64,000 nt of DNA from an uncultured Lachnospiraceae bacterium. GTDB lineage: Bacteria > Bacillota > Clostridia > Lachnospirales > Lachnospiraceae. Made by a program: the position numbers and the translations under genes. The stretch covers positions 1-64,000 of the forward strand of contig CANRZW010000009.1 of NCBI GenBank assembly GCA_947644545.1, in the 5' to 3' direction. The notes under the pieces were generated by a model. It was not told the DNA's origin. It saw only the letters and a program-made list of their open reading frames with translations, and did not search any database. This document shows positions 1 through 64,000 of the stretch, in pieces; position 1 is the stretch's first letter; every line of letters begins with the position of its first letter.

Positions 1-77
1 ATATGATAGTTTTGGATATTTCCATTGTCTACCATATGGGAAGCATATCATTTATCAGCATTTCCGCACTTTTAACC

Positions 78-99
78 AGAGCGCGAGACGGGACTCGAA
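78..99. repeat. Duplicated tRNA-Gly 3' end (candidate att core)
   Basis: These 22 bases are identical to 1118-1139, which is the 3' end of the tRNA-Gly gene (T arm, acceptor stem and two flanking bases). Identity stops abruptly on both sides. A short exact copy of a tRNA 3' end is the classic footprint of tyrosine-recombinase integration. Read from the tRNA, an integrated element would occupy about 100-1117. No integrase gene is present, so this is either a decayed remnant or the edge of a larger island beyond the window. Confidence 0.6.
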
Positions 100-190
100 A
101 TCTTATTAGCCCCAGAAAGCCCATAAAATCAAGGAGGAATGCACACTGTCTACAATGTGACTACAATTCCGATTTGAGCTTTCGCACAAG

Positions 191-424
191 CTACGCGGCT
201 TTAGAATAATCAATGACTGCGATTTCCTGCATAAGCTGTTTCGCCATATTTACAAGTGATTCAACCTGTTGTGCTACTTCATCTGAATAATATTTTTCAC
301 CACATTGTTCACATTCTTCGCAGGGCACATTTTTGATGATGATAATACAGTTTTTATAATTTACGACATGCGTTGTCAAAGATGCGATCGTGGTCTTACA
401 CTTGCAATACATACACATAATCAT
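191..424 (-). CDS. YgiT-type zinc-finger protein (probable antitoxin)
   Basis: A 77-residue protein with two cysteine knuckles: CMYCKC near residues 4-9, and CEECEQCGEKYYS near residues 35-47. This matches the N-terminal zinc domain of MqsA/YgiT antitoxins without their DNA-binding helix-turn-helix. The ATG overlaps the stop of the upstream DUF4258 gene as TAATG, so the two are translationally coupled. Proteins of this family are commonly paired with DUF4258 or MqsR-like toxins. Antitoxin function is inferred from the pairing. The order is toxin first, antitoxin second, as in mqsRA. Confidence 0.75.
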   Translation of the reverse strand: MIMCMYCKCKTTIASLTTHVVNYKNCIIIIKNVPCEECEQCGEKYYSDEVAQQVESLVNMAKQLMQEIAVIDYSKAA

Positions 425-735
425 TACCTCTTTCTTGTTTTTAAATCCGCTTCAAATTTATCAGTGTTCGGGAAATAAACTGTTACAAAAAACAAACTGC
501 TGTTATCTGAGCCGACAACAATATGCAATATTTTATCGTCTTCTGTACGTCCGAAAATGAGACAGCTAGGGTGGGGGTAATCGTCTGGATAGTCCTCAAT
601 GACCTCTCCTGTTTGCAGGCAGGATTTCACATCCGCGATACTGATATCTCTTTCCTGCATACGTTCTAAACAGTGTTTTGCCCATTTTATATTGGAAGAA
701 ATACTTAATAATTTACGAAGCTGCTCTATATCCAT
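424..735 (-). CDS. DUF4258 domain protein (probable toxin)
   Basis: A 103-residue protein with the DUF4258 pattern: an N-terminal helix with WAKHCLERMQERDIS, then GEVIEDYPDDYPHPSCLIFG, then a beta hairpin ending ILHIVVG. The family has a RelE/MqsR-like small fold and is usually encoded beside YgiT-type antitoxins, as it is here. The start at 735 has an AAAAGGAAA ribosome site. A TATAAT-like -10 box lies at 767-772 on the minus strand, without a clear -35 box. mRNA interferase activity is a family-level inference. The pair sits between a tRNA and a copy of its 3' end, which suggests it arrived horizontally. Confidence 0.75.
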   Translation of the reverse strand: MDIEQLRKLLSISSNIKWAKHCLERMQERDISIADVKSCLQTGEVIEDYPDDYPHPSCLIFGRTEDDKILHIVVGSDNSSLFFVTVYFPNTDKFEADLKTRKR

Positions 736-1081
736 ATCTACATTTCCTTTTCTGATGCCTATAAATATTATACACGATTATGTCATGAAATAAAATAAGT
801 TTGTCAATCTCTTTACCATAAGCACTAAAAAATGACCCTTTCGTATGAGTTTATGGTATCTTTAAGTTACCACACAACCTTGCCTTAAATCCACACTGCT
901 ATGATTCCATGATCTACTTTTTCAGGTCTTCTGCCTGGTCCTTAGATACCCGGAGTGAAAAAATTGTTCCAGGAATCCGAAAACTCCGCAAAGCCCGAAT
1001 TAAGATTTCCTGTCTTTTATAATGTATGTATGAACATGACACTACCCCACTTTGACAGTATGCAACACGAAATATCACACA
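736..1081. other. Gene-free stretch between TA pair and tRNA terminator
   Basis: Apart from the TA-pair promoter elements near 767-807, no convincing gene, repeat or structured element was recognised here. Open frames crossing it are short and lack ribosome sites. The region lies within the candidate island bounded by the duplicated tRNA end. Confidence 0.5.
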
Positions 1082-1115
1082 AAAAAAGAAAAACCCTAGT
1101 ATTTACTAGAGTTTT
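1082..1115 (-). terminator. Rho-independent terminator of tRNA-Gly
   Basis: On the minus strand, just after the tRNA, an AAAACTCTAGT / ACTAGGGTTTT hairpin with a four-base loop is followed by a T run (1081-1087). This is a typical intrinsic terminator ending the tRNA transcript. Confidence 0.8.
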
Positions 1116-1119
1116 CAAG

Positions 1120-1192
1120 AGCGCGAGACGGGACTCGAACCCGCGACCCCGACCTTGGCAAGGTCGTGCTCCACCAACTGAGCCACTCGCGC
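1120..1192 (-). tRNA. tRNA-Gly (anticodon GCC)
   Basis: The minus strand gives a full 73-base cloverleaf. The acceptor stem is GCGCGAG/CTCGCGC. The D arm has GGCTCAGTTGGTGGAGC. The anticodon arm is CGACC-TTGCCAA-GGTCG with GCC at the centre, and the T arm has GCGGGTTCGAGTCCCGT. CCA is not encoded. The 3' end is duplicated exactly at 78-99, so this gene appears to have served as an integration site. Confidence 0.95.
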
Positions 1193-1456
1193 ATATCACT
1201 TACCCGGCTTTTTGTTTTTCTTATGTATCGCTCGGACAAGTAATAATATACTATATCGTTTCCACTTTGTCAACAGAATTTTTGAAATTTTTAAAATTCA
1301 ATAATCTTTTTAAGTTTTTTTAATTTTACACACAATTCGCTCTTTATTCTTTCTGGCCACCTCTGTACGACTGTCTTCTCAAATTCCTGCTTTTACCAAA
1401 CAGATAACAAACCTTTACCAGCATCAGAAGCAGAATAGAGACTCCCTATTCGGCCT

Positions 1457-2995
1457 CTATTCCAATTTCTCAGCACATTTTAACCGGTAAATGCGCTCCA
1501 ATGACTCATTGATCCGCTCTTCCGAGATCGTTCCGTCTTGTACAGCGTCCAATACTGCTTCATAAGCCGCACCAAAATCCTGTGGCATCAGAAGCATATC
1601 GACACCAGCCTCGATTGCCATCACTGCCGCCTGCTCAGATGTATAGTACTCAGTGATCGCTCCCATATTCAAAGCATCCGTAATAATCACGCCCTGAAAT
1701 CCAAGTTCATTTCTCAAAACATCCGTAACGATCACCCGTGACAGAGAAGACGGCACTGCTTCCTCATCAACCGCAGACGCTGTAATATGACTGACCATCA
1801 CCAGATCCGCCCCTGCGTCTATACCTGCTTTAAAAGGAAGAAACTCGTAATTCCTCATTTCCTCTAATGTCTTGGTCGTCTCCACTCTTCCACTGTGTGT
1901 ATCGCCCTCAGCGCTCCCGATTCCAGGAAAATGTTTCAGGCAAGAGCTCACGCCGGCCCCTTCAATTCCGTTCACCATATTGGAAATCATGTCACTCACA
2001 ACCTGTGTGTCCGAACCAAAAACCCGATCTCCCAATTCACCGGTTGCTGCATCCGCCAAATCCGCCATCGGCGCAAAGTCCAGATTAAAACCAAGTTCTC
2101 TCAGATAAGTGCCGATAGCCGTTCCCGCATCGTATGCCTGTGCCGCGTCTCCACTCTGGCCGATCGCCGCCATATCGCTTACCTGTTCTACATCGATGCC
2201 ACTCTTTTTCACTCTGCTGACAGAACCGCCTTCTTCATCTATTGCCAAAAAGATCGGATATTTGCTCATCGAAAACGTATTCGACAGCATCTGCGTAATC
2301 TGTTCTTTATCCTTAATATTCTTCTCAAAATAGATCAATCCACCTATAGCACAGTTATCCAACGCTTCTCTTGTTCCATCTCCGGCCTGTGTAACCGTCG
2401 AAACACCGGTAAGCACTTCCGGCTCTACGATAAACAGCCCCGCCACCTTATCTTCTATCGGCATCTCCGAAATATAGGCCGCAACGATCTCCCCCAGATA
2501 ATCCTCCTCCGGCTCCTCTTCTACCGGCTCGGGGGCATCAATCACTACCTCCTGCGCCTCCTGTTCCTCCTGCAATCGTTGTTGTTCCTCTGCAAGCTGC
2601 AGCTGCTCCGCCTCAAGCTTTTTCTGTCTTGCAACGCCGATAATGCTCCTTCCTGCAAAAACGCATCCACCGATCACTACTGCCATAAACACAAATACAA
2701 CAGCGTAAACTATGATCTGATTACGGACTCTCCGACGATGTCTGTAAGCGCGACGGTCCTCCTCATCCCACTCTTCCTCTTCCTCCTCGTCCTCTTCTTC
2801 ATCCTCGTCGTCCTCTATTTCATCTTCTTCATCTTCGTCATCATCCTCTATCTCGTCGTCTTCGTTTTCCGTCTCATCCTCGTCTTCGTCTATCTCTTCC
2901 TCATCGTCTTCATCCAGCTCTTCATCATCAAATAACTCTTCATTTTCATATTCTTCATCCGAATATCTCTTTTTTCTGCCGAATAGCTTACCCAT
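1457..2995 (-). CDS. Membrane-anchored GH3 hydrolase, NagZ-like, with acidic cytoplasmic tail
   Basis: A glycoside hydrolase family 3 protein of 512 residues, probably a beta-N-acetylhexosaminidase acting on cell-wall or amino-sugar substrates outside the membrane. Domains in order: a basic start MGKLFGRKKR, a tail made almost wholly of Asp and Glu to about residue 78, one membrane segment (about 92-115), a Gln/Glu-rich coiled coil, then the catalytic barrel. Seen motifs are DEEGGSVSR, KHFPGIGSAEGDTHSG (substrate-binding Lys-His and the Asp-His dyad of NagZ types) and ITDALNMGAI (nucleophile Asp). The start at 2995 is chosen for its GGAGGG site; an in-frame ATG 12 codons earlier lacks one. 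Single gene, with a hairpin overlapping its stop codon. Confidence 0.85.
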   Translation of the reverse strand: MGKLFGRKKRYSDEEYENEELFDDEELDEDDEEEIDEDEDETENEDDEIEDDDEDEEDEIEDDEDEEEDEEEEEEWDEEDRRAYRHRRRVRNQIIVYAVVFVFMAVVIGGCVFAGRSIIGVARQKKLEAEQLQLAEEQQRLQEEQEAQEVVIDAPEPVEEEPEEDYLGEIVAAYISEMPIEDKVAGLFIVEPEVLTGVSTVTQAGDGTREALDNCAIGGLIYFEKNIKDKEQITQMLSNTFSMSKYPIFLAIDEEGGSVSRVKKSGIDVEQVSDMAAIGQSGDAAQAYDAGTAIGTYLRELGFNLDFAPMADLADAATGELGDRVFGSDTQVVSDMISNMVNGIEGAGVSSCLKHFPGIGSAEGDTHSGRVETTKTLEEMRNYEFLPFKAGIDAGADLVMVSHITASAVDEEAVPSSLSRVIVTDVLRNELGFQGVIITDALNMGAITEYYTSEQAAVMAIEAGVDMLLMPQDFGAAYEAVLDAVQDGTISEERINESLERIYRLKCAEKLE

Positions 2996-3026
2996 ATCAA
3001 CCCTCCTGTTATTCGCCGTGCTTTTC

Positions 3027-3116
3027 TTCACAGTAAACTTCCATCATGCTCAGCCTGCCGTCGGGCGGGCCGCATGGCCATCCATGCTGTGAAAGTCGAA
3101 GACTTTCATAGTAAAC
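3027..3116. repeat. Dispersed hairpin repeat, copy 1
   Basis: A structured repeat also found at 35381-35460. It has an outer stem TTCACAG/CTGTGAA (3027-3033 with 3087-3093), a middle ATGC/GCAT stem, and an inner GCCTGCC/GGCGGGC stem with loop GTCG. After it, GAAAGTC and GACTTTC form a second hairpin, and GACTTTCATAGTAAAC (3101-3116) repeats the start of the other copy, as if a second unit were truncated. The outer stem differs from the other copy by paired changes that keep the pairing. Confidence 0.65.
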
Positions 3117-3543
3117 AATAAGATAAAATCCACGGCAAATATACTATAACTTATTTTCAGAAAATATGCTACCGGATTTTACTTTTTTCGATATTCTTTT
3201 AACCCTGACCATCAGCCTGTATTTTTTATACACGTCGAAGCGGGTACTAACTCTCTAGGAATTAATACCCGCTTCTATGCTACACTATCCAATGGCCTAT
3301 ACCTCCACTTTTCTTCTTTCGTACTCTTTCCACTTCTCTTTCGTATGCACATACTGTAACGTCTTATTCTTTCCTCTTTTGTGATTCGTTACTTTCTCTC
3401 ATGTACTCGACTACGTCTCTTTGCTTTGTCATTGGTTCCTTATTCATTTGTACTTTAAAATGGATTGCGGTTTATGTTTTCGGTGGACTGTACCTCCTTT
3501 TCTTAATTTTTTATCTATGTGAATTGGTTTTGTTTATGATTTA
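3117..3543 (-). ncRNA. Unassigned transcript region downstream of a strong promoter
   Basis: A near-perfect promoter at 3544-3571 would start minus-strand transcription at about 3537, but no normal gene follows before the GH3 gene 540 bases later. The expected RNA is purine-rich. It contains an AGGAGG with no start codon at useful distance and a 10-bp hairpin at 3237-3275. The sequence TGGMCTRTACCTCC occurs twice (3293-3306 and 3484-3497, plus strand). The longest tidy frame is a 27-codon ORF beginning MNKEPMTKQRDVVEYM without a ribosome site. A small RNA, a small peptide or a long leader are all possible. It does not resemble tmRNA, RNase P RNA, SRP RNA or 6S RNA as far as I can judge. Confidence 0.35.
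3237..3275. other. 10-bp perfect inverted repeat
   Basis: GAAGCGGGTA (3237-3246) and TACCCGCTTC (3266-3275) can form a perfect stem around a 19-base loop. There is no T tract next to it on either strand, so it is not a canonical terminator. It may be the 3' structural element of the unassigned transcript. Confidence 0.5.
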
Positions 3544-3571
3544 ATTATAACAGCTTTTTTCTATTTGTCAA
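3544..3571 (-). promoter_or_regulatory. Strong sigma-A promoter
   Basis: On the minus strand TTGACA (3566-3571) and TATAAT (3544-3549) are separated by 16 bases, both boxes matching consensus. It points into 3117-3543, where no conventional gene is found. Confidence 0.75.
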
Positions 3572-3708
3572 CATATTCTTTCAAAAAAATTATTATTTTT
3601 TCATTTTATATAGAAAACGGGTGAATTATCACATTTTTTTACATTTTTCCCGTTATTTACTGTTATTTCTACATCAGGTCTTCGCATAGTATCTGTAAAA
3701 ACCTAAGT

Positions 3709-4710
3709 CTATCGAAGACACTCCTCCAGAAATTCCCCGATCAGCCCATAATATGTCTCCGGTTCCTTATCCTGAGCCTGCGCATGTCCCGCTCCTTCTA
3801 CGATCAATAGCTCCTTGCGGCATCCGGCCGTCTCATACAGATCTCTGGACATCTGCACATCGATCATGGCGTCATCTTCCCCGTGTATAAAAAGAATCGG
3901 CACGTTACTCCTGGCAACGGCATTAATCGCCGATGCCTCTTTCAGGTCATAGCCTCCTCGAAGCTTAAGAACCACACAGGCAGAGTCAACCAACGGAAAT
4001 GCAGGCAGGGAAAACCACTCTTTGATCTTATCTCCAAACATGGCGTAAGCATCCGTATAGGCACAGTCCGAAACGACTGCGACAACATGCTCCGGCAGAG
4101 ATTCTTCCCCTGTCATCATCAAGGCCGTAACCGCCCCCATGGATTGCCCGTGAATAACGATCTGTGCTTCCTTATCCTGTGAGAGAATGTAATCCAGCCA
4201 GAGCATACAATCGTAATGATCCGTCCAGCCCATTCCGATAAAATCGCCGTCACTCTCACCCTGACACCGCAGATCCGGTACGATAACATGATACCCTTCC
4301 TTATGATACCAATAAGCGAAGGGATACATTTCCTCCTTCCAGCCCGTATACCCATGTAGAATAAGCACCCATCTGTGACTGTCCACATCGGTAAGAAACT
4401 CATTTGCAACCAGATTGTACCCATCCGTGCTCGTTACAAAGATCAACTGTGATTTCACGGTTTCCAGCCATAGATTCATCTCATTCAACATGATCTGGCG
4501 ATTGACCTTGATATCCGAAGTCTGTACCTGTGCCGCATAGCTTTCATCAGTTATCCTCTCAAATGCCTGCAGTTTCTCCATAAAGGAAGGAACCAGGGCC
4601 GCGCTGACAAGAAAATTAACCAGAATAAAGTATAATACAAGAATTAGAATAATCAGTATTCCCGCTATAATCATAACTCTTTTTCTTTTGCAGCTTTTCT
4701 TTTGCCTCAT
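3709..4710 (-). CDS. Membrane-anchored alpha/beta hydrolase
   Basis: A 333-residue serine hydrolase resembling the YqkD-like/S33-type group. A basic start (MRQKKSCKRKR) and one hydrophobic segment (about residues 14-40) make it a signal-anchored protein facing outward. The catalytic pattern is visible: oxyanion motif HGYTGW, LRCQGESDG, nucleophile elbow GQSMGA, the acid in HGEDDAMID and the histidine in EGAGHAQ. The substrate cannot be told from sequence. The ATG at 4710 is preferred over an in-frame GTG at 4728; neither has a strong ribosome site. It is a single gene and the promoter is not obvious. Confidence 0.8.
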   Translation of the reverse strand: MRQKKSCKRKRVMIIAGILIILILVLYFILVNFLVSAALVPSFMEKLQAFERITDESYAAQVQTSDIKVNRQIMLNEMNLWLETVKSQLIFVTSTDGYNLVANEFLTDVDSHRWVLILHGYTGWKEEMYPFAYWYHKEGYHVIVPDLRCQGESDGDFIGMGWTDHYDCMLWLDYILSQDKEAQIVIHGQSMGAVTALMMTGEESLPEHVVAVVSDCAYTDAYAMFGDKIKEWFSLPAFPLVDSACVVLKLRGGYDLKEASAINAVARSNVPILFIHGEDDAMIDVQMSRDLYETAGCRKELLIVEGAGHAQAQDKEPETYYGLIGEFLEECLR

Positions 4711-4943
4711 AAATCCCAGATTCCCCACCCATATTGTATTTTGACTTGTAAGTTTATATTTCTATTTTACTCCAAACTGTCATACAATTCCACCCGGTCA
4801 CCACGATTTGTCTCTGCCATTTTATGGGAAAAAGCACAGAAAAAGAGACAGCCGCACTCCTATACGCTGTCTCCCGTCCTGATTGTTCTTCCGTCCCTAA
4901 TATCCCTGATGCGCTCTTACAATATCAGCTTCCCATAAACCGT

Positions 4944-6263
4944 CTAAATCTGCATCAGCACAAAGATATCATAGATTGCCTTGATGGCCGTCTCGAAATC
5001 TGCATTGGACACGCCAATGATAATATTCAGCTCACTGGAACCCTGATCGATCATCTTTACATTGACATTAGCATGTGCCAGCGCGGAAAAGATCCTGCCC
5101 GCCGTTCCACGGGTCGATTTCATGCCCCGCCCCACAACGGCGATCAATGCAAAGTCTCCTTCAATATCGATATGATCCGGGTCTGCCAGTCTGTGGATTG
5201 CCGATACGACCCGCTGCTCCTTGTGCATGAATTCATCCTGATGGACAAACACCGTCATCGTATCAATCCCGGATGGTACATGTTCAAATGAAATACCGTT
5301 TTCTTCGAAAGCCTGTAACACCTTACGGCCAAATCCAATCTCGGAATTCATCATATCCTTATCAATGTTCACCGCACAAAAGCCCTTTTTGCCGGCAATG
5401 CCGGTGATCACATATTTTGATTTCTGACAGGTGCTTTCCACGATCCATGTACCGTTATCATTCGGAGCATTGGTATTACGGATATTGATCGGTATCCCTT
5501 CCCTTCTCACGGGAAAGATCGCGTCTTCATGAAGCACCGATGCGCCCATATAAGCCAGCTCTCGCAGTTCTTTATAGGTGATCGTATCAATGCCTTCCGG
5601 TTTATAAATAATACGGGGATCCGCGATCAGGAATCCGGATACATCCGTCCAGTTCTCATACACATTAGCTTTGATCGCACGCGCCACGATCGATCCGGTA
5701 ATATCGGAACCTCCTCTGGAAAATGTCTTCACCGTTCCATCCGCATAAGCTCCATAGAATCCGGGTATCACCGCCGATTGAAGCTTCTCCAGTCTTTCCC
5801 GCAGCTTCACATTCGTAACTTCTGCATCATACTCACCATTATCATCAAAGAGGATCACCTCCGCGGCATCCACAAACTCAAACCCGAGATAGTTGGCCAT
5901 AATAATGCCATTCAGATATTCGCCTCTGGAAGCGGCATAGTTACTGCCCGCCTTATTCTTAAAGTTCTTTTCTATCACCTTGAATTCTTCGTCCAGAGAA
6001 ATCTTCAACGCGAGCCCGTCAATAATCTCCTGATACCTGTCCTTAATCGCTTTGAGCTGCTGCTTGAAGTCTTTTCCTTCCTCTGCCAGATCATAACAGG
6101 CATACAGCATATCCGTCACCTTCGTATCATCCGCATCTCTTTTACCCGGTGCGGAAGGAACGACAAAGCTGCGCTCCGGATCCGCATGGATGATCTCGCC
6201 TACCTTCTTGAATTGTTCCGCACTTGCCAAAGAACTGCCGCCAAATTTCACTACTTTTTTCAT
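4944..6263 (-). CDS. Aspartate kinase
   Basis: Phosphorylates aspartate, the first step to lysine, threonine and methionine. The 439-residue protein starts MKKVVKFGGSSLA, the kinase signature. It continues with SAPGKR, FSRGGSD (nucleotide and substrate site) and two C-terminal ACT domains (about 300-439) for allosteric control; the SSELNIIIGV segment belongs to the second. Start 6263 is chosen because the kinase signature begins there and an AGAGGAG site precedes it. It lies 52 bases after hom in an ACT-hom-ask operon, so it probably feeds the threonine/methionine branch. It is monofunctional, unlike proteobacterial ThrA. Confidence 0.95.
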   Translation of the reverse strand: MKKVVKFGGSSLASAEQFKKVGEIIHADPERSFVVPSAPGKRDADDTKVTDMLYACYDLAEEGKDFKQQLKAIKDRYQEIIDGLALKISLDEEFKVIEKNFKNKAGSNYAASRGEYLNGIIMANYLGFEFVDAAEVILFDDNGEYDAEVTNVKLRERLEKLQSAVIPGFYGAYADGTVKTFSRGGSDITGSIVARAIKANVYENWTDVSGFLIADPRIIYKPEGIDTITYKELRELAYMGASVLHEDAIFPVRREGIPINIRNTNAPNDNGTWIVESTCQKSKYVITGIAGKKGFCAVNIDKDMMNSEIGFGRKVLQAFEENGISFEHVPSGIDTMTVFVHQDEFMHKEQRVVSAIHRLADPDHIDIEGDFALIAVVGRGMKSTRGTAGRIFSALAHANVNVKMIDQGSSELNIIIGVSNADFETAIKAIYDIFVLMQI

Positions 6264-6315
6264 ATCCTGCTCCTCTGTCTCAAAATACCTTTCCCACTCC
6301 TTAAATCCTGTCGGA

Positions 6316-7524
6316 TCATGCACTCAAGATCCTGATCCGGTTAATACATCCGCCGATCTTTTCAATCTTGTCATTAAACTCTTTTTCCGTCATCACCTGC
6401 GTCATAAACGCAAACTCTTCGGCAATACCCACATTGATCTCGGCCAGGGATCCAAAGACTGTCAGAGCCTCTTCCTTCTGCCCGTTTCCGACTCTGACGA
6501 AAAATTTCCCCTGATCACTCTCGATGTCGGCAACTTTAACGTCCTCATTTTCCCAGAAACACATTACCGTCTTCCCCGGATGTCTGGCGCAATCCACAAC
6601 ATCGGAAACAACCGCGCTTGCCGTTGGAAGTTTACCTGCGCCCCGCCCATAATACATGGAATCTCCCAGCATATTGCCGTGTACATACACTGCGTTAAAC
6701 ACATCACTCACGCTGTAGAGCGGATGTGTCCTGGGAATCATAAAAGGAGCTACCATCGCAAAGAAGCCCTCTTTCTTATCCCTGCTCATAGCCAGAAGCT
6801 TTATGGATTTGTTCATCTGCTTTGCATATGCGAAATCCGCCGCGGATATCTTAGTGATACCCTCAGTATAGATTTCTTCATATCTCACATTTTTGCTGCA
6901 CATAAGAGAAGAAAGAATGGCAATCTTGCGGCAGGCATCATATCCTTCCACATCCGCCTCAGGATTCTTCTCCGCATAGCCTTTTTCCTGTGCTTCCTTT
7001 AGTACCTCTTCAAAATCGGCGCCCTCTTTATCCATCTTAGTTAAAATATAGTTTGTGGTGCCATTTAAAATACCAGTGATGGAATCGATTTTTTCCGCAG
7101 TCAGAGAATAGTTCAGCGGCCGTATGATCGGAATCCCACCGCCCACGCTCGCCTCAAACAGATAATTGCAATGATTCTCTCTGGCAATGCTGATCAGTTC
7201 CGGGCCATGATTAGCAACCAGCTCCTTATTGGACGTGCACACACTCTTGCCTGCAAGCAGCGCCTGCCTGGAAAATTCGTAAGCCGGATGAACGCCTCCC
7301 ATCGTCTCACAGATCACCGTGACTTCCGGATCGTTCAAGATCACGTTGTAATCATGTATTACCTTACTCTCGTACGGATCCCCCGGAAACTCTCTCAGAT
7401 CCAGAATATATTTGATATTCAGGCTGGCCGCCGCTCTCTTCTCAATATCCTTCTTATTCGTCTCGATGACCTCAACGACGCCGCTTCCCACTGTTCCATA
7501 TCCCAATACCGCTACATGAATCAT
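6316..7524 (-). CDS. hom: Homoserine dehydrogenase
   Basis: Reduces aspartate semialdehyde to homoserine in the cytoplasm. The 402-residue protein has the NAD(P)-binding start VAVLGYGTVGSGV and the catalytic-domain segments NGTTNYILT, GYAEKNPEADVEGYDACRK and GRGAGKLPTASAVVSD. A C-terminal ACT domain (about 325-400) gives it the usual length of regulated enzymes. The middle gene of an operon with an ACT regulator upstream and aspartate kinase downstream. The kinase for its product is not adjacent; ThrH at 22976-23581 can supply that step. Confidence 0.95.
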   Translation of the reverse strand: MIHVAVLGYGTVGSGVVEVIETNKKDIEKRAAASLNIKYILDLREFPGDPYESKVIHDYNVILNDPEVTVICETMGGVHPAYEFSRQALLAGKSVCTSNKELVANHGPELISIARENHCNYLFEASVGGGIPIIRPLNYSLTAEKIDSITGILNGTTNYILTKMDKEGADFEEVLKEAQEKGYAEKNPEADVEGYDACRKIAILSSLMCSKNVRYEEIYTEGITKISAADFAYAKQMNKSIKLLAMSRDKKEGFFAMVAPFMIPRTHPLYSVSDVFNAVYVHGNMLGDSMYYGRGAGKLPTASAVVSDVVDCARHPGKTVMCFWENEDVKVADIESDQGKFFVRVGNGQKEEALTVFGSLAEINVGIAEEFAFMTQVMTEKEFNDKIEKIGGCINRIRILSA

Positions 7525-7605
7525 AATGCTGCTCCTCTCTTAATCCCTTGTTATATCATATCCCCGCAGGGAATTTACCGAAAAATACATTTCCTATCTC
7601 ATAGT

Positions 7606-8049
7606 CTACTCACTGGCCAGGATCTTCACGTTGTGGACACCCTGTTTTGCTTCCATAGCGTCGATCATCTCCGAAATATCTCCTGTCGTGGGCAAAACCT
7701 GTACACTGAGGCTCAAAGATGCCACACTGTTGATCGGAATGCTCTGATGAATCGTCAGAATATTAGCGCCACAGTCTGCTACGATCTTCAACACATCGGA
7801 CAACAGACCGGTCTCATCATCCATCTGGAAGGTAAGTGTAATCGTGGTTCCCTGCGCGTTTTCATGAAACGGAAATATATCATCCTTATATTTATAGAAA
7901 GAACTGCGGCTGATCCCCACTTCGTCAACCGCTTCCTGAATGGAAAGAGCCTTTCCCGATTCCACCAGCCGCTTTGCTTCCACCACCTTGAGCAAGACCT
8001 CCGGAACAGCTTTCTGCTTCACTACAAAATAGCCATTTTTTACCCGCAT
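7606..8049 (-). CDS. ACT domain protein, PheB/UPF0735 family
   Basis: A 147-residue small regulator. The N-terminal half carries a short helix-turn-helix-like stretch (SIQEAVDEVGISRSSFYKYKD). The C-terminal half is an ACT domain (GTTITLTFQMDDETGLLSDVLKI). The family often sits beside hom in Gram-positives, as here, and is thought to sense an amino acid; the ligand is not shown by sequence. Start 8049 gives the usual MRVKNGYFVV beginning; an upstream in-frame TTG is less likely. First gene of the ACT-hom-ask operon, with its promoter at 8180-8208. Confidence 0.85.
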   Translation of the reverse strand: MRVKNGYFVVKQKAVPEVLLKVVEAKRLVESGKALSIQEAVDEVGISRSSFYKYKDDIFPFHENAQGTTITLTFQMDDETGLLSDVLKIVADCGANILTIHQSIPINSVASLSLSVQVLPTTGDISEMIDAMEAKQGVHNVKILASE

Positions 8050-8179
8050 ATTACAATCATGCCTTTCTATCCCTATCAACTCGTCTAATGCACCCTCGTA
8101 TAGTCTGTTTATCTTTCCTGTGCGTACATTTGTTTTTTACAGTCTCTGTTATGAAGACAACTGTTTGCCACCGAAAGAT

Positions 8180-8208
8180 ATCTTAGCACAACTGCATAAT
8201 AAAGGCAA
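8180..8208 (-). promoter_or_regulatory. Promoter of the ACT-hom-ask operon
   Basis: The minus strand has TTGCCT (8203-8208), 17 bases, then TAAGAT (8180-8185). This places the start about 125 bases before the ACT gene. The leader contains a weak ACAGT/ACTGT stem, not clearly an attenuator, and no riboswitch was recognised. Confidence 0.55.
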
Positions 8209-8324
8209 GTACAATTTGTAGAAAACCAACGAAAAACGTAACGGTTCAGCCCCATCAGACATAGAAACGTCTGCCACACACAATGCAGATTGTTCCATGA
8301 CCTGACTGCTGCCCTAAAACAAAT

Positions 8325-8357
8325 AAAGGAGCAAACTTATTCATTGTCTGCCCCTTT
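8325..8357 (-). terminator. Terminator after glyA
   Basis: On the minus strand AAAGGGGCAGAC pairs with GTTTGCTCCTTT, with one mismatch or bulge, around a short loop, followed by ATTTGTTTT. It lies just after the glyA stop and separates it from the upstream end of the ACT-hom-ask operon. Confidence 0.7.
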
Positions 8358-8387
8358 CAAGCATTATTTATTCAGTCCTTAGCGGAA

Positions 8388-9626
8388 TCAGATCAGCGGA
8401 TACTTGTCCGTCAAAGTCTTCACGATCGCACGCGCCTTCTCGATCCCCGCTTCCCCTTCTTTGATCACAATCGATACTGCTTCGGCAACCTGATCCATAT
8501 CCTGTACATTGAAACCACGGGATGTAACCGCCGGTGTGCCAAGTCGAACACCGCTTGTCACAAACGGCGACTTCGGATCATTCGGAATCGTATTCTTGTT
8601 CGCGGTAATATTGGCCTCATCCAGGAGCTTTTCAAGCACCTTGCCAGTCACATCATAGGCTGTCAGATCAACCAACATCAGATGATTGTCCGTTCCGCCG
8701 GATACGATCTTAATCCCTCTGTTCTGCAGTCCTTTGCAAAGCGCCTGTGCATTATCGATCACACCCTGCTGATATTCTTTAAAGGAAGGCTCCAGCGCTT
8801 CTTTAAAGCAGACAGCCTTCGCCGCGATCACATGCATCAGCGGCCCTCCCTGCGTACCCGGGAAGATAGCCTTGTTAAAATTATATTTGTCTGCCATTTC
8901 CTGGCTGGACATGATCATACCACCGCGCGGACCACGCAGCGTCTTATGTGTCGTAGTAGTTGTAACATGCGCATAAGGAATCGGGCTCGGATGCAGTCCT
9001 GCCGCTACCAGACCGGCAATATGCGCGATATCCACCATCAATACCGCTCCTGCTTCATCCGCGATCTCCCGGAACTTCTTGAAATCAATGGTTCTGGCAT
9101 AAGCGGAAGCGCCTGCCACGATCATCTTCGGCCTGCACTCCAGTGCGATCTTACGCACATTGTCATAGTCGAGGAATCCTTCATCGTTCACACCATAGGG
9201 TACGCAATTAAAATACTTCCCGGACAGATTAACCGGTGAACCATGGGACAAATGTCCGCCATGATCCAGATTCATACCCATGAAAGTGTCTCCCGGCTCC
9301 ATAATAGCAAAAAATGCAGCCATATTGGCCTGCGCTCCGGAATGCGGCTGTACGTTGACATACTCACAACCAAACAATTCCTTCGCTCTGTCTCTTGCCA
9401 GATTCTCCACCACGTCCACACATTCACAGCCGCCATAGTATCTTTTGCCCGGATATCCCTCTGCGTACTTGTTCGTCAGCGGACTTCCCATAGCTGCCAT
9501 CACGGCCTTGCTCACCCAGTTCTCTGAGGCAATCAATTCCACATGAGAATTCTGACGCTGCTGTTCTGCCTCGATCGCCTCCGCGATCTCCGGATCCGTT
9601 CTCCTTACTTCATCAAATGAATACAT
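8388..9626 (-). CDS. glyA: Serine hydroxymethyltransferase
   Basis: A PLP enzyme interconverting serine and glycine with transfer of the one-carbon unit to tetrahydrofolate. The 412-residue length is normal. Signature segments include [10 protein letters not shown] at the N-terminus, [24 protein letters not shown] and the PLP lysine in [14 protein letters not shown]. The start at 9626 (MYSFDEVRR) has an AAGGA site, whereas the longer open frame would add a non-homologous 28 residues. It is a single transcription unit with its own promoter (9695-9724) and terminator. Confidence 0.97.
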
Positions 9627-9694
9627 TCCTTGTCCCTGCCTTTCTTCTATAACAAAACCTGTAAAACTGCATCCTGCTGATAAAATTCGGTATA

Positions 9695-9724
9695 AGTATA
9701 TCACAGGCATTTATGTAGGCGCAA
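9695..9724 (-). promoter_or_regulatory. glyA promoter
   Basis: Minus-strand TTGCGC (9719-9724), 18 bases, TATACT (9695-9700), about 60 bases before the glyA start codon. No glycine or purine riboswitch was recognised in the short leader. Confidence 0.55.
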
Positions 9725-9958
9725 CAGCATGTTATGAAAATTTGTAGAACAGTGAAGCCATGAAATGAAATCATAAGCCCCAAAACAGCACTGGTTGAGG
9801 AGCAGACACTTTACCAAAAGATGTGAGCAGAACCGTTACAAATCTATGGCAAAACAACGGGCAGACATGTTATACTGAAAAAGTCATCGGTTCCAATACC
9901 CTGCGGACCAGACTCACCAAGAATATCTGCAAAAATATCCGAGAGAGGAAAACAAGCC

Positions 9959-10921
9959 ATGTACCATATCATCATGAATCCGACTTCCAAATCCGGCAAG
10001 GGACTTTCCATCTGGCAGACATTGGAACCCATCCTTCGAGAAAGGAGAATTCCCTACCGCCTATACCAGTCAACCTATACCGGACACGTGACAGAACTGA
10101 CAAGGCAGATCACCTCGGTTTCCACGGGACAGCCCATCAATCTTATCGTACTTGGCGGAGACGGTACGGTGAATGAAGTCTTGCAGGGGATCGAGAACTT
10201 TGATAACGTGAATTTCGGTTATATCCCTACCGGCTCCAGCAATGATCTCGCCAGAGCGCTTGGATTAAGCCACGAACCCAAGGAACTGCTCCGGCAGATC
10301 CTTGACGGCTCCCATGCACATATGGTAGATCTTGGAATCCTGACTTATGAAAGCAATGCAGAAGTTATGTCCCGGCTTCACAGCCGCCCTACACACAAAA
10401 GCCGCTATTTCGTCGTCAGCAGCGGGATCGGATTTGATGCCGCCGTCTGCGAAGAAGCGCTGTCTTCTCCGGTCAAGGATGCCTTAAACAAACTGAAACT
10501 GGGCAAGTTGACCTATCTTTGCATCGCACTGAAACAATTATTTGCGGCAAAGGCCATTTCCTGCGAAATAACATTGGACGGCAGGAAAAATATTTTCGTG
10601 CCAAAACTGTTATTTACCGCTCTCATGATCCATCCCTATGAAGGCGGCGGTTTCCGTTTCTGTCCTCAGGCCGTCAATAACGACGGGCTGTTAGATCTGT
10701 GTGTCGTAGGAGATCTGCCTAAACTCCTGATCCTGTTTGCCCTGCCCACTGCATTCATTGGCAGGCACTACCTGTTTCCGAAGATCGACCATTACACGGC
10801 TTCTTCCGTTCAGATCAAAACCTCTTCTCCCCTCTGGGTACATACAGACGGCGAAGTATATCTTAAATCAGACTGGATCAGCGTCTCCTGCCTCAGGCAG
10901 CGTCTTCGCTTTTTAGTATAA
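9959..10921 (+). CDS. Diacylglycerol/lipid kinase family protein (YegS/BmrU-type)
   Basis: A 320-residue soluble lipid kinase. The N-terminal catalytic domain has NPTSKSGKG, the phosphate-binding GGDGTVNEV and PTGSSNDLARALG. The C-terminal beta domain has SSGIGFDAAVC and HPYEGGGFRFCP. Family members phosphorylate diacylglycerol or related lipids and recycle lipid headgroups at the membrane. A GAGAGGAAAAC site precedes the ATG, and a TATACT -10 box lies about 80 bases upstream. It is co-directional with the PAP2 gene that follows, but that gene has its own promoter. Confidence 0.88.
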   Translation: MYHIIMNPTSKSGKGLSIWQTLEPILRERRIPYRLYQSTYTGHVTELTRQITSVSTGQPINLIVLGGDGTVNEVLQGIENFDNVNFGYIPTGSSNDLARALGLSHEPKELLRQILDGSHAHMVDLGILTYESNAEVMSRLHSRPTHKSRYFVVSSGIGFDAAVCEEALSSPVKDALNKLKLGKLTYLCIALKQLFAAKAISCEITLDGRKNIFVPKLLFTALMIHPYEGGGFRFCPQAVNNDGLLDLCVVGDLPKLLILFALPTAFIGRHYLFPKIDHYTASSVQIKTSSPLWVHTDGEVYLKSDWISVSCLRQRLRFLV

Positions 10922-10981
10922 GATTGAACAGATTGAATACTTTTTCATGAAAAATTAAGAAATATTTATGGAAATCTTATT

Positions 10982-11009
10982 TTGACTTTTCACCTTAATC
11001 TGCTATGAT
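10982..11009 (+). promoter_or_regulatory. Promoter of the PAP2 gene
   Basis: TTGACT (10982-10987), 16 bases, TATGAT (11004-11009). The leader of about 120 bases contains a CTATGA/TCATAG hairpin near 11015-11038. Confidence 0.65.
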
Positions 11010-11137
11010 ATCTTCTATGAGCTGACAGCATGTCATAGACTGATAGGAGATAGACCGCCTAATCATATGGTCACAGGCTGGCAGATCAGTGTTTTATAAT
11101 AACTATCATAAAGATAGGTAAACGGGGAATTGTTATC

Positions 11138-11887
11138 ATGGAAAACTATTCAAAAAAACATCGCAGGACAGCAAACTTACAGCCTGCTGTATTGCAGCGG
11201 CATGGCCTGCTTATTCAGTTTATTCAAAAGTACAGACACGCGCTTCCGTTGATCATCTACGGAATCATCTATCTGTCTTGGTTTGGACATTTGGAGCGCA
11301 CCGTCACCAGCAACTATCGTGTGATTCACGTGGCATTCGATGACTATATCCCCTTCTGTGAGATATTCGTCGTTCCATATCTGCTCTGGTTTGCCTACGT
11401 AGCGGTTGTGGTGATATATTTCTTCTTTCGTGACCGGGATGATTACTTCAGAACCTGTGCTTTCCTGTTTACCGGAATGACAATCTTCCTTCTGATCTCG
11501 ACACTCTGGCCTAACGGACATCATTTGAGACCTTATGTCATGCCGAGAGACAACATATTCACCCATATGGTAGCATCCCTTTACCAGGCGGACACACCTA
11601 CGAATCTATGGCCCAGTATCCATGTTTACAACTCGCTTGGGTGCCATATAGCGATTATGAAGAGCCGGCGCCTGAGAAACTATAAAGGAATCCGGATCGG
11701 TTCCCTGATCCTGTGTGTTTCCATCATAATGTCAACCGTATTCATCAAACAGCATTCCCTGTTCGATGTGATGACCGCCTTTATCCTGGCGGCAGTCATG
11801 TACGGTCTCGTATATGGCTCCGATATATTGTTCAATTTCTACCGCAGTACGCAAAGCCGCAGGAAACGCAATCCGAAAGTCGGCTGA
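11138..11887 (+). CDS. PAP2-family membrane phosphatase/phosphotransferase
   Basis: An integral membrane protein of 249 residues with about six hydrophobic segments and the divided PAP2 signature. The RPYVMPRDN segment matches the first motif only loosely, then come NLWPSIHVYNS (PSxH) and KQHSLFDVMTAF (second catalytic His and Asp). The closest general type is the inositolphosphotransferase-like PAP2 group. Lipid phosphate removal or headgroup exchange is inferred. It follows the lipid kinase gene by 216 bases, so the two may act on opposing steps of lipid phosphorylation. Confidence 0.75.
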   Translation: MENYSKKHRRTANLQPAVLQRHGLLIQFIQKYRHALPLIIYGIIYLSWFGHLERTVTSNYRVIHVAFDDYIPFCEIFVVPYLLWFAYVAVVVIYFFFRDRDDYFRTCAFLFTGMTIFLLISTLWPNGHHLRPYVMPRDNIFTHMVASLYQADTPTNLWPSIHVYNSLGCHIAIMKSRRLRNYKGIRIGSLILCVSIIMSTVFIKQHSLFDVMTAFILAAVMYGLVYGSDILFNFYRSTQSRRKRNPKVG

Positions 11888-11919
11888 GGGCAGAAGCAAA
11901 TTGAGGATATTTTCCATAA

Positions 11920-11963
11920 AAAATCCGTAACACAAGGGTGTTCTCCCCTCCGTTACGGATTTT
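11920..11963. terminator. Bidirectional terminator
   Basis: AAAATCCGTAAC (11920-11931) and GTTACGGATTTT (11952-11963) form a perfect 12-bp stem with A and T flanks on both sides. It lies between two convergent genes and can end both. Confidence 0.85.
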
Positions 11964-11982
11964 GCTATTTCCGATCAGTTAA

Positions 11983-13008
11983 TCAGTTAAATTTGTAGAA
12001 TCTGCGGCAGAGCTTATATCCCTCCACCGATATCTTACGGCCGCCCTTCCCCGGCAGATTCATGGAATTCCCAAGCACACCATAACGAAGCCGCCTATAG
12101 ATTCCCCTGTCTTTCTGCCTGATATACTGCCATAGCTCCTGCTTCTTCTCGAGCGCTTCCTCCGTCCCGGCCCGTATCAATAATATAGAAGAAATCACGG
12201 TAATGATCTCCAGATAACTGAACATATAGTTTTTCAGTTTACGGCTGAAAAGCACTTTCGATTTGTGATCCGCCAGATAATCAACCATCAGCTTATTGAC
12301 TTTGATCTGTTGATCAACTCTCGATAACATGATCTCTTCATTGACCGACTGCCCCTCTCTTCCTATATAATAACGATAGAAATTAACATCCAGATAATAC
12401 ATATTCTTGACAAACGGCAGTGGCTCGAACACAAAAATATTATCTACATAGAATGTATGCTCTGGCAGTTTCAGTCCACAATCTCTCAACAATCTGGTCC
12501 GGAAAATAACGGAATGCATTAAGATGTACTGTCCCTTATGAAAATGTTTCACTTCATTCCATGTGAAGATCCGGTCCTGAGGCAGCGCATGTCTGTATTT
12601 CATAACCTTATGCTTCTTCTCGCCTTCCTTCTCATAGACAAAATTGCTGATCATCATATCCAGACTGGAATCTCCCGTAGTGATATCTCTCAACACTTCC
12701 AGAATCTTAAGATATGCGCTCTCCTTCACCCAGTCGTCACTGTCAACCACTTTGAAATACAATCCCGAAGCACGTTCCAGACCGGCATTGACTGCAGACC
12801 CATGCCCGCCGTTTTCCTTATGCACGGCCCTGACCATGGACGGATATCTGGCCTCATATTCATCCGCAATAGCGCCGGTCCTGTCTGTAGAACCGTCATC
12901 CACAATCAGGATCTCTACGTCCTCTCCTCCCACAAGCAGAGAGTCTATACACTTGCGCATATAGGCTTCCGAATTATAGCTTGGTATTGCCACAGATAAT
13001 AATTTCAT
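11983..13008 (-). CDS. Family 2 glycosyltransferase
   Basis: A 341-residue GT-A enzyme. The N-terminal domain shows LSVAIPSYNSE, the nucleotide-binding ILIVDDGSTDRT, ENGGHGSAVNAGL and the metal-binding VVDSDDW. There are no clear membrane segments, so it is cytoplasmic or membrane-associated. The donor and acceptor cannot be told. It stands alone, away from the pel genes, with a terminator shared with the convergent PAP2 gene. Surface or secondary polymer decoration is a guess only. Confidence 0.85.
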   Translation of the reverse strand: MKLLSVAIPSYNSEAYMRKCIDSLLVGGEDVEILIVDDGSTDRTGAIADEYEARYPSMVRAVHKENGGHGSAVNAGLERASGLYFKVVDSDDWVKESAYLKILEVLRDITTGDSSLDMMISNFVYEKEGEKKHKVMKYRHALPQDRIFTWNEVKHFHKGQYILMHSVIFRTRLLRDCGLKLPEHTFYVDNIFVFEPLPFVKNMYYLDVNFYRYYIGREGQSVNEEIMLSRVDQQIKVNKLMVDYLADHKSKVLFSRKLKNYMFSYLEIITVISSILLIRAGTEEALEKKQELWQYIRQKDRGIYRRLRYGVLGNSMNLPGKGGRKISVEGYKLCRRFYKFN

Positions 13009-13123
13009 GTCCCATTCCCCTTATCACTCTGTTCTGATCTGTTATTTTTCCCTTTATGCAGGTTGTTTATGAATAATTCTACAATTCTACACAAATCTTT
13101 CGCACCACAGTATCCTCTGCTTC

Positions 13124-14902
13124 TCAAACACCGCGCTTCATATCCATATGATCCGCATATGCGGCAAATGCTGATGGAATCGGATACCGGCTCTTCGTCT
13201 CTGCCGGATCTATAAAGATATAATCCGTGCTGCGCTCCTCTTCCTGCTCTCTGCCCGCTCCTGCCAAATCTGCCTTCATCAGTTCATCCACACGCACCTG
13301 ATAACCGACCATATGCCATTCCTTGTGTGTAAAAATATGCTTAGAAGGCTCCAGCTTCTGTATCCGAAGCGGTGACATGCCTGCTTGCCGCAAAAAGGAC
13401 AGTACCTTCTCTTCACTCAGGTGTCCATCCAACATGGGAAATTCATACATACCGGCAAGAAGTCCCCTGTCCTCCCGCTTATGAAGCGCTACATAATGTT
13501 CGTCCAGGATGACCAGAACCGTCTTCTTCTCTATTTTGCGCGCTTTCTTCGGTGTCTTTCTCGGAAACTCCGCAATCCGATCCTGTATCCTTGCCTGACA
13601 CAGCTCCTGCCATGGGCACACTTCACACTTCGGATTTCCATTGGGAATGCATACCATAGCTCCCAGTTCCATCAGCGCCTGATTGAAATCCCCTGGTCTG
13701 TCCTGCGGTATCACGCTCTTCAATTCCTCTTCTATGGACTTCTTCACACGGGCATCCAGAATGTCCCTGTCATCCAACCGCAATCTTGACAGGATTCGCA
13801 GCACATTACCATCCACCGCCGGAACCGCCTTGTGAAAGGCAATCGAGGCAATGGCCCCCGCCGTATAACTTCCGATTCCGGCCAGCCTGATCAACTGCTC
13901 ATATTCTCCCGGCATCTCTCCGCCATATTCCGCTACGATCTGCATCGCAGACTTCTTCAGATTCCTGGCGCGGTTGTAATATCCAAGTCCCTCCCAAAGT
14001 TTCAGAAGCTGCTCTTCCTCCACGGCCGCAAGGCTCTCTATATCCGGCAGATATTGCAGGAAACGGTCATAATAGGGCTTCACCGCCTCCACCCTTGTCT
14101 GCTGCAGCATGATCTCCGACAGCCATACATGATACGGTGTAGGCTCCTCACGCCAGGGCAGAATCCGTCTTCCGGCATCATACCAGACAAGCAGGGGCCT
14201 GGCAATCAGATCCAGACTATCCAGTACAACGGGAACCGGTTCATGGAGCGTCATACCGTCCGTCTCCACCAGACAATCATAGGCAAGCAGATGCACACCG
14301 GCTCTTCTTGCCTTCTTAAGCGCTTCTCCGAAAGCAGGCTGTGTCTGCCAGTTCGGTTCTACATGTCTGATGCCTTTCATCTGCACAACGAAGATCAGAT
14401 AGGCTTCATAACCCTGTGCACAGGCTTGCGCCAGCTCTTCCACATGCTTTACGGCCCGAGCAGAAGGTGCATCGGGAAAGGCAGCTATATTGTCATTCTC
14501 CAGCGTAACTCCCTTAACCTCTATGAAAGCCCGCTCCCCCGACTCACTCTCTACATAAAAATCAAAACGGGAACTGCCGAAAGTCGTCTCCGGTCTCACC
14601 AGACTGACATCCCGATAAAGCCCGCCTGCCGCAAGCCATTCACCCACCGCTTTGTTCGGCGCATTAGAATCCATATTGATCAATCTGCCGTTCTTATCCA
14701 CCGCTACCAGATCATAATCCGTGGCTCTCTGCGGATTATCACTCTTCTCCAGATAAACCAGTGCATTATCCTGCAACAGCTCCCGGCATCTCCCGGTATT
14801 CTTAACATGTACCCTTGTCCGCTCACCGGCAAGATCAACATAGGCAATAAAACGATTCAAACGCTCTATAAAGTTTGCTGCGATCGTATTGTTGTATTTC
14901 AT
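13124..14902 (-). CDS. SfsA-MutY fusion: nuclease plus A/G-specific adenine glycosylase
   Basis: A 592-residue protein in one uninterrupted frame. Residues 1-225 match SfsA, with nuclease-type residues SRFDF (D114) and FIEVK (E128, K130). Residues about 232-592 match MutY: catalytic E263 in LSEIMLQQTR, helix-hairpin-helix LAGIGSYTAGA (340-350), D364 in PAVDGN, and an iron-sulfur set C418-x7-C426-x2-C429-x5-C435. A NUDIX-like C-terminal domain includes GLLAGMYEFP. MutY removes adenine opposite 8-oxoguanine; SfsA proteins have been described as DNA/RNA nucleases. Both catalytic sets look intact. Normally these are separate genes. The C-x7-C spacing is one longer than in E. coli. Confidence 0.9.
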   Translation of the reverse strand: MKYNNTIAANFIERLNRFIAYVDLAGERTRVHVKNTGRCRELLQDNALVYLEKSDNPQRATDYDLVAVDKNGRLINMDSNAPNKAVGEWLAAGGLYRDVSLVRPETTFGSSRFDFYVESESGERAFIEVKGVTLENDNIAAFPDAPSARAVKHVEELAQACAQGYEAYLIFVVQMKGIRHVEPNWQTQPAFGEALKKARRAGVHLLAYDCLVETDGMTLHEPVPVVLDSLDLIARPLLVWYDAGRRILPWREEPTPYHVWLSEIMLQQTRVEAVKPYYDRFLQYLPDIESLAAVEEEQLLKLWEGLGYYNRARNLKKSAMQIVAEYGGEMPGEYEQLIRLAGIGSYTAGAIASIAFHKAVPAVDGNVLRILSRLRLDDRDILDARVKKSIEEELKSVIPQDRPGDFNQALMELGAMVCIPNGNPKCEVCPWQELCQARIQDRIAEFPRKTPKKARKIEKKTVLVILDEHYVALHKREDRGLLAGMYEFPMLDGHLSEEKVLSFLRQAGMSPLRIQKLEPSKHIFTHKEWHMVGYQVRVDELMKADLAGAGREQEEERSTDYIFIDPAETKSRYPIPSAFAAYADHMDMKRGV

Positions 14903-14957
14903 ATTATGTAAACCAATCTGTCATTTCTGCCATTTCTTCTATTCTGCCATTGTCCGG

Positions 14958-15902
14958 TCAACTGCTGTCTACTTCCTCTTCCGCCTCATCACAGGGAACC
15001 TTCTTCCGGTAAGGCACCCTGGCGGCCGGCACCACCTCCGACGCCTGTGCGGTATGTACCGACTGGTCATCAAAGAATATATGCGCTCCGAATGCTCTCA
15101 GAATCTCCTTCTTGCAGATCCCACCCAGGAAAAACACTTCGTCGATGCGAACATTCCAGGCGCGAAGCGTGCGGATCACTCTCTCGTGCGTAGGAGCACA
15201 TCGGGCCGTCACAAGAGCCGTCCTGATCGGCGCTTCCTCCGCCGTGCAATCCTTCTGCAGATTGGACAGCATCGTAAGGAACTTGGCAAAAGGTCCTGCC
15301 TCCAGCGGATTATTGGCATTCTCTCTCTCATTCTCCTCAAAGGCCTCAAGACCCTTCTCCTTAAAGATCTGCTCCGATGCATCCGAAAACAATACCGCAT
15401 CTCCGTCAAAGGCTATGCGGATCTGCCGGATCTGATGATCACAATCATATGTGAAAAGTCCGTCCGTGCAGATGATACCGGCTGCTATGTTGGAATCTAT
15501 GGCGCTCTGCACATCATCCTCATAGGCAGACAGAAACAAATCTGTCTTAAAGGCTGTCAGATACGGCGCCAGTGACGCTCCGCTGGCCAGTACGGCCCGC
15601 GTTATGTTCAGTCCGTAGTGCTCAATCGCATTAAAGACGCGAAGTGAGGAATCCGGACTGTTCCTGGACATAATGATGACTTCCACACTCTGCTCTCTTC
15701 CGGGCAGTTCATTTAAGTTGAGCAGAGCCTTGACCAGCGGGAAACCAGGCCCTGGCCGTAACAGCTCATTCTCATGTGCAACCTGATACCTGCAGTATGC
15801 TTCCACACCGTCTGACTCAAATATCGTATTCTCATAGGTCAAATCAAAGAGCGCTCTGGAAGAAACGCCCACCACCAGCTTATTGTCGAGATCAAATGCC
15901 AT
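14958..15902 (-). CDS. 5'-nucleotidase (cytosolic N1-like family)
   Basis: A 314-residue protein of the PF06189 type. Visible blocks are VGVSSRALFD, RPGPGFPLVKALL, EVIIMSRNSPD, ASGASLAPYL, RIAFDGDAVLFSD and FFLGGICKKEIL. The family dephosphorylates nucleoside monophosphates such as AMP in the cytoplasm, with a HAD-like fold. It lies 56 bases after the SfsA-MutY stop region on the same strand, so it is transcribed first and may be co-transcribed with it. Confidence 0.8.
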   Translation of the reverse strand: MAFDLDNKLVVGVSSRALFDLTYENTIFESDGVEAYCRYQVAHENELLRPGPGFPLVKALLNLNELPGREQSVEVIIMSRNSPDSSLRVFNAIEHYGLNITRAVLASGASLAPYLTAFKTDLFLSAYEDDVQSAIDSNIAAGIICTDGLFTYDCDHQIRQIRIAFDGDAVLFSDASEQIFKEKGLEAFEENERENANNPLEAGPFAKFLTMLSNLQKDCTAEEAPIRTALVTARCAPTHERVIRTLRAWNVRIDEVFFLGGICKKEILRAFGAHIFFDDQSVHTAQASEVVPAARVPYRKKVPCDEAEEEVDSS

Positions 15903-16032
15903 AAATTACCTCCCGTCAAGAATCCATTCTACTTATAGGTATCCAGATCGCAGCCATCCCCGCTGTCAAATTATAGAAGCAATGATTCTCCGGTGATCTG
16001 CCTTTATGACATCATCTCAGAAACATATGAAC

Positions 16033-16623
16033 TCAACGCAGCCTGTTACACTCATATTTCTCAAATGTCAACAGACAGTTCTTAAGCTCCTCGTACCGCT
16101 CTTCCACATCACCTTCCTTGATTTCAAGATCAACAGCCATCGCCATCGTATTAATCATCTCGTCGGTGATCCTGTGGCGGAGCGCAGCAAGGATATTGAG
16201 TCTTGCCTCATAAGTATCTGCATCCAGAAACTCCATCACCAGAGGATCAATATTCAATTGTTCATCTGCCGGATCATCCTGTATCTGCTCTGCCGGCTTG
16301 TTGGACTTCTCCACTCCCGGCTCTGCCGCTTCTGCGTTCTCCTGTGATTCGGACAGCAATTCCAGATCCTGTAATAACTCAAAGCGGTATTGCTGCGCAG
16401 CCTCCGGATATTTCACCCGATCTATTTCTTCCATAAACATGGCAAGCGGCCTGACATAAATCTGAAAGGTGTCATACATTGCCTGATAGACTACCATCAT
16501 CTCTCCGGTCTCACTGTGCTTCGCAAGGCATCGGATCTGATAGATATTTCCTTTAAAATGTCTGTACATCTCCTGTGGCTTGGGATTCGGTCTCATACTC
16601 TGCTCCAATCTGTCTGTATCCAT
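16033..16623 (-). CDS. DUF1653 domain protein
   Basis: A 196-residue cytoplasmic protein. Residues about 15-80 are a DUF1653 domain (MYRHFKGNIYQIRCLAKHS, VYQAMY and YVRPLAMF), a small domain of unknown function. The rest is acidic and partly low in complexity, ending in helices rich in Asp and Glu. A promoter with TATACT near 16765 and an 11-bp inverted repeat at 16695-16741 lie upstream. A LexA-type promoter further up (16906-16953) might also read into it. Function unknown. Confidence 0.7.
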   Translation of the reverse strand: MDTDRLEQSMRPNPKPQEMYRHFKGNIYQIRCLAKHSETGEMMVVYQAMYDTFQIYVRPLAMFMEEIDRVKYPEAAQQYRFELLQDLELLSESQENAEAAEPGVEKSNKPAEQIQDDPADEQLNIDPLVMEFLDADTYEARLNILAALRHRITDEMINTMAMAVDLEIKEGDVEERYEELKNCLLTFEKYECNRLR

Positions 16624-16694
16624 AATTGTTCCGAAGTAGTTCAGGTACGTCTATCAAATCGTACCCTTACCTGATACAACGAATACTTAATATC

Positions 16695-16741
16695 TGACAC
16701 ATTGATGCAGCAAATGGAAAATCAAGCAAGTCAATGTGTCA
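16695..16741. promoter_or_regulatory. 11-bp inverted repeat upstream of DUF1653 gene
   Basis: TGACACATTGA (16695-16705) and TCAATGTGTCA (16731-16741) are perfect inverted copies with 25 bases between. They fall about 70-120 bases before the DUF1653 start, just downstream of its likely -10 box, a position fitting an operator or an RNA hairpin. Confidence 0.5.
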
Positions 16742-16788
16742 TTTAATGAATATTCATTGTACTAGTATAACCCCAAAATGAGAAAAAG

Positions 16789-16890
16789 TCATTCCCTTCC
16801 GTACATGAAATTTCCTAAGCTACCATTCATGGACCACAGGCTGCTCATAATAACATCCCCGGTCGATCCTCCAGATCTTGCAATTATCAT
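16789..16890 (-). CDS. Candidate 33-residue SOS-linked peptide
   Basis: An ATG-initiated frame, MIIARSGGSTGDVIM to MYGRE, begins about 28 bases after the predicted start of the LexA-type promoter. It has only a weak ribosome site (GTGGA). It is not hydrophobic, unlike TisB-type SOS toxins. I do not recognise it. A second frame over the same bases (CGFDDNCKIWRIDRG and onward) looks protein-like but lacks a start codon, so the region might instead be a gene relic. Confidence 0.25.
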   Translation of the reverse strand: MIIARSGGSTGDVIMSSLWSMNGSLGNFMYGRE

Positions 16891-16905
16891 CAAATCCACA
16901 TGATA

Positions 16906-16953
16906 GAACGTTTGTTCTTACTTAAGTATAGAATATATGTTCGATTCTGTCAA
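16906..16953 (-). promoter_or_regulatory. LexA-type (SOS) promoter with two boxes
   Basis: The minus strand carries TTGACA (16948-16953), 17 bases, TATACT (16925-16930). The perfect box GAACNNNNGTTC lies at 16906-16917 and a one-mismatch box at 16931-16942, inside the spacer. GAACNNNNGTTC is the Gram-positive LexA motif. Both boxes overlap or flank the promoter as in repressed SOS genes. The next recognisable gene (DUF1653) starts about 295 bases downstream. Confidence 0.7.
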
Positions 16954-16957
16954 TCAT

Positions 16958-17317
16958 TTACAGATCATATTTGAAGATACATGTCTCGTGCCCAAATTCC
17001 GCCTGTGACAGGCGATTCATCAAAGTCCTCTTATCTCCCCCGGTCATCCCCGTAAGTTTCCGGTGGTGAAGACGTACCGTATATTCCCTGCTGCCATCTT
17101 CATACGTCACCCTTGTCATCATCACCCCACAGTTATGAAAGCCCTGTTCTCTCAAATATTCTCTCGTACTCTGCACATATTCCTGTTCCAGCGTAAGAAA
17201 ATAGCGATTCTCCTCCGCACGCTGCTTATTCTCTCTGCTCATCACCGTTCCCTTCATACAGAAGATAATGATCAAGATCAGCAGAACCGTAAATATTCCA
17301 AACCTCTTCTCAGACAT
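16958..17317 (-). CDS. Small signal-anchored protein of unknown function
   Basis: A 119-residue protein with a short basic start (MSEKRFG), one membrane segment (about residues 8-24), then a soluble outward-facing part with a helical region (EEYV-like repeats of Glu and Gln) and a beta-rich end (GVMMTRVTYEDGSREYTVRLHHRK). The second ATG at 17317 is preferred because of the GGGTAGG site; a GTG lies two codons upstream. I do not recognise the family. It resembles single-span envelope or late-competence-type proteins only in layout. Confidence 0.55.
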   Translation of the reverse strand: MSEKRFGIFTVLLILIIIFCMKGTVMSRENKQRAEENRYFLTLEQEYVQSTREYLREQGFHNCGVMMTRVTYEDGSREYTVRLHHRKLTGMTGGDKRTLMNRLSQAEFGHETCIFKYDL

Positions 17318-17438
17318 AAGCACCTACCCTCTCCCTGTCTTCCGTCTCCGATGTATCCGACAGCCCTTATTTGAAAATAAGATAGCATATATCATGTCCC
17401 ATAAAACGGACTTATACAGTTTGGATATGAAACAGCAC

Positions 17439-17472
17439 AAAAAGAGACTGAAATTATAGGAATCCCAGTCTC
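17439..17472 (-). terminator. Terminator after the GH3 glycosidase
   Basis: On the minus strand GAGACTG and CAGTCTC form a stem around a 15-base loop, followed by TTTTTG. It lies about 115 bases after the stop of the 17588-19699 gene. Confidence 0.65.
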
Positions 17473-17587
17473 CAATCTTCTCTAATTATTATCCTTTATT
17501 ATCCTTTTCTTCTCTCAATCAATGCTGACCTGGCGCCCCTGCAACCGGCCGCACGGATACACGGATACCGAATGCTTATACCGCTTG

Positions 17588-19699
17588 TCAACTGACCGAA
17601 AGGAAAGCCATATCCATCTTCACGGCCTTTCTTCCCATCAATTCTTCACTCCGCTCGTCCGGCTGGAATGTAGCGGCATACAGCTCATAATGTGTACCGT
17701 CCATTACCCGCTCTCCTGCCGGCGTCACCACTGTAAATGCCTTCGACTCGATCGATAATACCGTCTGTACAGTCTCTCCTGCCTTAACATGAACCCGTTT
17801 GAACGCACAGAGCGCAGGATTCTTCAACGCATACGCAGAGTCCGTATTTCGAACATATATCTGAATGACATCATCCGTGTCACGCTGCCCTCTGTTCTGC
17901 AGGGTTACCTTTACGGACATTGCTTCCCGCTCCATTCCGACAAGTTCCGCCTCCGTCACCTCTACATCCCCGTAAGTCAGACCAAACCCAAACGGATACT
18001 GTGCCTTTTCCTCCATATAACGGTAGGTTCTGCCTGCCATACGGTAATCGGTAAACTCCGGCAGCCTGTCACTGTCTTCATAGAAGGTAACCGGCAGCTT
18101 GCCGGAAGGAGAAACAGCCCCGAAAAGTATCTCCGCCGCATTCCTGCCGCCTCTGGCGCCAGGGTACCATAACTGCACGACGGCATTAAAATGTTCTGCC
18201 GGATAGCGCAGATCCATGGCGCTGCCTGTCATCAGACACAGAACCACCGGCTTACCCACAGAAGCCACCGCCTCCATCAGATCTCTCTGCGGTTTCGGAA
18301 GAAGCAGGTCTGTCTTATCCCCGGACGCATAGCTGTTGCTGGTATCTCCCTCTTCTCCCTCCAACGTCTCATCCAGTCCCAGACACAATACTACCACATC
18401 ACTGTGCTCCGCAACGATCTTCGCCTCTGCCAGCCTGTCACCGGCAAACGCCAGCGCCTCCGTCTTATCCTCGAACAATCCGCAGCCTTCCGAGAACAGG
18501 ACTCTCACTTTGCCGTCCACATAATCGCGGATGCCTTCCGCAACCGTTATATACTCCGATGAGGTCCCGTGGTAATTGCCAACCAGAGGTTTACGGCTGT
18601 CCGCATTGGGACCGATCACACCGATCGTCCTGATCTTGTCGGTGTCCAAAGGCAGGATACCGTCATTCTTAAGCAGTACGATACTCTCTCTGGCAGCCCG
18701 GTCGGCCAGTGCGATATGCTCTTCGCACTCCACCACCTCATAATCAAGTCCGTCATATTCGGTTTCGTCAAAAAGTCCTAACAGGAATCTGGTGGTAAAC
18801 AAGCGCACTGCCGCCTCGGTGATACTCTCTTCCGTAACCAGCCCCTGCTTAAGCGCCTCCAGCAGATGCAGATAAGTCACGCCGCAATTTAAGTCACATC
18901 CGGCATTCAACGCCAGAGCGGCAGACTCTGCCGGTGTGGCAGTCACCATATGATGCTCATGAAAATCTCTGATCGCCCAACAGTCAGACACGAAATGTCC
19001 CTCGAAATTCCACTTTCCGCGCAGAATGCCGCCAATCAGCGTCTCGCTTCCACAGCAGGGCTCCCCGTTCGTCCTGTTATAAGCGCCCATCACGGCCTCC
19101 ACATGCGCTTCCTTGACAAGCGCCTCGAAAGCCGGCAGATAAGTCTCTTCCATATCCTTCGGATCAGCCTCGGCATTGAATTCATGACGAAGCGCCTCCG
19201 GTCCGGAATGTACGGCGAAATGCTTCGCACAGGCCGCCGCCTTCATGACCTCACCGTCTCCCTGCAGCCCCTTGACGAAAGAGACTCCAAGTCTCGAAGT
19301 CAGGTAGGGATCCTCTCCGTAAGTCTCATGTCCTCTTCCCCATCTGGGATCCCGGAAAATATTGACATTGGGTGACCAGAATGTAAGTCCTTTGTAAATA
19401 TCCCTGTCGTTATGGGCGGAATATTCATTGTATTTCGCCCTGCCCTCCGTAGCCACGCATTCCCCGATCCTGCCTGCCAGCTCTTCATCAAATGCTGCCG
19501 CAATACCGATTGCCTGCGGAAATACGGTTGCGGTTCCCGCTCTGGCCACACCGTGCAGGCCTTCTCCCCACCAGTTATAGGCCGGCACGCCCAGCCGTTC
19601 TATGGCCGGCGCCTCATATCTGAGCTGACCGGCACGTTCCTCCACCGTCATCTGCGCTACCAGCTCGGATGCTCTCCTTCTCGCCTCTTCTCTTGTCAT
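17588..19699 (-). CDS. GH3 beta-glycosidase (beta-xylosidase/glucosidase type)
   Basis: A three-domain GH3 enzyme of 703 residues without signal peptide, thus probably cytoplasmic. The N-terminal barrel has YNWWGEGLHGVAR, KHFAVHSGPE and the nucleophile region HFVSDCWAIRDFHEHH. The second domain includes LKNDGILPLD, VVVLCLGLDE and SGKLPVTFYE. A C-terminal fibronectin-like domain follows (about 600-690). The YNWWGEGLHG and ATVFPQ patterns are typical of beta-xylosidases. Exact sugar preference cannot be fixed. A perfect AAAGGAGG site sets the start at 19699. No transporter or regulator is adjacent. Confidence 0.88.
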   Translation of the reverse strand: MTREEARRRASELVAQMTVEERAGQLRYEAPAIERLGVPAYNWWGEGLHGVARAGTATVFPQAIGIAAAFDEELAGRIGECVATEGRAKYNEYSAHNDRDIYKGLTFWSPNVNIFRDPRWGRGHETYGEDPYLTSRLGVSFVKGLQGDGEVMKAAACAKHFAVHSGPEALRHEFNAEADPKDMEETYLPAFEALVKEAHVEAVMGAYNRTNGEPCCGSETLIGGILRGKWNFEGHFVSDCWAIRDFHEHHMVTATPAESAALALNAGCDLNCGVTYLHLLEALKQGLVTEESITEAAVRLFTTRFLLGLFDETEYDGLDYEVVECEEHIALADRAARESIVLLKNDGILPLDTDKIRTIGVIGPNADSRKPLVGNYHGTSSEYITVAEGIRDYVDGKVRVLFSEGCGLFEDKTEALAFAGDRLAEAKIVAEHSDVVVLCLGLDETLEGEEGDTSNSYASGDKTDLLLPKPQRDLMEAVASVGKPVVLCLMTGSAMDLRYPAEHFNAVVQLWYPGARGGRNAAEILFGAVSPSGKLPVTFYEDSDRLPEFTDYRMAGRTYRYMEEKAQYPFGFGLTYGDVEVTEAELVGMEREAMSVKVTLQNRGQRDTDDVIQIYVRNTDSAYALKNPALCAFKRVHVKAGETVQTVLSIESKAFTVVTPAGERVMDGTHYELYAATFQPDERSEELMGRKAVKMDMAFLSVS

Positions 19700-20133
19700 G
19701 TGATATCCTCCTTTGTTTCTTATGTATTTCATATTTTAATAGATTTCACTTTAATAGATTGCGCCCACTGAATCCATTTCCTGCCAAATCCCAGTCCGTT
19801 TCCTGTCGTAATTACATCCCGCGGATCACGTATCTCCTGATCTGTGGCGTTTCACATAATGTATCAGAATAACAGGTGCTATAGCAACCACAAACTCTAC
19901 ATTCCTGAAATATTATAAATATTCACAATTTATGACTTTTTTCTTGTGAAACATAAAAAGCGGTGGTATACTAACTTCGATATTCTTGTTGGAAACTCTG
20001 TCCTGCCGCATATCTGTAATGCATTTTTATGCAGAATCTGACAGTCTCATGCTTCACAGATTCTTTCCTGCTACGGTAATGCTTTGATGACAGAGCTTTT
20101 CTGCACAAACTATAGAAAAGGGAGTACAAACAA
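19700..20133. other. Intergenic region with the nhaC promoter
   Basis: Between the divergent GH3 and NhaC genes. The only supported element is the plus-strand promoter at 19944-19972. The nhaC leader is about 155 bases and shows no riboswitch I can recognise. Confidence 0.5.
19944..19972 (+). promoter_or_regulatory. nhaC promoter
   Basis: TTGTGA (19944-19949), 17 bases, TATACT (19967-19972), about 160 bases before the antiporter start codon. Confidence 0.6.
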
Positions 20134-21735
20134 ATGAAAAAGAAAAAACTGTTACGAGGGGCAGGCCTTATGCTTCTTTGCTTTGCGCTTCTGCCGCTGA
20201 CCGCGTTCGCCGCAGAAGCAGAGGCCGAGTACATACCTGCCATGCATGCCACTTTCTGGGCGCTGATCCCGCCTATCGTGGCGATCGTGCTGGCCCTGAT
20301 CACGAAGGAGGTGTACAGCTCGCTGTTCATCGGCATCCTGGTAGGCGGCCTGTTCTATTCCGGCTTCTCCTTCGAGGGAACACTCACGCACATTTTTAAC
20401 GACGGTTTCGTAGCCGTCCTGTCTGATGGTTATAACGTAGGTATCCTGGTATTCCTCGTGATCCTTGGCGCCATGGTAAGCCTGATGAACCGTGCAGGCG
20501 GTTCCGCAGCCTTCGGCCATTTTGCCAAGGAGAAGATCAAGACCAGGGCCGGTGCACAGCTTGCCACCGTCGCTCTCGGCGTATTGATCTTCATCGACGA
20601 CTATTTCAACTGTCTCACCGTGGGCAGCGTGATGAAGCCCGTCACGGACGAGCACAAGGTTTCCCGGGCAAAGCTGGCTTATCTGATCGATGCTACCGCA
20701 GCGCCCGTCTGCATCATCGCGCCGATCTCCTCCTGGGCAGCGGCGGTTTCCGGTTTCGTGGAGGGAGAAGACGGATTTTCCATTTTCATCCGCGCCATTC
20801 CCTATAACTTCTATGCGATCCTGACCATCATCATGATGATCGCTCTGGTGCTCATGAAGGTTGATTTCGGCTCCATGAAGACGCATGAAGCCAATGCTCT
20901 TAAAGGGGATTTATTTTCCACCGGTAAGAAGGAAGACTCACAGGAAGCGGAAGCAATAAATCCCAAGGGAAAAGTGATCGATCTGCTGATCCCCATTATC
21001 CTGCTGATCACATGTTGTGTCATCGGTATGATCTATACGGGTGGATTCTTCGACGGTGCAGGTTTCGTAGCCGCCTTCTCCAATTCCGATGCTTCTGTCG
21101 GTCTTGCACTGGGCAGTATCTGCGCCATGATCCTGACGATCATCATCTATCTGATCCGGAGAGTCTTAAACTTCAAGAACTGCATGGCCTGTCTGCCTGA
21201 CGGATTCAAGGCTATGGTTCCGGCTATCCTGATCCTTACATTTGCCTGGACGCTCAAGGCCATGACGGATTCTTTGGGTGCAGCGACTTTCGTAGCTGAC
21301 GCCGTTTGGAAGAGTGCGGGATCCTTCATGAACTTCCTGCCGGCGATCATCTTCATCGTGGCATGTTTCCTCGCTTTTTCCACCGGAACCTCCTGGGGGA
21401 CTTTTGGTATCCTGATTCCTATCGTCGTGAACGTGTTTATGAATACGAATCCGCAGCTGATGATCATCTCCATCTCCGCCTGCATGGCAGGCGCTGTATG
21501 CGGCGATCACTGCTCCCCTATCTCCGATACCACGATCATGGCTTCCGCCGGGGCACAGTGTGATCACGTCAACCACGTGTCCACCCAGCTTCCCTATGTG
21601 ATCGTAGTGGCCGTGATCTCCTTTATCACTTATATCGTGGCCGGTTTCGCACAGAGCGCATGGATCTCCATGCCGGTAGGCATTGTCCTGTTATTGCTTA
21701 CCTTGTTCGTGATCAAGACTAGGAATCACGAATAA
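20134..21735 (+). CDS. nhaC: Na+/H+ antiporter, NhaC family
   Basis: A membrane antiporter of 533 residues exchanging sodium, or an organic substrate, for protons. It begins with a cleavable-looking signal segment (KKKKLLRG then LMLLCFALLPLTAFA) and then has about eleven membrane helices. Family blocks seen are FIDDYFNCLTVGSVM, APISSWAAAVSGF, FSTGTSWGTFGI and CGDHCSPISDTTIMASAGA. Start supported by AAAAGGGAG. Single gene with its own promoter and terminator. Some NhaC relatives exchange malate/lactate or amino acids, so the substrate is uncertain. Confidence 0.88.
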   Translation: MKKKKLLRGAGLMLLCFALLPLTAFAAEAEAEYIPAMHATFWALIPPIVAIVLALITKEVYSSLFIGILVGGLFYSGFSFEGTLTHIFNDGFVAVLSDGYNVGILVFLVILGAMVSLMNRAGGSAAFGHFAKEKIKTRAGAQLATVALGVLIFIDDYFNCLTVGSVMKPVTDEHKVSRAKLAYLIDATAAPVCIIAPISSWAAAVSGFVEGEDGFSIFIRAIPYNFYAILTIIMMIALVLMKVDFGSMKTHEANALKGDLFSTGKKEDSQEAEAINPKGKVIDLLIPIILLITCCVIGMIYTGGFFDGAGFVAAFSNSDASVGLALGSICAMILTIIIYLIRRVLNFKNCMACLPDGFKAMVPAILILTFAWTLKAMTDSLGAATFVADAVWKSAGSFMNFLPAIIFIVACFLAFSTGTSWGTFGILIPIVVNVFMNTNPQLMIISISACMAGAVCGDHCSPISDTTIMASAGAQCDHVNHVSTQLPYVIVVAVISFITYIVAGFAQSAWISMPVGIVLLLLTLFVIKTRNHE

Positions 21736-21778
21736 CACTTGTTACACATTTCCTTCTTTTTAAACAGGAAGTGACATT

Positions 21779-21820
21779 AAAACTGCCGATAGGCCAGAAG
21801 CCCGTCGGCAGTTTTCTTTT
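21779..21820 (+). terminator. Terminator after nhaC
   Basis: AAAACTGCCGA and TCGGCAGTTTT form an 11-bp stem with a 14-base loop, followed by CTTTTG. Confidence 0.85.
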
Positions 21821-21912
21821 GTCATATAGGAAACACAAAAAATTAAATTTTAATATAATATCTGTTTTTCCGCGATTATTCGCCGTTTTCCCATCCGGTC
21901 ACTGTCTTTCCA

Positions 21913-22986
21913 TTACTCTTGCTTCTCTGATAAAGCAATCTGGTATATTGACATGTCACGATACTTATCCTGCAAATTAAATCTATCTTTAACATTTTCC
22001 GTCACGTAAACTTCCCTGCTTTCCGTCACAAGTATCATGTCGAATGGCTGCTCCTCCTGATGAATTCTCCAATACGCCGCCGCATCCTCCGTTCCCATAA
22101 CGAAAAGCGCCGTAGACAACGCATCGCATAACTTTCCTTCTTCGGCGATGACCGTCACGGATGCCAGTCCGTTATCCACCGGATAGCCTGTTCTGGGATC
22201 CACGATATGACCGTATCGGACACCGTCCTCTCCAATAAAATAACGCTCGTAATTCCCGGAAGTAACAACTGCTTTGTCGGAAACCTGCAGGGTACCGAAT
22301 ATTCCTTCCCCAAAAGGACTGCGCAGCCCCAGCTTCCAGTCACTGCCGTCCGGCTTCGTCCCCACGGCCTGAATATTACCGCCGATATCCAGAAGCGCCG
22401 AATTGATTCCCTGTTCTCTCAGACACTGTTGTGCTCTGTCCCCTGCATATCCCTTGCCCACTGCCCCCAGGTCCAACATCATGCCGTCCTGCAGAGTAAC
22501 GCTGTTTCCTTCCAACACAACTCTGTCAAAGCCAGTCTTTTCCAGAAGACCTGCCAGCTGATCGCCAGAGGGAATCCTGTTTTCATCCGTCGTAAATCCC
22601 CATGCCGTCAGGACAGGATACAGCGTCGGCTCCAAAGCGCCGTCCGTCTCCCGCGCCATCTTCAGAGCAAAGGACAGCAGCTCTGCCGTCTTATCCCGAA
22701 CGGTTACGGACCGGCCGCCGCTGTGATTTACCGCATAGATATCACTGTCCTGATCGGTGACAGACCAAAGCGCCTCCAGCTCTTCTATCTCGTCCTGTGC
22801 CCGTCTCAGAGCAGCCCGGGCATCCTCCGCATCGTCATCGTATACCGTGAACGTCATATAAGTGTCCATGGCAAAGAAGGATTGAGAATACGCCTCTGTT
22901 CTGCCGTGAAACGGCGCACAGGCCGCCAGCAAAGGACTAAGAACAGCCAATAGCAGCGCCCGGCCAGCAGCTCTCTTAAAGCACAT
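21913..22986 (-). CDS. apbE: FAD:protein FMN transferase (ApbE), lipoprotein
   Basis: Attaches FMN covalently to target proteins such as Na+-translocating or extracellular flavin reductases, on the outer face of the membrane. The 357-residue protein has a lipobox LLAAC near residues 18-22. ApbE blocks follow: AMDTYMTFTVY, DLGAVGKGYAGD, ALLDIGGNIQAVG and the C-terminal HIVDPRTGYP with a metal-binding region near VTVIAEEGKLCDALSTALFVMG. Its start overlaps the thrH stop by 11 bases, indicating co-transcription. No obvious flavoprotein partner is in the window. Confidence 0.92.
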   Translation of the reverse strand: MCFKRAAGRALLLAVLSPLLAACAPFHGRTEAYSQSFFAMDTYMTFTVYDDDAEDARAALRRAQDEIEELEALWSVTDQDSDIYAVNHSGGRSVTVRDKTAELLSFALKMARETDGALEPTLYPVLTAWGFTTDENRIPSGDQLAGLLEKTGFDRVVLEGNSVTLQDGMMLDLGAVGKGYAGDRAQQCLREQGINSALLDIGGNIQAVGTKPDGSDWKLGLRSPFGEGIFGTLQVSDKAVVTSGNYERYFIGEDGVRYGHIVDPRTGYPVDNGLASVTVIAEEGKLCDALSTALFVMGTEDAAAYWRIHQEEQPFDMILVTESREVYVTENVKDRFNLQDKYRDMSIYQIALSEKQE

Positions 22987-23581
22987 CGCGGATCGCCGCC
23001 ATCAGTTCCTCGTATGTCTCATAGGCCGGAAACTGCGGATTCTCCAGGATGATCTGCTCAGTACTCTTAAAGAGGAACCCCGCTTTACTGGCCCGGATCA
23101 TATCCAGATCATTATGGCTGTCGCCGGCAGCGATCGTCTCGAAACCGATGGACTGCAGCGCCCTCACCGTAGAAAGCTTGGAGTTCTCGATCCGCATCTT
23201 GAATCCCGTGATCTCCCCGTCCGGTGTTGCTTCCAGGGTATTGCAGAAGATCGTGGGCCATCCCAGCTTCTTCATAAGAGGTCCTGCAAACTGTGTAAAC
23301 GTATCGCTGATAATGACCACCTGCGTCATGCTCCGAAGCTCATCCAGAAATTCCTTCGCTCCCGGAATCGGATCGATACCGGCGATCGTATCCTGTATCT
23401 CTTTCAGACCGAGGCCATGCTCCTTCAACACACCGATCCGCCAACGCATCAACTTATCATAATCCGGTTCATCCCGGGTTGTCCTCCGCAACTCAGGAAT
23501 CCCGCTGGCCTGCGCAAAAGCGATCCAGATCTCCGGCACCAGCACACCCTCCAGATCCAGACATACAATATTCATGCTCAT
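22976..23581 (-). CDS. thrH: ThrH: homoserine kinase / phosphoserine phosphatase
   Basis: A HAD-family protein of 201 residues with the ThrH start MNIVCLDLEGVLVPEIW, where the HAD DxD motif reads DLE. It also has the second motif IISDTF, a lysine region and GDSHNDLDMI. ThrH enzymes dephosphorylate phosphoserine and can transfer phosphate to homoserine. In this window hom and aspartate kinase are present without a ThrB-type kinase, so ThrH plausibly supplies that step. It sits upstream of and overlaps apbE, an unrelated function. Confidence 0.88.
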   Translation of the reverse strand: MSMNIVCLDLEGVLVPEIWIAFAQASGIPELRRTTRDEPDYDKLMRWRIGVLKEHGLGLKEIQDTIAGIDPIPGAKEFLDELRSMTQVVIISDTFTQFAGPLMKKLGWPTIFCNTLEATPDGEITGFKMRIENSKLSTVRALQSIGFETIAAGDSHNDLDMIRASKAGFLFKSTEQIILENPQFPAYETYEELMAAIRDVL

Positions 23582-23684
23582 ATTGATAATACCGTTCCTT
23601 TCATTTCCTGTTTTCCCAGCTTATGTAAACCTATATTACATCTCATCTAAGCACATCTGATAAGCCGCCAAGCCGTGCAGCAAC

Positions 23685-23781
23685 TCATACCTGATTCTGC
23701 TTGTCCATCACTCAGCAGTTCACACCTGACTCTGCTTGTCCGCCGCTCAGCAGTTCATACCTGACTCTGCTTCCCCGCCGC
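23685..23781. repeat. Three 35-bp tandem repeats at the 3' end of holA
   Basis: Units start at 23685, 23720 and 23755. The first two differ by a few bases and the third, shorter, is the last codons and stop of holA. The arrangement looks like slippage duplication of the gene's 3' end, so each unit on the minus strand ends in the same stop-like sequence. It does not alter the encoded protein. Confidence 0.75.
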
Positions 23782-24753
23782 GCTGTATTTCACGATCAAA
23801 AGTTCCACACTCATCACGTCATTCATCCGGCCTGTCTTGACTGCTTCCTCCGTCTCCACACAATCCGTCAGCGCCCTGCGCAGATCCTCCTCCCGGAACT
23901 TGGCAGCCTGTGCCACATACTTCCTGGCAATAAACCCGGCCAGCCCCACCTTGCCGCCAATGGCGTTGGCATCATACCCTTTATTCTTTAATTCCTTTAC
24001 CTGCAGGAGCAGATTGAACTGCCTTGTGATCAGGAAAAGGATCCGCATAGGCGGCTCTTTCAGCGTCAGCAAATCATAATAAAGGTCGAGAGCCGTCTTC
24101 TGCCGTCTCTCCGCCACAGCGTTGATCATATCGAAGATCTGGCTGCTCACCTGTCTCGTACAGACCGCCTCAATGTCCTGCGCCGTGATCACGTCTTGTC
24201 CCAGGCAATAACAGAAAAGCTTCTCCAGCTCTCCCCGGATATTCTCCATACCGGAACCGGTCTTATCCAGAAAAAGATCCAGATCCCGCTCCGTAATCTT
24301 CTTATTCTCTTTCTTCAAAAACCCGAGGATCCAGCGTTTCAGTACGGCCTCATCCTGGGGTTTGAATTCGATGGCCCGTCCCCTGGCCGTCGCCGCCTTG
24401 TACAATTTGCTGCGCTTGTCTGCCGTCTGCTCCACGAACACGAAAAAGGCCGTCTGTGCCGGACTGCCCAGATAAGCCGCAAGCTCCTCCCCGCCTCTTG
24501 CAAAGAGACCGCTGTTCTCCAGCACGATCACCCGGCGCTCAGCAAAAAAGGGCATAGTCTCGGCAAGATCGATCACCTCTCCCGATGAGATACCCTTCCC
24601 CTCGAAATAATGATAGTTCATGTCGTCCCCGTCACCGAGCAATGCCTTTTTCAGCTTATCCTTATACTGGCTGCGCAGGTAGGTCTCCTCGCCGTACAGG
24701 ATATAGACCTGTTTCAGTTGTCCTGTTTTGATTTCTTCCGCTAATTTCTGCAT
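23755..24753 (-). CDS. holA: DNA polymerase III subunit delta
   Basis: Clamp-loader subunit that opens the sliding clamp during chromosome replication. The 332-residue protein shows the N-terminal YILYGEETYL (Walker-A-like but non-hydrolysing region), MPFFAERRVIVLENSGLF and the C-terminal helical domain with LYYDLLTLKEPPMRILFLI. The ATG at 24753 is chosen over an upstream TTG. Downstream, on the same strand, come thrH and apbE after the tandem repeat. The family is poorly conserved but length and motifs agree. Confidence 0.85.
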   Translation of the reverse strand: MQKLAEEIKTGQLKQVYILYGEETYLRSQYKDKLKKALLGDGDDMNYHYFEGKGISSGEVIDLAETMPFFAERRVIVLENSGLFARGGEELAAYLGSPAQTAFFVFVEQTADKRSKLYKAATARGRAIEFKPQDEAVLKRWILGFLKKENKKITERDLDLFLDKTGSGMENIRGELEKLFCYCLGQDVITAQDIEAVCTRQVSSQIFDMINAVAERRQKTALDLYYDLLTLKEPPMRILFLITRQFNLLLQVKELKNKGYDANAIGGKVGLAGFIARKYVAQAAKFREEDLRRALTDCVETEEAVKTGRMNDVMSVELLIVKYSAAGKQSQV

Positions 24754-24878
24754 AAATCCAGTATATGACAAAATGATGGATTAATCAATTCCTACCTTTA
24801 GATCCTGCTGCTTCCCCCATAATATATATAATGCAATATCATATCATCCCAACCCTGCACCAGAACGCAAGCCTGCCA

Positions 24879-25958
24879 TCAGGAAACCGACCTGCCGTCC
24901 ATATCAATCTTATTGCGCAGATCCTGCATCTGATGATCCAGCATCTCGATGGAATCCGCGCAGGCTTTCAGCTGTGCTACAATCTTCTCCGCGTTGTTCA
25001 CATCTTTCTTATATTTCAACTTGTGCTCCAGGCTGGCCCAGAAGTCCATGGCAATCGTGCGAAACTGTACCTCCGCCTTCATGTACTTTTTCTCATTGGA
25101 GAGAAAGATCGGTACGCTCAGTATGAGATGCAGGCTCCTGTAGCCGTTGTCTTTCGGACTGCGTATATAATCCTTTTTCCGCAGAAGAAGGATGTCGTCC
25201 TGCCGGATGACCAGATCCGCCAGCCGGTAGATATCGTCCGGGAAGGAACAGATCACCCGCAGTCCCGCCACATCTGTCAAATGTTCCCTGATATTCTCCA
25301 CCGTGATCGGATGCCCCTTGCGTTCCAGCTTCTCGTAGATGCTCTCCGGTGTCTTCAATCTGCTCTTAATGGATTCAAAGGGATTACGCTTGTATTCCCG
25401 CGAGAATTCTTCGTTGAGGACTTTCAGCCTCGTCTCGATCTCCATGATGGCAAATCGGTATTCCATCATCAGGCGGTTAAACGGCTCCGCCTCCTTCAGC
25501 TTCTCGGCCTGGATCCGGATAATACGATCCTGCTGCCTCAAGGTCTGCCTCTGCTCTTCCACCTGCTGTTCCAGGCTGTTCTTATAGGCGAACAGATCAA
25601 TAGTGTTCCTCACCCTGTGCTTCACAATGGATCTGTCGAAGGGTTTGTGGATAAAATCGGAGACCCCGATCTCCAGGCACCGGCTCTCTATCTCCGCCGT
25701 ACTCTCAATACTTATGACGAGCACCGGGATCTGTTCCAGCCATCCGTTCCCCTTCATCGCATCGATCACCGCGTAGCCGTCCATCTCCGGCATCTGCAGA
25801 TCCAGAAGCACTGCCGCCAGCTCCCCCTTATACTCCAACAGCTTACGCAGCGCCTGCTGCCCGTTTTCGGCCATCTCGATCTCATAATTGTCTTCCAGCA
25901 TTTCCCGCAGCATTTCGCGGTTCACCGCCGCATCATCTACTACCAATATCTTTTGCAT
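24879..25958 (-). CDS. Response-regulator receiver fused to a (p)ppGpp synthetase domain
   Basis: A 359-residue two-domain protein. Residues 1-120 are a receiver domain: acidic pair D8/D9, phospho-acceptor D53 in LLDLQMPEMDG, S83 and K105 in HKPFD. A coiled coil (about 125-160) follows. Residues 165-330 are a RelA/SpoT-type synthetase: RLKTPESIYEKLE, DVAGLRVICSF (D229), SPKDNGYRSLH and EVQFRT (E296, Q298), all key residues present. No HD hydrolase, TGS or ACT domain is present. It should make ppGpp from GTP/GDP and ATP, gated by phosphorylation. No histidine kinase is adjacent. Start 25958 has GGGGAAAACGGA upstream. Confidence 0.9.
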   Translation of the reverse strand: MQKILVVDDAAVNREMLREMLEDNYEIEMAENGQQALRKLLEYKGELAAVLLDLQMPEMDGYAVIDAMKGNGWLEQIPVLVISIESTAEIESRCLEIGVSDFIHKPFDRSIVKHRVRNTIDLFAYKNSLEQQVEEQRQTLRQQDRIIRIQAEKLKEAEPFNRLMMEYRFAIMEIETRLKVLNEEFSREYKRNPFESIKSRLKTPESIYEKLERKGHPITVENIREHLTDVAGLRVICSFPDDIYRLADLVIRQDDILLLRKKDYIRSPKDNGYRSLHLILSVPIFLSNEKKYMKAEVQFRTIAMDFWASLEHKLKYKKDVNNAEKIVAQLKACADSIEMLDHQMQDLRNKIDMDGRSVS

Positions 25959-26075
25959 TTCCGTTTTCCCCAGTTTTCCCAAATTTTTCGTATTCCTTTT
26001 ACCTTTCCCCGGACAGTCTGTACTGCCACGTTCCCGCTGCCTGTATCCGCTTCTTCGTGGACGGATCCTTCTGTC

Positions 26076-26999
26076 TCATCGGCGCACCGACGCGGCCATC
26101 CGATGATACGTATGCCGGATGCCGCGTATGGCAATCGAATATGCCTGTATGTTCTCAGGCAGTGCCATACCCGTATACCCCGTATCGCCCAGATGGTGTA
26201 TATCCGTACCGGTCATCTTGCACAACAGCGCGATCCGCCGGATGGTATCCGTGTCCGCACCCTCCTGGGAAGTACCGACGGCCGTAATCGTCAGCGCACC
26301 CAGACCGTGCGCATAGCCGACCAGCTCCCGCACATACTCCATCGTGATACCCGGCACCGTCCCCGGCGCTGGAAAAAGTATGATATCGGCTCCGGCCTCT
26401 CTGAACCGCCTGACATCCTCTTTCGTCATGATATGCTCTGCAGCCTCCGTAAGAATGCCCGCCGCATGCATCTTGCCTGCCGCCAGAATGATGCGCTCTC
26501 CCAGATGCTTCCTATATAATCGAAGCGTTTCCTCGATTGCCTCATTGCTGACACCCATCCCCGGATTGCCGGTCAGCAGGATCATATCCACACCCATATC
26601 ACAGGCCCGCTGCGCATTCGCAAGGGTGGCACGCCGTCCGGAGGACATCTGCCAGAGCGGATCCGTTTCTCCCTCCTCCCCCGCATCCGCAGGCTCCAGA
26701 TTGATGCCAACGGGACGCCCCGTCAGCCGCTTGATCAACCGCACAATATCTTCCGGTTTCCCCTCCGGCAGCCCTTCGATCACGGGCGCATTCACGTCAA
26801 ACATATTCAGAAGCACAAAGTCCGCTCCCATGGCCGACACGAACTCCGCGTTGGTCACATCCCCCAGCATGGGCCGCACCGTGCCGATCGTCTCACAGAG
26901 CATAACCCGCCCTTCGCTCTTTTGTATGGACTCCAGCAGATCCTTTTTCGTGAAATCTGCAAAATCTGACGCATAGCAGTCCAACATTCTTTTTGCCAT
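26076..26999 (-). CDS. TIM-barrel protein of the PEP-mutase-like DUF7916 type
   Basis: A 307-residue cytoplasmic protein starting MAKRMLDCYASDF. It contains VTNAEFVSAMGADFVLLNMFDV, GRPVGINLEP, DMGVDMILLTGNPGMGV, AGADIILFPAPGTVPG and GTDIHHLGDTGYTG. Alternating beta strands and helices give a TIM barrel resembling phosphoenolpyruvate mutase relatives; such proteins have been labelled haloacid dehalogenase-like without basis. The reaction is unknown. It is encoded between ComEC and the REC-synthetase gene on the same strand. A GGGGGA site supports the start. Confidence 0.6.
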   Translation of the reverse strand: MAKRMLDCYASDFADFTKKDLLESIQKSEGRVMLCETIGTVRPMLGDVTNAEFVSAMGADFVLLNMFDVNAPVIEGLPEGKPEDIVRLIKRLTGRPVGINLEPADAGEEGETDPLWQMSSGRRATLANAQRACDMGVDMILLTGNPGMGVSNEAIEETLRLYRKHLGERIILAAGKMHAAGILTEAAEHIMTKEDVRRFREAGADIILFPAPGTVPGITMEYVRELVGYAHGLGALTITAVGTSQEGADTDTIRRIALLCKMTGTDIHHLGDTGYTGMALPENIQAYSIAIRGIRHTYHRMAASVRR

Positions 27000-27145
27000 G
27001 ATGACCAGTCCCCCTTCCATATCTGTTCTCTTTTATTTTTTCTCCGCGCTCTTTGTTTTATACTTATGCCCTCTACACAGGCTTCCTGCCTTTGCTTCCT
27101 GCCTTTTATTGTACCGCAAACCTTTCAAATTGGAAAGTCCGTTTG

Positions 27146-29557
27146 TTACTCGACAAACCCGCTCACCTTAAGCTTCCGTCCGCGCACACGCACCGTCACC
27201 GCGCCGCTTGACTGGGTCCTGTAGACCAGGCAGCCCTGCGCACGCAAACGCTCCAACAGTTCCTCGTGCGGATGTCCGTACCGGTTATCCCTGCCCGACG
27301 AGATCAGCGCAATCTCCGGGGCCAGTTCCTGCAAGAATCCCTCCCCGGTGGAATTTCCGGAACCATGATGAGCCACCTTCAGCAGCGTAACTCCCTGCAG
27401 TTCTTCGTTATCCCTCACAAGCTCCTCCACCCGTCTCTCTCCTTCTCCTTCCAGATCCCCTGTAAAAAGAGCCGTAAATGCGCCGTAAGATAGATGCAGT
27501 ACCGTGGAATAGGCGTTGCTTTCCCCCGTATTCCAGCCTTTTTGCGGATGCAGACAAGTTAACATAACATCACCGCATCGCAGCTTGTCCCCATACCCGA
27601 TGTAACGTACCGGCACTGAGGCCTGCGCCGCCAGCCGTTCCAGTTCCCGATACCCCTCATTCCGGCCATTCTCCCCTACATCGGGAAGATACAGAGCTCC
27701 GATTGTAAACCGACTGCCTGCTTTGCCTGACACGGATCGGTTTTCTGTTCTGCCTGCCGTATACCGTCCTTCTGCTTTGTCTGCCGCCTCGGCCTGATTC
27801 ACTCTATGGCCCACTGTCATCTCCCCATTCATCTCCTCCAGCATCGCACGGATCCCGTTTATATGATCGCTGTCCGGATGGGTCACGACAACCGCGTCCA
27901 GATGCGATACCCCCTCATATTGCAGATAAGGTATCATCTGATACTTCGCCACATTGCTTTTATCCGAGCTGCCGCCGTCGATCAACATGTGAACCCCTTC
28001 ATCTTCCGACAAATAGATACAGTCCCCCTGTCCCACGTCCACCATGGTGATCTGCAGCCCCCGCGGAAGGCGGATGCCAAACACAAGCAGGGCGCACAAC
28101 ATTCCCTGCCAGAAAAGCAGTTTCGGCAGCTTTTCATTCCAAACCACAAGCACAAACAGGATGCCGAAAAATAAAAGCACCTGCCATAACGCCGGATGCC
28201 CCACCGTCCAGATATGACCCGGCAGGCGCAGACAGAGACTGCAGCATACCTCATAAAACCACAGGAAAAAGTGCACCGGCAGCGCTGCCACCGCCCCCAG
28301 GGACAGAAAGAGCGACGACGCCCCCAAACTGACAATCCCGCACAGAAGCACTAATGTCATACAGGGAATCACGATCAGATTCAAGACTACCGAGTATGGC
28401 GGAAACTCGTAATAGAAGCAAAGATATACCGGCAGCGTAGACATGGAGATAGCTGCGCCGGAAAGAACCATTTTCTGCACCCTGCCCTTCCCGAACAGAT
28501 TCCGCTCCACCGCCGGAAGCAGGATGCCGATCCCGCAAACTGCACCGAAGGAGAACAGAAATCCACTATGCTGCAGATATAAAGGCTGCTGCAACAGGAT
28601 AATCAGCGCAGAAACCGTCATCGCAGTCAGCAAATCGTAGGTTCTGCCGATCAGTCCCGCCAGCAGATGCATGACAAACATCACGTAGGCTCGCAGCATG
28701 GAGGTTCCCATCCCGGTCATCGTTCCGTAGCAGTACATCAGGCCGATACACAATATTATGTTAACCGCAGACGGTACCCGCATCCGGTGCAGAAGCCCAT
28801 GGCACCCCATTCCGATAATTGACAGGTGCAGTCCGCTGATCGCCAGAATATGGATGATCCCGTTTGCCCGGTACAATTCCTTCAACTGCGCATCCAGCGT
28901 TCCCTTTTCTCCCAGGAGCATGGCTTTCATCACCGAAGCATCCGCCTCGTCATAACAGGCATCCAACAACAGCGACAGATATTCCCGGAACCGGTACAGC
29001 CTTTCCCGGAAGCCGTCGAAACAGCCGCTTGCCGCCGTAATCCGCCCCTTCATGATCCTGCCCTGCTGCCCCATAATCCCGTAATACGATGCGGCGTCAA
29101 ACTCCCCCGGATTCGTGGCTTGGGTGAAAGCCCGGTAACTGCCCTGCACCATCACGAGGCTGCCCATTTCAGGCATATTCACTTCTTCCATATAACAGAT
29201 GACACCCTTGATCCCCTCGGTGCCTTCCTTTCTGACCTTCTCCCTGTTTGCTCTCCAGAAATCGCGCACAGCACGAGAAGTATGTAACTTTTGTCTTGGA
29301 ATCTTCTCGGAATCTGATAAGAATTGTTCCAGAACGGTAACTTGACTTGTACTTAAGATCACTGCATCAGATAGATAGATGACAGGCGTTTTCTTGCCCT
29401 GTGACAGACGATATTCCTTCCAGTCCACATAACCGGCGGCGACGACCTGTTCCCTGTCCGGGGAATCACAGACTGCCGCGCCGCCCGTTCTGCCAAAGAT
29501 CACGAGCCAGACCGCCGCCACATACACCAGTCCCAGCAGGCATAGTGGTCTTCTCAT
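27146..29557 (-). CDS. comEC: ComEC/Rec2 DNA-uptake channel protein
   Basis: An 803-residue membrane protein for importing single-stranded DNA during transformation. It has an N-terminal membrane segment and DUF4131-like region. A multi-helix Competence domain (about 220-480) begins near ANGIIHILAISGLHLS. A C-terminal metallo-beta-lactamase-like domain includes VDVGQGDCIYL, LIDGG, VVTHPDSDHINGI and KVAHHGSGNST. All three parts are present and uninterrupted, so it is probably functional. ComEA lies 3.3 kb upstream on the same strand and a ComEB-like deaminase at 41962. The start at 29557 has GGAGG. Confidence 0.92.
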   Translation of the reverse strand: MRRPLCLLGLVYVAAVWLVIFGRTGGAAVCDSPDREQVVAAGYVDWKEYRLSQGKKTPVIYLSDAVILSTSQVTVLEQFLSDSEKIPRQKLHTSRAVRDFWRANREKVRKEGTEGIKGVICYMEEVNMPEMGSLVMVQGSYRAFTQATNPGEFDAASYYGIMGQQGRIMKGRITAASGCFDGFRERLYRFREYLSLLLDACYDEADASVMKAMLLGEKGTLDAQLKELYRANGIIHILAISGLHLSIIGMGCHGLLHRMRVPSAVNIILCIGLMYCYGTMTGMGTSMLRAYVMFVMHLLAGLIGRTYDLLTAMTVSALIILLQQPLYLQHSGFLFSFGAVCGIGILLPAVERNLFGKGRVQKMVLSGAAISMSTLPVYLCFYYEFPPYSVVLNLIVIPCMTLVLLCGIVSLGASSLFLSLGAVAALPVHFFLWFYEVCCSLCLRLPGHIWTVGHPALWQVLLFFGILFVLVVWNEKLPKLLFWQGMLCALLVFGIRLPRGLQITMVDVGQGDCIYLSEDEGVHMLIDGGSSDKSNVAKYQMIPYLQYEGVSHLDAVVVTHPDSDHINGIRAMLEEMNGEMTVGHRVNQAEAADKAEGRYTAGRTENRSVSGKAGSRFTIGALYLPDVGENGRNEGYRELERLAAQASVPVRYIGYGDKLRCGDVMLTCLHPQKGWNTGESNAYSTVLHLSYGAFTALFTGDLEGEGERRVEELVRDNEELQGVTLLKVAHHGSGNSTGEGFLQELAPEIALISSGRDNRYGHPHEELLERLRAQGCLVYRTQSSGAVTVRVRGRKLKVSGFVE

Positions 29558-29657
29558 ATTTTCCTTTTTCCTCCATTCCAAAGCGTCTCAAACGCCCTAT
29601 TGAAAAGTCGTCGCATCTGCGTGCTTTTCAATCCTGCGCCTCAAACCGTCTTCGGAA

Positions 29658-30617
29658 TTAATCTTGTCCTTCCTTATTGTCACTTTCCTGCGTCACGAGC
29701 AGATCCAGATTGCGCTCGAGCAGGTCGCTCAGGTTGATTTTCTCCCGATACGTAATATTCGTCTCACCGTTTATTGATATCTGCACTTTATTTATGTTGG
29801 ACAGTTCCACCAGAGAATTGGCGATCGAGTAGATCGTCACTTCCGCGCTTACACTATACGGCTGGTTGAGAAATTCACTGCCGAAATTCACATAACAGGT
29901 TCCGTCCTTGACCGAAACACTCACGATCTTCGTGGCCGGGTTGATCGTCGGATAGGCGTTCTGCGCTTTTGGCCCCTTGACGAGCTGTTCCACCACCAGT
30001 TTCTCCAACGATATATTGCTGTTATACACCACATTCCTGCGGTTCTCTTCCACAAGCCCGCTGCCATCCTCGTTGGCAAAGTACAGCTTGAGATTCACCT
30101 TCTCATAGGCATTGATCTCGTCCCCGGTATTCTCAATAAACGAATCCGCAGACATTGTCCCGATCGCCATCCCGCTGCTGTCAACCAGCATTTCTCCCTG
30201 CACTGTGAAAGATACATAGCTGACCTCCGGAACCTGTGTGACAGTCCTGACAATAGCCGCTCTTGTCAGGATCTCCTTCATGGAATCCATCGTCTTATAC
30301 TGCTCGTCAAAGTTCATTGTCAGCTGTCCGTTATCCAACGTATATCCGAGCAGTTTAAATCCGTTGGCCAATGGCGCCTCATACTCCAATTTCTCCGGCA
30401 CCTCTCCAAGCTGTCCCAGCAGTTCCTGAAGCAGCTTGGAGCTCTCCTCCGTCTCAGTGACGTACTCCCTTGCGAGCGTATTCGTCTCTTCCTTATTGAC
30501 ACAATATATCATATAAATCTTCCCGCTGCCTGCTTCCGTTTCCTTGCCGCACGCCACACACAACAGCATGAGCAGAGAAACAACAGCCACCGTTATCCAC
30601 TTTCTATTCATATACAT
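29658..30617 (-). CDS. GerMN-domain lipoprotein
   Basis: A 319-residue exported lipoprotein: signal WITVAVVSLLMLLCVAC with a lipidation cysteine near residue 22, then two GerMN domains (about 60-165 and 200-295, the second with VVEQLVKGPKAQNAYPT and TCYVNFGSEF). GerMN domains occur in the germination/sporulation protein GerM and in lipoproteins beside histidine kinases. It follows a WalRK-like pair with 47 bases between, so it may modulate signalling at the membrane, as LpqB does in actinobacteria (inference). Confidence 0.85.
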   Translation of the reverse strand: MYMNRKWITVAVVSLLMLLCVACGKETEAGSGKIYMIYCVNKEETNTLAREYVTETEESSKLLQELLGQLGEVPEKLEYEAPLANGFKLLGYTLDNGQLTMNFDEQYKTMDSMKEILTRAAIVRTVTQVPEVSYVSFTVQGEMLVDSSGMAIGTMSADSFIENTGDEINAYEKVNLKLYFANEDGSGLVEENRRNVVYNSNISLEKLVVEQLVKGPKAQNAYPTINPATKIVSVSVKDGTCYVNFGSEFLNQPYSVSAEVTIYSIANSLVELSNINKVQISINGETNITYREKINLSDLLERNLDLLVTQESDNKEGQD

Positions 30618-30664
30618 CCATAACTCTTTTCTATGCTATACTTAAGCTTCGGCTCAGGCAGCGT

Positions 30665-32137
30665 TCACACGGGAATATACTTTAACGGTATCCTGATCGT
30701 AAAGGTAGTCCCCTCTCCCTCGATACTCTCCGCCTTAATGGTTCCTCTGTGCATGAGGATCGCACTTCTGGTGATCGCCAATCCCAATCCCGTACCGCCG
30801 ATCTCCCTGGAACGTGATTTATCGACCCGGAAAAATCTCTCATAGATATGATCCAGACACTCATTCGGAATACCCACTCCGGAATCCGCAACTTCCACCG
30901 TAAAGAACTGATGGTCGGCATCCAGCTTTACCTTGACCCAGCCATGTTCTTTATTGTACTTGATCGCATTCTCCACCAGATTGGAGATCACAAGGGTCAT
31001 CTTGACTTCATCCACCGCCGCTGTCACGGGACGCACACTCTCATACACCACTTCCACATCCCTGTTCTGCGCAATCGGACGCAGTCTGCGCATGATCAGT
31101 TCCACCAGGGCATCGATATCCACTTCCGTGATATTTAAGTCTGCCGCAGTCCTGTCCATCTTCACGAGAGAAAGAAGATCCGTAATGATCTTATCCTCAC
31201 GCTCGATCTCCTCGGCTATGTCCGTCATAAACTCCTGATATAATTCGATCGGCACATCCTGCTGGCTGATCAGCGAATCCGCCAGTACTTTCATGGATGT
31301 GATCGGAGTCCTCAGTTCATGGGACACATTGGATACGAATTCCTGCCTCGAAGTATCCAACACCTTCATTCTGCCAAGCACCCGGTTAAAAGCATCCCCT
31401 ATATGTTCTGTTTCCAGGCAGTCGGTAACGGAGATCGGATCATCCGTATACCCTTCCTGCGCCTGATTCAGTGCTTCCGTTATTTTCTCGAAGGGCCGGA
31501 TCAGGCCTTTCGCCGCCAGAACCGAAACGATGATGATCGCCAGGATAACGATGATCTCCACGATCAGCGCCTTGCGGCTGAGGATCTCCAGCGTCACCCC
31601 GATACTGTCCGTTGACGCGCTCACCAGCATAACGCCCCGCACGATCTCTATTCTCTCCACCTTATCTTTCCCGTCGCCGCCGAACGTAACCGTCTCCGTA
31701 ATGGGAATCGTCATCTCCACATAACCGTTGTTCTTATCATACCGGCTGGTATTCTCCCCCTTAATGCAGCGCACTACTTCCTCGGAGATAATGGTTTTGT
31801 TCTCGCTGATCCCATAAGTATCCTTCACTACCTTAAGATCATTGTTGATTACCAGCACGCGGCCGTCATAGAGACTGGACAGCTGATCCAGCTCCGCATT
31901 GATCACTTCGGAGGAAGTATCCTGCAGGTAATGATATGTGATCAGATGATTTGCCAGGATTTTAAGTTGTGTGGAGACGTCGGAAATTTTGACGCTGACA
32001 GCATGCTGCTCATAGTTCTGCAGGATCGCAAACCGCATACTGATACAAGGAACCAATCCGACTATGAGCAGGATCAGGAAGATTCTGGATTTCAGACTTC
32101 TAAGAATTTTTATGTTACACAGTTTATTTTTAAGCAA
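30665..32137 (-). CDS. Sensor histidine kinase (WalK/ResE-like)
   Basis: A membrane kinase of 490 residues. Two membrane segments (about 17-38 and 188-212) flank an extracellular sensor domain, followed by HAMP, the HisKA phospho-acceptor in FVSNVSHELRTPITS, and HATPase boxes NLVENAIKYN, VADSGVGIP and GTGLGLAI. No PAS domain is obvious. The start appears to be TTG at 32137, overlapping the regulator's stop by 8 bases with a TAGG site upstream. It is encoded right after the OmpR-type regulator and before the GerMN lipoprotein. Cell-envelope control is plausible but unproven. Confidence 0.9.
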   Translation of the reverse strand: MLKNKLCNIKILRSLKSRIFLILLIVGLVPCISMRFAILQNYEQHAVSVKISDVSTQLKILANHLITYHYLQDTSSEVINAELDQLSSLYDGRVLVINNDLKVVKDTYGISENKTIISEEVVRCIKGENTSRYDKNNGYVEMTIPITETVTFGGDGKDKVERIEIVRGVMLVSASTDSIGVTLEILSRKALIVEIIVILAIIIVSVLAAKGLIRPFEKITEALNQAQEGYTDDPISVTDCLETEHIGDAFNRVLGRMKVLDTSRQEFVSNVSHELRTPITSMKVLADSLISQQDVPIELYQEFMTDIAEEIEREDKIITDLLSLVKMDRTAADLNITEVDIDALVELIMRRLRPIAQNRDVEVVYESVRPVTAAVDEVKMTLVISNLVENAIKYNKEHGWVKVKLDADHQFFTVEVADSGVGIPNECLDHIYERFFRVDKSRSREIGGTGLGLAITRSAILMHRGTIKAESIEGEGTTFTIRIPLKYIPV

Positions 32138-32816
32138 AATAATAACCTACACCCCATTTAGTTCTGACATATACCGGCTCGCCTGGGATGCTCTCGATCT
32201 TTTCTCTCAATCTTCTGATATGTACATCCACAGTTCTGACATCTCCCGGGTAATCATTCCCCCACACAAGCTTCAACAGATTCTCCCTGCTGTAGACCTT
32301 ACCCTGGTTCTTCATCAACAGCTCCAGCACCTCGTATTCTTTCGCCGTCAGATTGATCTCCTTGCCGTCAATATAGACTCTTCTGCTATCGCAGTCTAAC
32401 CGCATACCGCCCTTCTCCACTACCTTCGCGGCAGTTCTGCTGTCATTGCCGCGGGCAGTTCTGCGCATGATCGCCTTGATCCTGGCCTTGACTTCCAGAA
32501 TATTGAATGGTTTGGTGATATAATCGTCAGCGCCGTAGTCCAGCCCGAGGATCTTATCCATATCTTCGCCTTTAGCAGTTAACATAACAATAGGCACGTT
32601 GGAAAATTCTCGAATCTGCTGACAAACTTCAAACCCTGTCATCTTAGGCAGCATGACATCCAGAAGCACCATGTCATATGTATTGTTCTTCGCCAGTTCA
32701 AGCGCTTCCTCTCCGTCATAGGCACAATCCACTTCCATGCCGTCCTGTTCCAGGCTGAAACGGATGCCCTTTACGATCAGTTTTTCATCATCAACCACTA
32801 ATACTTTCTGTCCCAT
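32130..32816 (-). CDS. OmpR-family response regulator (WalR/YycF-like)
   Basis: A 228-residue DNA-binding regulator. The receiver domain has VLVVDDEK, phospho-acceptor Asp in MVLLDVMLPKMTG, a TAKGED switch region and a K in ITKPFN. The winged-helix domain has LTAKEYEVLELLM, GDVRTVDVHIRRLREKIE and RTKWGVGYYF. These features are close to WalR-type regulators. It overlaps the cognate kinase gene by 8 bases and follows comEA by 15 bases. Confidence 0.92.
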   Translation of the reverse strand: MGQKVLVVDDEKLIVKGIRFSLEQDGMEVDCAYDGEEALELAKNNTYDMVLLDVMLPKMTGFEVCQQIREFSNVPIVMLTAKGEDMDKILGLDYGADDYITKPFNILEVKARIKAIMRRTARGNDSRTAAKVVEKGGMRLDCDSRRVYIDGKEINLTAKEYEVLELLMKNQGKVYSRENLLKLVWGNDYPGDVRTVDVHIRRLREKIESIPGEPVYVRTKWGVGYYFA

Positions 32817-32831
32817 TCCCCAAACACACCC

Positions 32832-33659
32832 CTAATTTACTTTGATCCTGTCTTTAATTCTTGCAAAAGTCCCTTCCTTGATCCCGCTTACGTTCATGAT
32901 ATCTTCTATCGACGAGAAGCCGCCCGCTTCCTGTCTGTAAGCCACGATCGCCGCCGCTCTCACGGCGCCGATCCCCGGAATCTCGCACAGCTGTGCCTCG
33001 GAAGCCGTATTGATATTGATCCTGCCGTCTGATGCGGAGGCCGGCGCACCGGAACCGGAACTCGAACCGCCATTCGCGTTGTCCTCATCAGAACCGCTTA
33101 CCGCAGGCTGCTCCACGATACCGATCTGTAAAGCGCCGGCTGCTACGCCTTCCTCCACATCCTGCACCTGCTCCCTGGTAGGAATCACCAGCTTATCACC
33201 GTCCGATAAACGCTGTGCCTGGTTAACATAACTCTCATCCGCATCCGCCGTAAAACCACCGGCCATCTCCACCGCCTCGAATACGCGGCTGCCTGTCGGA
33301 AGTTCGTAGACACCGGCGCTGCCCACCGCGCCGCAGACATGCACGCAGATCGTTTCCTCTTTAGGCGGCGGCATCCGTTCGTCAGACGCTGTCTGCGTCT
33401 GCCCCGGCACCTGCTGCTCCGGCTGCGCTTCCGCATCCGCCGCACGCTGTGCCGCCTGCTTCGTCTCTTCCACCGTATCTGCAGGCAGCAGAAGATCCTG
33501 TTCTTCTCTTCCGCTCTCATCTGCCGCCTCATTCTTACCCGATACTTCCAACACAAGCTGTTCCCTGCGGGTACATCCCGGTAAGATGCAGATCACAACA
33601 CCCACAGCCATCACGGCTGCAATCATTCTCCAATTATTAACTTTTCTCTGATAATACAT
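32832..33659 (-). CDS. comEA: ComEA-type DNA-binding lipoprotein with SLBB and HhH domains
   Basis: A 275-residue DNA receptor for transformation. The N-terminal membrane segment ends in a lipobox-like ILPGC, followed by a low-complexity Ala/Glu/Gln linker. An SLBB domain (about 105-160, CVHVCGAVGSAGVYELP) and a C-terminal helix-hairpin-helix pair (RININTASEAQLCEIPGIG and IMNVSGIKEG) follow. It binds double-stranded DNA and passes it to ComEC. It is the first gene of a minus-strand series that continues with the WalRK-like pair. Start 33659 has GGAAAGGA. A lipid anchor would be unusual for ComEA, which typically has a simple membrane anchor. Confidence 0.88.
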   Translation of the reverse strand: MYYQRKVNNWRMIAAVMAVGVVICILPGCTRREQLVLEVSGKNEAADESGREEQDLLLPADTVEETKQAAQRAADAEAQPEQQVPGQTQTASDERMPPPKEETICVHVCGAVGSAGVYELPTGSRVFEAVEMAGGFTADADESYVNQAQRLSDGDKLVIPTREQVQDVEEGVAAGALQIGIVEQPAVSGSDEDNANGGSSSGSGAPASASDGRININTASEAQLCEIPGIGAVRAAAIVAYRQEAGGFSSIEDIMNVSGIKEGTFARIKDRIKVN

Positions 33660-33738
33660 AGTTTCCTTTCCGGACACTGTGATCTGGTAAGGAGGTTCCC
33701 GCTATGCACTGTATTTCCATTGTAAAGTAAATTACCCT

Positions 33739-34170
33739 TTATGTCCACTTAAAAATCACAATTCCGGCGACAGCAATTCCCATCCCAACGATCTTGCGCA
33801 TTTCAAGCGGCTGCTTTTCCACACCAAACAGGCCAAAAAGCTCAATCAGATAGGCGACGATCAGCTGCGAGATAACGATGATCATCACGGATCTGGCCGG
33901 TCCGAGCATCTCCATACCCTTGATCACTGTGTAGGTGATGAAAGCGCCGATCGCACCTCCAAGAAGCATGTATTTCGGTTCCACTTTCCACAGCGCGGCA
34001 AAAGAAGATCTGTCCGTGACAAGCCATGCCGCCAGACAGACAAGCAGCGCCGTAAACTGCACGAAGGCGTTTGCCACCCAGATACCGGAACTTTTCGTTA
34101 CCTGGGTATTAAATACCCCCTGCACGCTCATAAGCGCCCCTGACAATAACGCGATCAAAAAACCAAACAT
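33739..34170 (-). CDS. DMT-family small transporter (YdcZ/DUF606 type)
   Basis: A 143-residue membrane protein with about five hydrophobic helices, starting MFGFLIALLSGALMSVQGVFNTQVT and containing KYMLLGGAIGAFITYTVI. Half-size drug/metabolite transporters of this type are thought to work as dimers, often encoded in pairs; here there is one. The substrate is unknown. A stand-alone gene next to the ECF sigma gene, which diverges from it. Confidence 0.8.
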   Translation of the reverse strand: MFGFLIALLSGALMSVQGVFNTQVTKSSGIWVANAFVQFTALLVCLAAWLVTDRSSFAALWKVEPKYMLLGGAIGAFITYTVIKGMEMLGPARSVMIIVISQLIVAYLIELFGLFGVEKQPLEMRKIVGMGIAVAGIVIFKWT

Positions 34171-34334
34171 AGGATACTCCTTTCATATAAAAAAGACCTC
34201 TGTCTTCAGGATTCTCTGCCATATTATTTCCATTTCTTCTATTACTATACATACCACCCAATAACGCTTTCTCTGTTATCATGCCATACGGCATACAAAA
34301 ACAGCTTGGCGGCACGGACAAATAGAAATATACT

Positions 34335-34362
34335 TGTAACAAACGGACAGGATTTGGTACTA
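34335..34362 (+). promoter_or_regulatory. Possible ECF-type promoter
   Basis: TGTAAC (34335-34340), 16 bases, GTACTA (34357-34362), just before the sigma factor gene. The AAC in the upstream box is typical of ECF promoters, so autoregulation is possible. The match is loose. Confidence 0.3.
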
Positions 34363-34384
34363 ACGGGTAGAAAGGAGGCCTAAA

Positions 34385-34861
34385 GTGCAATCGATCGAAG
34401 AAATCTATGAGATGTATTCCAGAAAAGTATTTCTGTTCTTATTGAGTAAGACAAATAATGAACACCTCGCGGAAGAACTTACGCAGGAGACTTTTTTTCA
34501 GGCCGTTCAGAGTATTGACCGATTTCGGGGAAACAGTTCCGTTTTGACATGGTTGTGCGGCATCGCCAAAAACGTTTGGCTGAAATATTTAAAAAGGCAT
34601 CAGGAACTTTTATCCATAGAGGATGATATTCCGGAAATAAGGGATACGAAAGAAACCAATGTTCAATGGGAACAGAAAGAAATATTACGGTTGATCCATG
34701 ATATGAATGAACCTATGCGTGAAGTAATGTATCTAAGGCTGATCAGCAACTTATCTTTTGCCGAAATCGGAGAGATCATTGGCAAAACAGAAAACTGGAC
34801 AAGAGTCACTTTTTTCAGAGGAAAACAAAAAATTGTAAAGGAGATGCTGAGAGATGAATAA
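34385..34861 (+). CDS. ECF sigma factor
   Basis: A 158-residue sigma-70-family protein of extracytoplasmic-function size. Region 2 (about 5-75) has AEELTQETFFQAV, RFRGNSSVLTWLCGIAKNVWL. Region 4 (about 100-155) has MREVMYLRLISNLSFAEIGEIIGKTENWTR. The start is GTG at 34385 behind a perfect AAAGGAGG. It overlaps the anti-sigma gene by 8 bases. Codon use is visibly more AT-rich than the neighbours, suggesting later acquisition. The signal it answers is not evident. Confidence 0.92.
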   Translation: MQSIEEIYEMYSRKVFLFLLSKTNNEHLAEELTQETFFQAVQSIDRFRGNSSVLTWLCGIAKNVWLKYLKRHQELLSIEDDIPEIRDTKETNVQWEQKEILRLIHDMNEPMREVMYLRLISNLSFAEIGEIIGKTENWTRVTFFRGKQKIVKEMLRDE

Positions 34862-35324
34862 AGAACTTCCCTGTTATATTATTTCGGATTTATTACCGCT
34901 ATACCAGGATGATCTGTTATCGGAACAGACGAAAAAGGATATTGATACTCATTTAGACGAATGCAAAGAATGTAAAGAAAAGATGGATGCCATGGAAATG
35001 CAGATAGCTGTTCAGACCACACTTGCCGAACTGAAAACAAATCCCCTCAAAAAAGTGAGATTTTATCAAAAAGTGCTGACTGCTTTAGGCGCATTTACAG
35101 CCTTTATCTTTGGCGCCTGTTATCCAATCGCCATCTTGGGATTTGCCGTTCTCGAACGCGGGGAGATAGCCCCCTATCAAATTGCAAGAATAAAACACCT
35201 TTGGTATGTACTTGCCTTAAGGAGCTTTAGTGCGGGGATTGTCGTATGTGCAATGTATTTCTTGCTCATACTGCTGATCGGGAAGATAATCAGCCGGAAT
35301 ACAGCCTCGAAGATGAAAGGCTGA
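34854..35324 (+). CDS. Anti-sigma factor with zinc-finger (zf-HC2) domain
   Basis: A 156-residue membrane protein. The cytoplasmic N-terminal domain carries the ZAS pattern (HLDECKEC, His-x3-Cys-x2-Cys, with another Cys at residue 6) that binds and holds the ECF sigma factor. Two membrane helices follow (about 75-97 and 120-147). Its start overlaps the sigma gene's end, so the two are translationally coupled, the standard arrangement. AT-rich like its partner. The gene ends before the hairpin repeat at 35381-35460. Confidence 0.9.
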   Translation: MNKELPCYIISDLLPLYQDDLLSEQTKKDIDTHLDECKECKEKMDAMEMQIAVQTTLAELKTNPLKKVRFYQKVLTALGAFTAFIFGACYPIAILGFAVLERGEIAPYQIARIKHLWYVLALRSFSAGIVVCAMYFLLILLIGKIISRNTASKMKG

Positions 35325-35380
35325 GACCATCCTCACATCTTTACATTGTAAGCCTGCAAAACTTCTTTATCCTACACAGA

Positions 35381-35460
35381 AGGACTTCCATAGTAAACTT
35401 ACATCATGCTTAGCCTGCCGCTTGGCGGGCCGCATGACCGTCCATACTATGAAAGTCCCT
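35381..35460. repeat. Dispersed hairpin repeat, copy 2
   Basis: Second copy of the element at 3027-3116. The stems are GGACTT/AAGTCC (35382-35387 with 35453-35458), CATAG/CTATG (35389-35393 with 35447-35451), ATGC/GCAT, and inner GCCTGCC/GGCGGGC with loop GCTT. Relative to copy 1, the outer stem changes on both sides together (CACAG/CTGTG to CATAG/CTATG) and the loop differs. It lies between convergent genes. Confidence 0.65.
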
Positions 35461-35545
35461 GTGTATTTTCCATTGTGCCTGGTTCACCATCCTGTGTATC
35501 GTTCTCAGCTGTCGCTGATTTCCGGCTTCACGTTATGTTATGTTC

Positions 35546-37132
35546 TCAATCGTCTCCGCCGCTCTCTTCATCTGACGTCTCCTCGTCCACGTACTCTTCC
35601 TCGACCTCCTCCGGCACATCAATATACGCTTCCTCGTATTCTCCGCCGACAACCTGCGACATGATCTTCTCGGACAAGGTTTTCAGTCCACTGTTTGCAT
35701 CTTCTCCGCTCCATATCCTTGCGAAAGTAATTTCCAGCTCCACCCAGAAATTACTCGTCTCGATCATCTTGGGCATCGGGACGGAACACTCATATTCCTG
35801 CAGGAATGCCAGTCTGTCCGCATTCTCATACGTATCACCCGTATCGCTGACCGGCAGCTTACCTGTTCTGGCAAATAGCTGCTCCGAAGCCTGCCTTGTC
35901 AGATACAGCGCGAAATCGTTCGCCATCTCCTTTTTCACAGAGTATCCGTTGATCACCACGCACTGTGTGACGGACAAAGAAGCCGAGCTTAGCTCCTCAC
36001 TCACATCCGGCAGCATGGATACCCCATATTCATATGCGAACTTCCCTTCCTCTTTCGCCGTCTCGATCTTGGAGAGCGCATCGGACGTGGCTACCGTATA
36101 TACGATCTTGCCGTCCATAAAGTCCTGCAGCACGCCGTCGTAACTGATCTCCTTCGTATCGATGGAAAAGAACTGGTTCAGGTCCTGATAGACCCGCATA
36201 CACTTGATCGCATTCTCATTGTAAATATGGATCGAATTCGCCTGATCTCCGTTAACGCCGCCCACATCAATCGCATCCCCTACGAAGAAATAATTGTAGA
36301 AAATATCCGACACATCCCATTTAAAGACAGCCTCCACCTGTTCCGGCGCATCATATACATCCGCAAATGTGCGAATATCGTCGATCGTATCCGGCAGGGC
36401 GCTGGCCACCCGTTCCTCGACCGCTTCTTCCTCACTGCCCGCAGCCGCTGCACCCGCATCGTCTGTCTCCTGGCCGCCGTCTGCTATGGCCGTCTCATCG
36501 CCGCCGTCCCCGGCACTCTCTGTCTCCGGCTCCCGGCCGTCATCAATCTGCTGCTGTGCCTCTTTCGCGGCCGCCTCATCCTGCTCGGCCTCGATCTGCC
36601 CCCTGGCCCAATCCTCAAGATAAGTCCTGTTATACAGAAAACAGCTTGTCTCAAAATAAAAGGGATAGGCAATCTGTTTCTCCCCGTAGGTCACCGCCCC
36701 GACAGCAGTCTCGGGCAGCCACTGGTCCATAGCCGAAACCCCTGCCGGCAGTCTGATCTCCGAGGCAAGTCCCGCCAGATACGCCTTCTCCAGAGAATCA
36801 TTGCTGACAATATACAGATCCGGCACTTCCTCCGTGTGGAGCGAGGCCTGGTTGACCGTCTCCAAATACTCCCTGCCTGACGTATAGACGGGCATTACAC
36901 GCACTTCATCCTGATACTCGCTGTATGCCACCGCCACACTGTTCAGATAATCGGTCAGCGCTTCATCCGTATACCACAGATAAAGTGTTTCCCGGTGTCC
37001 AAACAGAGAATCCTCCTCCGTTTCCGTTTCCTCACTCTGCCGGATCGGCAGCCCGAAATGCCCTGCCGCATACACACCGCCGGCACAGAGTGCAATGATC
37101 AGAATCGTGATCAATCGTTTTCTCAAAGCCAC
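35546..37132 (-). CDS. Extracellular solute-binding protein (sugar-type)
   Basis: A 528-residue secreted binding protein of the family-1 (maltose/oligosaccharide-type) fold. It has a signal segment (ITILIIALCAGGVYA) without a lipobox and lobes containing LYLWYTDEALTDYL, DLYIVSND, YPFYFETSCFLYNR and GKIVYTVATSDAL. Residues about 180-250 are a low-complexity insertion rich in Glu, Asp, Ala and Gly, unusual for the family, and the C-terminus is acidic. No ABC permease or ATPase is adjacent. It lies 20 bases after argD, so it is probably co-transcribed with arginine genes, but its fold suggests sugars rather than amino acids. Confidence 0.7.
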   Translation of the reverse strand: MALRKRLITILIIALCAGGVYAAGHFGLPIRQSEETETEEDSLFGHRETLYLWYTDEALTDYLNSVAVAYSEYQDEVRVMPVYTSGREYLETVNQASLHTEEVPDLYIVSNDSLEKAYLAGLASEIRLPAGVSAMDQWLPETAVGAVTYGEKQIAYPFYFETSCFLYNRTYLEDWARGQIEAEQDEAAAKEAQQQIDDGREPETESAGDGGDETAIADGGQETDDAGAAAAGSEEEAVEERVASALPDTIDDIRTFADVYDAPEQVEAVFKWDVSDIFYNYFFVGDAIDVGGVNGDQANSIHIYNENAIKCMRVYQDLNQFFSIDTKEISYDGVLQDFMDGKIVYTVATSDALSKIETAKEEGKFAYEYGVSMLPDVSEELSSASLSVTQCVVINGYSVKKEMANDFALYLTRQASEQLFARTGKLPVSDTGDTYENADRLAFLQEYECSVPMPKMIETSNFWVELEITFARIWSGEDANSGLKTLSEKIMSQVVGGEYEEAYIDVPEEVEEEYVDEETSDEESGGDD

Positions 37133-37152
37133 TTCTATCTCCTTAAATCCTC

Positions 37153-38361
37153 TTACTTATAACAAATTTCCTGTATGCTTTCCCGCAGGATCTTCATCAT
37201 ATCGTCCACATGCTCCTTCGTGATCACAAGCGGCGGCACAAACCTGATAATATCTGATCCGGCATTGATCAGCACCAGCCCCTTGTCCATGGCCTTCGTG
37301 ATGATTTCTCCCACAGGTCTGTCAAAAACCAACCCCTGCAGCAGCCCCACGCCTCTGCGCGTTTTCACGCAGTCGAACTCTTCCGCCAGGCCATCAAGAC
37401 ATGCCTCCAGATAAGCGCCTGTCTCCTTTACATTTACAAGTATATTCTTCTTCTCGAACAGGTCGATCACCTTGCTCACAGCCGCACAGGCCAACGGATT
37501 ACCACCGTAGGTGCTGCCATGGTCACCTGCCACAAGGGAATGCGCACCCACCTTTTCCGTCATCAGAAAAGCGCCCACCGGCACACCGCATCCCAAAGCC
37601 TTCGCCACCGTCATCACATCCGGCTTAATGCCGTAACGCTGCCATGCAAACATCGCGCCTGTTCGCCCCATGCCGCACTGGATCTCGTCTAATATCATCA
37701 GGATATCCCGCTCATCACAGAGCTTCCGCACCTTGCGCATAAATTCTTCCGTGGCCGGATAGATACCGCCCTCCCCCTGCACCGTCTCGAACAGGATCGC
37801 ACACGTCTTATCCGTCACCTGCGCCATCACGCTGTCGAAATCATTCAGATCGGCAAAGCGGATATGTCCGATCATCGGCTCGAAAGCTTCCCTGTAATGC
37901 GGGTTGCCCGTCACCGAAAGCGCCCCCATAGTCCTGCCGTGGAAGGAATGGTTCATGGCAATGATCTCATGATCCGTCCTGCCGTCCTTCAAAAAGGCAT
38001 ACTTCCTGGCCGTCTTGACCGCACCCTCCACGGCTTCCGCGCCGCTGTTAGTGAAGAACACCCGGTCCATGCCGGAAACTTCCTTCAGTTTCACGGCGGC
38101 TTCGATGGCCGGCAGATTATAATAATAATTGGAAGTATGGATGATCTTATCGATCTGTGCCTTCAAGGCGTCGTTGTACTCCTCATGATGATATCCCAGC
38201 GCAAACACTGCGATCCCGGACACGAAATCCAGATAACGCTTATCATCCATATCATACAGATACACGCCGTCACCCTTCTCAAATACCACCTGATAACGGT
38301 TGTACGTATGTAAAAGAGCCTTCTCCGCCTCATCGATATACTGCTGCATTGTTGTACTCAT
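37153..38361 (-). CDS. argD: Acetylornithine aminotransferase
   Basis: PLP-dependent aminotransferase forming N-acetylornithine in arginine synthesis. The 402-residue protein shows FTNSGAEAVEGAVKTARK, FHGRTMGALS, ILDEIQCGMGRTG and the PLP lysine in VAKALGCGVPVGA. Normal length and start. It follows argB by about 150 bases and precedes the solute-binding gene. Confidence 0.95.
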   Translation of the reverse strand: MSTTMQQYIDEAEKALLHTYNRYQVVFEKGDGVYLYDMDDKRYLDFVSGIAVFALGYHHEEYNDALKAQIDKIIHTSNYYYNLPAIEAAVKLKEVSGMDRVFFTNSGAEAVEGAVKTARKYAFLKDGRTDHEIIAMNHSFHGRTMGALSVTGNPHYREAFEPMIGHIRFADLNDFDSVMAQVTDKTCAILFETVQGEGGIYPATEEFMRKVRKLCDERDILMILDEIQCGMGRTGAMFAWQRYGIKPDVMTVAKALGCGVPVGAFLMTEKVGAHSLVAGDHGSTYGGNPLACAAVSKVIDLFEKKNILVNVKETGAYLEACLDGLAEEFDCVKTRRGVGLLQGLVFDRPVGEIITKAMDKGLVLINAGSDIIRFVPPLVITKEHVDDMMKILRESIQEICYK

Positions 38362-38510
38362 TCGCTTTTCCTCTTCTACTCTCTTCGCCTCTGCGCGTTC
38401 TCTTCCGGCATTCCTGCTTCAAGCTGCGGATCCCGGACTATTCCTTCTTAGTTCCTCTATTCCTTCTTATTCTTAACGTTCCCTGCATCTGACGGCCGCC
38501 GGTCATCCCC

Positions 38511-39398
38511 TTATGCCATATCCTCATCCGAAATAATAGCGGTTCCGATCCCCTCATTGGTAAAGATCTCCAGCAGCAGGCAGTGTGCGATTCTCCCGTC
38601 CAGAATATGAACTCTGTTGACGCCCTCCTTGATGGCATCCGTGCAGTTACTCAGCTTCGGCAGCATCCCGCCGCCGATGCAGCCGCTGCCGATCAGTTCA
38701 TCCGCCTGGGTTGCCGACAGTCTTGAAATAAAGCTTCCCTTGTCATTGATATCCCGGTAAAGCCCTTCGATATCCGTCAGGAAAACCAGCTTGTCCGCTC
38801 CCACTGCCTTGGCAATGGCGCAGGCCGCATCGTCCGCATTGATATTATAAGTCATAAACGCCTGATCCAGTCCGATCGGCGCCACGATGGGCAGGAAATC
38901 CTTCTCCAACAGGTCATAGAGCACCTTGGGATCCACACCGCAGATCTCGCCCACATAGCCGATATCCTCGCCGTCCGGACATTTCTTCGTACACTGCAGA
39001 AGTCCTGCGTCCTTGCCGCTGATCCCCACGGCTCTGACACCCAGCTCTTCCACCATCCGCACCAGATTCTTATTGACTTTGTTCAGGACCATCTCCGCGA
39101 TCTCCATGGTCTCCTCATCCGTCACCCGCAGGCCGTTCACGAACCGCGCCTCCTTACCGACCTTGCCCACCCAGCGGCTGATCTCCTTGCCGCCGCCGTG
39201 CACAATGATCGGCTTAAAACCTACCAGCTTAAGCAGCGTCACGTCCTTAATGACATTCCGCTGCAGTTCCTCGTCACTCATGGCGCTGCCGCCGTATTTC
39301 ACTACGATAATCTTACGGTTAAATTTCTGAATATAGGGCAGGGCCTCGATCAGGACCTCGGCCTTTCCCAATATCTTATCCATTTCTTTCTGTTCCAT
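38511..39398 (-). CDS. argB: Acetylglutamate kinase
   Basis: Phosphorylates N-acetylglutamate. The 295-residue amino-acid kinase fold has [45 protein letters not shown] and [10 protein letters not shown]. The N-terminal extension ([11 protein letters not shown]) is the type found in arginine-feedback-sensitive enzymes. It lies 62 bases after argJ in the same operon. Confidence 0.96.
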
Positions 39399-39460
39399 AT
39401 TCTCAACTGTCCTTTATACAATTTAGTTTTTCCTGTTTGCCCTTCAATGCGCAGCCCGCA

Positions 39461-40684
39461 TCAGCTCCTGTAATCCGCATTGATCTTCACATACTCATAG
39501 CTCAAGTCGCATCCCCAGGCCGTCGCCTCGGCATCTCCCATATGCATATCCACCAGCACGGTAACTTCGGGGGAAGCCAGCACCTGCGCCGCCTCTTCCT
39601 CACTGTAATCCAGCGCCGACCCGTCCTTGTAGATGAGGATGCTCTTTTCCGCATTCTGAAAATACAGCTCGATCTTCTCCGGATCAAACTGCACCCCGGA
39701 ATAACCGAGCGCACACAGGAAGCGGCCGAAGTTCGCATCATGGCCAAAGATCGCCGCCTTGCACAGGCTCGAACCGATCACCGACTTACTTAGTATCCGC
39801 GCATTCTCCTTGGTATCCGCATGGATCACCTTCGTCTCAAACAGGGCCGTCGCACCCTCCCCGTCCCCGGCCATCTTCTTTGCCAGTGTGGTGTTGATAT
39901 ATCCAAGCGCTTCTTTAAACCTGGCATAATCCGCATTCTTACAGGTGATCTCCGGATTGCCGGCCATACCGTTTGCCAGCGCCACCAGCGTGTCGTTGGT
40001 GGACGTATCCCCGTCCACGGAGATCATATTGAAAGTGTCCGTCACATCCTCCCGCAGCGCCTCCTGCAAAAGCTCCCTGGAAATAGCCGCGTCTGTGGTC
40101 ACAAAGGCGAGCATGGTACACATATTCGGGTGGATCATGCCGGATCCCTTGCACATGCCGCCGACCGTCACCGTCCTGCCGCCCAGCTCAATCTGAACCG
40201 CTGCCTGCTTGGACACCGTATCCGTGGTCATGATGGCTTCCGCCGCCAAGGTGCCCGCTTCCTGCGTATCGGCCCTGGCCGCCGCCAGCTTCTCCACCCC
40301 TGCCAAAAGCTTATCCAGCGGAATCTGATTGCCGATCACGCCGGTTGATGCCACCAGAACCGCATCCGGAGAAATCTTAAGCAGCTGCGCCGTCTTCTCC
40401 GCAGTCTGCCTGCAGCATTCATACCCTGCCTTGCCGGTACAGGCATTGGCAATGCCGGAATTCACGATCACGGCATGCACGGCAGGAGAATTCTCCACGA
40501 TCTCCCTGTCCCACAACACCGGCGCCGCCTTCACCACGTTACTGGTAAAGACACCCGCTGCCCGGCAGGGTGTCTTGCTGTACACCATCGCCATATCCTT
40601 TCTGTTCTGATATTTGATCGCTGCTTCGATGCCCGCCGCCTCAAAGCCCTGTGCCGCTGTGACGCCGCCTTCTATTATTTTCAT
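39461..40684 (-). CDS. argJ: Bifunctional ornithine acetyltransferase / N-acetylglutamate synthase
   Basis: Transfers acetyl from acetylornithine to glutamate (cyclic arginine pathway) and, if bifunctional, also uses acetyl-CoA. The 407-residue precursor self-cleaves before the catalytic Thr in MIHPNMCTMLAF, where Cys replaces the more usual Ala before Thr. Other blocks are SGIANACTG and DGDTSTNDT. Start 40684 (MKIIEGGVTA) has AAAGGAAAG; the longer frame adds 20 unrelated residues. There is no separate argA or argE in the window, consistent with the cyclic pathway. Confidence 0.93.
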   Translation of the reverse strand: MKIIEGGVTAAQGFEAAGIEAAIKYQNRKDMAMVYSKTPCRAAGVFTSNVVKAAPVLWDREIVENSPAVHAVIVNSGIANACTGKAGYECCRQTAEKTAQLLKISPDAVLVASTGVIGNQIPLDKLLAGVEKLAAARADTQEAGTLAAEAIMTTDTVSKQAAVQIELGGRTVTVGGMCKGSGMIHPNMCTMLAFVTTDAAISRELLQEALREDVTDTFNMISVDGDTSTNDTLVALANGMAGNPEITCKNADYARFKEALGYINTTLAKKMAGDGEGATALFETKVIHADTKENARILSKSVIGSSLCKAAIFGHDANFGRFLCALGYSGVQFDPEKIELYFQNAEKSILIYKDGSALDYSEEEAAQVLASPEVTVLVDMHMGDAEATAWGCDLSYEYVKINADYRS

Positions 40685-40787
40685 GAACTTTCCTTTCTGC
40701 TCTTTACTCATAGTATCCGCTTTGTTTTCGCACTTTGTTTTCACGCACTGTTTATTATTCTAATACATTTCTTCTGTATTGGGAAGA

Positions 40788-41402
40788 TTAAATTTCCTCC
40801 ATTCCGATATCCGGAATCTCCACATTGATCTGCGTATCACCGGCCATCTCATGCGGATCCGGCTGATCAACCTTCTCCTCCTCTTTTTCCTCCCACAAAG
40901 ACTCATACTCCTTGTGCTTCTTGTCTGCATTCATTACCGCCATGTTCTTGGCCGCCATATAGACTTCCATATTGAAGTCCATCAACTTCTTCTCGTCCGA
41001 AGCAGGCACCTTGTCGCCGTTGGCGATCCGTCTGGCAATCTCCAGACACTTGGCCACCTCTTCCCCATACTCCTGCATGGCCTCCCCTTGCTGCTTCGCC
41101 ACTTCCGCATTCGCGATTCCGACCTCCAGCTCTATGACCTGATCCCGCAGCTTGACATGCTCCTCTATCTGTTCCTTCACCTGATCGATCTTCTCCTGCA
41201 GTTCTTTGGCACGCTTACGATATTCCTCCGACAGCTCAAGCACCACTCCGGAACCGCCATTCCAGGCTTCCTCACCGGAGCCGTATTTGAATCTAGCGTC
41301 GTTTTCTTCCTTCTCCTTAAGCAGCTTTCTCTGCCGGCTGCGCAGCGCTTCCAACTGCGATGTGTATGCCTGTCTTGCCTCCCTGATCTTCATAGTCGCC
41401 AT
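40788..41402 (-). CDS. Coiled-coil protein of unknown function
   Basis: A 204-residue soluble, highly charged protein. It is mostly helical: two long coiled-coil stretches (about 8-35 and 58-115, with EYRKRAKELQEKIDQVKEQIEEHVKLRD) and an acidic tail ending in DIGMEEI. There is no signal or membrane segment, and I do not recognise a family. A clean GGAGGTG site precedes the ATG. It lies within the arginine gene run between the GNAT gene and argJ, apparently as a passenger. Confidence 0.65.
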   Translation of the reverse strand: MATMKIREARQAYTSQLEALRSRQRKLLKEKEENDARFKYGSGEEAWNGGSGVVLELSEEYRKRAKELQEKIDQVKEQIEEHVKLRDQVIELEVGIANAEVAKQQGEAMQEYGEEVAKCLEIARRIANGDKVPASDEKKLMDFNMEVYMAAKNMAVMNADKKHKEYESLWEEKEEEKVDQPDPHEMAGDTQINVEIPDIGMEEI

Positions 41403-41459
41403 CCTGTCACCTCCATGTATGCAGCTATAGTTTCCGTTCCCCCTGCTTCAACCTTCCCT

Positions 41460-41909
41460 TCAACCTGCATTGAACTTTGTAATATTCTTCTCATTCAGTG
41501 TAAAGTCATAGTAGTTCAGATCCTCCCGCTTCGTCCAGCCAATCTGCCGCCAGAAGGCATTGCCGACGTCGTTGGCGGTAAAAGCGATCAACGACACCTT
41601 ATTGATCTGCTCCGCCCGCAGAGCCTCCATGCAAAAGACCACCATCCGTCTGCCAATCCCCCGCATCCGATACGCTTCTGCCACGCAGACATGATACAAA
41701 CAGCCGCGCCTCCCGTCATGCCCGCACAGAATAGCTCCCACAATCTTACCGTCCTCCTCCGCCACCACACTGCTGGACGGATTTCTGGCCAGGAAACGCG
41801 CAACGCCTTCTCTGGAATCATCCAGGCTTCTGATGGCAAATCCCTTGATGGAAAGCCACAACGTCTTCACGCCCTCATAATCCTCTATTGTCATCGTCCG
41901 TACTATCAT
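41460..41909 (-). CDS. GNAT-family N-acetyltransferase
   Basis: A 149-residue acetyl-CoA-dependent transferase with the core pattern VAEEDGKIVGAILCGHDGRRG, then the CoA-binding YRMRGIGRRMV and the late FTANDVGNAFWRQIGW. The substrate is unknown. It lies inside the arg run; whether it takes part in acetylated-intermediate metabolism cannot be told. Confidence 0.85.
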   Translation of the reverse strand: MIVRTMTIEDYEGVKTLWLSIKGFAIRSLDDSREGVARFLARNPSSSVVAEEDGKIVGAILCGHDGRRGCLYHVCVAEAYRMRGIGRRMVVFCMEALRAEQINKVSLIAFTANDVGNAFWRQIGWTKREDLNYYDFTLNEKNITKFNAG

Positions 41910-41961
41910 CTTGTTTTCTCAGCCTTTCTCTCCAAAACTCTCCTATAAGGGAAGTGTTTAT

Positions 41962-42450
41962 TCAATACCCCAGCGTCCCTTCCAGCGATTCATCATCCTC
42001 AATCCACTGCCGTACCGGAATCACCCGATAGTCGTCTTCCGTATCCCGGATGTAAACCGTCTCGATCCCGGCATTGATGATCTGCCGCTTGCACATGGAA
42101 CAGCTGCAGGAATTCTTAACGTATTCTCCCGTGTCAGCCTCCACCCCTACCAGATACAGTGCACTGCCGATCATCTTATCTCTGGACGCACTGATAATGG
42201 CATTCGCCTCCGCATGAACACTGCGGCACAGCTCATACCGTTCTCCCCGGGGAATCTCCATCCTGATCCGGACGCATTCCCCGAGATCCGTACAGTTCTT
42301 ACGTCCCCGCGGCGCCCCCACATAACCCGTGGATATCACCTCATCATTCTTGACAATCACCGCACCGTAATGCCTTCTAAGGCAAGTGGAACGCTGCGCC
42401 ACCATCTTCGCCAGATCCAGATAATAATTGACTTTATCTCTTCTTACCAT
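41962..42450 (-). CDS. comEB: dCMP/cytidine deaminase-like protein (ComEB type)
   Basis: A 162-residue zinc deaminase converting dCMP to dUMP, the precursor for thymidylate. Zinc-binding HAEANAI and a CSCSMC segment (for the usual PCxxC) are visible, with YGAVIVKNDEVISTGYVGAPRG upstream. It is annotated as ComEB in competence operons, although its role there is unproven. It lies between argC and a GNAT gene. The ATG at 42450 follows GGGCAGGAG. Confidence 0.82.
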   Translation of the reverse strand: MVRRDKVNYYLDLAKMVAQRSTCLRRHYGAVIVKNDEVISTGYVGAPRGRKNCTDLGECVRIRMEIPRGERYELCRSVHAEANAIISASRDKMIGSALYLVGVEADTGEYVKNSCSCSMCKRQIINAGIETVYIRDTEDDYRVIPVRQWIEDDESLEGTLGY

Positions 42451-42550
42451 CTCCTGCCCTATTCCTTTCCTGCCTGCGTCCAATACCCGTCAGGCACCCC
42501 TGTTTCCCGAAGCCTCTTATGTCCGATATTCGGCTATGGCAGAGAACCGG

Positions 42551-43618
42551 CTACGGAAACATCGGTACCAGTTCCAACCCTTCACTCTCCGGAAGTCCAA
42601 ACATCAGATTCATGTTCTGCACCGCCTGGCCCGCGGCCCCCTTTACCAGATTGTCAAGCGCACCCATCATGATGATTCTGCCGGTCCGCTCATCGATCAC
42701 AAAATTAATATCCACGTAGTTGCTGCCTTCCACCCACTTCGTTTCCGGACAGACTCCCTTTTCCAGCACGCGGACAAACTTCTCCTTCGCATAATACTTA
42801 TCGTACACCGCCCTGATCTCCTCGTAGTCCGGCAGGCTCTTTGATCCGTCCGCTCTTCTTACGGGAAGGAGCTTCGCATATTCCGTCACCAATATTCCTC
42901 TGTTCATCGGAACAAGATGCGGCGTAAAATTCACCAGGATTTCTCTGCCTGCCGCATATCCTAACTGCTCCTCGATCTCCGGCGTATGTCTGTGGCCTGC
43001 CACGCCATAAGCCTTGATATTCTCGTTCACCTCACAGTACAGGTTCGTCACCTTGGCGCCCCGCCCGGCGCCCGACGTTCCGCTCTTGGCGTCAATGATC
43101 AGCGTATCCGGATCGATCAGGCCTTCCTTCACAAGCGGATAGGCCGTCAGAATGGAACAAGTCGTATAGCAGCCCGGATTGGCTGTCAGCCTGGCCCGCT
43201 TCACATCCTCCCTGTTAATCTCGCACAACCCATACACCGCCTCCTCTATGTACTGCGGCGATTTATGCTCGATCCCGTACCATTTCTCATAGACAGGCAC
43301 ACTCTTGATGCGGAAATCCGCGCTCAGATCCACAATCTTTACCTTCGACAAGATATCATCATTCACCACCGACGCACAGAATCCCTGGGGCGTCGCCGTA
43401 AAGATAACGTCCACCTGCCCGGCCAGTTCTTCCATATTATCATCCATGCAGGCATCGTCCACGATCCGAAAGAGATTCTGATAGACAGACGCATATTTCT
43501 GATCCACATAACTGCGGGATCCATACCATTTGATCTCTACCTCCCTGTGTCCCATAAGCAGCCGCACCAATTCACCGCCCGCATATCCTGTCGCTCCTAT
43601 AATTCCTGCTCTGATCAT
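42551..43618 (-). CDS. argC: N-acetyl-gamma-glutamyl-phosphate reductase
   Basis: Reduces acetylglutamyl phosphate in arginine synthesis. The 355-residue protein begins with the NADP-binding IGATGYAGGELVRLL and carries the catalytic cysteine in TANPGCYTTCSILT, then GTSGAGRG and AGHRHTPEIEEQL. The GGAGGTAAAG site sets the start. First gene of the leftward arginine run, divergent from argG across the ARG-box region. Confidence 0.96.
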   Translation of the reverse strand: MIRAGIIGATGYAGGELVRLLMGHREVEIKWYGSRSYVDQKYASVYQNLFRIVDDACMDDNMEELAGQVDVIFTATPQGFCASVVNDDILSKVKIVDLSADFRIKSVPVYEKWYGIEHKSPQYIEEAVYGLCEINREDVKRARLTANPGCYTTCSILTAYPLVKEGLIDPDTLIIDAKSGTSGAGRGAKVTNLYCEVNENIKAYGVAGHRHTPEIEEQLGYAAGREILVNFTPHLVPMNRGILVTEYAKLLPVRRADGSKSLPDYEEIRAVYDKYYAKEKFVRVLEKGVCPETKWVEGSNYVDINFVIDERTGRIIMMGALDNLVKGAAGQAVQNMNLMFGLPESEGLELVPMFP

Positions 43619-43664
43619 CTTTACCTCCGTTCCAAAGCACTATATTTTTCCCAATCGTATCCTC

Positions 43665-43856
43665 AGTATATCACGCATCTTTATAGAAATCACTAAAAAA
43701 CGCCAAAGCTTTGCAAATCCGGCACTTTTGCATAAAAATTCGTATTTTATGCATATTATTCAATTTTCTTTCTACTTTTTGCATAAAAAATGAGAAATAT
43801 TCGTTTTAAAAATGCATAAAATCACACTTGCATTCTACACTGCTATGATGTATATT
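43665..43856. promoter_or_regulatory. argC-argG divergent promoter and ArgR-box region
   Basis: The argG promoter is TTGCAT (43828-43833), 17 bases, TATATT (43851-43856). argC has a TATACT -10 box on the minus strand (43665-43670) with no clear -35. Between them are several TGCATAAAA motifs: a perfect 9-bp inverted pair at 43729-43753, and single copies at 43780-43788 and 43813-43821. These AT-rich motifs resemble ARG boxes bound by ArgR/AhrC, so both directions are probably repressed by arginine. Confidence 0.65.
43729..43753. promoter_or_regulatory. Palindromic ArgR/AhrC-like operator
   Basis: TGCATAAAA (43729-43737) and TTTTATGCA (43745-43753) are perfect inverted copies around seven bases. 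It is the best-formed box in the argC-argG region. ArgR binding is inferred from position and AT-rich ARG-box character. Confidence 0.6.
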
Positions 43857-43959
43857 GTTTTACTGTAGAAGTAACTGGCAATCAGAACCGCGCACCTGCT
43901 GCGCCGTTCCTAAATGAGCAACTCTGCCGATCAAACAAAAAGACAAAGGAGACTACACC

Positions 43960-45183
43960 ATGAAAGAAAAAGTTGTTCTTGCTTATTCAGGTGGACTGGA
44001 CACCACAGCGATCATCCCCTGGTTAAAAGAAAATTTTGATTACGAAGTGATCTGCGTATGCGGCAACTGCGGTCAGGCTGAGGAGCTTGACGGATTGGAA
44101 GAGCGTGCCCTCTCAAGCGGCGCCTCCAAACTCTATATTGAAGATTTGACGGATGAATTCTGTGACGATTTCATTATGCCCTGCGTGCAGGCGCATGCCG
44201 TATATGAGAACAAATACCTGTTAGGCACCTCCATGGCCCGTCCTGTGATCGCCAAGAAGCTGGTTGAGATCGCACGTAAGGAAGGCGCTTCCGCCATCTG
44301 TCACGGCGCTACCGGCAAAGGCAACGATCAGATCCGTTTTGAACTGGGCATCAAGGCGCTGGCGCCCGACTTAAAGATCATCGCCGCATGGCGGAATGAG
44401 AAATGGACGATGAACTCCCGCGAGGAAGAGATCGAGTACTGCAAGCAGCACGGCATTAACCTGCCTTTCTCTGCCGACTCAAGCTACAGCCGCGACCGCA
44501 ACCTGTGGCACATCAGTCACGAGGGCCTGGAGTTGGAAGATCCCTCCAATGAGCCAAACTACGAACATCTGCTCGTTCTTGGCACAACACCGGAGAAAGC
44601 ACCCGAAGAGGGCGAATACGTTACCATGACTTTTGAAAAGGGTATCCCCACTTCCGTAAACGGTAAACAGATGAAAGTATCCGAGATCATCTCCACCTTA
44701 AATGAGCTGGGCGGCAAACACGGCATCGGCATCATCGATATCGTGGAGAACCGCGTGGTTGGCATGAAGTCCCGCGGCGTTTATGAGACACCCGGCGGCA
44801 CCATCCTCTACGAGGCTCACCAGCAGCTGGAGGAACTGATCCTCGACCGCGATACCTATGCACTGAAAAAAGACCTGGGCAATAAGTTTGCACAGATCGT
44901 ATACGAAGGCAAATGGTTCACTCCGATCCGCGAAGCGATCCAGGCCTTCATCGAATCCACACAGAAGTATGTGACCGGTGAAGTGAAGTTCAAGCTCTAT
45001 AAGGGCAACATTATCAAAGCCGGCACCACTTCCCCGTACACGCTCTACAACGAGAGCATCGCTTCCTTTACCACCGGCGATATGTACGACCACCACGACG
45101 CGGAAGGCTTCATCAACCTGTTCGGCTTATCCTGTAAGGTTCGCGCCATGAAGATGCAGGAGAACGGAGAGAAACTGCTTTAA
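43960..45183 (+). CDS. argG: Argininosuccinate synthase
   Basis: Joins citrulline and aspartate using ATP. The 407-residue protein opens with the ATP-binding [12 protein letters not shown] and continues with [16 protein letters not shown] and [13 protein letters not shown]. The start has AAAGGAG. Transcribed alone and rightward from the ARG-box region; argH is not in the window. It ends in a strong terminator. Confidence 0.96.
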
Positions 45184-45200
45184 TCCTGTGATCCTAATCC

Positions 45201-45239
45201 AAAACGTCTCCGATGACAAGCTTCGGAGACGTTTTCTTT
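45201..45239. terminator. Terminator between argG and the pel operon
   Basis: AAAACGTCTCCGA (45201-45213) and TCGGAGACGTTTT (45223-45235) form a 13-bp stem with a short loop and a CTTTG tail. A/T flanks on both sides allow it to end both argG and the convergent pel transcript. Confidence 0.88.
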
Positions 45240-45244
45240 GTCTG

Positions 45245-46630
45245 TCAGTCCGTAAATGGGACCAGTCCATATAGGGGCACCGGCTTCTCTTCCCTGCATA
45301 AATACAACAGCCTGTTAACGCCGCCGCCATAAAAGAAGTCGTCATTTGCCAGTTCCACACACTCTCTATTATCCGTTACCGTCATCTCCGGCGCTATCTT
45401 CAATCCGATCGTGACCTTCTCCTGCCCGTATACGAGTTCTTCCGGTATTGTGACCTGTACTTCCTTCGTCACGTTCTGACCGCCGGAAATCTCGTACAGT
45501 TCCGGCATTTCCACTTCATGACATAGATGCTCCGCTCCGGCGTCCACGGTCACAAAGACCCGGTATTTATCCGGAAGTGCGGCATAGCCGGCATTACACA
45601 GGCTGATCCGTATCCGTACTCCCTGACCGGACAGCTCTCCCGCAAAATAAGCTTTTCTCACAACCAGTTCCGAAATAAAAAGGCGGTATCCGAGATGGCT
45701 GCCCAGATAATGTCCTGCATCCACTTCCCGGCCTTCCATCGGCATTCCGTCCCACCGTGCAATGATTTCCTCATTATATTTCAGATTCAGATAGCTTATG
45801 TGCAGCCGGCCAAACTCATAATTTGCATTCTCCGGATCATTCAGCTTTCCCGGCGTCGGCATCTCTCCGCCATTCACCTGGTCCTTCAGATGCGTCTGCA
45901 CCCATTGCAGCTCGTCCCCCCGCTCCATGCCCGGATCATCATAAGTTCCCATGTCACTGTCGTTGGAAAGAAGCGCATCATTATGGATCCCCAGCCTGCC
46001 CGTCAAAACCCCCGCCGCCATGGCTTCCCGCACGAATCTTGGCCGACGCACTGCCACCTTGATATCGGCATCCAGACAGGTATCCCATTGTTTCAGAAGG
46101 TACAGCCTGTTCTCTCTTTGCTCTTCCTCCGTCCCTTCCAGATACCGGCTTGCGTGCCATTCTCCATAGGCTCCAAACATGCCCGCCTGTACGACCAGGA
46201 TCTGCTCCTGATAAGCATTCAGAACATCCGCAATCTGTGCGATATGTCCGGCCATCACTTCGATCCTGTCAGGCTCCGTAACATCCCGGTGGAATCCATA
46301 GGCCGCCCTGAAGACCACTGCCGTCTGTTCCTTCTTCGCCGTCTCCAATGCCGTCTCCAGTTCTTTCAGCTTCTCTTCCGGCAGCTTTTCTTTCCCATAT
46401 TCTTCTATATCATAAGAAAGCAGGATTACCCGGACCACTTCTGCGGCATCCGCTATCTTATCGGGACGGCTGCTTCTCACCTGGATATAGAACCCTCTGT
46501 CCGGATTGTTGAGAACTGCGTCGGACTCCTCGAAGCCCCACTGCCTTTCTTTCCTCATGGCCGTCAACACCATAAAGATCAACGAGAAGCTTCCCAGAAG
46601 CAGCGCTATGACCCATCTTATTTTATTCAA
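45245..46630 (-). CDS. DUF4832 domain protein, last gene of the pel locus
   Basis: A 461-residue protein with one N-terminal membrane segment (about residues 6-26) and an outward-facing region. The NNPDRGFYIQVR start and VVRVILLSYDIEEYG, AGMFGAYGEWHASRY and LGIHNDALLSNDSDMGTY blocks are characteristic of DUF4874/DUF4832 proteins, which look like a TIM-barrel glycosidase-type fold followed by a beta domain. A TTG at 46630 with GGGAG upstream, overlapping the previous stop by 8 bases, is the best start. Role in Pel processing is inferred from position; it may replace the hydrolase part of PelA. Confidence 0.72.
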   Translation of the reverse strand: MNKIRWVIALLLGSFSLIFMVLTAMRKERQWGFEESDAVLNNPDRGFYIQVRSSRPDKIADAAEVVRVILLSYDIEEYGKEKLPEEKLKELETALETAKKEQTAVVFRAAYGFHRDVTEPDRIEVMAGHIAQIADVLNAYQEQILVVQAGMFGAYGEWHASRYLEGTEEEQRENRLYLLKQWDTCLDADIKVAVRRPRFVREAMAAGVLTGRLGIHNDALLSNDSDMGTYDDPGMERGDELQWVQTHLKDQVNGGEMPTPGKLNDPENANYEFGRLHISYLNLKYNEEIIARWDGMPMEGREVDAGHYLGSHLGYRLFISELVVRKAYFAGELSGQGVRIRISLCNAGYAALPDKYRVFVTVDAGAEHLCHEVEMPELYEISGGQNVTKEVQVTIPEELVYGQEKVTIGLKIAPEMTVTDNRECVELANDDFFYGGGVNRLLYLCREEKPVPLYGLVPFTD

Positions 46631-47288
46631 AATAATCTCCCGTAAATTCAACCAGCGTTGCAGTGGTTACTCCCTGAATATCGGATAGCGCCGTGACAAA
46701 AGAAGAGCTCTCTCCCCGAAGCCTTACTTCATAGGTGAGTTCCGTCATCCCCTTCGAGGCCGTCTTATTCTTTAACACCTTTTTCAGCGGCTCGATCTGC
46801 CTTCTGACCGCCTCCGCCGCACTGTCCTGGTACTTCACGACCAGCAGATACTGATGCTTCTTATTTCTGATCTTCACTAACATGATATAGACGGCTGCCA
46901 CAAACAACGTTCCCAGGATAGATATGATATAGAGTCCTGCCCCGCAGGTCACCCCCACCGCCACGGTCCAGAACAGAAATCCCACATCCAGTGGATCTTT
47001 CACTGCCGTGCGGTATCTCACGATAGACAGCGCACCTACCATTCCCAGTGACAACACCACATTGGAGCTGATCACGATCACCATAAAGCAGGTAACCAGG
47101 CTTGTCATCACAAGAAGGATATTGAAATTATTGTTATAGATAACCCCCTTGTAGAATCCGCGATAGACGGCGTATACGATCATGCCGCACAGAAATGCCG
47201 CCAGCATCGACATCGCAAATCCGTTGACGGTCAGATTGCCGGCCTCTTCCAAGAATCCCTTTTTAAAGATATCCGAAAATGTACTCAC
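46623..47288 (-). CDS. DUF4956 membrane protein
   Basis: A 221-residue protein with about four membrane helices in the first half (MSMLAAFLCGMIVYAVYRGFY, ILLVMTSLVTCFMVIV, LSIVRYRTAVKDPLDVGFLFWTVAVGVTCGAG) and a cytoplasmic C-terminal part. RYRTAVKDP is the family's conserved loop. The family usually accompanies VTC-domain and CotH genes. A GTG start at 47288 overlapping the VTC stop as GTGA, with AAAGGAGG 11 bases before, fits better than the longer ATG frame. Function unknown. Confidence 0.78.
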   Translation of the reverse strand: MSTFSDIFKKGFLEEAGNLTVNGFAMSMLAAFLCGMIVYAVYRGFYKGVIYNNNFNILLVMTSLVTCFMVIVISSNVVLSLGMVGALSIVRYRTAVKDPLDVGFLFWTVAVGVTCGAGLYIISILGTLFVAAVYIMLVKIRNKKHQYLLVVKYQDSAAEAVRRQIEPLKKVLKNKTASKGMTELTYEVRLRGESSSFVTALSDIQGVTTATLVEFTGDYFE

Positions 47289-48007
47289 CTGAACAAAATC
47301 CTCCTTTTTTCTTCTCTGCACAGCACGTATTTGGAAACGGCGCATCTGTCCGTCATCGCTGTTTTCAGGATCTGGAATATCAGATCCGGCAGGTATTCGT
47401 CAAACTTCACCTCCAGAACCATGATCCCCGGGTCCAGCACCCGTCTGACCTCATATTGGTCGGAAAAAATATCAGGATCGCCGACGGACACCGAAATATC
47501 CTTATCGAAAGTAATTCGCACATTCCCCTGCTTCATCACATAAGCCTCTCTCAGATATTCTACCGCCACAACAGGCTTCAACAGACGCGTATGATGAAGT
47601 GCATAGAGTTCTCTGCCCAGGGGGTTCTGACAGGACAGGAAGAAATCATAGTCCCCCGCCAGCATGGTATCATATTGCTCTCTGTCGATCAGCATGCTGT
47701 CCTTCGCTATATACTCCCCATATTTCCGTTTGCATTCCAGGCTGATCCTGTCGTCCTTTCTTTCATAGCACCGCAGCCTGTACTTCTTGCGAAACCGGAT
47801 ACCGGCTGTTTTCTCCTCCCATGCCGAATGATAGATATCATCCAGATACAGGCTGCTGACCAGATACCCTTCCTCACTCTTCCTATGCGAATCCGCCTCA
47901 ACTGCCTGGCAGAGTCTCCCCCGCAGCGTGTGATAGACGCTGTCATTGATATAATATTTGATCTCATGGCGCAGCTTGTGTCCCAGATATTCCATCGTTC
48001 CATCCAT
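47285..48007 (-). CDS. VTC-domain protein (polyphosphate-polymerase-like)
   Basis: A 240-residue cytoplasmic protein with the VTC tunnel fold. It has basic and acidic pairs along strands (RHEIKYYIN, SSLYLDDIYHSAWEEK, YRLRCYERK, SLECKRKYG, VVAVEYLREAY, VLEVKFDEYLPD). In yeast Vtc4 this domain makes polyphosphate from ATP. Bacterial versions occur with DUF4956 and CotH genes; activity here is not shown. The start is uncertain: ATG 48007 or 47995, since the longer frame overlaps cotH and lacks homology. Confidence 0.75.
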   Translation of the reverse strand: MDGTMEYLGHKLRHEIKYYINDSVYHTLRGRLCQAVEADSHRKSEEGYLVSSLYLDDIYHSAWEEKTAGIRFRKKYRLRCYERKDDRISLECKRKYGEYIAKDSMLIDREQYDTMLAGDYDFFLSCQNPLGRELYALHHTRLLKPVVAVEYLREAYVMKQGNVRITFDKDISVSVGDPDIFSDQYEVRRVLDPGIMVLEVKFDEYLPDLIFQILKTAMTDRCAVSKYVLCREEKRRILFR

Positions 48008-48053
48008 GCCCTTTCCCGGTATCAACGTCTTCTCAACATGCCTTTCCTGCAAG

Positions 48054-49796
48054 TCAGGGCGCCGCCGGAACCGTAAATTCCAGCAGGCCGAACACAAACT
48101 GTTCGCTGTTCTGCACATGTTCCAGACTAAGCTGTTCCTTGCCAAGATCATCCACCGCCGTCACCTGCAGATAATAGATTCCCGCTTCCAGACCTTTTGG
48201 CATAGTATATTCTGTCTGCTCGATCTGTGTCTGTTCAAAGAGCAGTCTCTGCATCCCTGCATCCTCATAAATACGGAGATTATAGGTGATCGGCCGTCCC
48301 TGATAAGAATAGGACGTATCCCAGCTAAATCTGACGGAACCGTCCGCCAGCCGCTCAGGTTCCGCTACGAACATGGGAGCCGGATAAGCGGCCGCCTTAT
48401 GAAACGCCTCGTAATTACCCAGGATCCCCTCGTAAATACCGTCAATATACGGCATCAGCTCGTCCGGTCTCATATCCAGACATTCAATATCCGGAAACAG
48501 CGGCATCGTCTTCTCCAATACCGGTTTATAAGTGTCAATCAGCTCTGTCACCCGGCTCTTTGTTACGCTGTCCGCGAGCAGTTCTCTCATCTTACGATCC
48601 AGCTTGTCGATGCTTCCTTCCAGACGCAGATACCTGCGGTGCAGGATACTGACATTGAGCGTCTGGATGCCACGAAGGGAATCCGGCTGGCTGAAAGAAG
48701 ACCTGTGTTCCCCAAACCGGAGCGCCCCGTCAAAGTCCCAGGGAATGAAATACCATGTGAGAGAATTATCCGGGTTGTACAGGATGTAATTGTGATTGGT
48801 GATATCCTCATTTCCCATTAAAATATTAAAGGCGAGCCATGTCAGATAGTTGTCCTCATCAAAATAAGTGTTAAAGATCTCCTCAAAGTCCGCGGTCGTA
48901 TTGTTGACAGCCGTAAGCATCTGCAGCAGCTTCTCATGATCCGATCCTTCCCTGATCGACAGCACGGTCTCAAACGCTTCTTCTGAATAAGCAGGGTCAT
49001 CCACATTCAAAAGCACGTCGCTCATGGCAAAGCTGAAATCGCTCGCCTTATACATGACTGCATTGCTTCCCAGGCCCCTTGTCTCCAGATAAGTCTTATT
49101 GGGTTGTTCGGTCTCCGTATACAGTCCATAATAGACAAATTCCTGTTCTTCTTCCGGTAAAGAGGTGTCTCTGATCCACAGCCGCATAAAGTAAGTCCGG
49201 TAACCCGCGATATCGTCGATCTGTGCCAGCAGATCCGTCTGCAGTTTCGTCGCGATCTTGGAATCATCCCCCACATGCTTATTGATGTTCAGATTCTTCT
49301 GCCCGAAGAAAGTGCCGGCCTCCTCTTCGAGCTTCACCTTATAGCTCTTATAGGTGACGCCTCTGGAAGAATTTCCTCTGACGCGTATCGTCGCATTCTT
49401 GTGATCCAGATCCAGCAGCGGATCCGGTTTCCCGCCCTCCTCCAAAATCTGGATGTTGCAGTTGAGTACCGGATTATAGCTGTGGTCTCTGGCCGTATGA
49501 AGCGCAAATGCAGAGAAGTCCAGCATCTGGCCGCTCTCATCCTTGGTCGGAAATACACTGATATAGACATCATAGATATTGCTGTCCTGCTCATAGATCC
49601 CCTTATCTTCGTGCAGCCCTGCCCCGTTCAGATCGCTGTCCGCCATCTCCCAGTTCTCCAGCGAACTGCCTGCAGAACTCTCATCCGGCTCTTCGATCGG
49701 GATCAGGGAATTGGCATACAGAACCCCGAACGCAACCGCCGCCGTCACGGTCGCCAATACCAAAGCCATTTTCTCGTTTATCTTCCATCGTTTCAT
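48054..49796 (-). CDS. CotH-family kinase-like protein
   Basis: A 580-residue exported, membrane-anchored protein: N-terminal segment (KMALVLATVTAAVAFGVLYA), then an extracellular CotH domain (about 75-460) with IRVRGNSSRG, FFGQKNLNINKH, GNEDITNHNYILY and WYFIPWDFDGAL, the Asp-x-Asp-type active-site region of CotH atypical kinases. A fibronectin-like C-terminal domain follows (about 475-575). CotH phosphorylates spore-coat proteins in Bacillus; in exopolysaccharide loci its target is unknown. It lies 75 bases after pelG. Confidence 0.82.
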   Translation of the reverse strand: MKRWKINEKMALVLATVTAAVAFGVLYANSLIPIEEPDESSAGSSLENWEMADSDLNGAGLHEDKGIYEQDSNIYDVYISVFPTKDESGQMLDFSAFALHTARDHSYNPVLNCNIQILEEGGKPDPLLDLDHKNATIRVRGNSSRGVTYKSYKVKLEEEAGTFFGQKNLNINKHVGDDSKIATKLQTDLLAQIDDIAGYRTYFMRLWIRDTSLPEEEQEFVYYGLYTETEQPNKTYLETRGLGSNAVMYKASDFSFAMSDVLLNVDDPAYSEEAFETVLSIREGSDHEKLLQMLTAVNNTTADFEEIFNTYFDEDNYLTWLAFNILMGNEDITNHNYILYNPDNSLTWYFIPWDFDGALRFGEHRSSFSQPDSLRGIQTLNVSILHRRYLRLEGSIDKLDRKMRELLADSVTKSRVTELIDTYKPVLEKTMPLFPDIECLDMRPDELMPYIDGIYEGILGNYEAFHKAAAYPAPMFVAEPERLADGSVRFSWDTSYSYQGRPITYNLRIYEDAGMQRLLFEQTQIEQTEYTMPKGLEAGIYYLQVTAVDDLGKEQLSLEHVQNSEQFVFGLLEFTVPAAP

Positions 49797-49871
49797 AACA
49801 ATACCTAACCCTATTCTCATTTCTGCTTCCGCTTCCTGCCAAATCCCCATACGAGAGTGATCGCAAGACCA

Positions 49872-51257
49872 TTATTCTCCACGGCACATCAGATAGACAT
49901 TTAAATGCGCCAGGCGGTATCTGAGCCTCCAGAAGGACAAGATCCATCCGCAAAGTCCACCGATCAGAAGCGGCAGCGCATAAAACGGCCTGCCGAATAT
50001 ACATGCCGCCACCGCCAGCGCCGCCGTGACCAGAAGAAAGATACATGGTCCGATACAGGCGCCCATGTGGTCCTCGAAATAATACAGAAAGATAACCGTA
50101 AAATACATGCAGAATACCGTATACAATCCCATGCTTAGAATCATAAACATATTCAGCACCTGCGCACTGATATTTAAATAAGGAAAGAAAACATTTGCCA
50201 TACAGATCAGAACCACCGTGATAATCAACTGTACCTCATACACAAAGAACAACTGATAACGGATCGTATTATTCATATTCTCCCGTTCCTTCTCGATCCT
50301 GGCGTAGGACCCCTGATTCAACGCAGACAGGTATGCCACATACTTTTCGTAGAAGGCGGTCTCCGCCTTCACCACAAAAATAACGAGTGCAGACATGTTG
50401 ACTGCGATCGCCAGAAACATTGCCAGATCGTAAACAGGCGTCGTACTAAAGATACTGACCTGCTCTCTCATATCGGAAAAAGCCCAGTAGATCATCGTAC
50501 TCACATAAAATCCCAGCATATAACAAAAGCCGCTGATGGTCAGTTTCGGATATTTGGTAAACCAGGTAAGCCAGACAAAGAACCGCTTTCCCGGCTTTCC
50601 AAACGCTTTCACACACCAGAAGACCAGCAGGAAAACTACCAGAAAGTAGCCGCACAGCAACGCCAGATATGCCGACAAAACAACCGGCCAGCCAACAATG
50701 CCCGTACAGATTAAATAGACAACCGCCGCCAGAAGCAGCCCCACAAAAAAGCTGAAAGTAACCTCCTTATACTGTTTCAACGCCGACACATAAGTCATGA
50801 TATTGTAGGTATTTGTTATCATCACCCCCAGGCAATAATAAATAACCAGAAAATACAACGGTATGTCACTATAGAAATACATGCCGGCACATAACAGAAA
50901 CATCAGGACGCCGGACAGAACCGTGCCCAATGTCAGTGTTCCGAATACCGAGGCGCAAATCTCCTTCTCCGATTCCCGAAACACACAGTCGGAAATATAG
51001 CGCGACAGCGTCGTACTGAATAGAGAAGAGATCAATATGGAGATCAGAAAAATATAGGTAAAGGAGGAGACAAAGAACCGGCTTTCCAACTCTGAGATAT
51101 CTGCCCTGTCCATCAGAAATTTCAATGACAGAAACAGGACCGCTGCCATCACAGACGGACCGATCGCGGTCATGGTCGCGTAAATGCTTCCCCAGATACC
51201 GGATACCAGTGTCTTCCTTCCATAGATTTTTCGAAGCTCAAATCCAATTCCTGCCAT
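49872..51257 (-). CDS. pelG: PelG, Pel polysaccharide transporter
   Basis: A 461-residue membrane protein with about twelve helices, of the MATE/flippase-like PelG family. It opens with the family signature MAGIGFELRKIYGR and contains AIGPSVMAAVL, SDCVFRESEKEIC and YIWAF-like segments before the soluble loop LNQGSYARIEKERENM. Together with PelF, PelD and PelE it exports the growing aminosugar polymer across the cytoplasmic membrane. It begins 6 bases after the pelF stop with AGGAG. Confidence 0.92.
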   Translation of the reverse strand: MAGIGFELRKIYGRKTLVSGIWGSIYATMTAIGPSVMAAVLFLSLKFLMDRADISELESRFFVSSFTYIFLISILISSLFSTTLSRYISDCVFRESEKEICASVFGTLTLGTVLSGVLMFLLCAGMYFYSDIPLYFLVIYYCLGVMITNTYNIMTYVSALKQYKEVTFSFFVGLLLAAVVYLICTGIVGWPVVLSAYLALLCGYFLVVFLLVFWCVKAFGKPGKRFFVWLTWFTKYPKLTISGFCYMLGFYVSTMIYWAFSDMREQVSIFSTTPVYDLAMFLAIAVNMSALVIFVVKAETAFYEKYVAYLSALNQGSYARIEKERENMNNTIRYQLFFVYEVQLIITVVLICMANVFFPYLNISAQVLNMFMILSMGLYTVFCMYFTVIFLYYFEDHMGACIGPCIFLLVTAALAVAACIFGRPFYALPLLIGGLCGWILSFWRLRYRLAHLNVYLMCRGE

Positions 51258-51263
51258 CTCCTG

Positions 51264-52688
51264 CTATGCCTCCTTCTGCTCCCCCAGATCCGTGTAAAGC
51301 TTACGAAATTCCTCCAGCATCACGCTTTTGCTGTAATACATCTCCACCCGCTTTCTGCCGATTCTGCCCATGCGCCTGCACATCTTCGGATCCCTGATAC
51401 AACGGATGACCGCGTCTGCCATCGCTTCGCTGTTCATGACCGGTACAACGATACCGGCGCTGCCAAGCGAATCTCCCGTCTCCCCTTCCAACAATGCGCG
51501 GCAGCTGCCCACATTCGTAGCGACAAAGGGGATCTTAGCCGCCATTCCCTCTAACATCGCCAGGGGCTGTCCTTCACTGATGCTGGACAATAGCAGCAGA
51601 TCAATATCCGGAAGATGTTCCTTCACGTTCACCTGCCCCAGGAAATGAATGTCCGAAGTGCCAAGCTCCTCTATAAGCTCCAGACATTCTTCATAATACT
51701 CCGGATTCTCTCCGCAGTTTCCCATAATCTTTAACTTTGCTCCGGGTATCGTCTGTTTGACAAGATCGAACGCCAGCAGCATTGTCTTCACATCCTTGAT
51801 CGGCACGACTCGCAAGACCGCTCCGATCGTAAATTCTTCCACCGATCCATGCTTCCTTGTTCGACAGATATCATATTCCTTCACATCCACACCGTTCGGA
51901 ATGATCACGGTCTTCTGTGCCGGACACCCCAGCTCTACCTGCAAGGATCTGCTCACCCCAAACAGACTGGTGACCCGGCCGGCCTGCCGATATGCTATGT
52001 AAGAGAGCTTCTTGAAAAAGTTGATCCATATTTCCTTGAAATCTCCTTCCACCCAGTGGGAGCGGATGATATCCTCCTCCCGCTCTCTTGTATAGATCCC
52101 ATGCTCCGACAACAGAAGCGGCTTCTTCTCCACATAGGAAGCACAGCTTCCCATAATACCGGCGTACCCGGTGGATACGGCATGATAGAGATCTGCCTTC
52201 GGAATCTCCTCCGATAAGATATACATAAACGGGAAATAAATGCCTCTGAAATTCCACAGGAAATGATTAAACACCTTCTTGGAGCCCTGTCTTTGGTACT
52301 CTTCCAGACAGATCTCAAAAAAGGATTCGCTCAACAGAATATCCCCCAGATACTTTCGATATTTCCTGATCAGCTCCAAAATACCGACCCAGTCAATCTC
52401 TTCCACCGATGCAATCACCAGGTTTTTCAGGACTGCCCTCTCTTCCCTGGACAATACCACTTTATGATGAGTCTTGCGGAATTCTTCGTCTCCCAGATAG
52501 ATCGTGCGGATCTCTTTCACATTTTCTGGAATATCATAAGAGTACTCGTACATCTCCTCCCTGGTAGTCGCAAGCGCCCAGATCACAAATTCCACATCTT
52601 TATATGCACTGCATAAAGTTTGGATCCAGCTTGAGACACCGCCCGGTACATACGGATAGCAGCCTTCACAGATCAGGCACACGCGCAT
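51264..52688 (-). CDS. pelF: PelF, Pel glycosyltransferase (GT4)
   Basis: A cytoplasmic GT-B glycosyltransferase of 474 residues, normal for PelF. The start RVCLICEGCYPYVPGGVSSWIQTL is the family signature; later blocks are GVDVKEYD, AVLRVVPIKDVKTML, GNCGENPEYYEE and the donor-site ISEGQPLAMLEGMAAKIPF. It uses UDP-activated N-acetylhexosamine to build Pel. It overlaps nothing but follows the DUF2194 gene by 3 bases with AGGAGG, so the two are tightly coupled. Confidence 0.95.
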   Translation of the reverse strand: MRVCLICEGCYPYVPGGVSSWIQTLCSAYKDVEFVIWALATTREEMYEYSYDIPENVKEIRTIYLGDEEFRKTHHKVVLSREERAVLKNLVIASVEEIDWVGILELIRKYRKYLGDILLSESFFEICLEEYQRQGSKKVFNHFLWNFRGIYFPFMYILSEEIPKADLYHAVSTGYAGIMGSCASYVEKKPLLLSEHGIYTREREEDIIRSHWVEGDFKEIWINFFKKLSYIAYRQAGRVTSLFGVSRSLQVELGCPAQKTVIIPNGVDVKEYDICRTRKHGSVEEFTIGAVLRVVPIKDVKTMLLAFDLVKQTIPGAKLKIMGNCGENPEYYEECLELIEELGTSDIHFLGQVNVKEHLPDIDLLLLSSISEGQPLAMLEGMAAKIPFVATNVGSCRALLEGETGDSLGSAGIVVPVMNSEAMADAVIRCIRDPKMCRRMGRIGRKRVEMYYSKSVMLEEFRKLYTDLGEQKEA

Positions 52689-52691
52689 AGC

Positions 52692-54395
52692 TTATTCCTC
52701 CTCCATTATGATGACCGCATGACTTTGCTGCACATGCAGAATATAGTAACCGTTGCCCGCATTCTCATAGCTCAGTCCCTCCGCCTCCCTGATCCTGCCG
52801 TTGGTCCTGAAGAAAAATGCCTGCCCTTTTACCGCATTGCTGCAGTCAAGTTCCACCCTGTCTTTGTCTTTCTTCCATGTATAATCCAGATTCACATAAC
52901 TCCTGATATCATTCTGTGTCTGGGACAGCACTTTTCCCTCCAGCCACGGAACTTTCTTCAAGATCTCTTTCTCAAACAACCCGATCTGTCGTTTGTCCAC
53001 ATCCCAGGATGCCGTTTCCTCATCCTCCGCGATCAGCGTATTGATATCAAACACATGCGATACCATGCCATATGCACCCAACAGGGAACAGATTCCAAAA
53101 AGGTTTCCTTCCTCCATCGAATTTCCCACGGTCGCCGCCGGGAACTCCAGATACTCCTTGTCACAGGAAAACCCCGTTCCCCTGCCGCTGCCAAGCATCT
53201 TTCTCACAACCTGAATCTTCACATCCGGAATGTTCAGCATATTTTCCGAAAATGTCTCCGTCTGTAGTGCCAGTCCCCGGATCTCATAGTTCGTAAAGAC
53301 AGAACGGAATTCATCGATAAAGTTTTGATTAAAATAAATCTCCTTATCGTTCTCACAATTCGCCGCATAGATCAGTTCTCCGTTATACTGCAGCGCCGAT
53401 TTGCCGATGGTAGTAAACAGGCTGTCGTTGATCTCGGGGAAACTTTGGTCCGACGAAGCCGCCGCCAGTATACTGGAAGTATACGGCGTATCTGTCCGCA
53501 GCGACATTCCCTGCAGATCCGGCCATACCACATCCCTGACAAAACTTTCCGTGGAGCAGCCGTACATCTGCATACACAGCTTATCGTTAATAAATGTTAT
53601 CATCGGGAAATTGTCCAGGAAGACCGTCTTGCTCCCCAGCACCGGATAGATCATATCTTCCAGCATCACTCCGGCTGCCCCTGTCAAAAGTCCTGCGCAG
53701 TGAAGATCCGCAAGATAGGTCCCGTTGATCAGGCAGATCTTCCCCGCTCCGTACTCACATGTATACAGTACCGGGACGTCACTGTCCCCATCCCGAATAT
53801 AGACTTTGGCATCTTCCCCTACCGCCAGCCATGTGGACAGATCATATCCTGCATAGAACATCTCCTCCGCCTGTACCGGCAGCAATGCCTCCTCAAAACA
53901 CAGTCTGTTATAATTCTCCCGCACAGACTTCTCCCGGATCCCAAGGAGCGGCCACAGATAAGAATCCTCATTCCCTTCCGGAAGGCCTGCCGCCAGGATC
54001 ACTTTGCCGCCCCCGGACACAAATTGCCCCAATTTCCTTAAATCCGTATAACTGCCCACCGAATCGTCACAGAAGACTACCAGCGCATCCCGCTCTAACT
54101 TCTCCGGATCCAGCTGTTTTACTTCCCTGACCGTATAATGCAGATCTGTAAAGATCTGTCTGCTGTTATGATATATTTTCTCATAAATATCTTTCCCGCC
54201 GTCGCCCACGATCCACACCTGGGGCTTTTCCGCATCCTTTAACAGTCTCGTCTCGACAAATTCGCTTTGCTCCTCCTGTATATTCCTGATCTGAACATGC
54301 CTCGCACGTTCCTCGTTCATGTTATAGAGCATAAAGACACAACTGACGACGGTTACGATCAACACCACATACAGCATTCTCTTCCATGACAGCAT
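52692..54395 (-). CDS. DUF2194 protein (PelA-like position in the pel locus)
   Basis: A 567-residue protein with an N-terminal membrane anchor (about residues 6-24) and a large outward domain. A Rossmann-like part (VWIVGDGGKDIYEK, ALVVFCDDSVGSY, VSGGGKVILAAGLP) precedes a polysaccharide-deacetylase-like half and a short beta domain at the end. DUF2194 proteins recur in Gram-positive pel clusters where P. aeruginosa has PelA. Deacetylation of the polymer is therefore suspected. Clear NodB metal-binding motifs are not obvious by eye, so activity is open. Confidence 0.72.
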   Translation of the reverse strand: MLSWKRMLYVVLIVTVVSCVFMLYNMNEERARHVQIRNIQEEQSEFVETRLLKDAEKPQVWIVGDGGKDIYEKIYHNSRQIFTDLHYTVREVKQLDPEKLERDALVVFCDDSVGSYTDLRKLGQFVSGGGKVILAAGLPEGNEDSYLWPLLGIREKSVRENYNRLCFEEALLPVQAEEMFYAGYDLSTWLAVGEDAKVYIRDGDSDVPVLYTCEYGAGKICLINGTYLADLHCAGLLTGAAGVMLEDMIYPVLGSKTVFLDNFPMITFINDKLCMQMYGCSTESFVRDVVWPDLQGMSLRTDTPYTSSILAAASSDQSFPEINDSLFTTIGKSALQYNGELIYAANCENDKEIYFNQNFIDEFRSVFTNYEIRGLALQTETFSENMLNIPDVKIQVVRKMLGSGRGTGFSCDKEYLEFPAATVGNSMEEGNLFGICSLLGAYGMVSHVFDINTLIAEDEETASWDVDKRQIGLFEKEILKKVPWLEGKVLSQTQNDIRSYVNLDYTWKKDKDRVELDCSNAVKGQAFFFRTNGRIREAEGLSYENAGNGYYILHVQQSHAVIIMEEE

Positions 54396-54399
54396 TCTC

Positions 54400-55290
54400 T
54401 TATCCTCTCTGCATCCAATACCGCACTCTCTCCAGCCCCTGCGCTGACAGCCTGATCTGCCTGTCTTTTTGCAGTTCGGCTATACACGCATGAAATTTCT
54501 TCTTCTCTCTCCTCCGGTAAAACAATTCCGTCATCTTCATATAACTGTTTTCATTCTTTAGTCTGTCACGCCTTTGGTCCCAGAGCTGTTCGGCTGCCTG
54601 GAACCGCTCCAGTTCTATCAGATAAGCCATCCACTTCTCATAATCCAGGTCCAAAAGCACGCTCTCGTCAATCAAAACCTGTGCTTCCATCAGGCTGCAA
54701 TATTTCTTTCTGTACATTTCCTGTTCTCTGCCGGACAGAACCTGGCTCTCTATCAGTTTCCGCAGGGCTTCACATACTTCCCTGAATTTTTCGCTGTCCT
54801 CCTGATCCTGCTCATATGCCCTGCTGCACTCCAGCCAACGCTGATGCAGGACTCGGTAGACTTCCATTTTGGTAGCCGCCACATAATGTACGGACTCCGA
54901 ATCCTCATCCTTCTCTGCCGCCAGAAGCGCCTTGTAATTCTCACTGATATCTTTCTTCAACTGCCGCAAAAGAAGCGCCCGCTTCTCCCGGTTCTCATTG
55001 ATCGCCATGGCATCCTCCACCGGAACCACATTCAACTCTTCCTCCATGTTCGGATGCTCTTCCATCTTTTTAATGCTGTTACGGCCAACAAGAGACTCCC
55101 TGTCATATTTTCCCTGCCCAAACAGCCTGCCTAAAATACGCGGAAGAAAATAAAGGACAAAACCGAGGACCGGAAGAAACAGGAAGAAGACCGTAACGCC
55201 TGCCCCTTCTTTCCGCACCGCCTTCACAACGGCATAACACACTGCAGCGATGAGATTCCCGATCAACAGCGCCATCAAAAGTCTTTCCAT
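54400..55290 (-). CDS. pelE: PelE-like membrane protein
   Basis: A 296-residue protein with two N-terminal membrane segments (about 3-22 and 30-50) followed by a long helical, TPR-like cytoplasmic region rich in Glu, Lys and Arg. The layout, two helices plus repeats, and its place right after pelD match PelE, which helps PelD and PelF/G assemble at the membrane. Sequence similarity is weak, so the name rests mainly on layout and order. It overlaps the pelD end by 16 bases. Confidence 0.72.
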   Translation of the reverse strand: MERLLMALLIGNLIAAVCYAVVKAVRKEGAGVTVFFLFLPVLGFVLYFLPRILGRLFGQGKYDRESLVGRNSIKKMEEHPNMEEELNVVPVEDAMAINENREKRALLLRQLKKDISENYKALLAAEKDEDSESVHYVAATKMEVYRVLHQRWLECSRAYEQDQEDSEKFREVCEALRKLIESQVLSGREQEMYRKKYCSLMEAQVLIDESVLLDLDYEKWMAYLIELERFQAAEQLWDQRRDRLKNENSYMKMTELFYRRREKKKFHACIAELQKDRQIRLSAQGLERVRYWMQRG

Positions 55291-57509
55291 TCCATTTCCT
55301 CCGAATCCTCAAATGCAGTGGTGATCTTTGCATCCAAACCACCTTCCGCAAGCCGCTTTTGCAGATACTCCACATCATCTGTACCGGTATTATTTAACAG
55401 CACATAGAGATTGCCGGACCCATCAGTACCGAGACAGTCTGTCGCGCGAAGCCCCTCGGCGGCCTTTCTGCATGCTTCTTCGAAACCGTCCCGGCCTGTG
55501 ATCTGCACCACGCAATACTCCGCCAGTTTCTTTTCGGCTCTCTCCCCGGCCAGGAGTATATTCCTGTGAAACGGTTCCGGCTTCATGACTTCCGTTCCCT
55601 GCAGATAGATCTCTTCCTTCATCAGTTCTTCATGATCCAGCGCACGTCCCACGGCTTCACGCAGAAGAAGCGAGAGTGTCTTCAATAGGTTTACATAATA
55701 TAGTGTCTGGCTTGTATAAGGCAATGTCTTAATGAGGATCGCAGCAACACAGTTCCCCTGGTACAGGATCGGCAGAACGATCGCCGGCTCCCCTTTCCAC
55801 ACATCGCCCTGGTACAGCTCTCCGGCGATGACGGAAGCCTGAATATCCGGATACGCAGTCAGATTCCAGGATTTTCCTTCCTGCGCAGATTCTTCATTCA
55901 ATGCATTGATCAGCCTGAGGTACGGACTGTCTTCCTTTACACGGTAAACAGCGACCGTATCCGTGTGTACCATCTCGGACACAATGGACACGATCTCCAT
56001 AAAGATTCTCTCCGGCTGCTGAACCATTAGACGGCTGACAACGCGGTACAACTTCGGAAATCCGTACTTGGAATCCAGAATACGCTCTTCATATTCGTTC
56101 TTGATCATGACATTCTCATCATTGATCGCTTTCAATTCCTCATATTCTTCTTCACGCATCACCAGCTCCCGACGCGTATCCCGCAGTTCTTCCCGCAGCA
56201 TGTCAGTCACATAGCTGATAACCAGGCCGAGAAATACAAATTCCATGATCTTAAGCACACTGCCGGCATAAGAGTAGAAATTCGTCATATTGAAAATATT
56301 CAGATCCTGCATAAATAAGTACGCCGCACTCGCCAAAATAACGGCCAGCGTACTCTGTCGTATACCGAGAAAAACGGAGATCAATATCACATAGATCGTC
56401 AGCCACTCAATCCGGGAGAACAGGCTGTGCGGCGCACTTATATAATTGACCGCAAAAAAAGCCGAGAATACCAGGAGATTCTCCAATGTCCTCCGTATAC
56501 CTGCCGGTATCCTGCCTTTCCTTACCCTTTTGCTCTTTGCCGCCGCTTTCTCATAAGAGATTCCGCCATCGGCAAACTGATCCTCCAACTTATGGAAGTC
56601 TGTCCACTCAGTCTCTTTTTTCAGACGGCCGTTATCCGCAAGTATCCATTGGTCCGTCTCTTCCCATTGTATCTTCTCTTCCGGGACCCCGGCCCTTTTT
56701 CCGATCAGCTCGAATAAGCGCTTCCTGGAAATCTCAAAACTGCCGGCAGCGTTATATACCCCCTGCTTTTCGGAATCCATTACCCGCTTGACGGCGTCCA
56801 CCAGATCCGCTGTATGCAGCGGCTGCAGAATATCATTGACGAGAACCGTTCCTTTCTTTCCTGCCATGACATCTGCAAATCCTCTGCTCAGAAAGTCCGT
56901 CGCTCCCTCCCTGGCCTGATCGGCATATAACGAGGATGCTCTGATCACTGCCCCATAGAGGCCATACTGCCTGCCGTAAAGCTGTAACATCTGCTCTTCT
57001 CTCACAAAGCGCATTCCTCTTTCACCCACAGGCATAACCGTCTGCTGTTCATCTGCCTTCTTAGCCGACTTTCCATAGACCTCCGTAGAGGACAACAGCA
57101 AAAAGCGCACATCCTTCCTATCTGACAGGATCTGCAGGGTACGAGTCAGTAAGGTAACATCCTCCTCCTCTTTTTCCTGATAAACACAGTCCATAAAATA
57201 TGTCCCTGCAAATACCACCCAGTCCGGCCGGATCGACTGCAATGTTTTACGGTAATTGTCGCCGCTCAGCGATATCTTATAAAATCTATATTTCCATCTT
57301 TCCGAGATCGTCCTTGGAAAGTCTCTGACCGATAGAAAATAGACGTCATTTCCCTCTTTATTCATCCGTTCGATAAATGTTTCTGCCAATTGATCCTTTG
57401 TACCGATATATGCTATTTTCAAGAATCGTATCCTCTCGCTTTTCCGATATTTTGCAGCTTTCGATACGAAATCCCCACGCCTATGCTCTGCCTTCTCCCA
57501 TTGTGCCAT
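55275..57509 (-). CDS. pelD: PelD-type c-di-GMP receptor fused to an SDR domain
   Basis: A 744-residue protein, first gene of the pel operon. Residues about 28-300 form an NAD-dependent epimerase/dehydratase (SDR) fold whose glycine-rich motif (YIGTKDQL) and YxxxK site look degenerate. Residues about 343-445 have four membrane helices, about 490-620 a GAF domain (FMEIVSIVSEMVHTDTVAVY), and about 640-744 a degenerate GGDEF domain. In the last, RATD near residue 688 sits where the c-di-GMP I-site RxxD occurs, while GGDEF is replaced by DGSGN. PelD binds c-di-GMP to switch on synthesis. The start has GAGGAAC. The candidate invertible promoter lies directly upstream. Confidence 0.85.
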   Translation of the reverse strand: MAQWEKAEHRRGDFVSKAAKYRKSERIRFLKIAYIGTKDQLAETFIERMNKEGNDVYFLSVRDFPRTISERWKYRFYKISLSGDNYRKTLQSIRPDWVVFAGTYFMDCVYQEKEEEDVTLLTRTLQILSDRKDVRFLLLSSTEVYGKSAKKADEQQTVMPVGERGMRFVREEQMLQLYGRQYGLYGAVIRASSLYADQAREGATDFLSRGFADVMAGKKGTVLVNDILQPLHTADLVDAVKRVMDSEKQGVYNAAGSFEISRKRLFELIGKRAGVPEEKIQWEETDQWILADNGRLKKETEWTDFHKLEDQFADGGISYEKAAAKSKRVRKGRIPAGIRRTLENLLVFSAFFAVNYISAPHSLFSRIEWLTIYVILISVFLGIRQSTLAVILASAAYLFMQDLNIFNMTNFYSYAGSVLKIMEFVFLGLVISYVTDMLREELRDTRRELVMREEEYEELKAINDENVMIKNEYEERILDSKYGFPKLYRVVSRLMVQQPERIFMEIVSIVSEMVHTDTVAVYRVKEDSPYLRLINALNEESAQEGKSWNLTAYPDIQASVIAGELYQGDVWKGEPAIVLPILYQGNCVAAILIKTLPYTSQTLYYVNLLKTLSLLLREAVGRALDHEELMKEEIYLQGTEVMKPEPFHRNILLAGERAEKKLAEYCVVQITGRDGFEEACRKAAEGLRATDCLGTDGSGNLYVLLNNTGTDDVEYLQKRLAEGGLDAKITTAFEDSEEMEWKDF

Positions 57510-57527
57510 GTTCCTCAGGTACCTTGA

Positions 57528-57542
57528 AGTACACTTTGACGA
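57528..57542 (+). repeat. Left inverted repeat (IRL) of the switch
   Basis: AGTACACTTTGACGA, 18 bases before the pelD start codon. The core AAGT-AC-ACTT spans 57527-57536. Confidence 0.65.
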
Positions 57543-57577
57543 CTCTCACCGGTTCGAACATGGAGGACAGAATTTCA

Positions 57578-57606
57578 TTGACATTCTATGAAAAAATGAA
57601 TATAAT
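57578..57606 (+). promoter_or_regulatory. Consensus sigma-A promoter inside the invertible segment
   Basis: TTGACA (57578-57583), 17 bases, TATAAT (57601-57606): both boxes are perfect. As assembled it reads rightward, antisense to the recombinase gene and away from pelD. No comparable promoter points toward pelD in this interval. A weak CTACA/TGTAG hairpin and T-rich tracts lie downstream and may stop the useless transcript. Confidence 0.85.
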
Positions 57607-57666
57607 AAATACAAATTTGGCATAAGTCTACAGATTATTTTGTAGGTTTTCTTATATGTAATCAGT

Positions 57667-57681
57667 TCGCTAAAGTGTACT
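57667..57681 (-). repeat. Right inverted repeat (IRR) of the switch
   Basis: The reverse complement reads AGTACACTTTAGCGA. It lies 22 bases past the recombinase stop codon. Confidence 0.65.
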
Positions 57682-57702
57682 CTGGCGGATTTTTTTATTT
57701 TT

Positions 57703-58344
<642 letters not shown>

Positions 58345-58420
58345 TTAATTTACTGCATGTTAACCACAAAAAAATACACAATATATTTATTCTCTGCGGA
58401 CTCAAATAAGTGCGGGAACT

Positions 58421-58477
58421 GCTTGTTGCCCCAACAAGCGAAGGCCGTTGTAAGATCTATATGTCTTACAACGGCCT
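58421..58477. other. Two adjacent strong hairpins
   Basis: GCTTGTTG/CAACAAGC (58421-58439) and a 14-bp perfect stem AGGCCGTTGTAAGA with its complement (58442-58455, 58464-58477). They lie between the ABC permease stop and the recombinase gene. Neither is followed by a T tract, so they are not clear terminators, though they may insulate the recombinase from the ABC operon. Confidence 0.5.
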
Positions 58478-58548
58478 CCGCGGCGCTTTATCTTATCGTT
58501 TACAATAAATGGAAATTTGCATCCATGTATAAGCTCTCGCCCATTCCT

Positions 58549-59340
58549 TTACTTCCGCACCCGCCTGCCTCTATACTGCGCATACATCGCCAGGATCCCT
58601 GTCAACGCTGCCAGGAAGATGCAGGACTGAATATAAGGCATGAAGTTATAGGATCCGCCCTGCCAGAACCCTGCGAAATCATTGCTGATATAAGTCATGG
58701 GCAGCATACGCGCTATCTTCTGCCAGATTGCCGGCAGCTGATCCGTGGAGATTCCCATCATTCCCGTCAGCATCATCAACAGAAAATAGATGGTCATGGA
58801 AACACCGAAGGTCACGCTGAACCGACGGAAAATATTGGCCAGACAATGCACGATCACCAGAAAAATCACTCCGATCAGATACAGGGACACAAGCAGGATC
58901 AACAGGGAAGACAGGGCCGGTCTCGGTATATCCAGCAAAAGCGTCTGCACTACGGCATACAGGAGCATAGCTCCCGTCAAAAAGAGCAGATGAACGATGA
59001 TCTTCGCCGTTATCAGACTTTTCTCTCCAAACCCGAACAGATGCATCCGCTGCGGTATCTCCCGTTCCACCTCCTGGGAATACAGCGATCCGTATCCAAG
59101 AAACATAATGGACATGGGCATGATCAATGCCATGCAGATCACTACGGAGATCGTGACCTCCGGTCTGGACGCATCCGGCGCCTGTTTGCCGATCATCGTC
59201 GAGAACAGCAGGCTCATAATATTCGGAAATACGATACCGAAAAAGTGCGTCATAAAGTTACCGTTGATATTCCGCAGTTCATAGCCTATCATTCTCAAAC
59301 TGCATCCCTTCTTTCTATTATTTATGGCTTTGTTATTCAT
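58549..59340 (-). CDS. ABC-2-type transporter permease
   Basis: A 263-residue membrane protein with about six helices, starting MNNKAINNRKKG. It contains MIGYELRNINGNFMTHFFGIVFPN, the YSQEVEREIPQRMHLFGF cytoplasmic loop and a C-terminal helix. It is the transport partner of the ATPase encoded immediately upstream. The cargo, perhaps a drug or antimicrobial peptide, is inferred from the linked two-component system. Start 59340 follows AAGGAAGGA. Confidence 0.85.
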   Translation of the reverse strand: MNNKAINNRKKGCSLRMIGYELRNINGNFMTHFFGIVFPNIMSLLFSTMIGKQAPDASRPEVTISVVICMALIMPMSIMFLGYGSLYSQEVEREIPQRMHLFGFGEKSLITAKIIVHLLFLTGAMLLYAVVQTLLLDIPRPALSSLLILLVSLYLIGVIFLVIVHCLANIFRRFSVTFGVSMTIYFLLMMLTGMMGISTDQLPAIWQKIARMLPMTYISNDFAGFWQGGSYNFMPYIQSCIFLAALTGILAMYAQYRGRRVRK

Positions 59341-59374
59341 GGCTTTTCCTTCCTTTCTCACAGTTCCTTCTATA

Positions 59375-60253
59375 TCAGCCCTGCACGGCCTCCCCGTAAA
59401 AACAGGATTTCGCGTTGATCGACATGATCTCAATATCCGAACTGCTCCGCTTGAAATCTACATTATGCTCCACAAACAGCGACAACATCCTTCTCTCCTC
59501 CTCCTTATTCCGGCAGGACAGGGCAAGCAGATGGTCCGGAGACCGCAACATCCGAAACTCGGCCGCCAGACTGTGATTCTTCGGCGTGTTCTCCAGAATA
59601 TAGACCGCATCGCCACAATACTTGAGAAAAAGCTCCTTCACGTTTCCATAAGCGATCACTCTGCCCTCGTCCAGCAACAGAATCTTATCCGCCAGCTGTT
59701 CCAGTTCTTCGTAATAATGAGAGACGATGATCAGGCTGTCCTCTTTATCCCTGTACCATTCCACCAGCTTCTCCGTCAGTTTCTGTCTGGACTCGAAATC
59801 CAGACCCGATGTGACCTCGTCGTAAAAAGTCAGCTCCGCCTTCTGCATCATCACCATGATAATCGTAAACTTCTGTTTCTGACCTCCGGAAAGCGCATGA
59901 AACCGTTTCGACAAACACCCCTCGAACTCAAAAAACCCGATCAATTCCTGAAGTTCCCTGTTCTCCTTGATATTCGTATCCAGGATCATCTCCATAATCC
60001 GCCTTACCGGCATGGTGGAAACATAAGAATTGGACTGCATATGCACCGCCATCTGCTCCGGCCTGATCTGTGTAATGATACTCCCCTGGTAATCCACCAG
60101 CCCCAGAAGCGCCTTGACAAGCGTAGTCTTGCCCGCTCCATTGGAACCGATCACGCCGATGCGCTCCCCCCTCTCAAAGGAAAGCGGCTCCTCGATCCGC
60201 AGCGCCGTCTGGCTGCCATATTTTACCTGCAATTGTTTGATCGTCAGTAACAT
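59375..60253 (-). CDS. ABC transporter ATP-binding protein
   Basis: A 292-residue ATPase with Walker A GSNGAGKTTL, signature LSGGQKQKF, Walker B LTFYDEVTSGLD and the switch His in IVSHYYEEL. It has a C-terminal extension of about 80 residues, as in exporters of the drug/peptide-resistance type. Second-last gene of the RR-HK-ATPase-permease operon, with 34 bases to the permease. Confidence 0.92.
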   Translation of the reverse strand: MLLTIKQLQVKYGSQTALRIEEPLSFERGERIGVIGSNGAGKTTLVKALLGLVDYQGSIITQIRPEQMAVHMQSNSYVSTMPVRRIMEMILDTNIKENRELQELIGFFEFEGCLSKRFHALSGGQKQKFTIIMVMMQKAELTFYDEVTSGLDFESRQKLTEKLVEWYRDKEDSLIIVSHYYEELEQLADKILLLDEGRVIAYGNVKELFLKYCGDAVYILENTPKNHSLAAEFRMLRSPDHLLALSCRNKEEERRMLSLFVEHNVDFKRSSSDIEIMSINAKSCFYGEAVQG

Positions 60254-60283
60254 CCGTAAATTCTCCTCTCTTCCTCTCTCCGC

Positions 60284-61891
60284 CTATCCGGGCAGTCTAT
60301 GGCTCTCTGCAAGAGAGTCCTGAAAGCGAACCTGTGCACATACGCCGCCGTCCACATTGCCAATCTCCAGCCTGCACCCCATGCGCCTGCAATAGTAAGC
60401 CGCCACATACAGTCCCAGCCCCTTTCCTCTCTGTCCCGTATCGCTGGTGACAAAGGGGTCAAAAATATTCGTCAGCAGCTTCGCCTCGATATGCGCCCCG
60501 TAATTGATGACAGACAATTCGGTGTCTGCCGCCCGAAGCGTCACCCGCTCTCCTTCCGGCGTGTACTGCACCGCATTGGAGAGCAGATTATCCACGATGA
60601 TCCGCAGCATCTCCCGGTCTGCCTCCACGATCCCGGCGCCCTCCGTCTCCAGGCGCACTCCCCTGTCCTGTGCCTGTACGCCGTAATTACCTGACAGCTC
60701 CTGTAAGAGCTCCCGCAGATCCACCGCTTCCTTCTGCATGCTGCCCGCACAACGGTTCAGGTAGAGAATGTCCTCCACGATCCTGCGCATGGCCAGAAGC
60801 TGCTTCTTGACCTCCGGCAGATAAGTCTTCGTATCCTTATATTTCCCCACTTCATTCATCATGCCTTCCACCAACAGGAGAGCTGCCGCTACCGGGGTCT
60901 TAAGCTGATGGGAAGAAGCCCGCAGGAAGACTTCCTGCCGTTCGTTCTCCTCTTCCAGTAAATGATTCTTGTGCTCCAGTTCTCTGTAATTATTACGCAG
61001 CTTCTCATACAGCTCCTGCAGGTTCCGCCCCAGAACCCCGATCTCATCCATACGGTCTGCCCCATGTCCCGGATCAAATTCCTCCTGTTCGAAGGTTCCT
61101 CCGATGGCCGCACTCTGGGCCGAATCGGCCAGCCGAATGATGGGACTGACGATCCGGCTTGCAAAGAAACGCGAAGAGATCAATACGATCAGGAAGATCA
61201 CCGCCGTGATCATAGGCAGACTGCTTCTCACAATGGGTGTGATCTCCTCGATCTGCGGCGTCATCGTCGGCATAAATGTGACGATGAAGGCGTCTTTCGT
61301 CCACCCCATGGCCGTATAAGTCGTATATCGATAGTTTCCGTCAAAGACACCGACCTCATGGATGAAAACCTCGGAATCGACATGCACCCTGGCATATTCT
61401 TCCTGATAGATGCCCGGTACCTCCTTTTTCTCCATGTTGATTTCCACCGGAAAATGCTCCGGAAACAGCCCCTGCCCGGCAGATATTTCCTGCAGGCGTT
61501 CCTGCAGACGAACCGCCAATGCCGTAAACTCCGCCGATGCCCCTGTTCTGATGCCGTCCATCGCATCCCTGGCGTCATCCAGGATCTTCTGCAACTCCTC
61601 ATCCCTTACGCCGATCGTCAGACTATAAAATTTCCCCCGCAGGTAAATATCGTTTCCCGCATCCGGAACTTCCAACGTTACGACGGCGGAAGGGTTCTTC
61701 ACGTTCAGAGCATCATAACTTCTCTCTTCCATATATCCCCGCTGCACCTCTCTAATCGAGGCCAGATTGCTCTTCATCATATAATCCACATATAACGACG
61801 GCAGCATCAGCACAAAATATCCCAGCACAAACACCGTCATCAGCCCCGCCAGTAAGATACTGTATAAAAAAGTCTTCCTGCGCAATCCCAT
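60284..61891 (-). CDS. Sensor histidine kinase
   Basis: A 535-residue membrane kinase. Two segments (about 9-31 and 228-250) enclose a large extracellular sensor, followed by HAMP, a coiled coil, the phospho-acceptor in SSHQLKTPVAAALL (Lys in place of the usual Arg), and HATPase boxes NLLSNAVQYT and GKGLGLYVAAYYC. The N box reads well; the G1 DxGxG appears lost (VINYGAHI), which is seen in some exporter-linked kinases. It is paired with the regulator upstream and the ABC genes downstream. Confidence 0.88.
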   Translation of the reverse strand: MGLRRKTFLYSILLAGLMTVFVLGYFVLMLPSLYVDYMMKSNLASIREVQRGYMEERSYDALNVKNPSAVVTLEVPDAGNDIYLRGKFYSLTIGVRDEELQKILDDARDAMDGIRTGASAEFTALAVRLQERLQEISAGQGLFPEHFPVEINMEKKEVPGIYQEEYARVHVDSEVFIHEVGVFDGNYRYTTYTAMGWTKDAFIVTFMPTMTPQIEEITPIVRSSLPMITAVIFLIVLISSRFFASRIVSPIIRLADSAQSAAIGGTFEQEEFDPGHGADRMDEIGVLGRNLQELYEKLRNNYRELEHKNHLLEEENERQEVFLRASSHQLKTPVAAALLLVEGMMNEVGKYKDTKTYLPEVKKQLLAMRRIVEDILYLNRCAGSMQKEAVDLRELLQELSGNYGVQAQDRGVRLETEGAGIVEADREMLRIIVDNLLSNAVQYTPEGERVTLRAADTELSVINYGAHIEAKLLTNIFDPFVTSDTGQRGKGLGLYVAAYYCRRMGCRLEIGNVDGGVCAQVRFQDSLAESHRLPG

Positions 61892-61938
61892 TTCCTGTTC
61901 CCCTCCTTATGTTCCTTCCACCCGTTTCTCTTCCCTTT

Positions 61939-62595
61939 TCAAGTCTCCTCCCGGAACTGATATCCAACGCCGATCACCGTCTTGATGTAATTTCCCGGCA
62001 GCTTCTTACGCAGATTCTTGATATGGGCGTCAATGATCCTGTCGTTTCCCACATAATCCTCATTGAAGATCCTTAAGATCAACTGTTCCCTCGTAAAAGC
62101 CCGCTTCGGCTCCTTCCTAAGAACCTGCAGCAGCAGAAATTCGCTGAGTGTTAACTCTAAGGACTTCCCGTCATAGAACGCCTGATAAGAGTCGTCACAG
62201 ACCACAAGCCCCTTCTCATCCCCGCTTCGTTCTCTCTTCACCCGCCGCAGTATAGTCTCCATCCTTTTTAACAGGATGATGGGGGAGACGGGCTTGATCA
62301 CATAGTCATCCGCATAGAGATTGAACGCCTGTACCTGCGTCCTCTCATCGCCTAACGCCGTCAGCATGATCGTCGCCATCTCCGGTCGTTGCTCCTTGAT
62401 AAACTGCAGTACTTCCAGGCCGTTCACGCCCGACACCATAATATCCAGAACAGCCATATCATAGCTGCACTCCTCCAGCATCCGCAATGCCGCTTCTCCG
62501 TCCTGCACACAGGTGACGTCGTATCCCTGAATGCGCATATACTCTGTCAGGACCTCCTGGATCGTCGGCTCATCTTCTAAAAACAGAATGTTCAT
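61939..62595 (-). CDS. OmpR-family response regulator
   Basis: A 218-residue regulator: receiver domain (ILFLEDEP, Asp in MAVLDIMVSGVNG, TALGDE, K in VIKPVSP) and winged helix (LTLSEFLLLQVLRKEPKRAFTREQL, NDRIIDAHIKNLRKKL, TVIGVGYQF). First gene of the operon that continues with its kinase and the ABC pair. Direct repeats upstream (62628-62652) could be its binding site. Confidence 0.9.
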   Translation of the reverse strand: MNILFLEDEPTIQEVLTEYMRIQGYDVTCVQDGEAALRMLEECSYDMAVLDIMVSGVNGLEVLQFIKEQRPEMATIMLTALGDERTQVQAFNLYADDYVIKPVSPIILLKRMETILRRVKRERSGDEKGLVVCDDSYQAFYDGKSLELTLSEFLLLQVLRKEPKRAFTREQLILRIFNEDYVGNDRIIDAHIKNLRKKLPGNYIKTVIGVGYQFREET

Positions 62596-62627
62596 ACTGT
62601 TCCTCCGTCTCTCTTGTTATCTTGTAT

Positions 62628-62652
62628 GATCTATTCTTGTAAGGTCTATTCT
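62628..62652. promoter_or_regulatory. Direct repeats upstream of the response regulator
   Basis: GATCTATTCT (62628-62637) and GGTCTATTCT (62643-62652) are 15 bases apart, 33 bases and more before the regulator start codon. Nearby TTCATATGAAATTCAT is partly symmetric. They are candidate regulator-binding sites; there is no independent support. Confidence 0.35.
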
Positions 62653-62937
62653 ATCATATCCGTATGAATTTCATATGAAGATGGCATGAGAATCCGAACA
62701 TAAGAATTTCGTTCGCAAAAACTGCAGGCATTTCTTCTGCCCGATACACTGCATGAATCGGCAGGACTTTGTGCAGACAATGAGATCATCGGGAACCGAA
62801 TGACGCGATAAATCCCGGAAGCCTTTCTACTACAAGGGGTTCCGGGATCCTCTGTGATGAAGAATCTTTCCTTCTCCATCTTTTTATGTTATGATACTAT
62901 CATATTGCAACAAAAAGATAACTTAAAGGACAAATTT
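62653..62937. other. Intergenic region with a strong hairpin
   Basis: Between the divergent regulator and DUF1294 genes. ATCCCGGAA (62813-62821) and TTCCGGGAT (62841-62849) form a perfect 9-bp stem extended by CCTT/AAGG, without a T tract. A 77-codon minus-strand frame crosses it but has no family or ribosome support. Nothing else was recognised. Confidence 0.45.
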
Positions 62938-63231
62938 ATGAACGCGATTACACTTATTATGATATATCTGGTTTCCGTCAACTGTATAAGCTTCATCGTC
63001 ATGGGTGTGGACAAGCATAAGGCCCGCAAGAGAGCCTGGCGCATTCCGGAATCCACGCTTTTCGTTCTCGCCCTGATCGGCGGTTCACTCGGCTCTATCC
63101 TTGGAATGCACCTTTTCCGCCACAAGACAAGACACTGGTATTTCTTATACGGTATGCCGGCGATTCTGATTATACAGGTACTGCTTGTACTGCTGCTTAT
63201 CACGTCTCCGATTGAGATTCACGTAATGTGA
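62938..63231 (+). CDS. DUF1294 membrane protein
   Basis: A 97-residue membrane protein with three helices and the family pattern VMGVDKHKARKRAWRIPESTL, GGSLGSILGMHLFRHKTRHW and YGMPAILIIQ. Function unknown. The start at 62938 has AAAGGAC seven bases upstream; the longer frame lacks support. A weak CAGGC/GCCTG hairpin follows near 63235-63254. Confidence 0.85.
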   Translation: MNAITLIMIYLVSVNCISFIVMGVDKHKARKRAWRIPESTLFVLALIGGSLGSILGMHLFRHKTRHWYFLYGMPAILIIQVLLVLLLITSPIEIHVM

Positions 63232-63321
63232 AAACAGGCCGCATAATGCAGCCTGCTTCTCCATGAAATCTTAATCTGTGACGGATCTTAATCTTAGTTG
63301 TGCCGGATACGGATCACAGGA

Positions 63322-64000
63322 TCACAGCGTTACGATAATACCGCCGTCATTGGCATACATGCTGCTGATGCCGGCCGTATCCATGATCACAACATTCTTA
63401 TAGGAAGCCCTTTTCTCCATCAGGGTACGCACATATTCCGCCCGCTCCGGACAGTTACAATGGGTGATCATCAGCGTCCTCTTCTCCGGATGCGCCACAT
63501 CAGCCACGATATTGTCCGCCAGCTTGGCAAGCGCCTTATTGATACCGATCGCCTGTCCCTTCTGTTCAATCACGCCCAGATTCCCGATCATGACCGGTTT
63601 AATATTCAATGTCGATGCCACCAGCGCTTTGACACCGCTGAGCCTTCCGTTCTTACGTAGCGTCTCCAGGTTGTCCAACACGAAATAAGTGCGCATCTTC
63701 CGCTTGAATACTTCTATCTTCTCAACCGTTTCCTCATAGGACAATCCGGCCTCCTTATAACGCATAATCCGCATAGCCAGCTGAGTCTCCCCACAGCTGG
63801 CAGACTCTGAGTCCACCACATGAATCTTCTTTTCTCCATATTTCTCATGGTAAAGATTTCTGCCCAGCTCCGCGCTGTTATAGCTTCCACTCAGATGTGA
63901 GGACAACGTCACCACATAGATCTCTTCCGCTTCACAATGATAAGCCTCCATAAACTTCTCAGGGGAAGGGCAGGAAGACTTCGGACATAACGGACAGGAC
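63322..64000 (-). CDS. DegV family protein (5' end beyond the window)
   Basis: A fatty-acid-binding DegV protein that supplies host-independent fatty acids to acyl phosphate pathways in related bacteria. The frame is open to the window edge, with the family's TSCPSPE-like start (SCPSPEKF) lying upstream of the internal ATG at 63951. It continues with VVTLSSHLSGSYNSA, VVDSESASCGETQLAM, LETLRKNGRLSG and LNIKPVM. About 226 codons are visible against roughly 280 in full proteins, so the missing part is outside the window rather than deleted. Confidence 0.88.
   Translation of the reverse strand, partial: SCPLCPKSSCPSPEKFMEAYHCEAEEIYVVTLSSHLSGSYNSAELGRNLYHEKYGEKKIHVVDSESASCGETQLAMRIMRYKEAGLSYEETVEKIEVFKRKMRTYFVLDNLETLRKNGRLSGVKALVASTLNIKPVMIGNLGVIEQKGQAIGINKALAKLADNIVADVAHPEKRTLMITHCNCPERAEYVRTLMEKRASYKNVVIMDTAGISSMYANDGGIIVTL

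Follow-up and report, generated by a model that had tools for sequence, protein, structure and literature searches.

A probable invertible promoter at a clostridial Pel locus, and a serine recombinase that may also serve a second Pel locus and a GGDEF gene

Comparison of a 64-kb stretch of DNA (the window) with related genomes is best read as pointing to a serine invertase that acts in trans to phase-vary two Pel operons and, probably, the gene for a c-di-GMP synthase. Very probably, positions 57533–57676 of the window carry a promoter that is inverted by the product of the neighbouring serine recombinase gene, an enzyme that probably also acts in trans on cassettes at a second pel locus (pel-2) and at a GGDEF gene. 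An initial annotation of the window had proposed that inversion of this segment switches the pel operon ON and that the assembly shows the OFF state; it was right on this main point, and underestimated the reach of the system. We infer the flipping of the first locus (pel-1), the role of the neighbouring recombinase and the effect on transcription from the anatomy of the segment, from the conservation of sites, promoter and recombinase at both orthologous loci, and from the inversion of like cassettes at pel-2 and at two loci with a paralogous recombinase (L036 and L039).

The pel-1 locus and its switch segment

The positions of the features are listed in Table 1; the pel operon lies to the left of the segment and the recombinase gene to its right, both on the minus strand. 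That a pel locus adjoins the segment, as first annotated, is confirmed by PelF, PelG, the accessory domains, the epimerase-like domain of PelD and the gene order. The pelD-E-A-F-G order, PelF, PelG and clostridial accessory genes are those of a Gram-positive pel locus as defined in the available part of PMC7112168, with pelE assigned by position only; the pelE-like protein has no Pfam or NCBIfam match. The start of pelD is probably TTG 57422 and not ATG 57509, because both orthologues conserve a GAGAGGA motif and the start region at TTG 57422, G009 lacks the sequence that contains ATG 57509, and the PelD proteins of two further relatives start at the equivalent position (MKIVYIG in G741 and MKVLFVG in G771). 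The left repeat therefore lies 105 bp from pelD, and the 18 bases given initially need correction. PelD proteins end in a GAF/degenerate GGDEF region, which a Pfam search of the window PelD did not report. Candidates for RxxD, the c-di-GMP inhibitory-site motif of PelD, are RATD at residue 659 of the window PelD and RQTD at residue 680 of the pel-2 protein (PelD-2), each protein having further RxxD matches and these two being chosen for their distance from the degenerate GGDEF region.

Table 1. Features of the pel-1 region and of related cassettes (window coordinates unless a contig is named; G000 is the window's own genome, and G009, G095, G100, G023 and G077 are congeneric genomes)
Feature	Position	Strand	Remarks
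DUF4832/DUF4874 accessory gene	45245..46651	-	PF16116, PF16173
DUF4956 accessory gene	46623..47345	-	PF16316
VTC-domain accessory gene	47285..48151	-	PF09359
CotH-like accessory gene	48054..49850	-	PF08757
pelG exporter	49872..51257	-	PF16933 9e-95
pelF glycosyltransferase	51264..52688	-	NF038011 2.2e-112
pelA-like gene	52692..54395	-	DUF2194
pelE-like gene	54400..55290	-	by position; 82–85% homologues in G009, G095
pelD, epimerase-like N-terminus	55275..57422	-	probable start TTG 57422; RxxD at residue 659; identified by epimerase-like domain and gene order
pelD-side recombination site (putative)	57527..57542	+	core AAGT-AC-ACTT (57527–57536); kept in G009, G095
Invertible segment (presumed)	57533..57676		between crossover points; pattern span 154 bp
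Promoter TTGACA-17-TATAAT	57578..57606	+	12/12; points away from pel; kept in both orthologues
Hairpin and seven U, overlapping the recombinase-side site	57664..57696	+	fold -9.5 kcal/mol; -15.2 in G009, G095
Recombinase-side recombination site (putative)	57667..57682	+	core AAGT-GT-ACTC (57673–57682); kept in G009, G095
Serine recombinase gene (200 aa; proposed invertase)	57703..58305	-	PF00239
Leader/promoter region of recombinase gene	58306..58345	-	TTGGTATATTAAAT; conserved in three-species alignment
pel-2 cassette	G000:C33 28969–29123 (L292 2970–3124, L201)		promoter toward pelD = ON
GGDEF cassette	G000:C4 152880–153035 (L289 6881–7036)		assembled ON; GGDEF ORF ~300 bp beyond site
G100 recombinase-linked cassette	G100:C12 65086–65240 (L288)		followed by a 134-aa gene without Pfam match and by a fucosidase-like gene

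The segment is bounded by inverted repeats at 57528–57542 and 57667–57681 that are identical at 13 of 15 positions and separated by a 124-nt spacer, as annotated, and each repeat has the described arrangement of symmetric arms around an asymmetric dinucleotide (AAGT-AC-ACTT or its complement), the recombinase-side core having a single mismatched arm base. Crossover is presumed to occur at AC 57531–57532 on the pelD side and at GT 57677–57678 on the recombinase side. The enclosed promoter, one of two perfect promoters with 16–18 spacing in the 64 kb (the other at 3571 on the minus strand), faces away from pelD and toward the recombinase gene, again as annotated, and pel-1 in the present assembly is thus in the OFF orientation. 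Inverted repeats flanking a promoter beside a gene that it could drive, the anatomy of an inverton, are therefore present at pel-1. The initial annotation saw no other good promoter toward pelD; a weak 9/12 promoter-like site within the segment does face pelD, and is by eye absent from the orthologues. Sequence alone would not single out the pel-1 repeat: among inverted-repeat pairs at 80–260 bp spacing, 58 in the window score at least 9, and with its score of 10 pel-1 is one of eight, four others scoring 11–12. The case therefore rests on comparison, and it is conservation in two other species that places the repeat above chance.

The hairpin that overlaps the recombinase-side site is a possible terminator of the OFF-orientation transcript, and as folded could end it ahead of an antisense run into the recombinase gene; a simple terminator scan does not include it among its calls. 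When the halves joined by inversion are folded, the G009 hairpin is retained (-12.1) and that of the window is not clearly retained (-9.2, z -0.98). An Rfam search (E up to 1) of window positions 55000–59500 gave no riboswitch or other match. A perfect 13-bp inverted repeat (GGCCGTTGTAAGA...TCTTACAACGGCC, window 58443–58476) lies between ABC genes and the recombinase gene and was also uncalled by the terminator scan.

When 77 genomes of the genus were searched with PelG, two orthologues (89%) were found, G009:C28 and G095:C73, as well as 28–29% homologues in four genomes, the window's own included. Both orthologous loci have the recombinase-segment-pel order of the window with recombinases 87–88% identical to its own, full-length matches to PelD through PelG at 80–89%, and conserved segment length. 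The initial annotation had held that its proposal would fail if pel-carrying relatives lacked the repeats; sites, promoter and recombinase are kept in 2/2 congeneric orthologues. The pel-1 cores match those of G009 and G095 at 105/138 and 103/138 positions in the same orientation, compared with 63/137 and 60/138 when flipped; the window, G009 and G095 are therefore all OFF, with no flipped pel-1 segment among these three species. The upstream neighbours in G095 are those of the window (DegV, DUF1294, response regulator, kinase and ABC genes), and G009 has distant homologues (25–29%) of two upstream neighbours only. More widely, five of 28 PelD upstream regions (window excluded) have a repeat score of at least 12, namely three AT-rich regions (L203, L206, L207) and those of the pel-1 orthologues in G009 and G095, whose core is GTAC. 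A relative of the recombinase at 1e-5 is present in one of 20 pel regions in one set (G095) and in none of 12 in another, and no repeat was found upstream of pelD in G741 (49% PelD; its contig extends ~580 bp upstream) or G771 (35%), the nearest pel relatives beyond the genus.

Related cassettes at pel-2, a GGDEF gene and elsewhere in the genus

The upstream regions of the genome's own pel-2 (L201) and of the G100 pel-2 (L204) score 11 and 9, and the GTAC-core sites present in both led to the recognition of a candidate regulon. Pattern searches and inspection of the DNA 3' of the G100 recombinase gene brought the number of promoter-bearing cassettes to eight, spread over four genomes: pel-1 in G000, G009 and G095, pel-2 in G000, G095 and G100, the GGDEF gene in G000, and a recombinase-linked segment in G100. 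All eight span 154–156 bp, a size class that pel-1 (154 bp) shares with the seven others, with 41–43 bp from site to -35 and 67–69 bp from -10 to the other site; each of these regions has one pattern match and a perfect promoter, the regions having been chosen for the promoter.

One of these cassettes stands before the second, divergent pel locus of the genome (PelG 28%). Its promoter points toward pelD in G000 and G095 and away from it in G100 (L291), and the G000 and G095 cores match that of G100 when flipped (z 12.9 and 15.3) and not unflipped (z 2.1 and 3.9), with G000 and G095 matching each other unflipped (z 17.1). The pel-2 cassette is inverted between species. The G095 contig ends before the pelD of pel-2, and its ON orientation is therefore read from a chemoreceptor gene that is conserved on the opposite flank. 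The comparison of relatives for both orientations, as proposed in the initial annotation, thus has a mixed outcome, with pel-1 OFF in 3/3 and opposite orientations between species at pel-2 and at L036/L039. In G023, which has no recombinase orthologue, a lone site and a perfect promoter facing pelD-2 are found at G023:C6 207372–207390 (L203), possibly a locked-ON relic with the form expected of a locked derivative.

The ORF beyond the GGDEF cassette matches GGDEF at 1.4e-31 with an intact RWGGDEF motif, likely encodes a c-di-GMP synthase, is followed by a BTAD-domain gene, and has no orthologue in five congeners at 1e-30. Because this GGDEF motif is intact and an RxxD (not the sole one) lies in the expected region of both PelD proteins, it is plausible that one switch is common to a c-di-GMP synthase and to c-di-GMP-responsive Pel machines. 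Rfam searches (E up to 1) around the GGDEF and pel-2 cassettes gave one match each, far under the gathering score and implausible. In G100, as in the window, DegV and DUF1294 lie beside the recombinase, but that genome has no PelG of the pel-1 type, so the recombinase and its switch can carry different cargo.

A recombinase with at least 87% identity is present in four of the 77 congeneric genomes, the next best match being 66%. The exact pair pattern AGTACAST-N(118-148)-ASTGTACT, which covers one site arrangement, matches in 5/77 genomes, as does its reversed control (also 5/77), so that the pattern on its own lacks specificity, and the four genomes with a recombinase orthologue are the same four in which the pattern encloses a perfect promoter; promoter-less matches in G077 and at G009:C4 were rejected as cassettes. 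The odds of this agreement are 7e-7 if the genomes are independent, but the four may be close relatives, so the co-occurrence is weak evidence, and kinship would explain part of it. A single-site search found 26 places compared with 8 for the reversed control, and the pair pattern misses site pairs of other congeners that lie next to paralogous recombinases and have diverged or are arranged differently. The only close recombinase copy in G000 is that of the window, that of G100 is on a different contig from its pel-2 cassette, and no relative was found beside the pel-2 cassettes of G000 and G100 or beside the GGDEF cassette. The idea that the pel locus has its own dedicated invertase is weakened because the pel-2 and GGDEF cassettes exist; the enzyme probably serves at least these two further promoters in the genome.

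The recombinase and its relatives in Clostridia

The recombinase has the Resolvase N-terminal catalytic domain, nucleophilic serine and conserved arginines of a small serine recombinase, matching PF00239 (1.9e-30, 106 bits) and the DNA invertase family phrog_125 (1.2e-53). Residues R10, S12, Q21, R47, D69, R70 and R73, which we take to be the equivalents of gamma-delta resolvase positions, are present and invariant across a 25-row alignment (24 of 40 retrieved recombinases and that of the window). Values of dN/dS are 0.041–0.066 for three pairs, with dS of 1.0–1.5 near saturation. The best PDB sequence match is Sin, and by model the enzyme falls outside the Mpi family of master invertases, scoring 49.1 bits against NF009949, under the curated cut-off of 272. 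The Hin/Gin-sized recombinase of the initial annotation does adjoin the right repeat, at a measured gap of 21 rather than 22 bases. We read the conserved leader as containing a putative extended -10; a promoter scan called no promoter-like site in it.

Relatives matching at 1e-3, many of them distant, occur in 45 of the 61 genomes searched, the window's own included, and a conserved-peptide scan of GTDB contigs confirmed at least 573 relatives, of which 80 were kept. Among the matches listed, repeats scoring at least 13 lie within 300 bp 3' of the recombinase at 47 of 113 loci, a count that excludes viral loci (12 relatives on viral contigs), stretches under 250 bases and L101, which has no stop, and in whose denominator at least two contigs are counted twice (L035/L089 and L042/L137). 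Control windows reach this score at 1/108 upstream and 2/106 at 1.5 kb downstream, and 0.4 are expected from Markov sequences. After removal of identical stretches there are 48 family segments, whose site pairs have the consensus aaaaAGT-GT-ACTtttt, with a centre of AT in five and non-palindromic centres in the others; the two centres are equal in 47 of the 48 pairs, partly as a result of pair selection. A same-strand ORF lies within 400 bp behind the distal site at 41/48 loci, and these ORFs were picked as such, so that their co-direction follows from selection; 38 of the 41 start less than 100 bp from the distal site. Their Pfam matches include glycosyltransferase family 2 (6), the TnpB-type TNB domain (7), SLH (2), MBOAT (2), cohesin and a dynamin-like GTPase.

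The congeneric loci L036 and L039 differ in orientation, with the segments 150/152 identical when flipped and 77/137 unflipped, between conserved flanks (250/290 on the distal side and 491/596 over the recombinase); this segment, beside a paralogous recombinase, is inverted between congeners. Scored with an approximate home-made matrix, promoters in the 48 segments point toward the recombinase (OFF) in 27, away in 7 and are unassigned in 14, and assembled genomes may be biased to OFF. At five loci (L094, L097, L102, L104 and L134) TnpB/OrfB-like genes are first behind the distal site, and the L104 segment is flipped relative to those of L097, L102 and L134; these would be an unusual case of RNA-guided nuclease relatives behind an invertible segment, or else IS607-like elements. 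L077, the best match of the named-genome scan (74%), has by eye one site followed by a T run, with no pel, and was set aside.

Alternative readings, mechanism and relation to known switches

The recombinase and pel genes could instead form one co-directional transcript from the recombinase promoter, with the orientation of the segment only modulating or opposing basal transcription. They share a strand, the leader upstream of the recombinase is conserved in three species, and the terminator scan made no call in the minus (pel) direction between recombinase and pelD, its only call lying inside the recombinase gene; read-through is therefore a real rival, and could express pel in either orientation. 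We consider it unlikely nonetheless, since all eight cassettes (chosen as promoter-bearing) share the position of their perfect promoter, and no relative of the recombinase was found beside the cassettes of pel-2 in G000 and G100 or of the GGDEF gene. A relic, in which sites and promoter formerly inverted and pel-1 is now locked OFF, would suit the imperfect repeat and the single orientation in 3/3 species, and G023 pel-2, with one site and a perfect promoter toward pelD, shows a possible locked form. This is improbable for a locus at which sites, promoter and recombinase all persist across three species, the recombinase under purifying selection and PelD to PelG full-length in both orthologues.

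The same low probability attaches to flipping by another recombinase, the neighbouring gene being incidental: three distant serine recombinase matches (26–32%) are present elsewhere in the genome, but homologues in Clostridia have site pairs with the AGT-GT/AC-ACT core directly 3' of the gene, and promoter-bearing pairs track the presence of the orthologue in the genus. Serine recombinases paired with TnpB are known from IS607-type elements, and the resolvase domain, the best PDB match to Sin and the TnpB-like gene behind the segment at five paralogous loci might suggest that the segment belongs to a transposon or a resolution site and is no switch; the pel neighbours, the inverted orientation of the sites, the constant promoter geometry and the close spacing of family ORFs (38/41) behind the distal site make this scarcely credible.

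Small serine recombinases act as dimers that bind two sites, pair them, cut at the central dinucleotide and rejoin the segment reversed. Under inversion by the neighbouring enzyme, dimers of the 200-aa protein would bind both pel-1 sites and bring them together, cutting at the central AC/GT dinucleotide, with the segment rejoined in reverse. In the OFF state the promoter would fire toward the 3' end of the recombinase gene, the transcript probably stopping at the recombinase-side hairpin and U tract, and in the ON state transcription would cross the pelD-side site and continue into pelDEAFG and the accessory genes. Action of the enzyme in trans, on the pel-2 (G000:C33, ON) and GGDEF (G000:C4, ON) cassettes, is also probable. 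It is somewhat probable that one invertase independently flips the promoters of two Pel operons and a c-di-GMP synthase, giving a combinatorial heritable switch with up to eight states per clone, in which the recombinase-side site of pel-1 doubles as a terminator.

Hin/Gin DNA invertases are serine recombinases of ~200 aa that invert promoters at sites with symmetric arms around an asymmetric dinucleotide. The proposed system resembles them in each of these features, and differs in that the recombinase gene lies outside the segment. Mpi of Bacteroides fragilis is described in the available part of PMC5903667 as a master serine invertase of capsule promoters, likewise one serine recombinase for several scattered invertible promoters before polysaccharide loci; here, by contrast, the targets would be Pel operons and a GGDEF gene, the segments are ~155 bp with AGTAC-centred sites, and the enzyme is no Mpi equivalog by NF009949. 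The RecV switches of Clostridioides difficile include invertible elements upstream of the phosphodiesterase genes pdcB and pdcC (available part of PMC9286219), RecV itself being a tyrosine recombinase according to the same portion of PMC5903667. They offer a clostridial parallel in which c-di-GMP turnover and surface traits are phase-variable through several sites, but their products degrade c-di-GMP, whereas the gene here looks like a synthase whose switch would be common with Pel operons. Polysaccharide promoters under a master serine invertase in Bacteroides and phase-variable c-di-GMP enzymes in C. difficile are thus already known from these sources.

Among gut invertons of the PhaseFinder type, the available part of PMC11892184 associates those of exopolysaccharide genes with Bacteroides, and tyrosine recombinases with the largest group in Clostridia; the invertible promoters near exopolysaccharide genes are similar to ours, but no Pel locus is among those described in that part. 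Gram-positive pel clusters have the order pelDEADAFG, an epimerase-like PelD N-terminus and CotH, polyphosphate-polymerase, DUF4956 and DUF4832 accessory genes, and the clostridial and streptococcal clusters share core, PelD N-terminus and accessory genes with the present locus; the terms 'recombinase' and 'phase vari' have no occurrences in the main text of that paper (PMC7112168, available part). A literature search, with most subscription papers outside it, found no report of invertible Pel control or of an invertase common to Pel and a GGDEF gene.

Pel is usually discussed as being under regulators and c-di-GMP. In the present case inversion of a DNA segment would decide whether matrix is made, and the inverting enzyme would control a likely c-di-GMP synthase as well; if true, DNA orientation governs both the Pel machinery and the second messenger expected to activate it, and the locus would offer a small test system for the coupling of second-messenger and matrix bet-hedging. 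The site consensus can also be used to seek similar switches in Clostridia, where a strong 3' repeat accompanies 47 of 113 recombinase loci among the matches listed.
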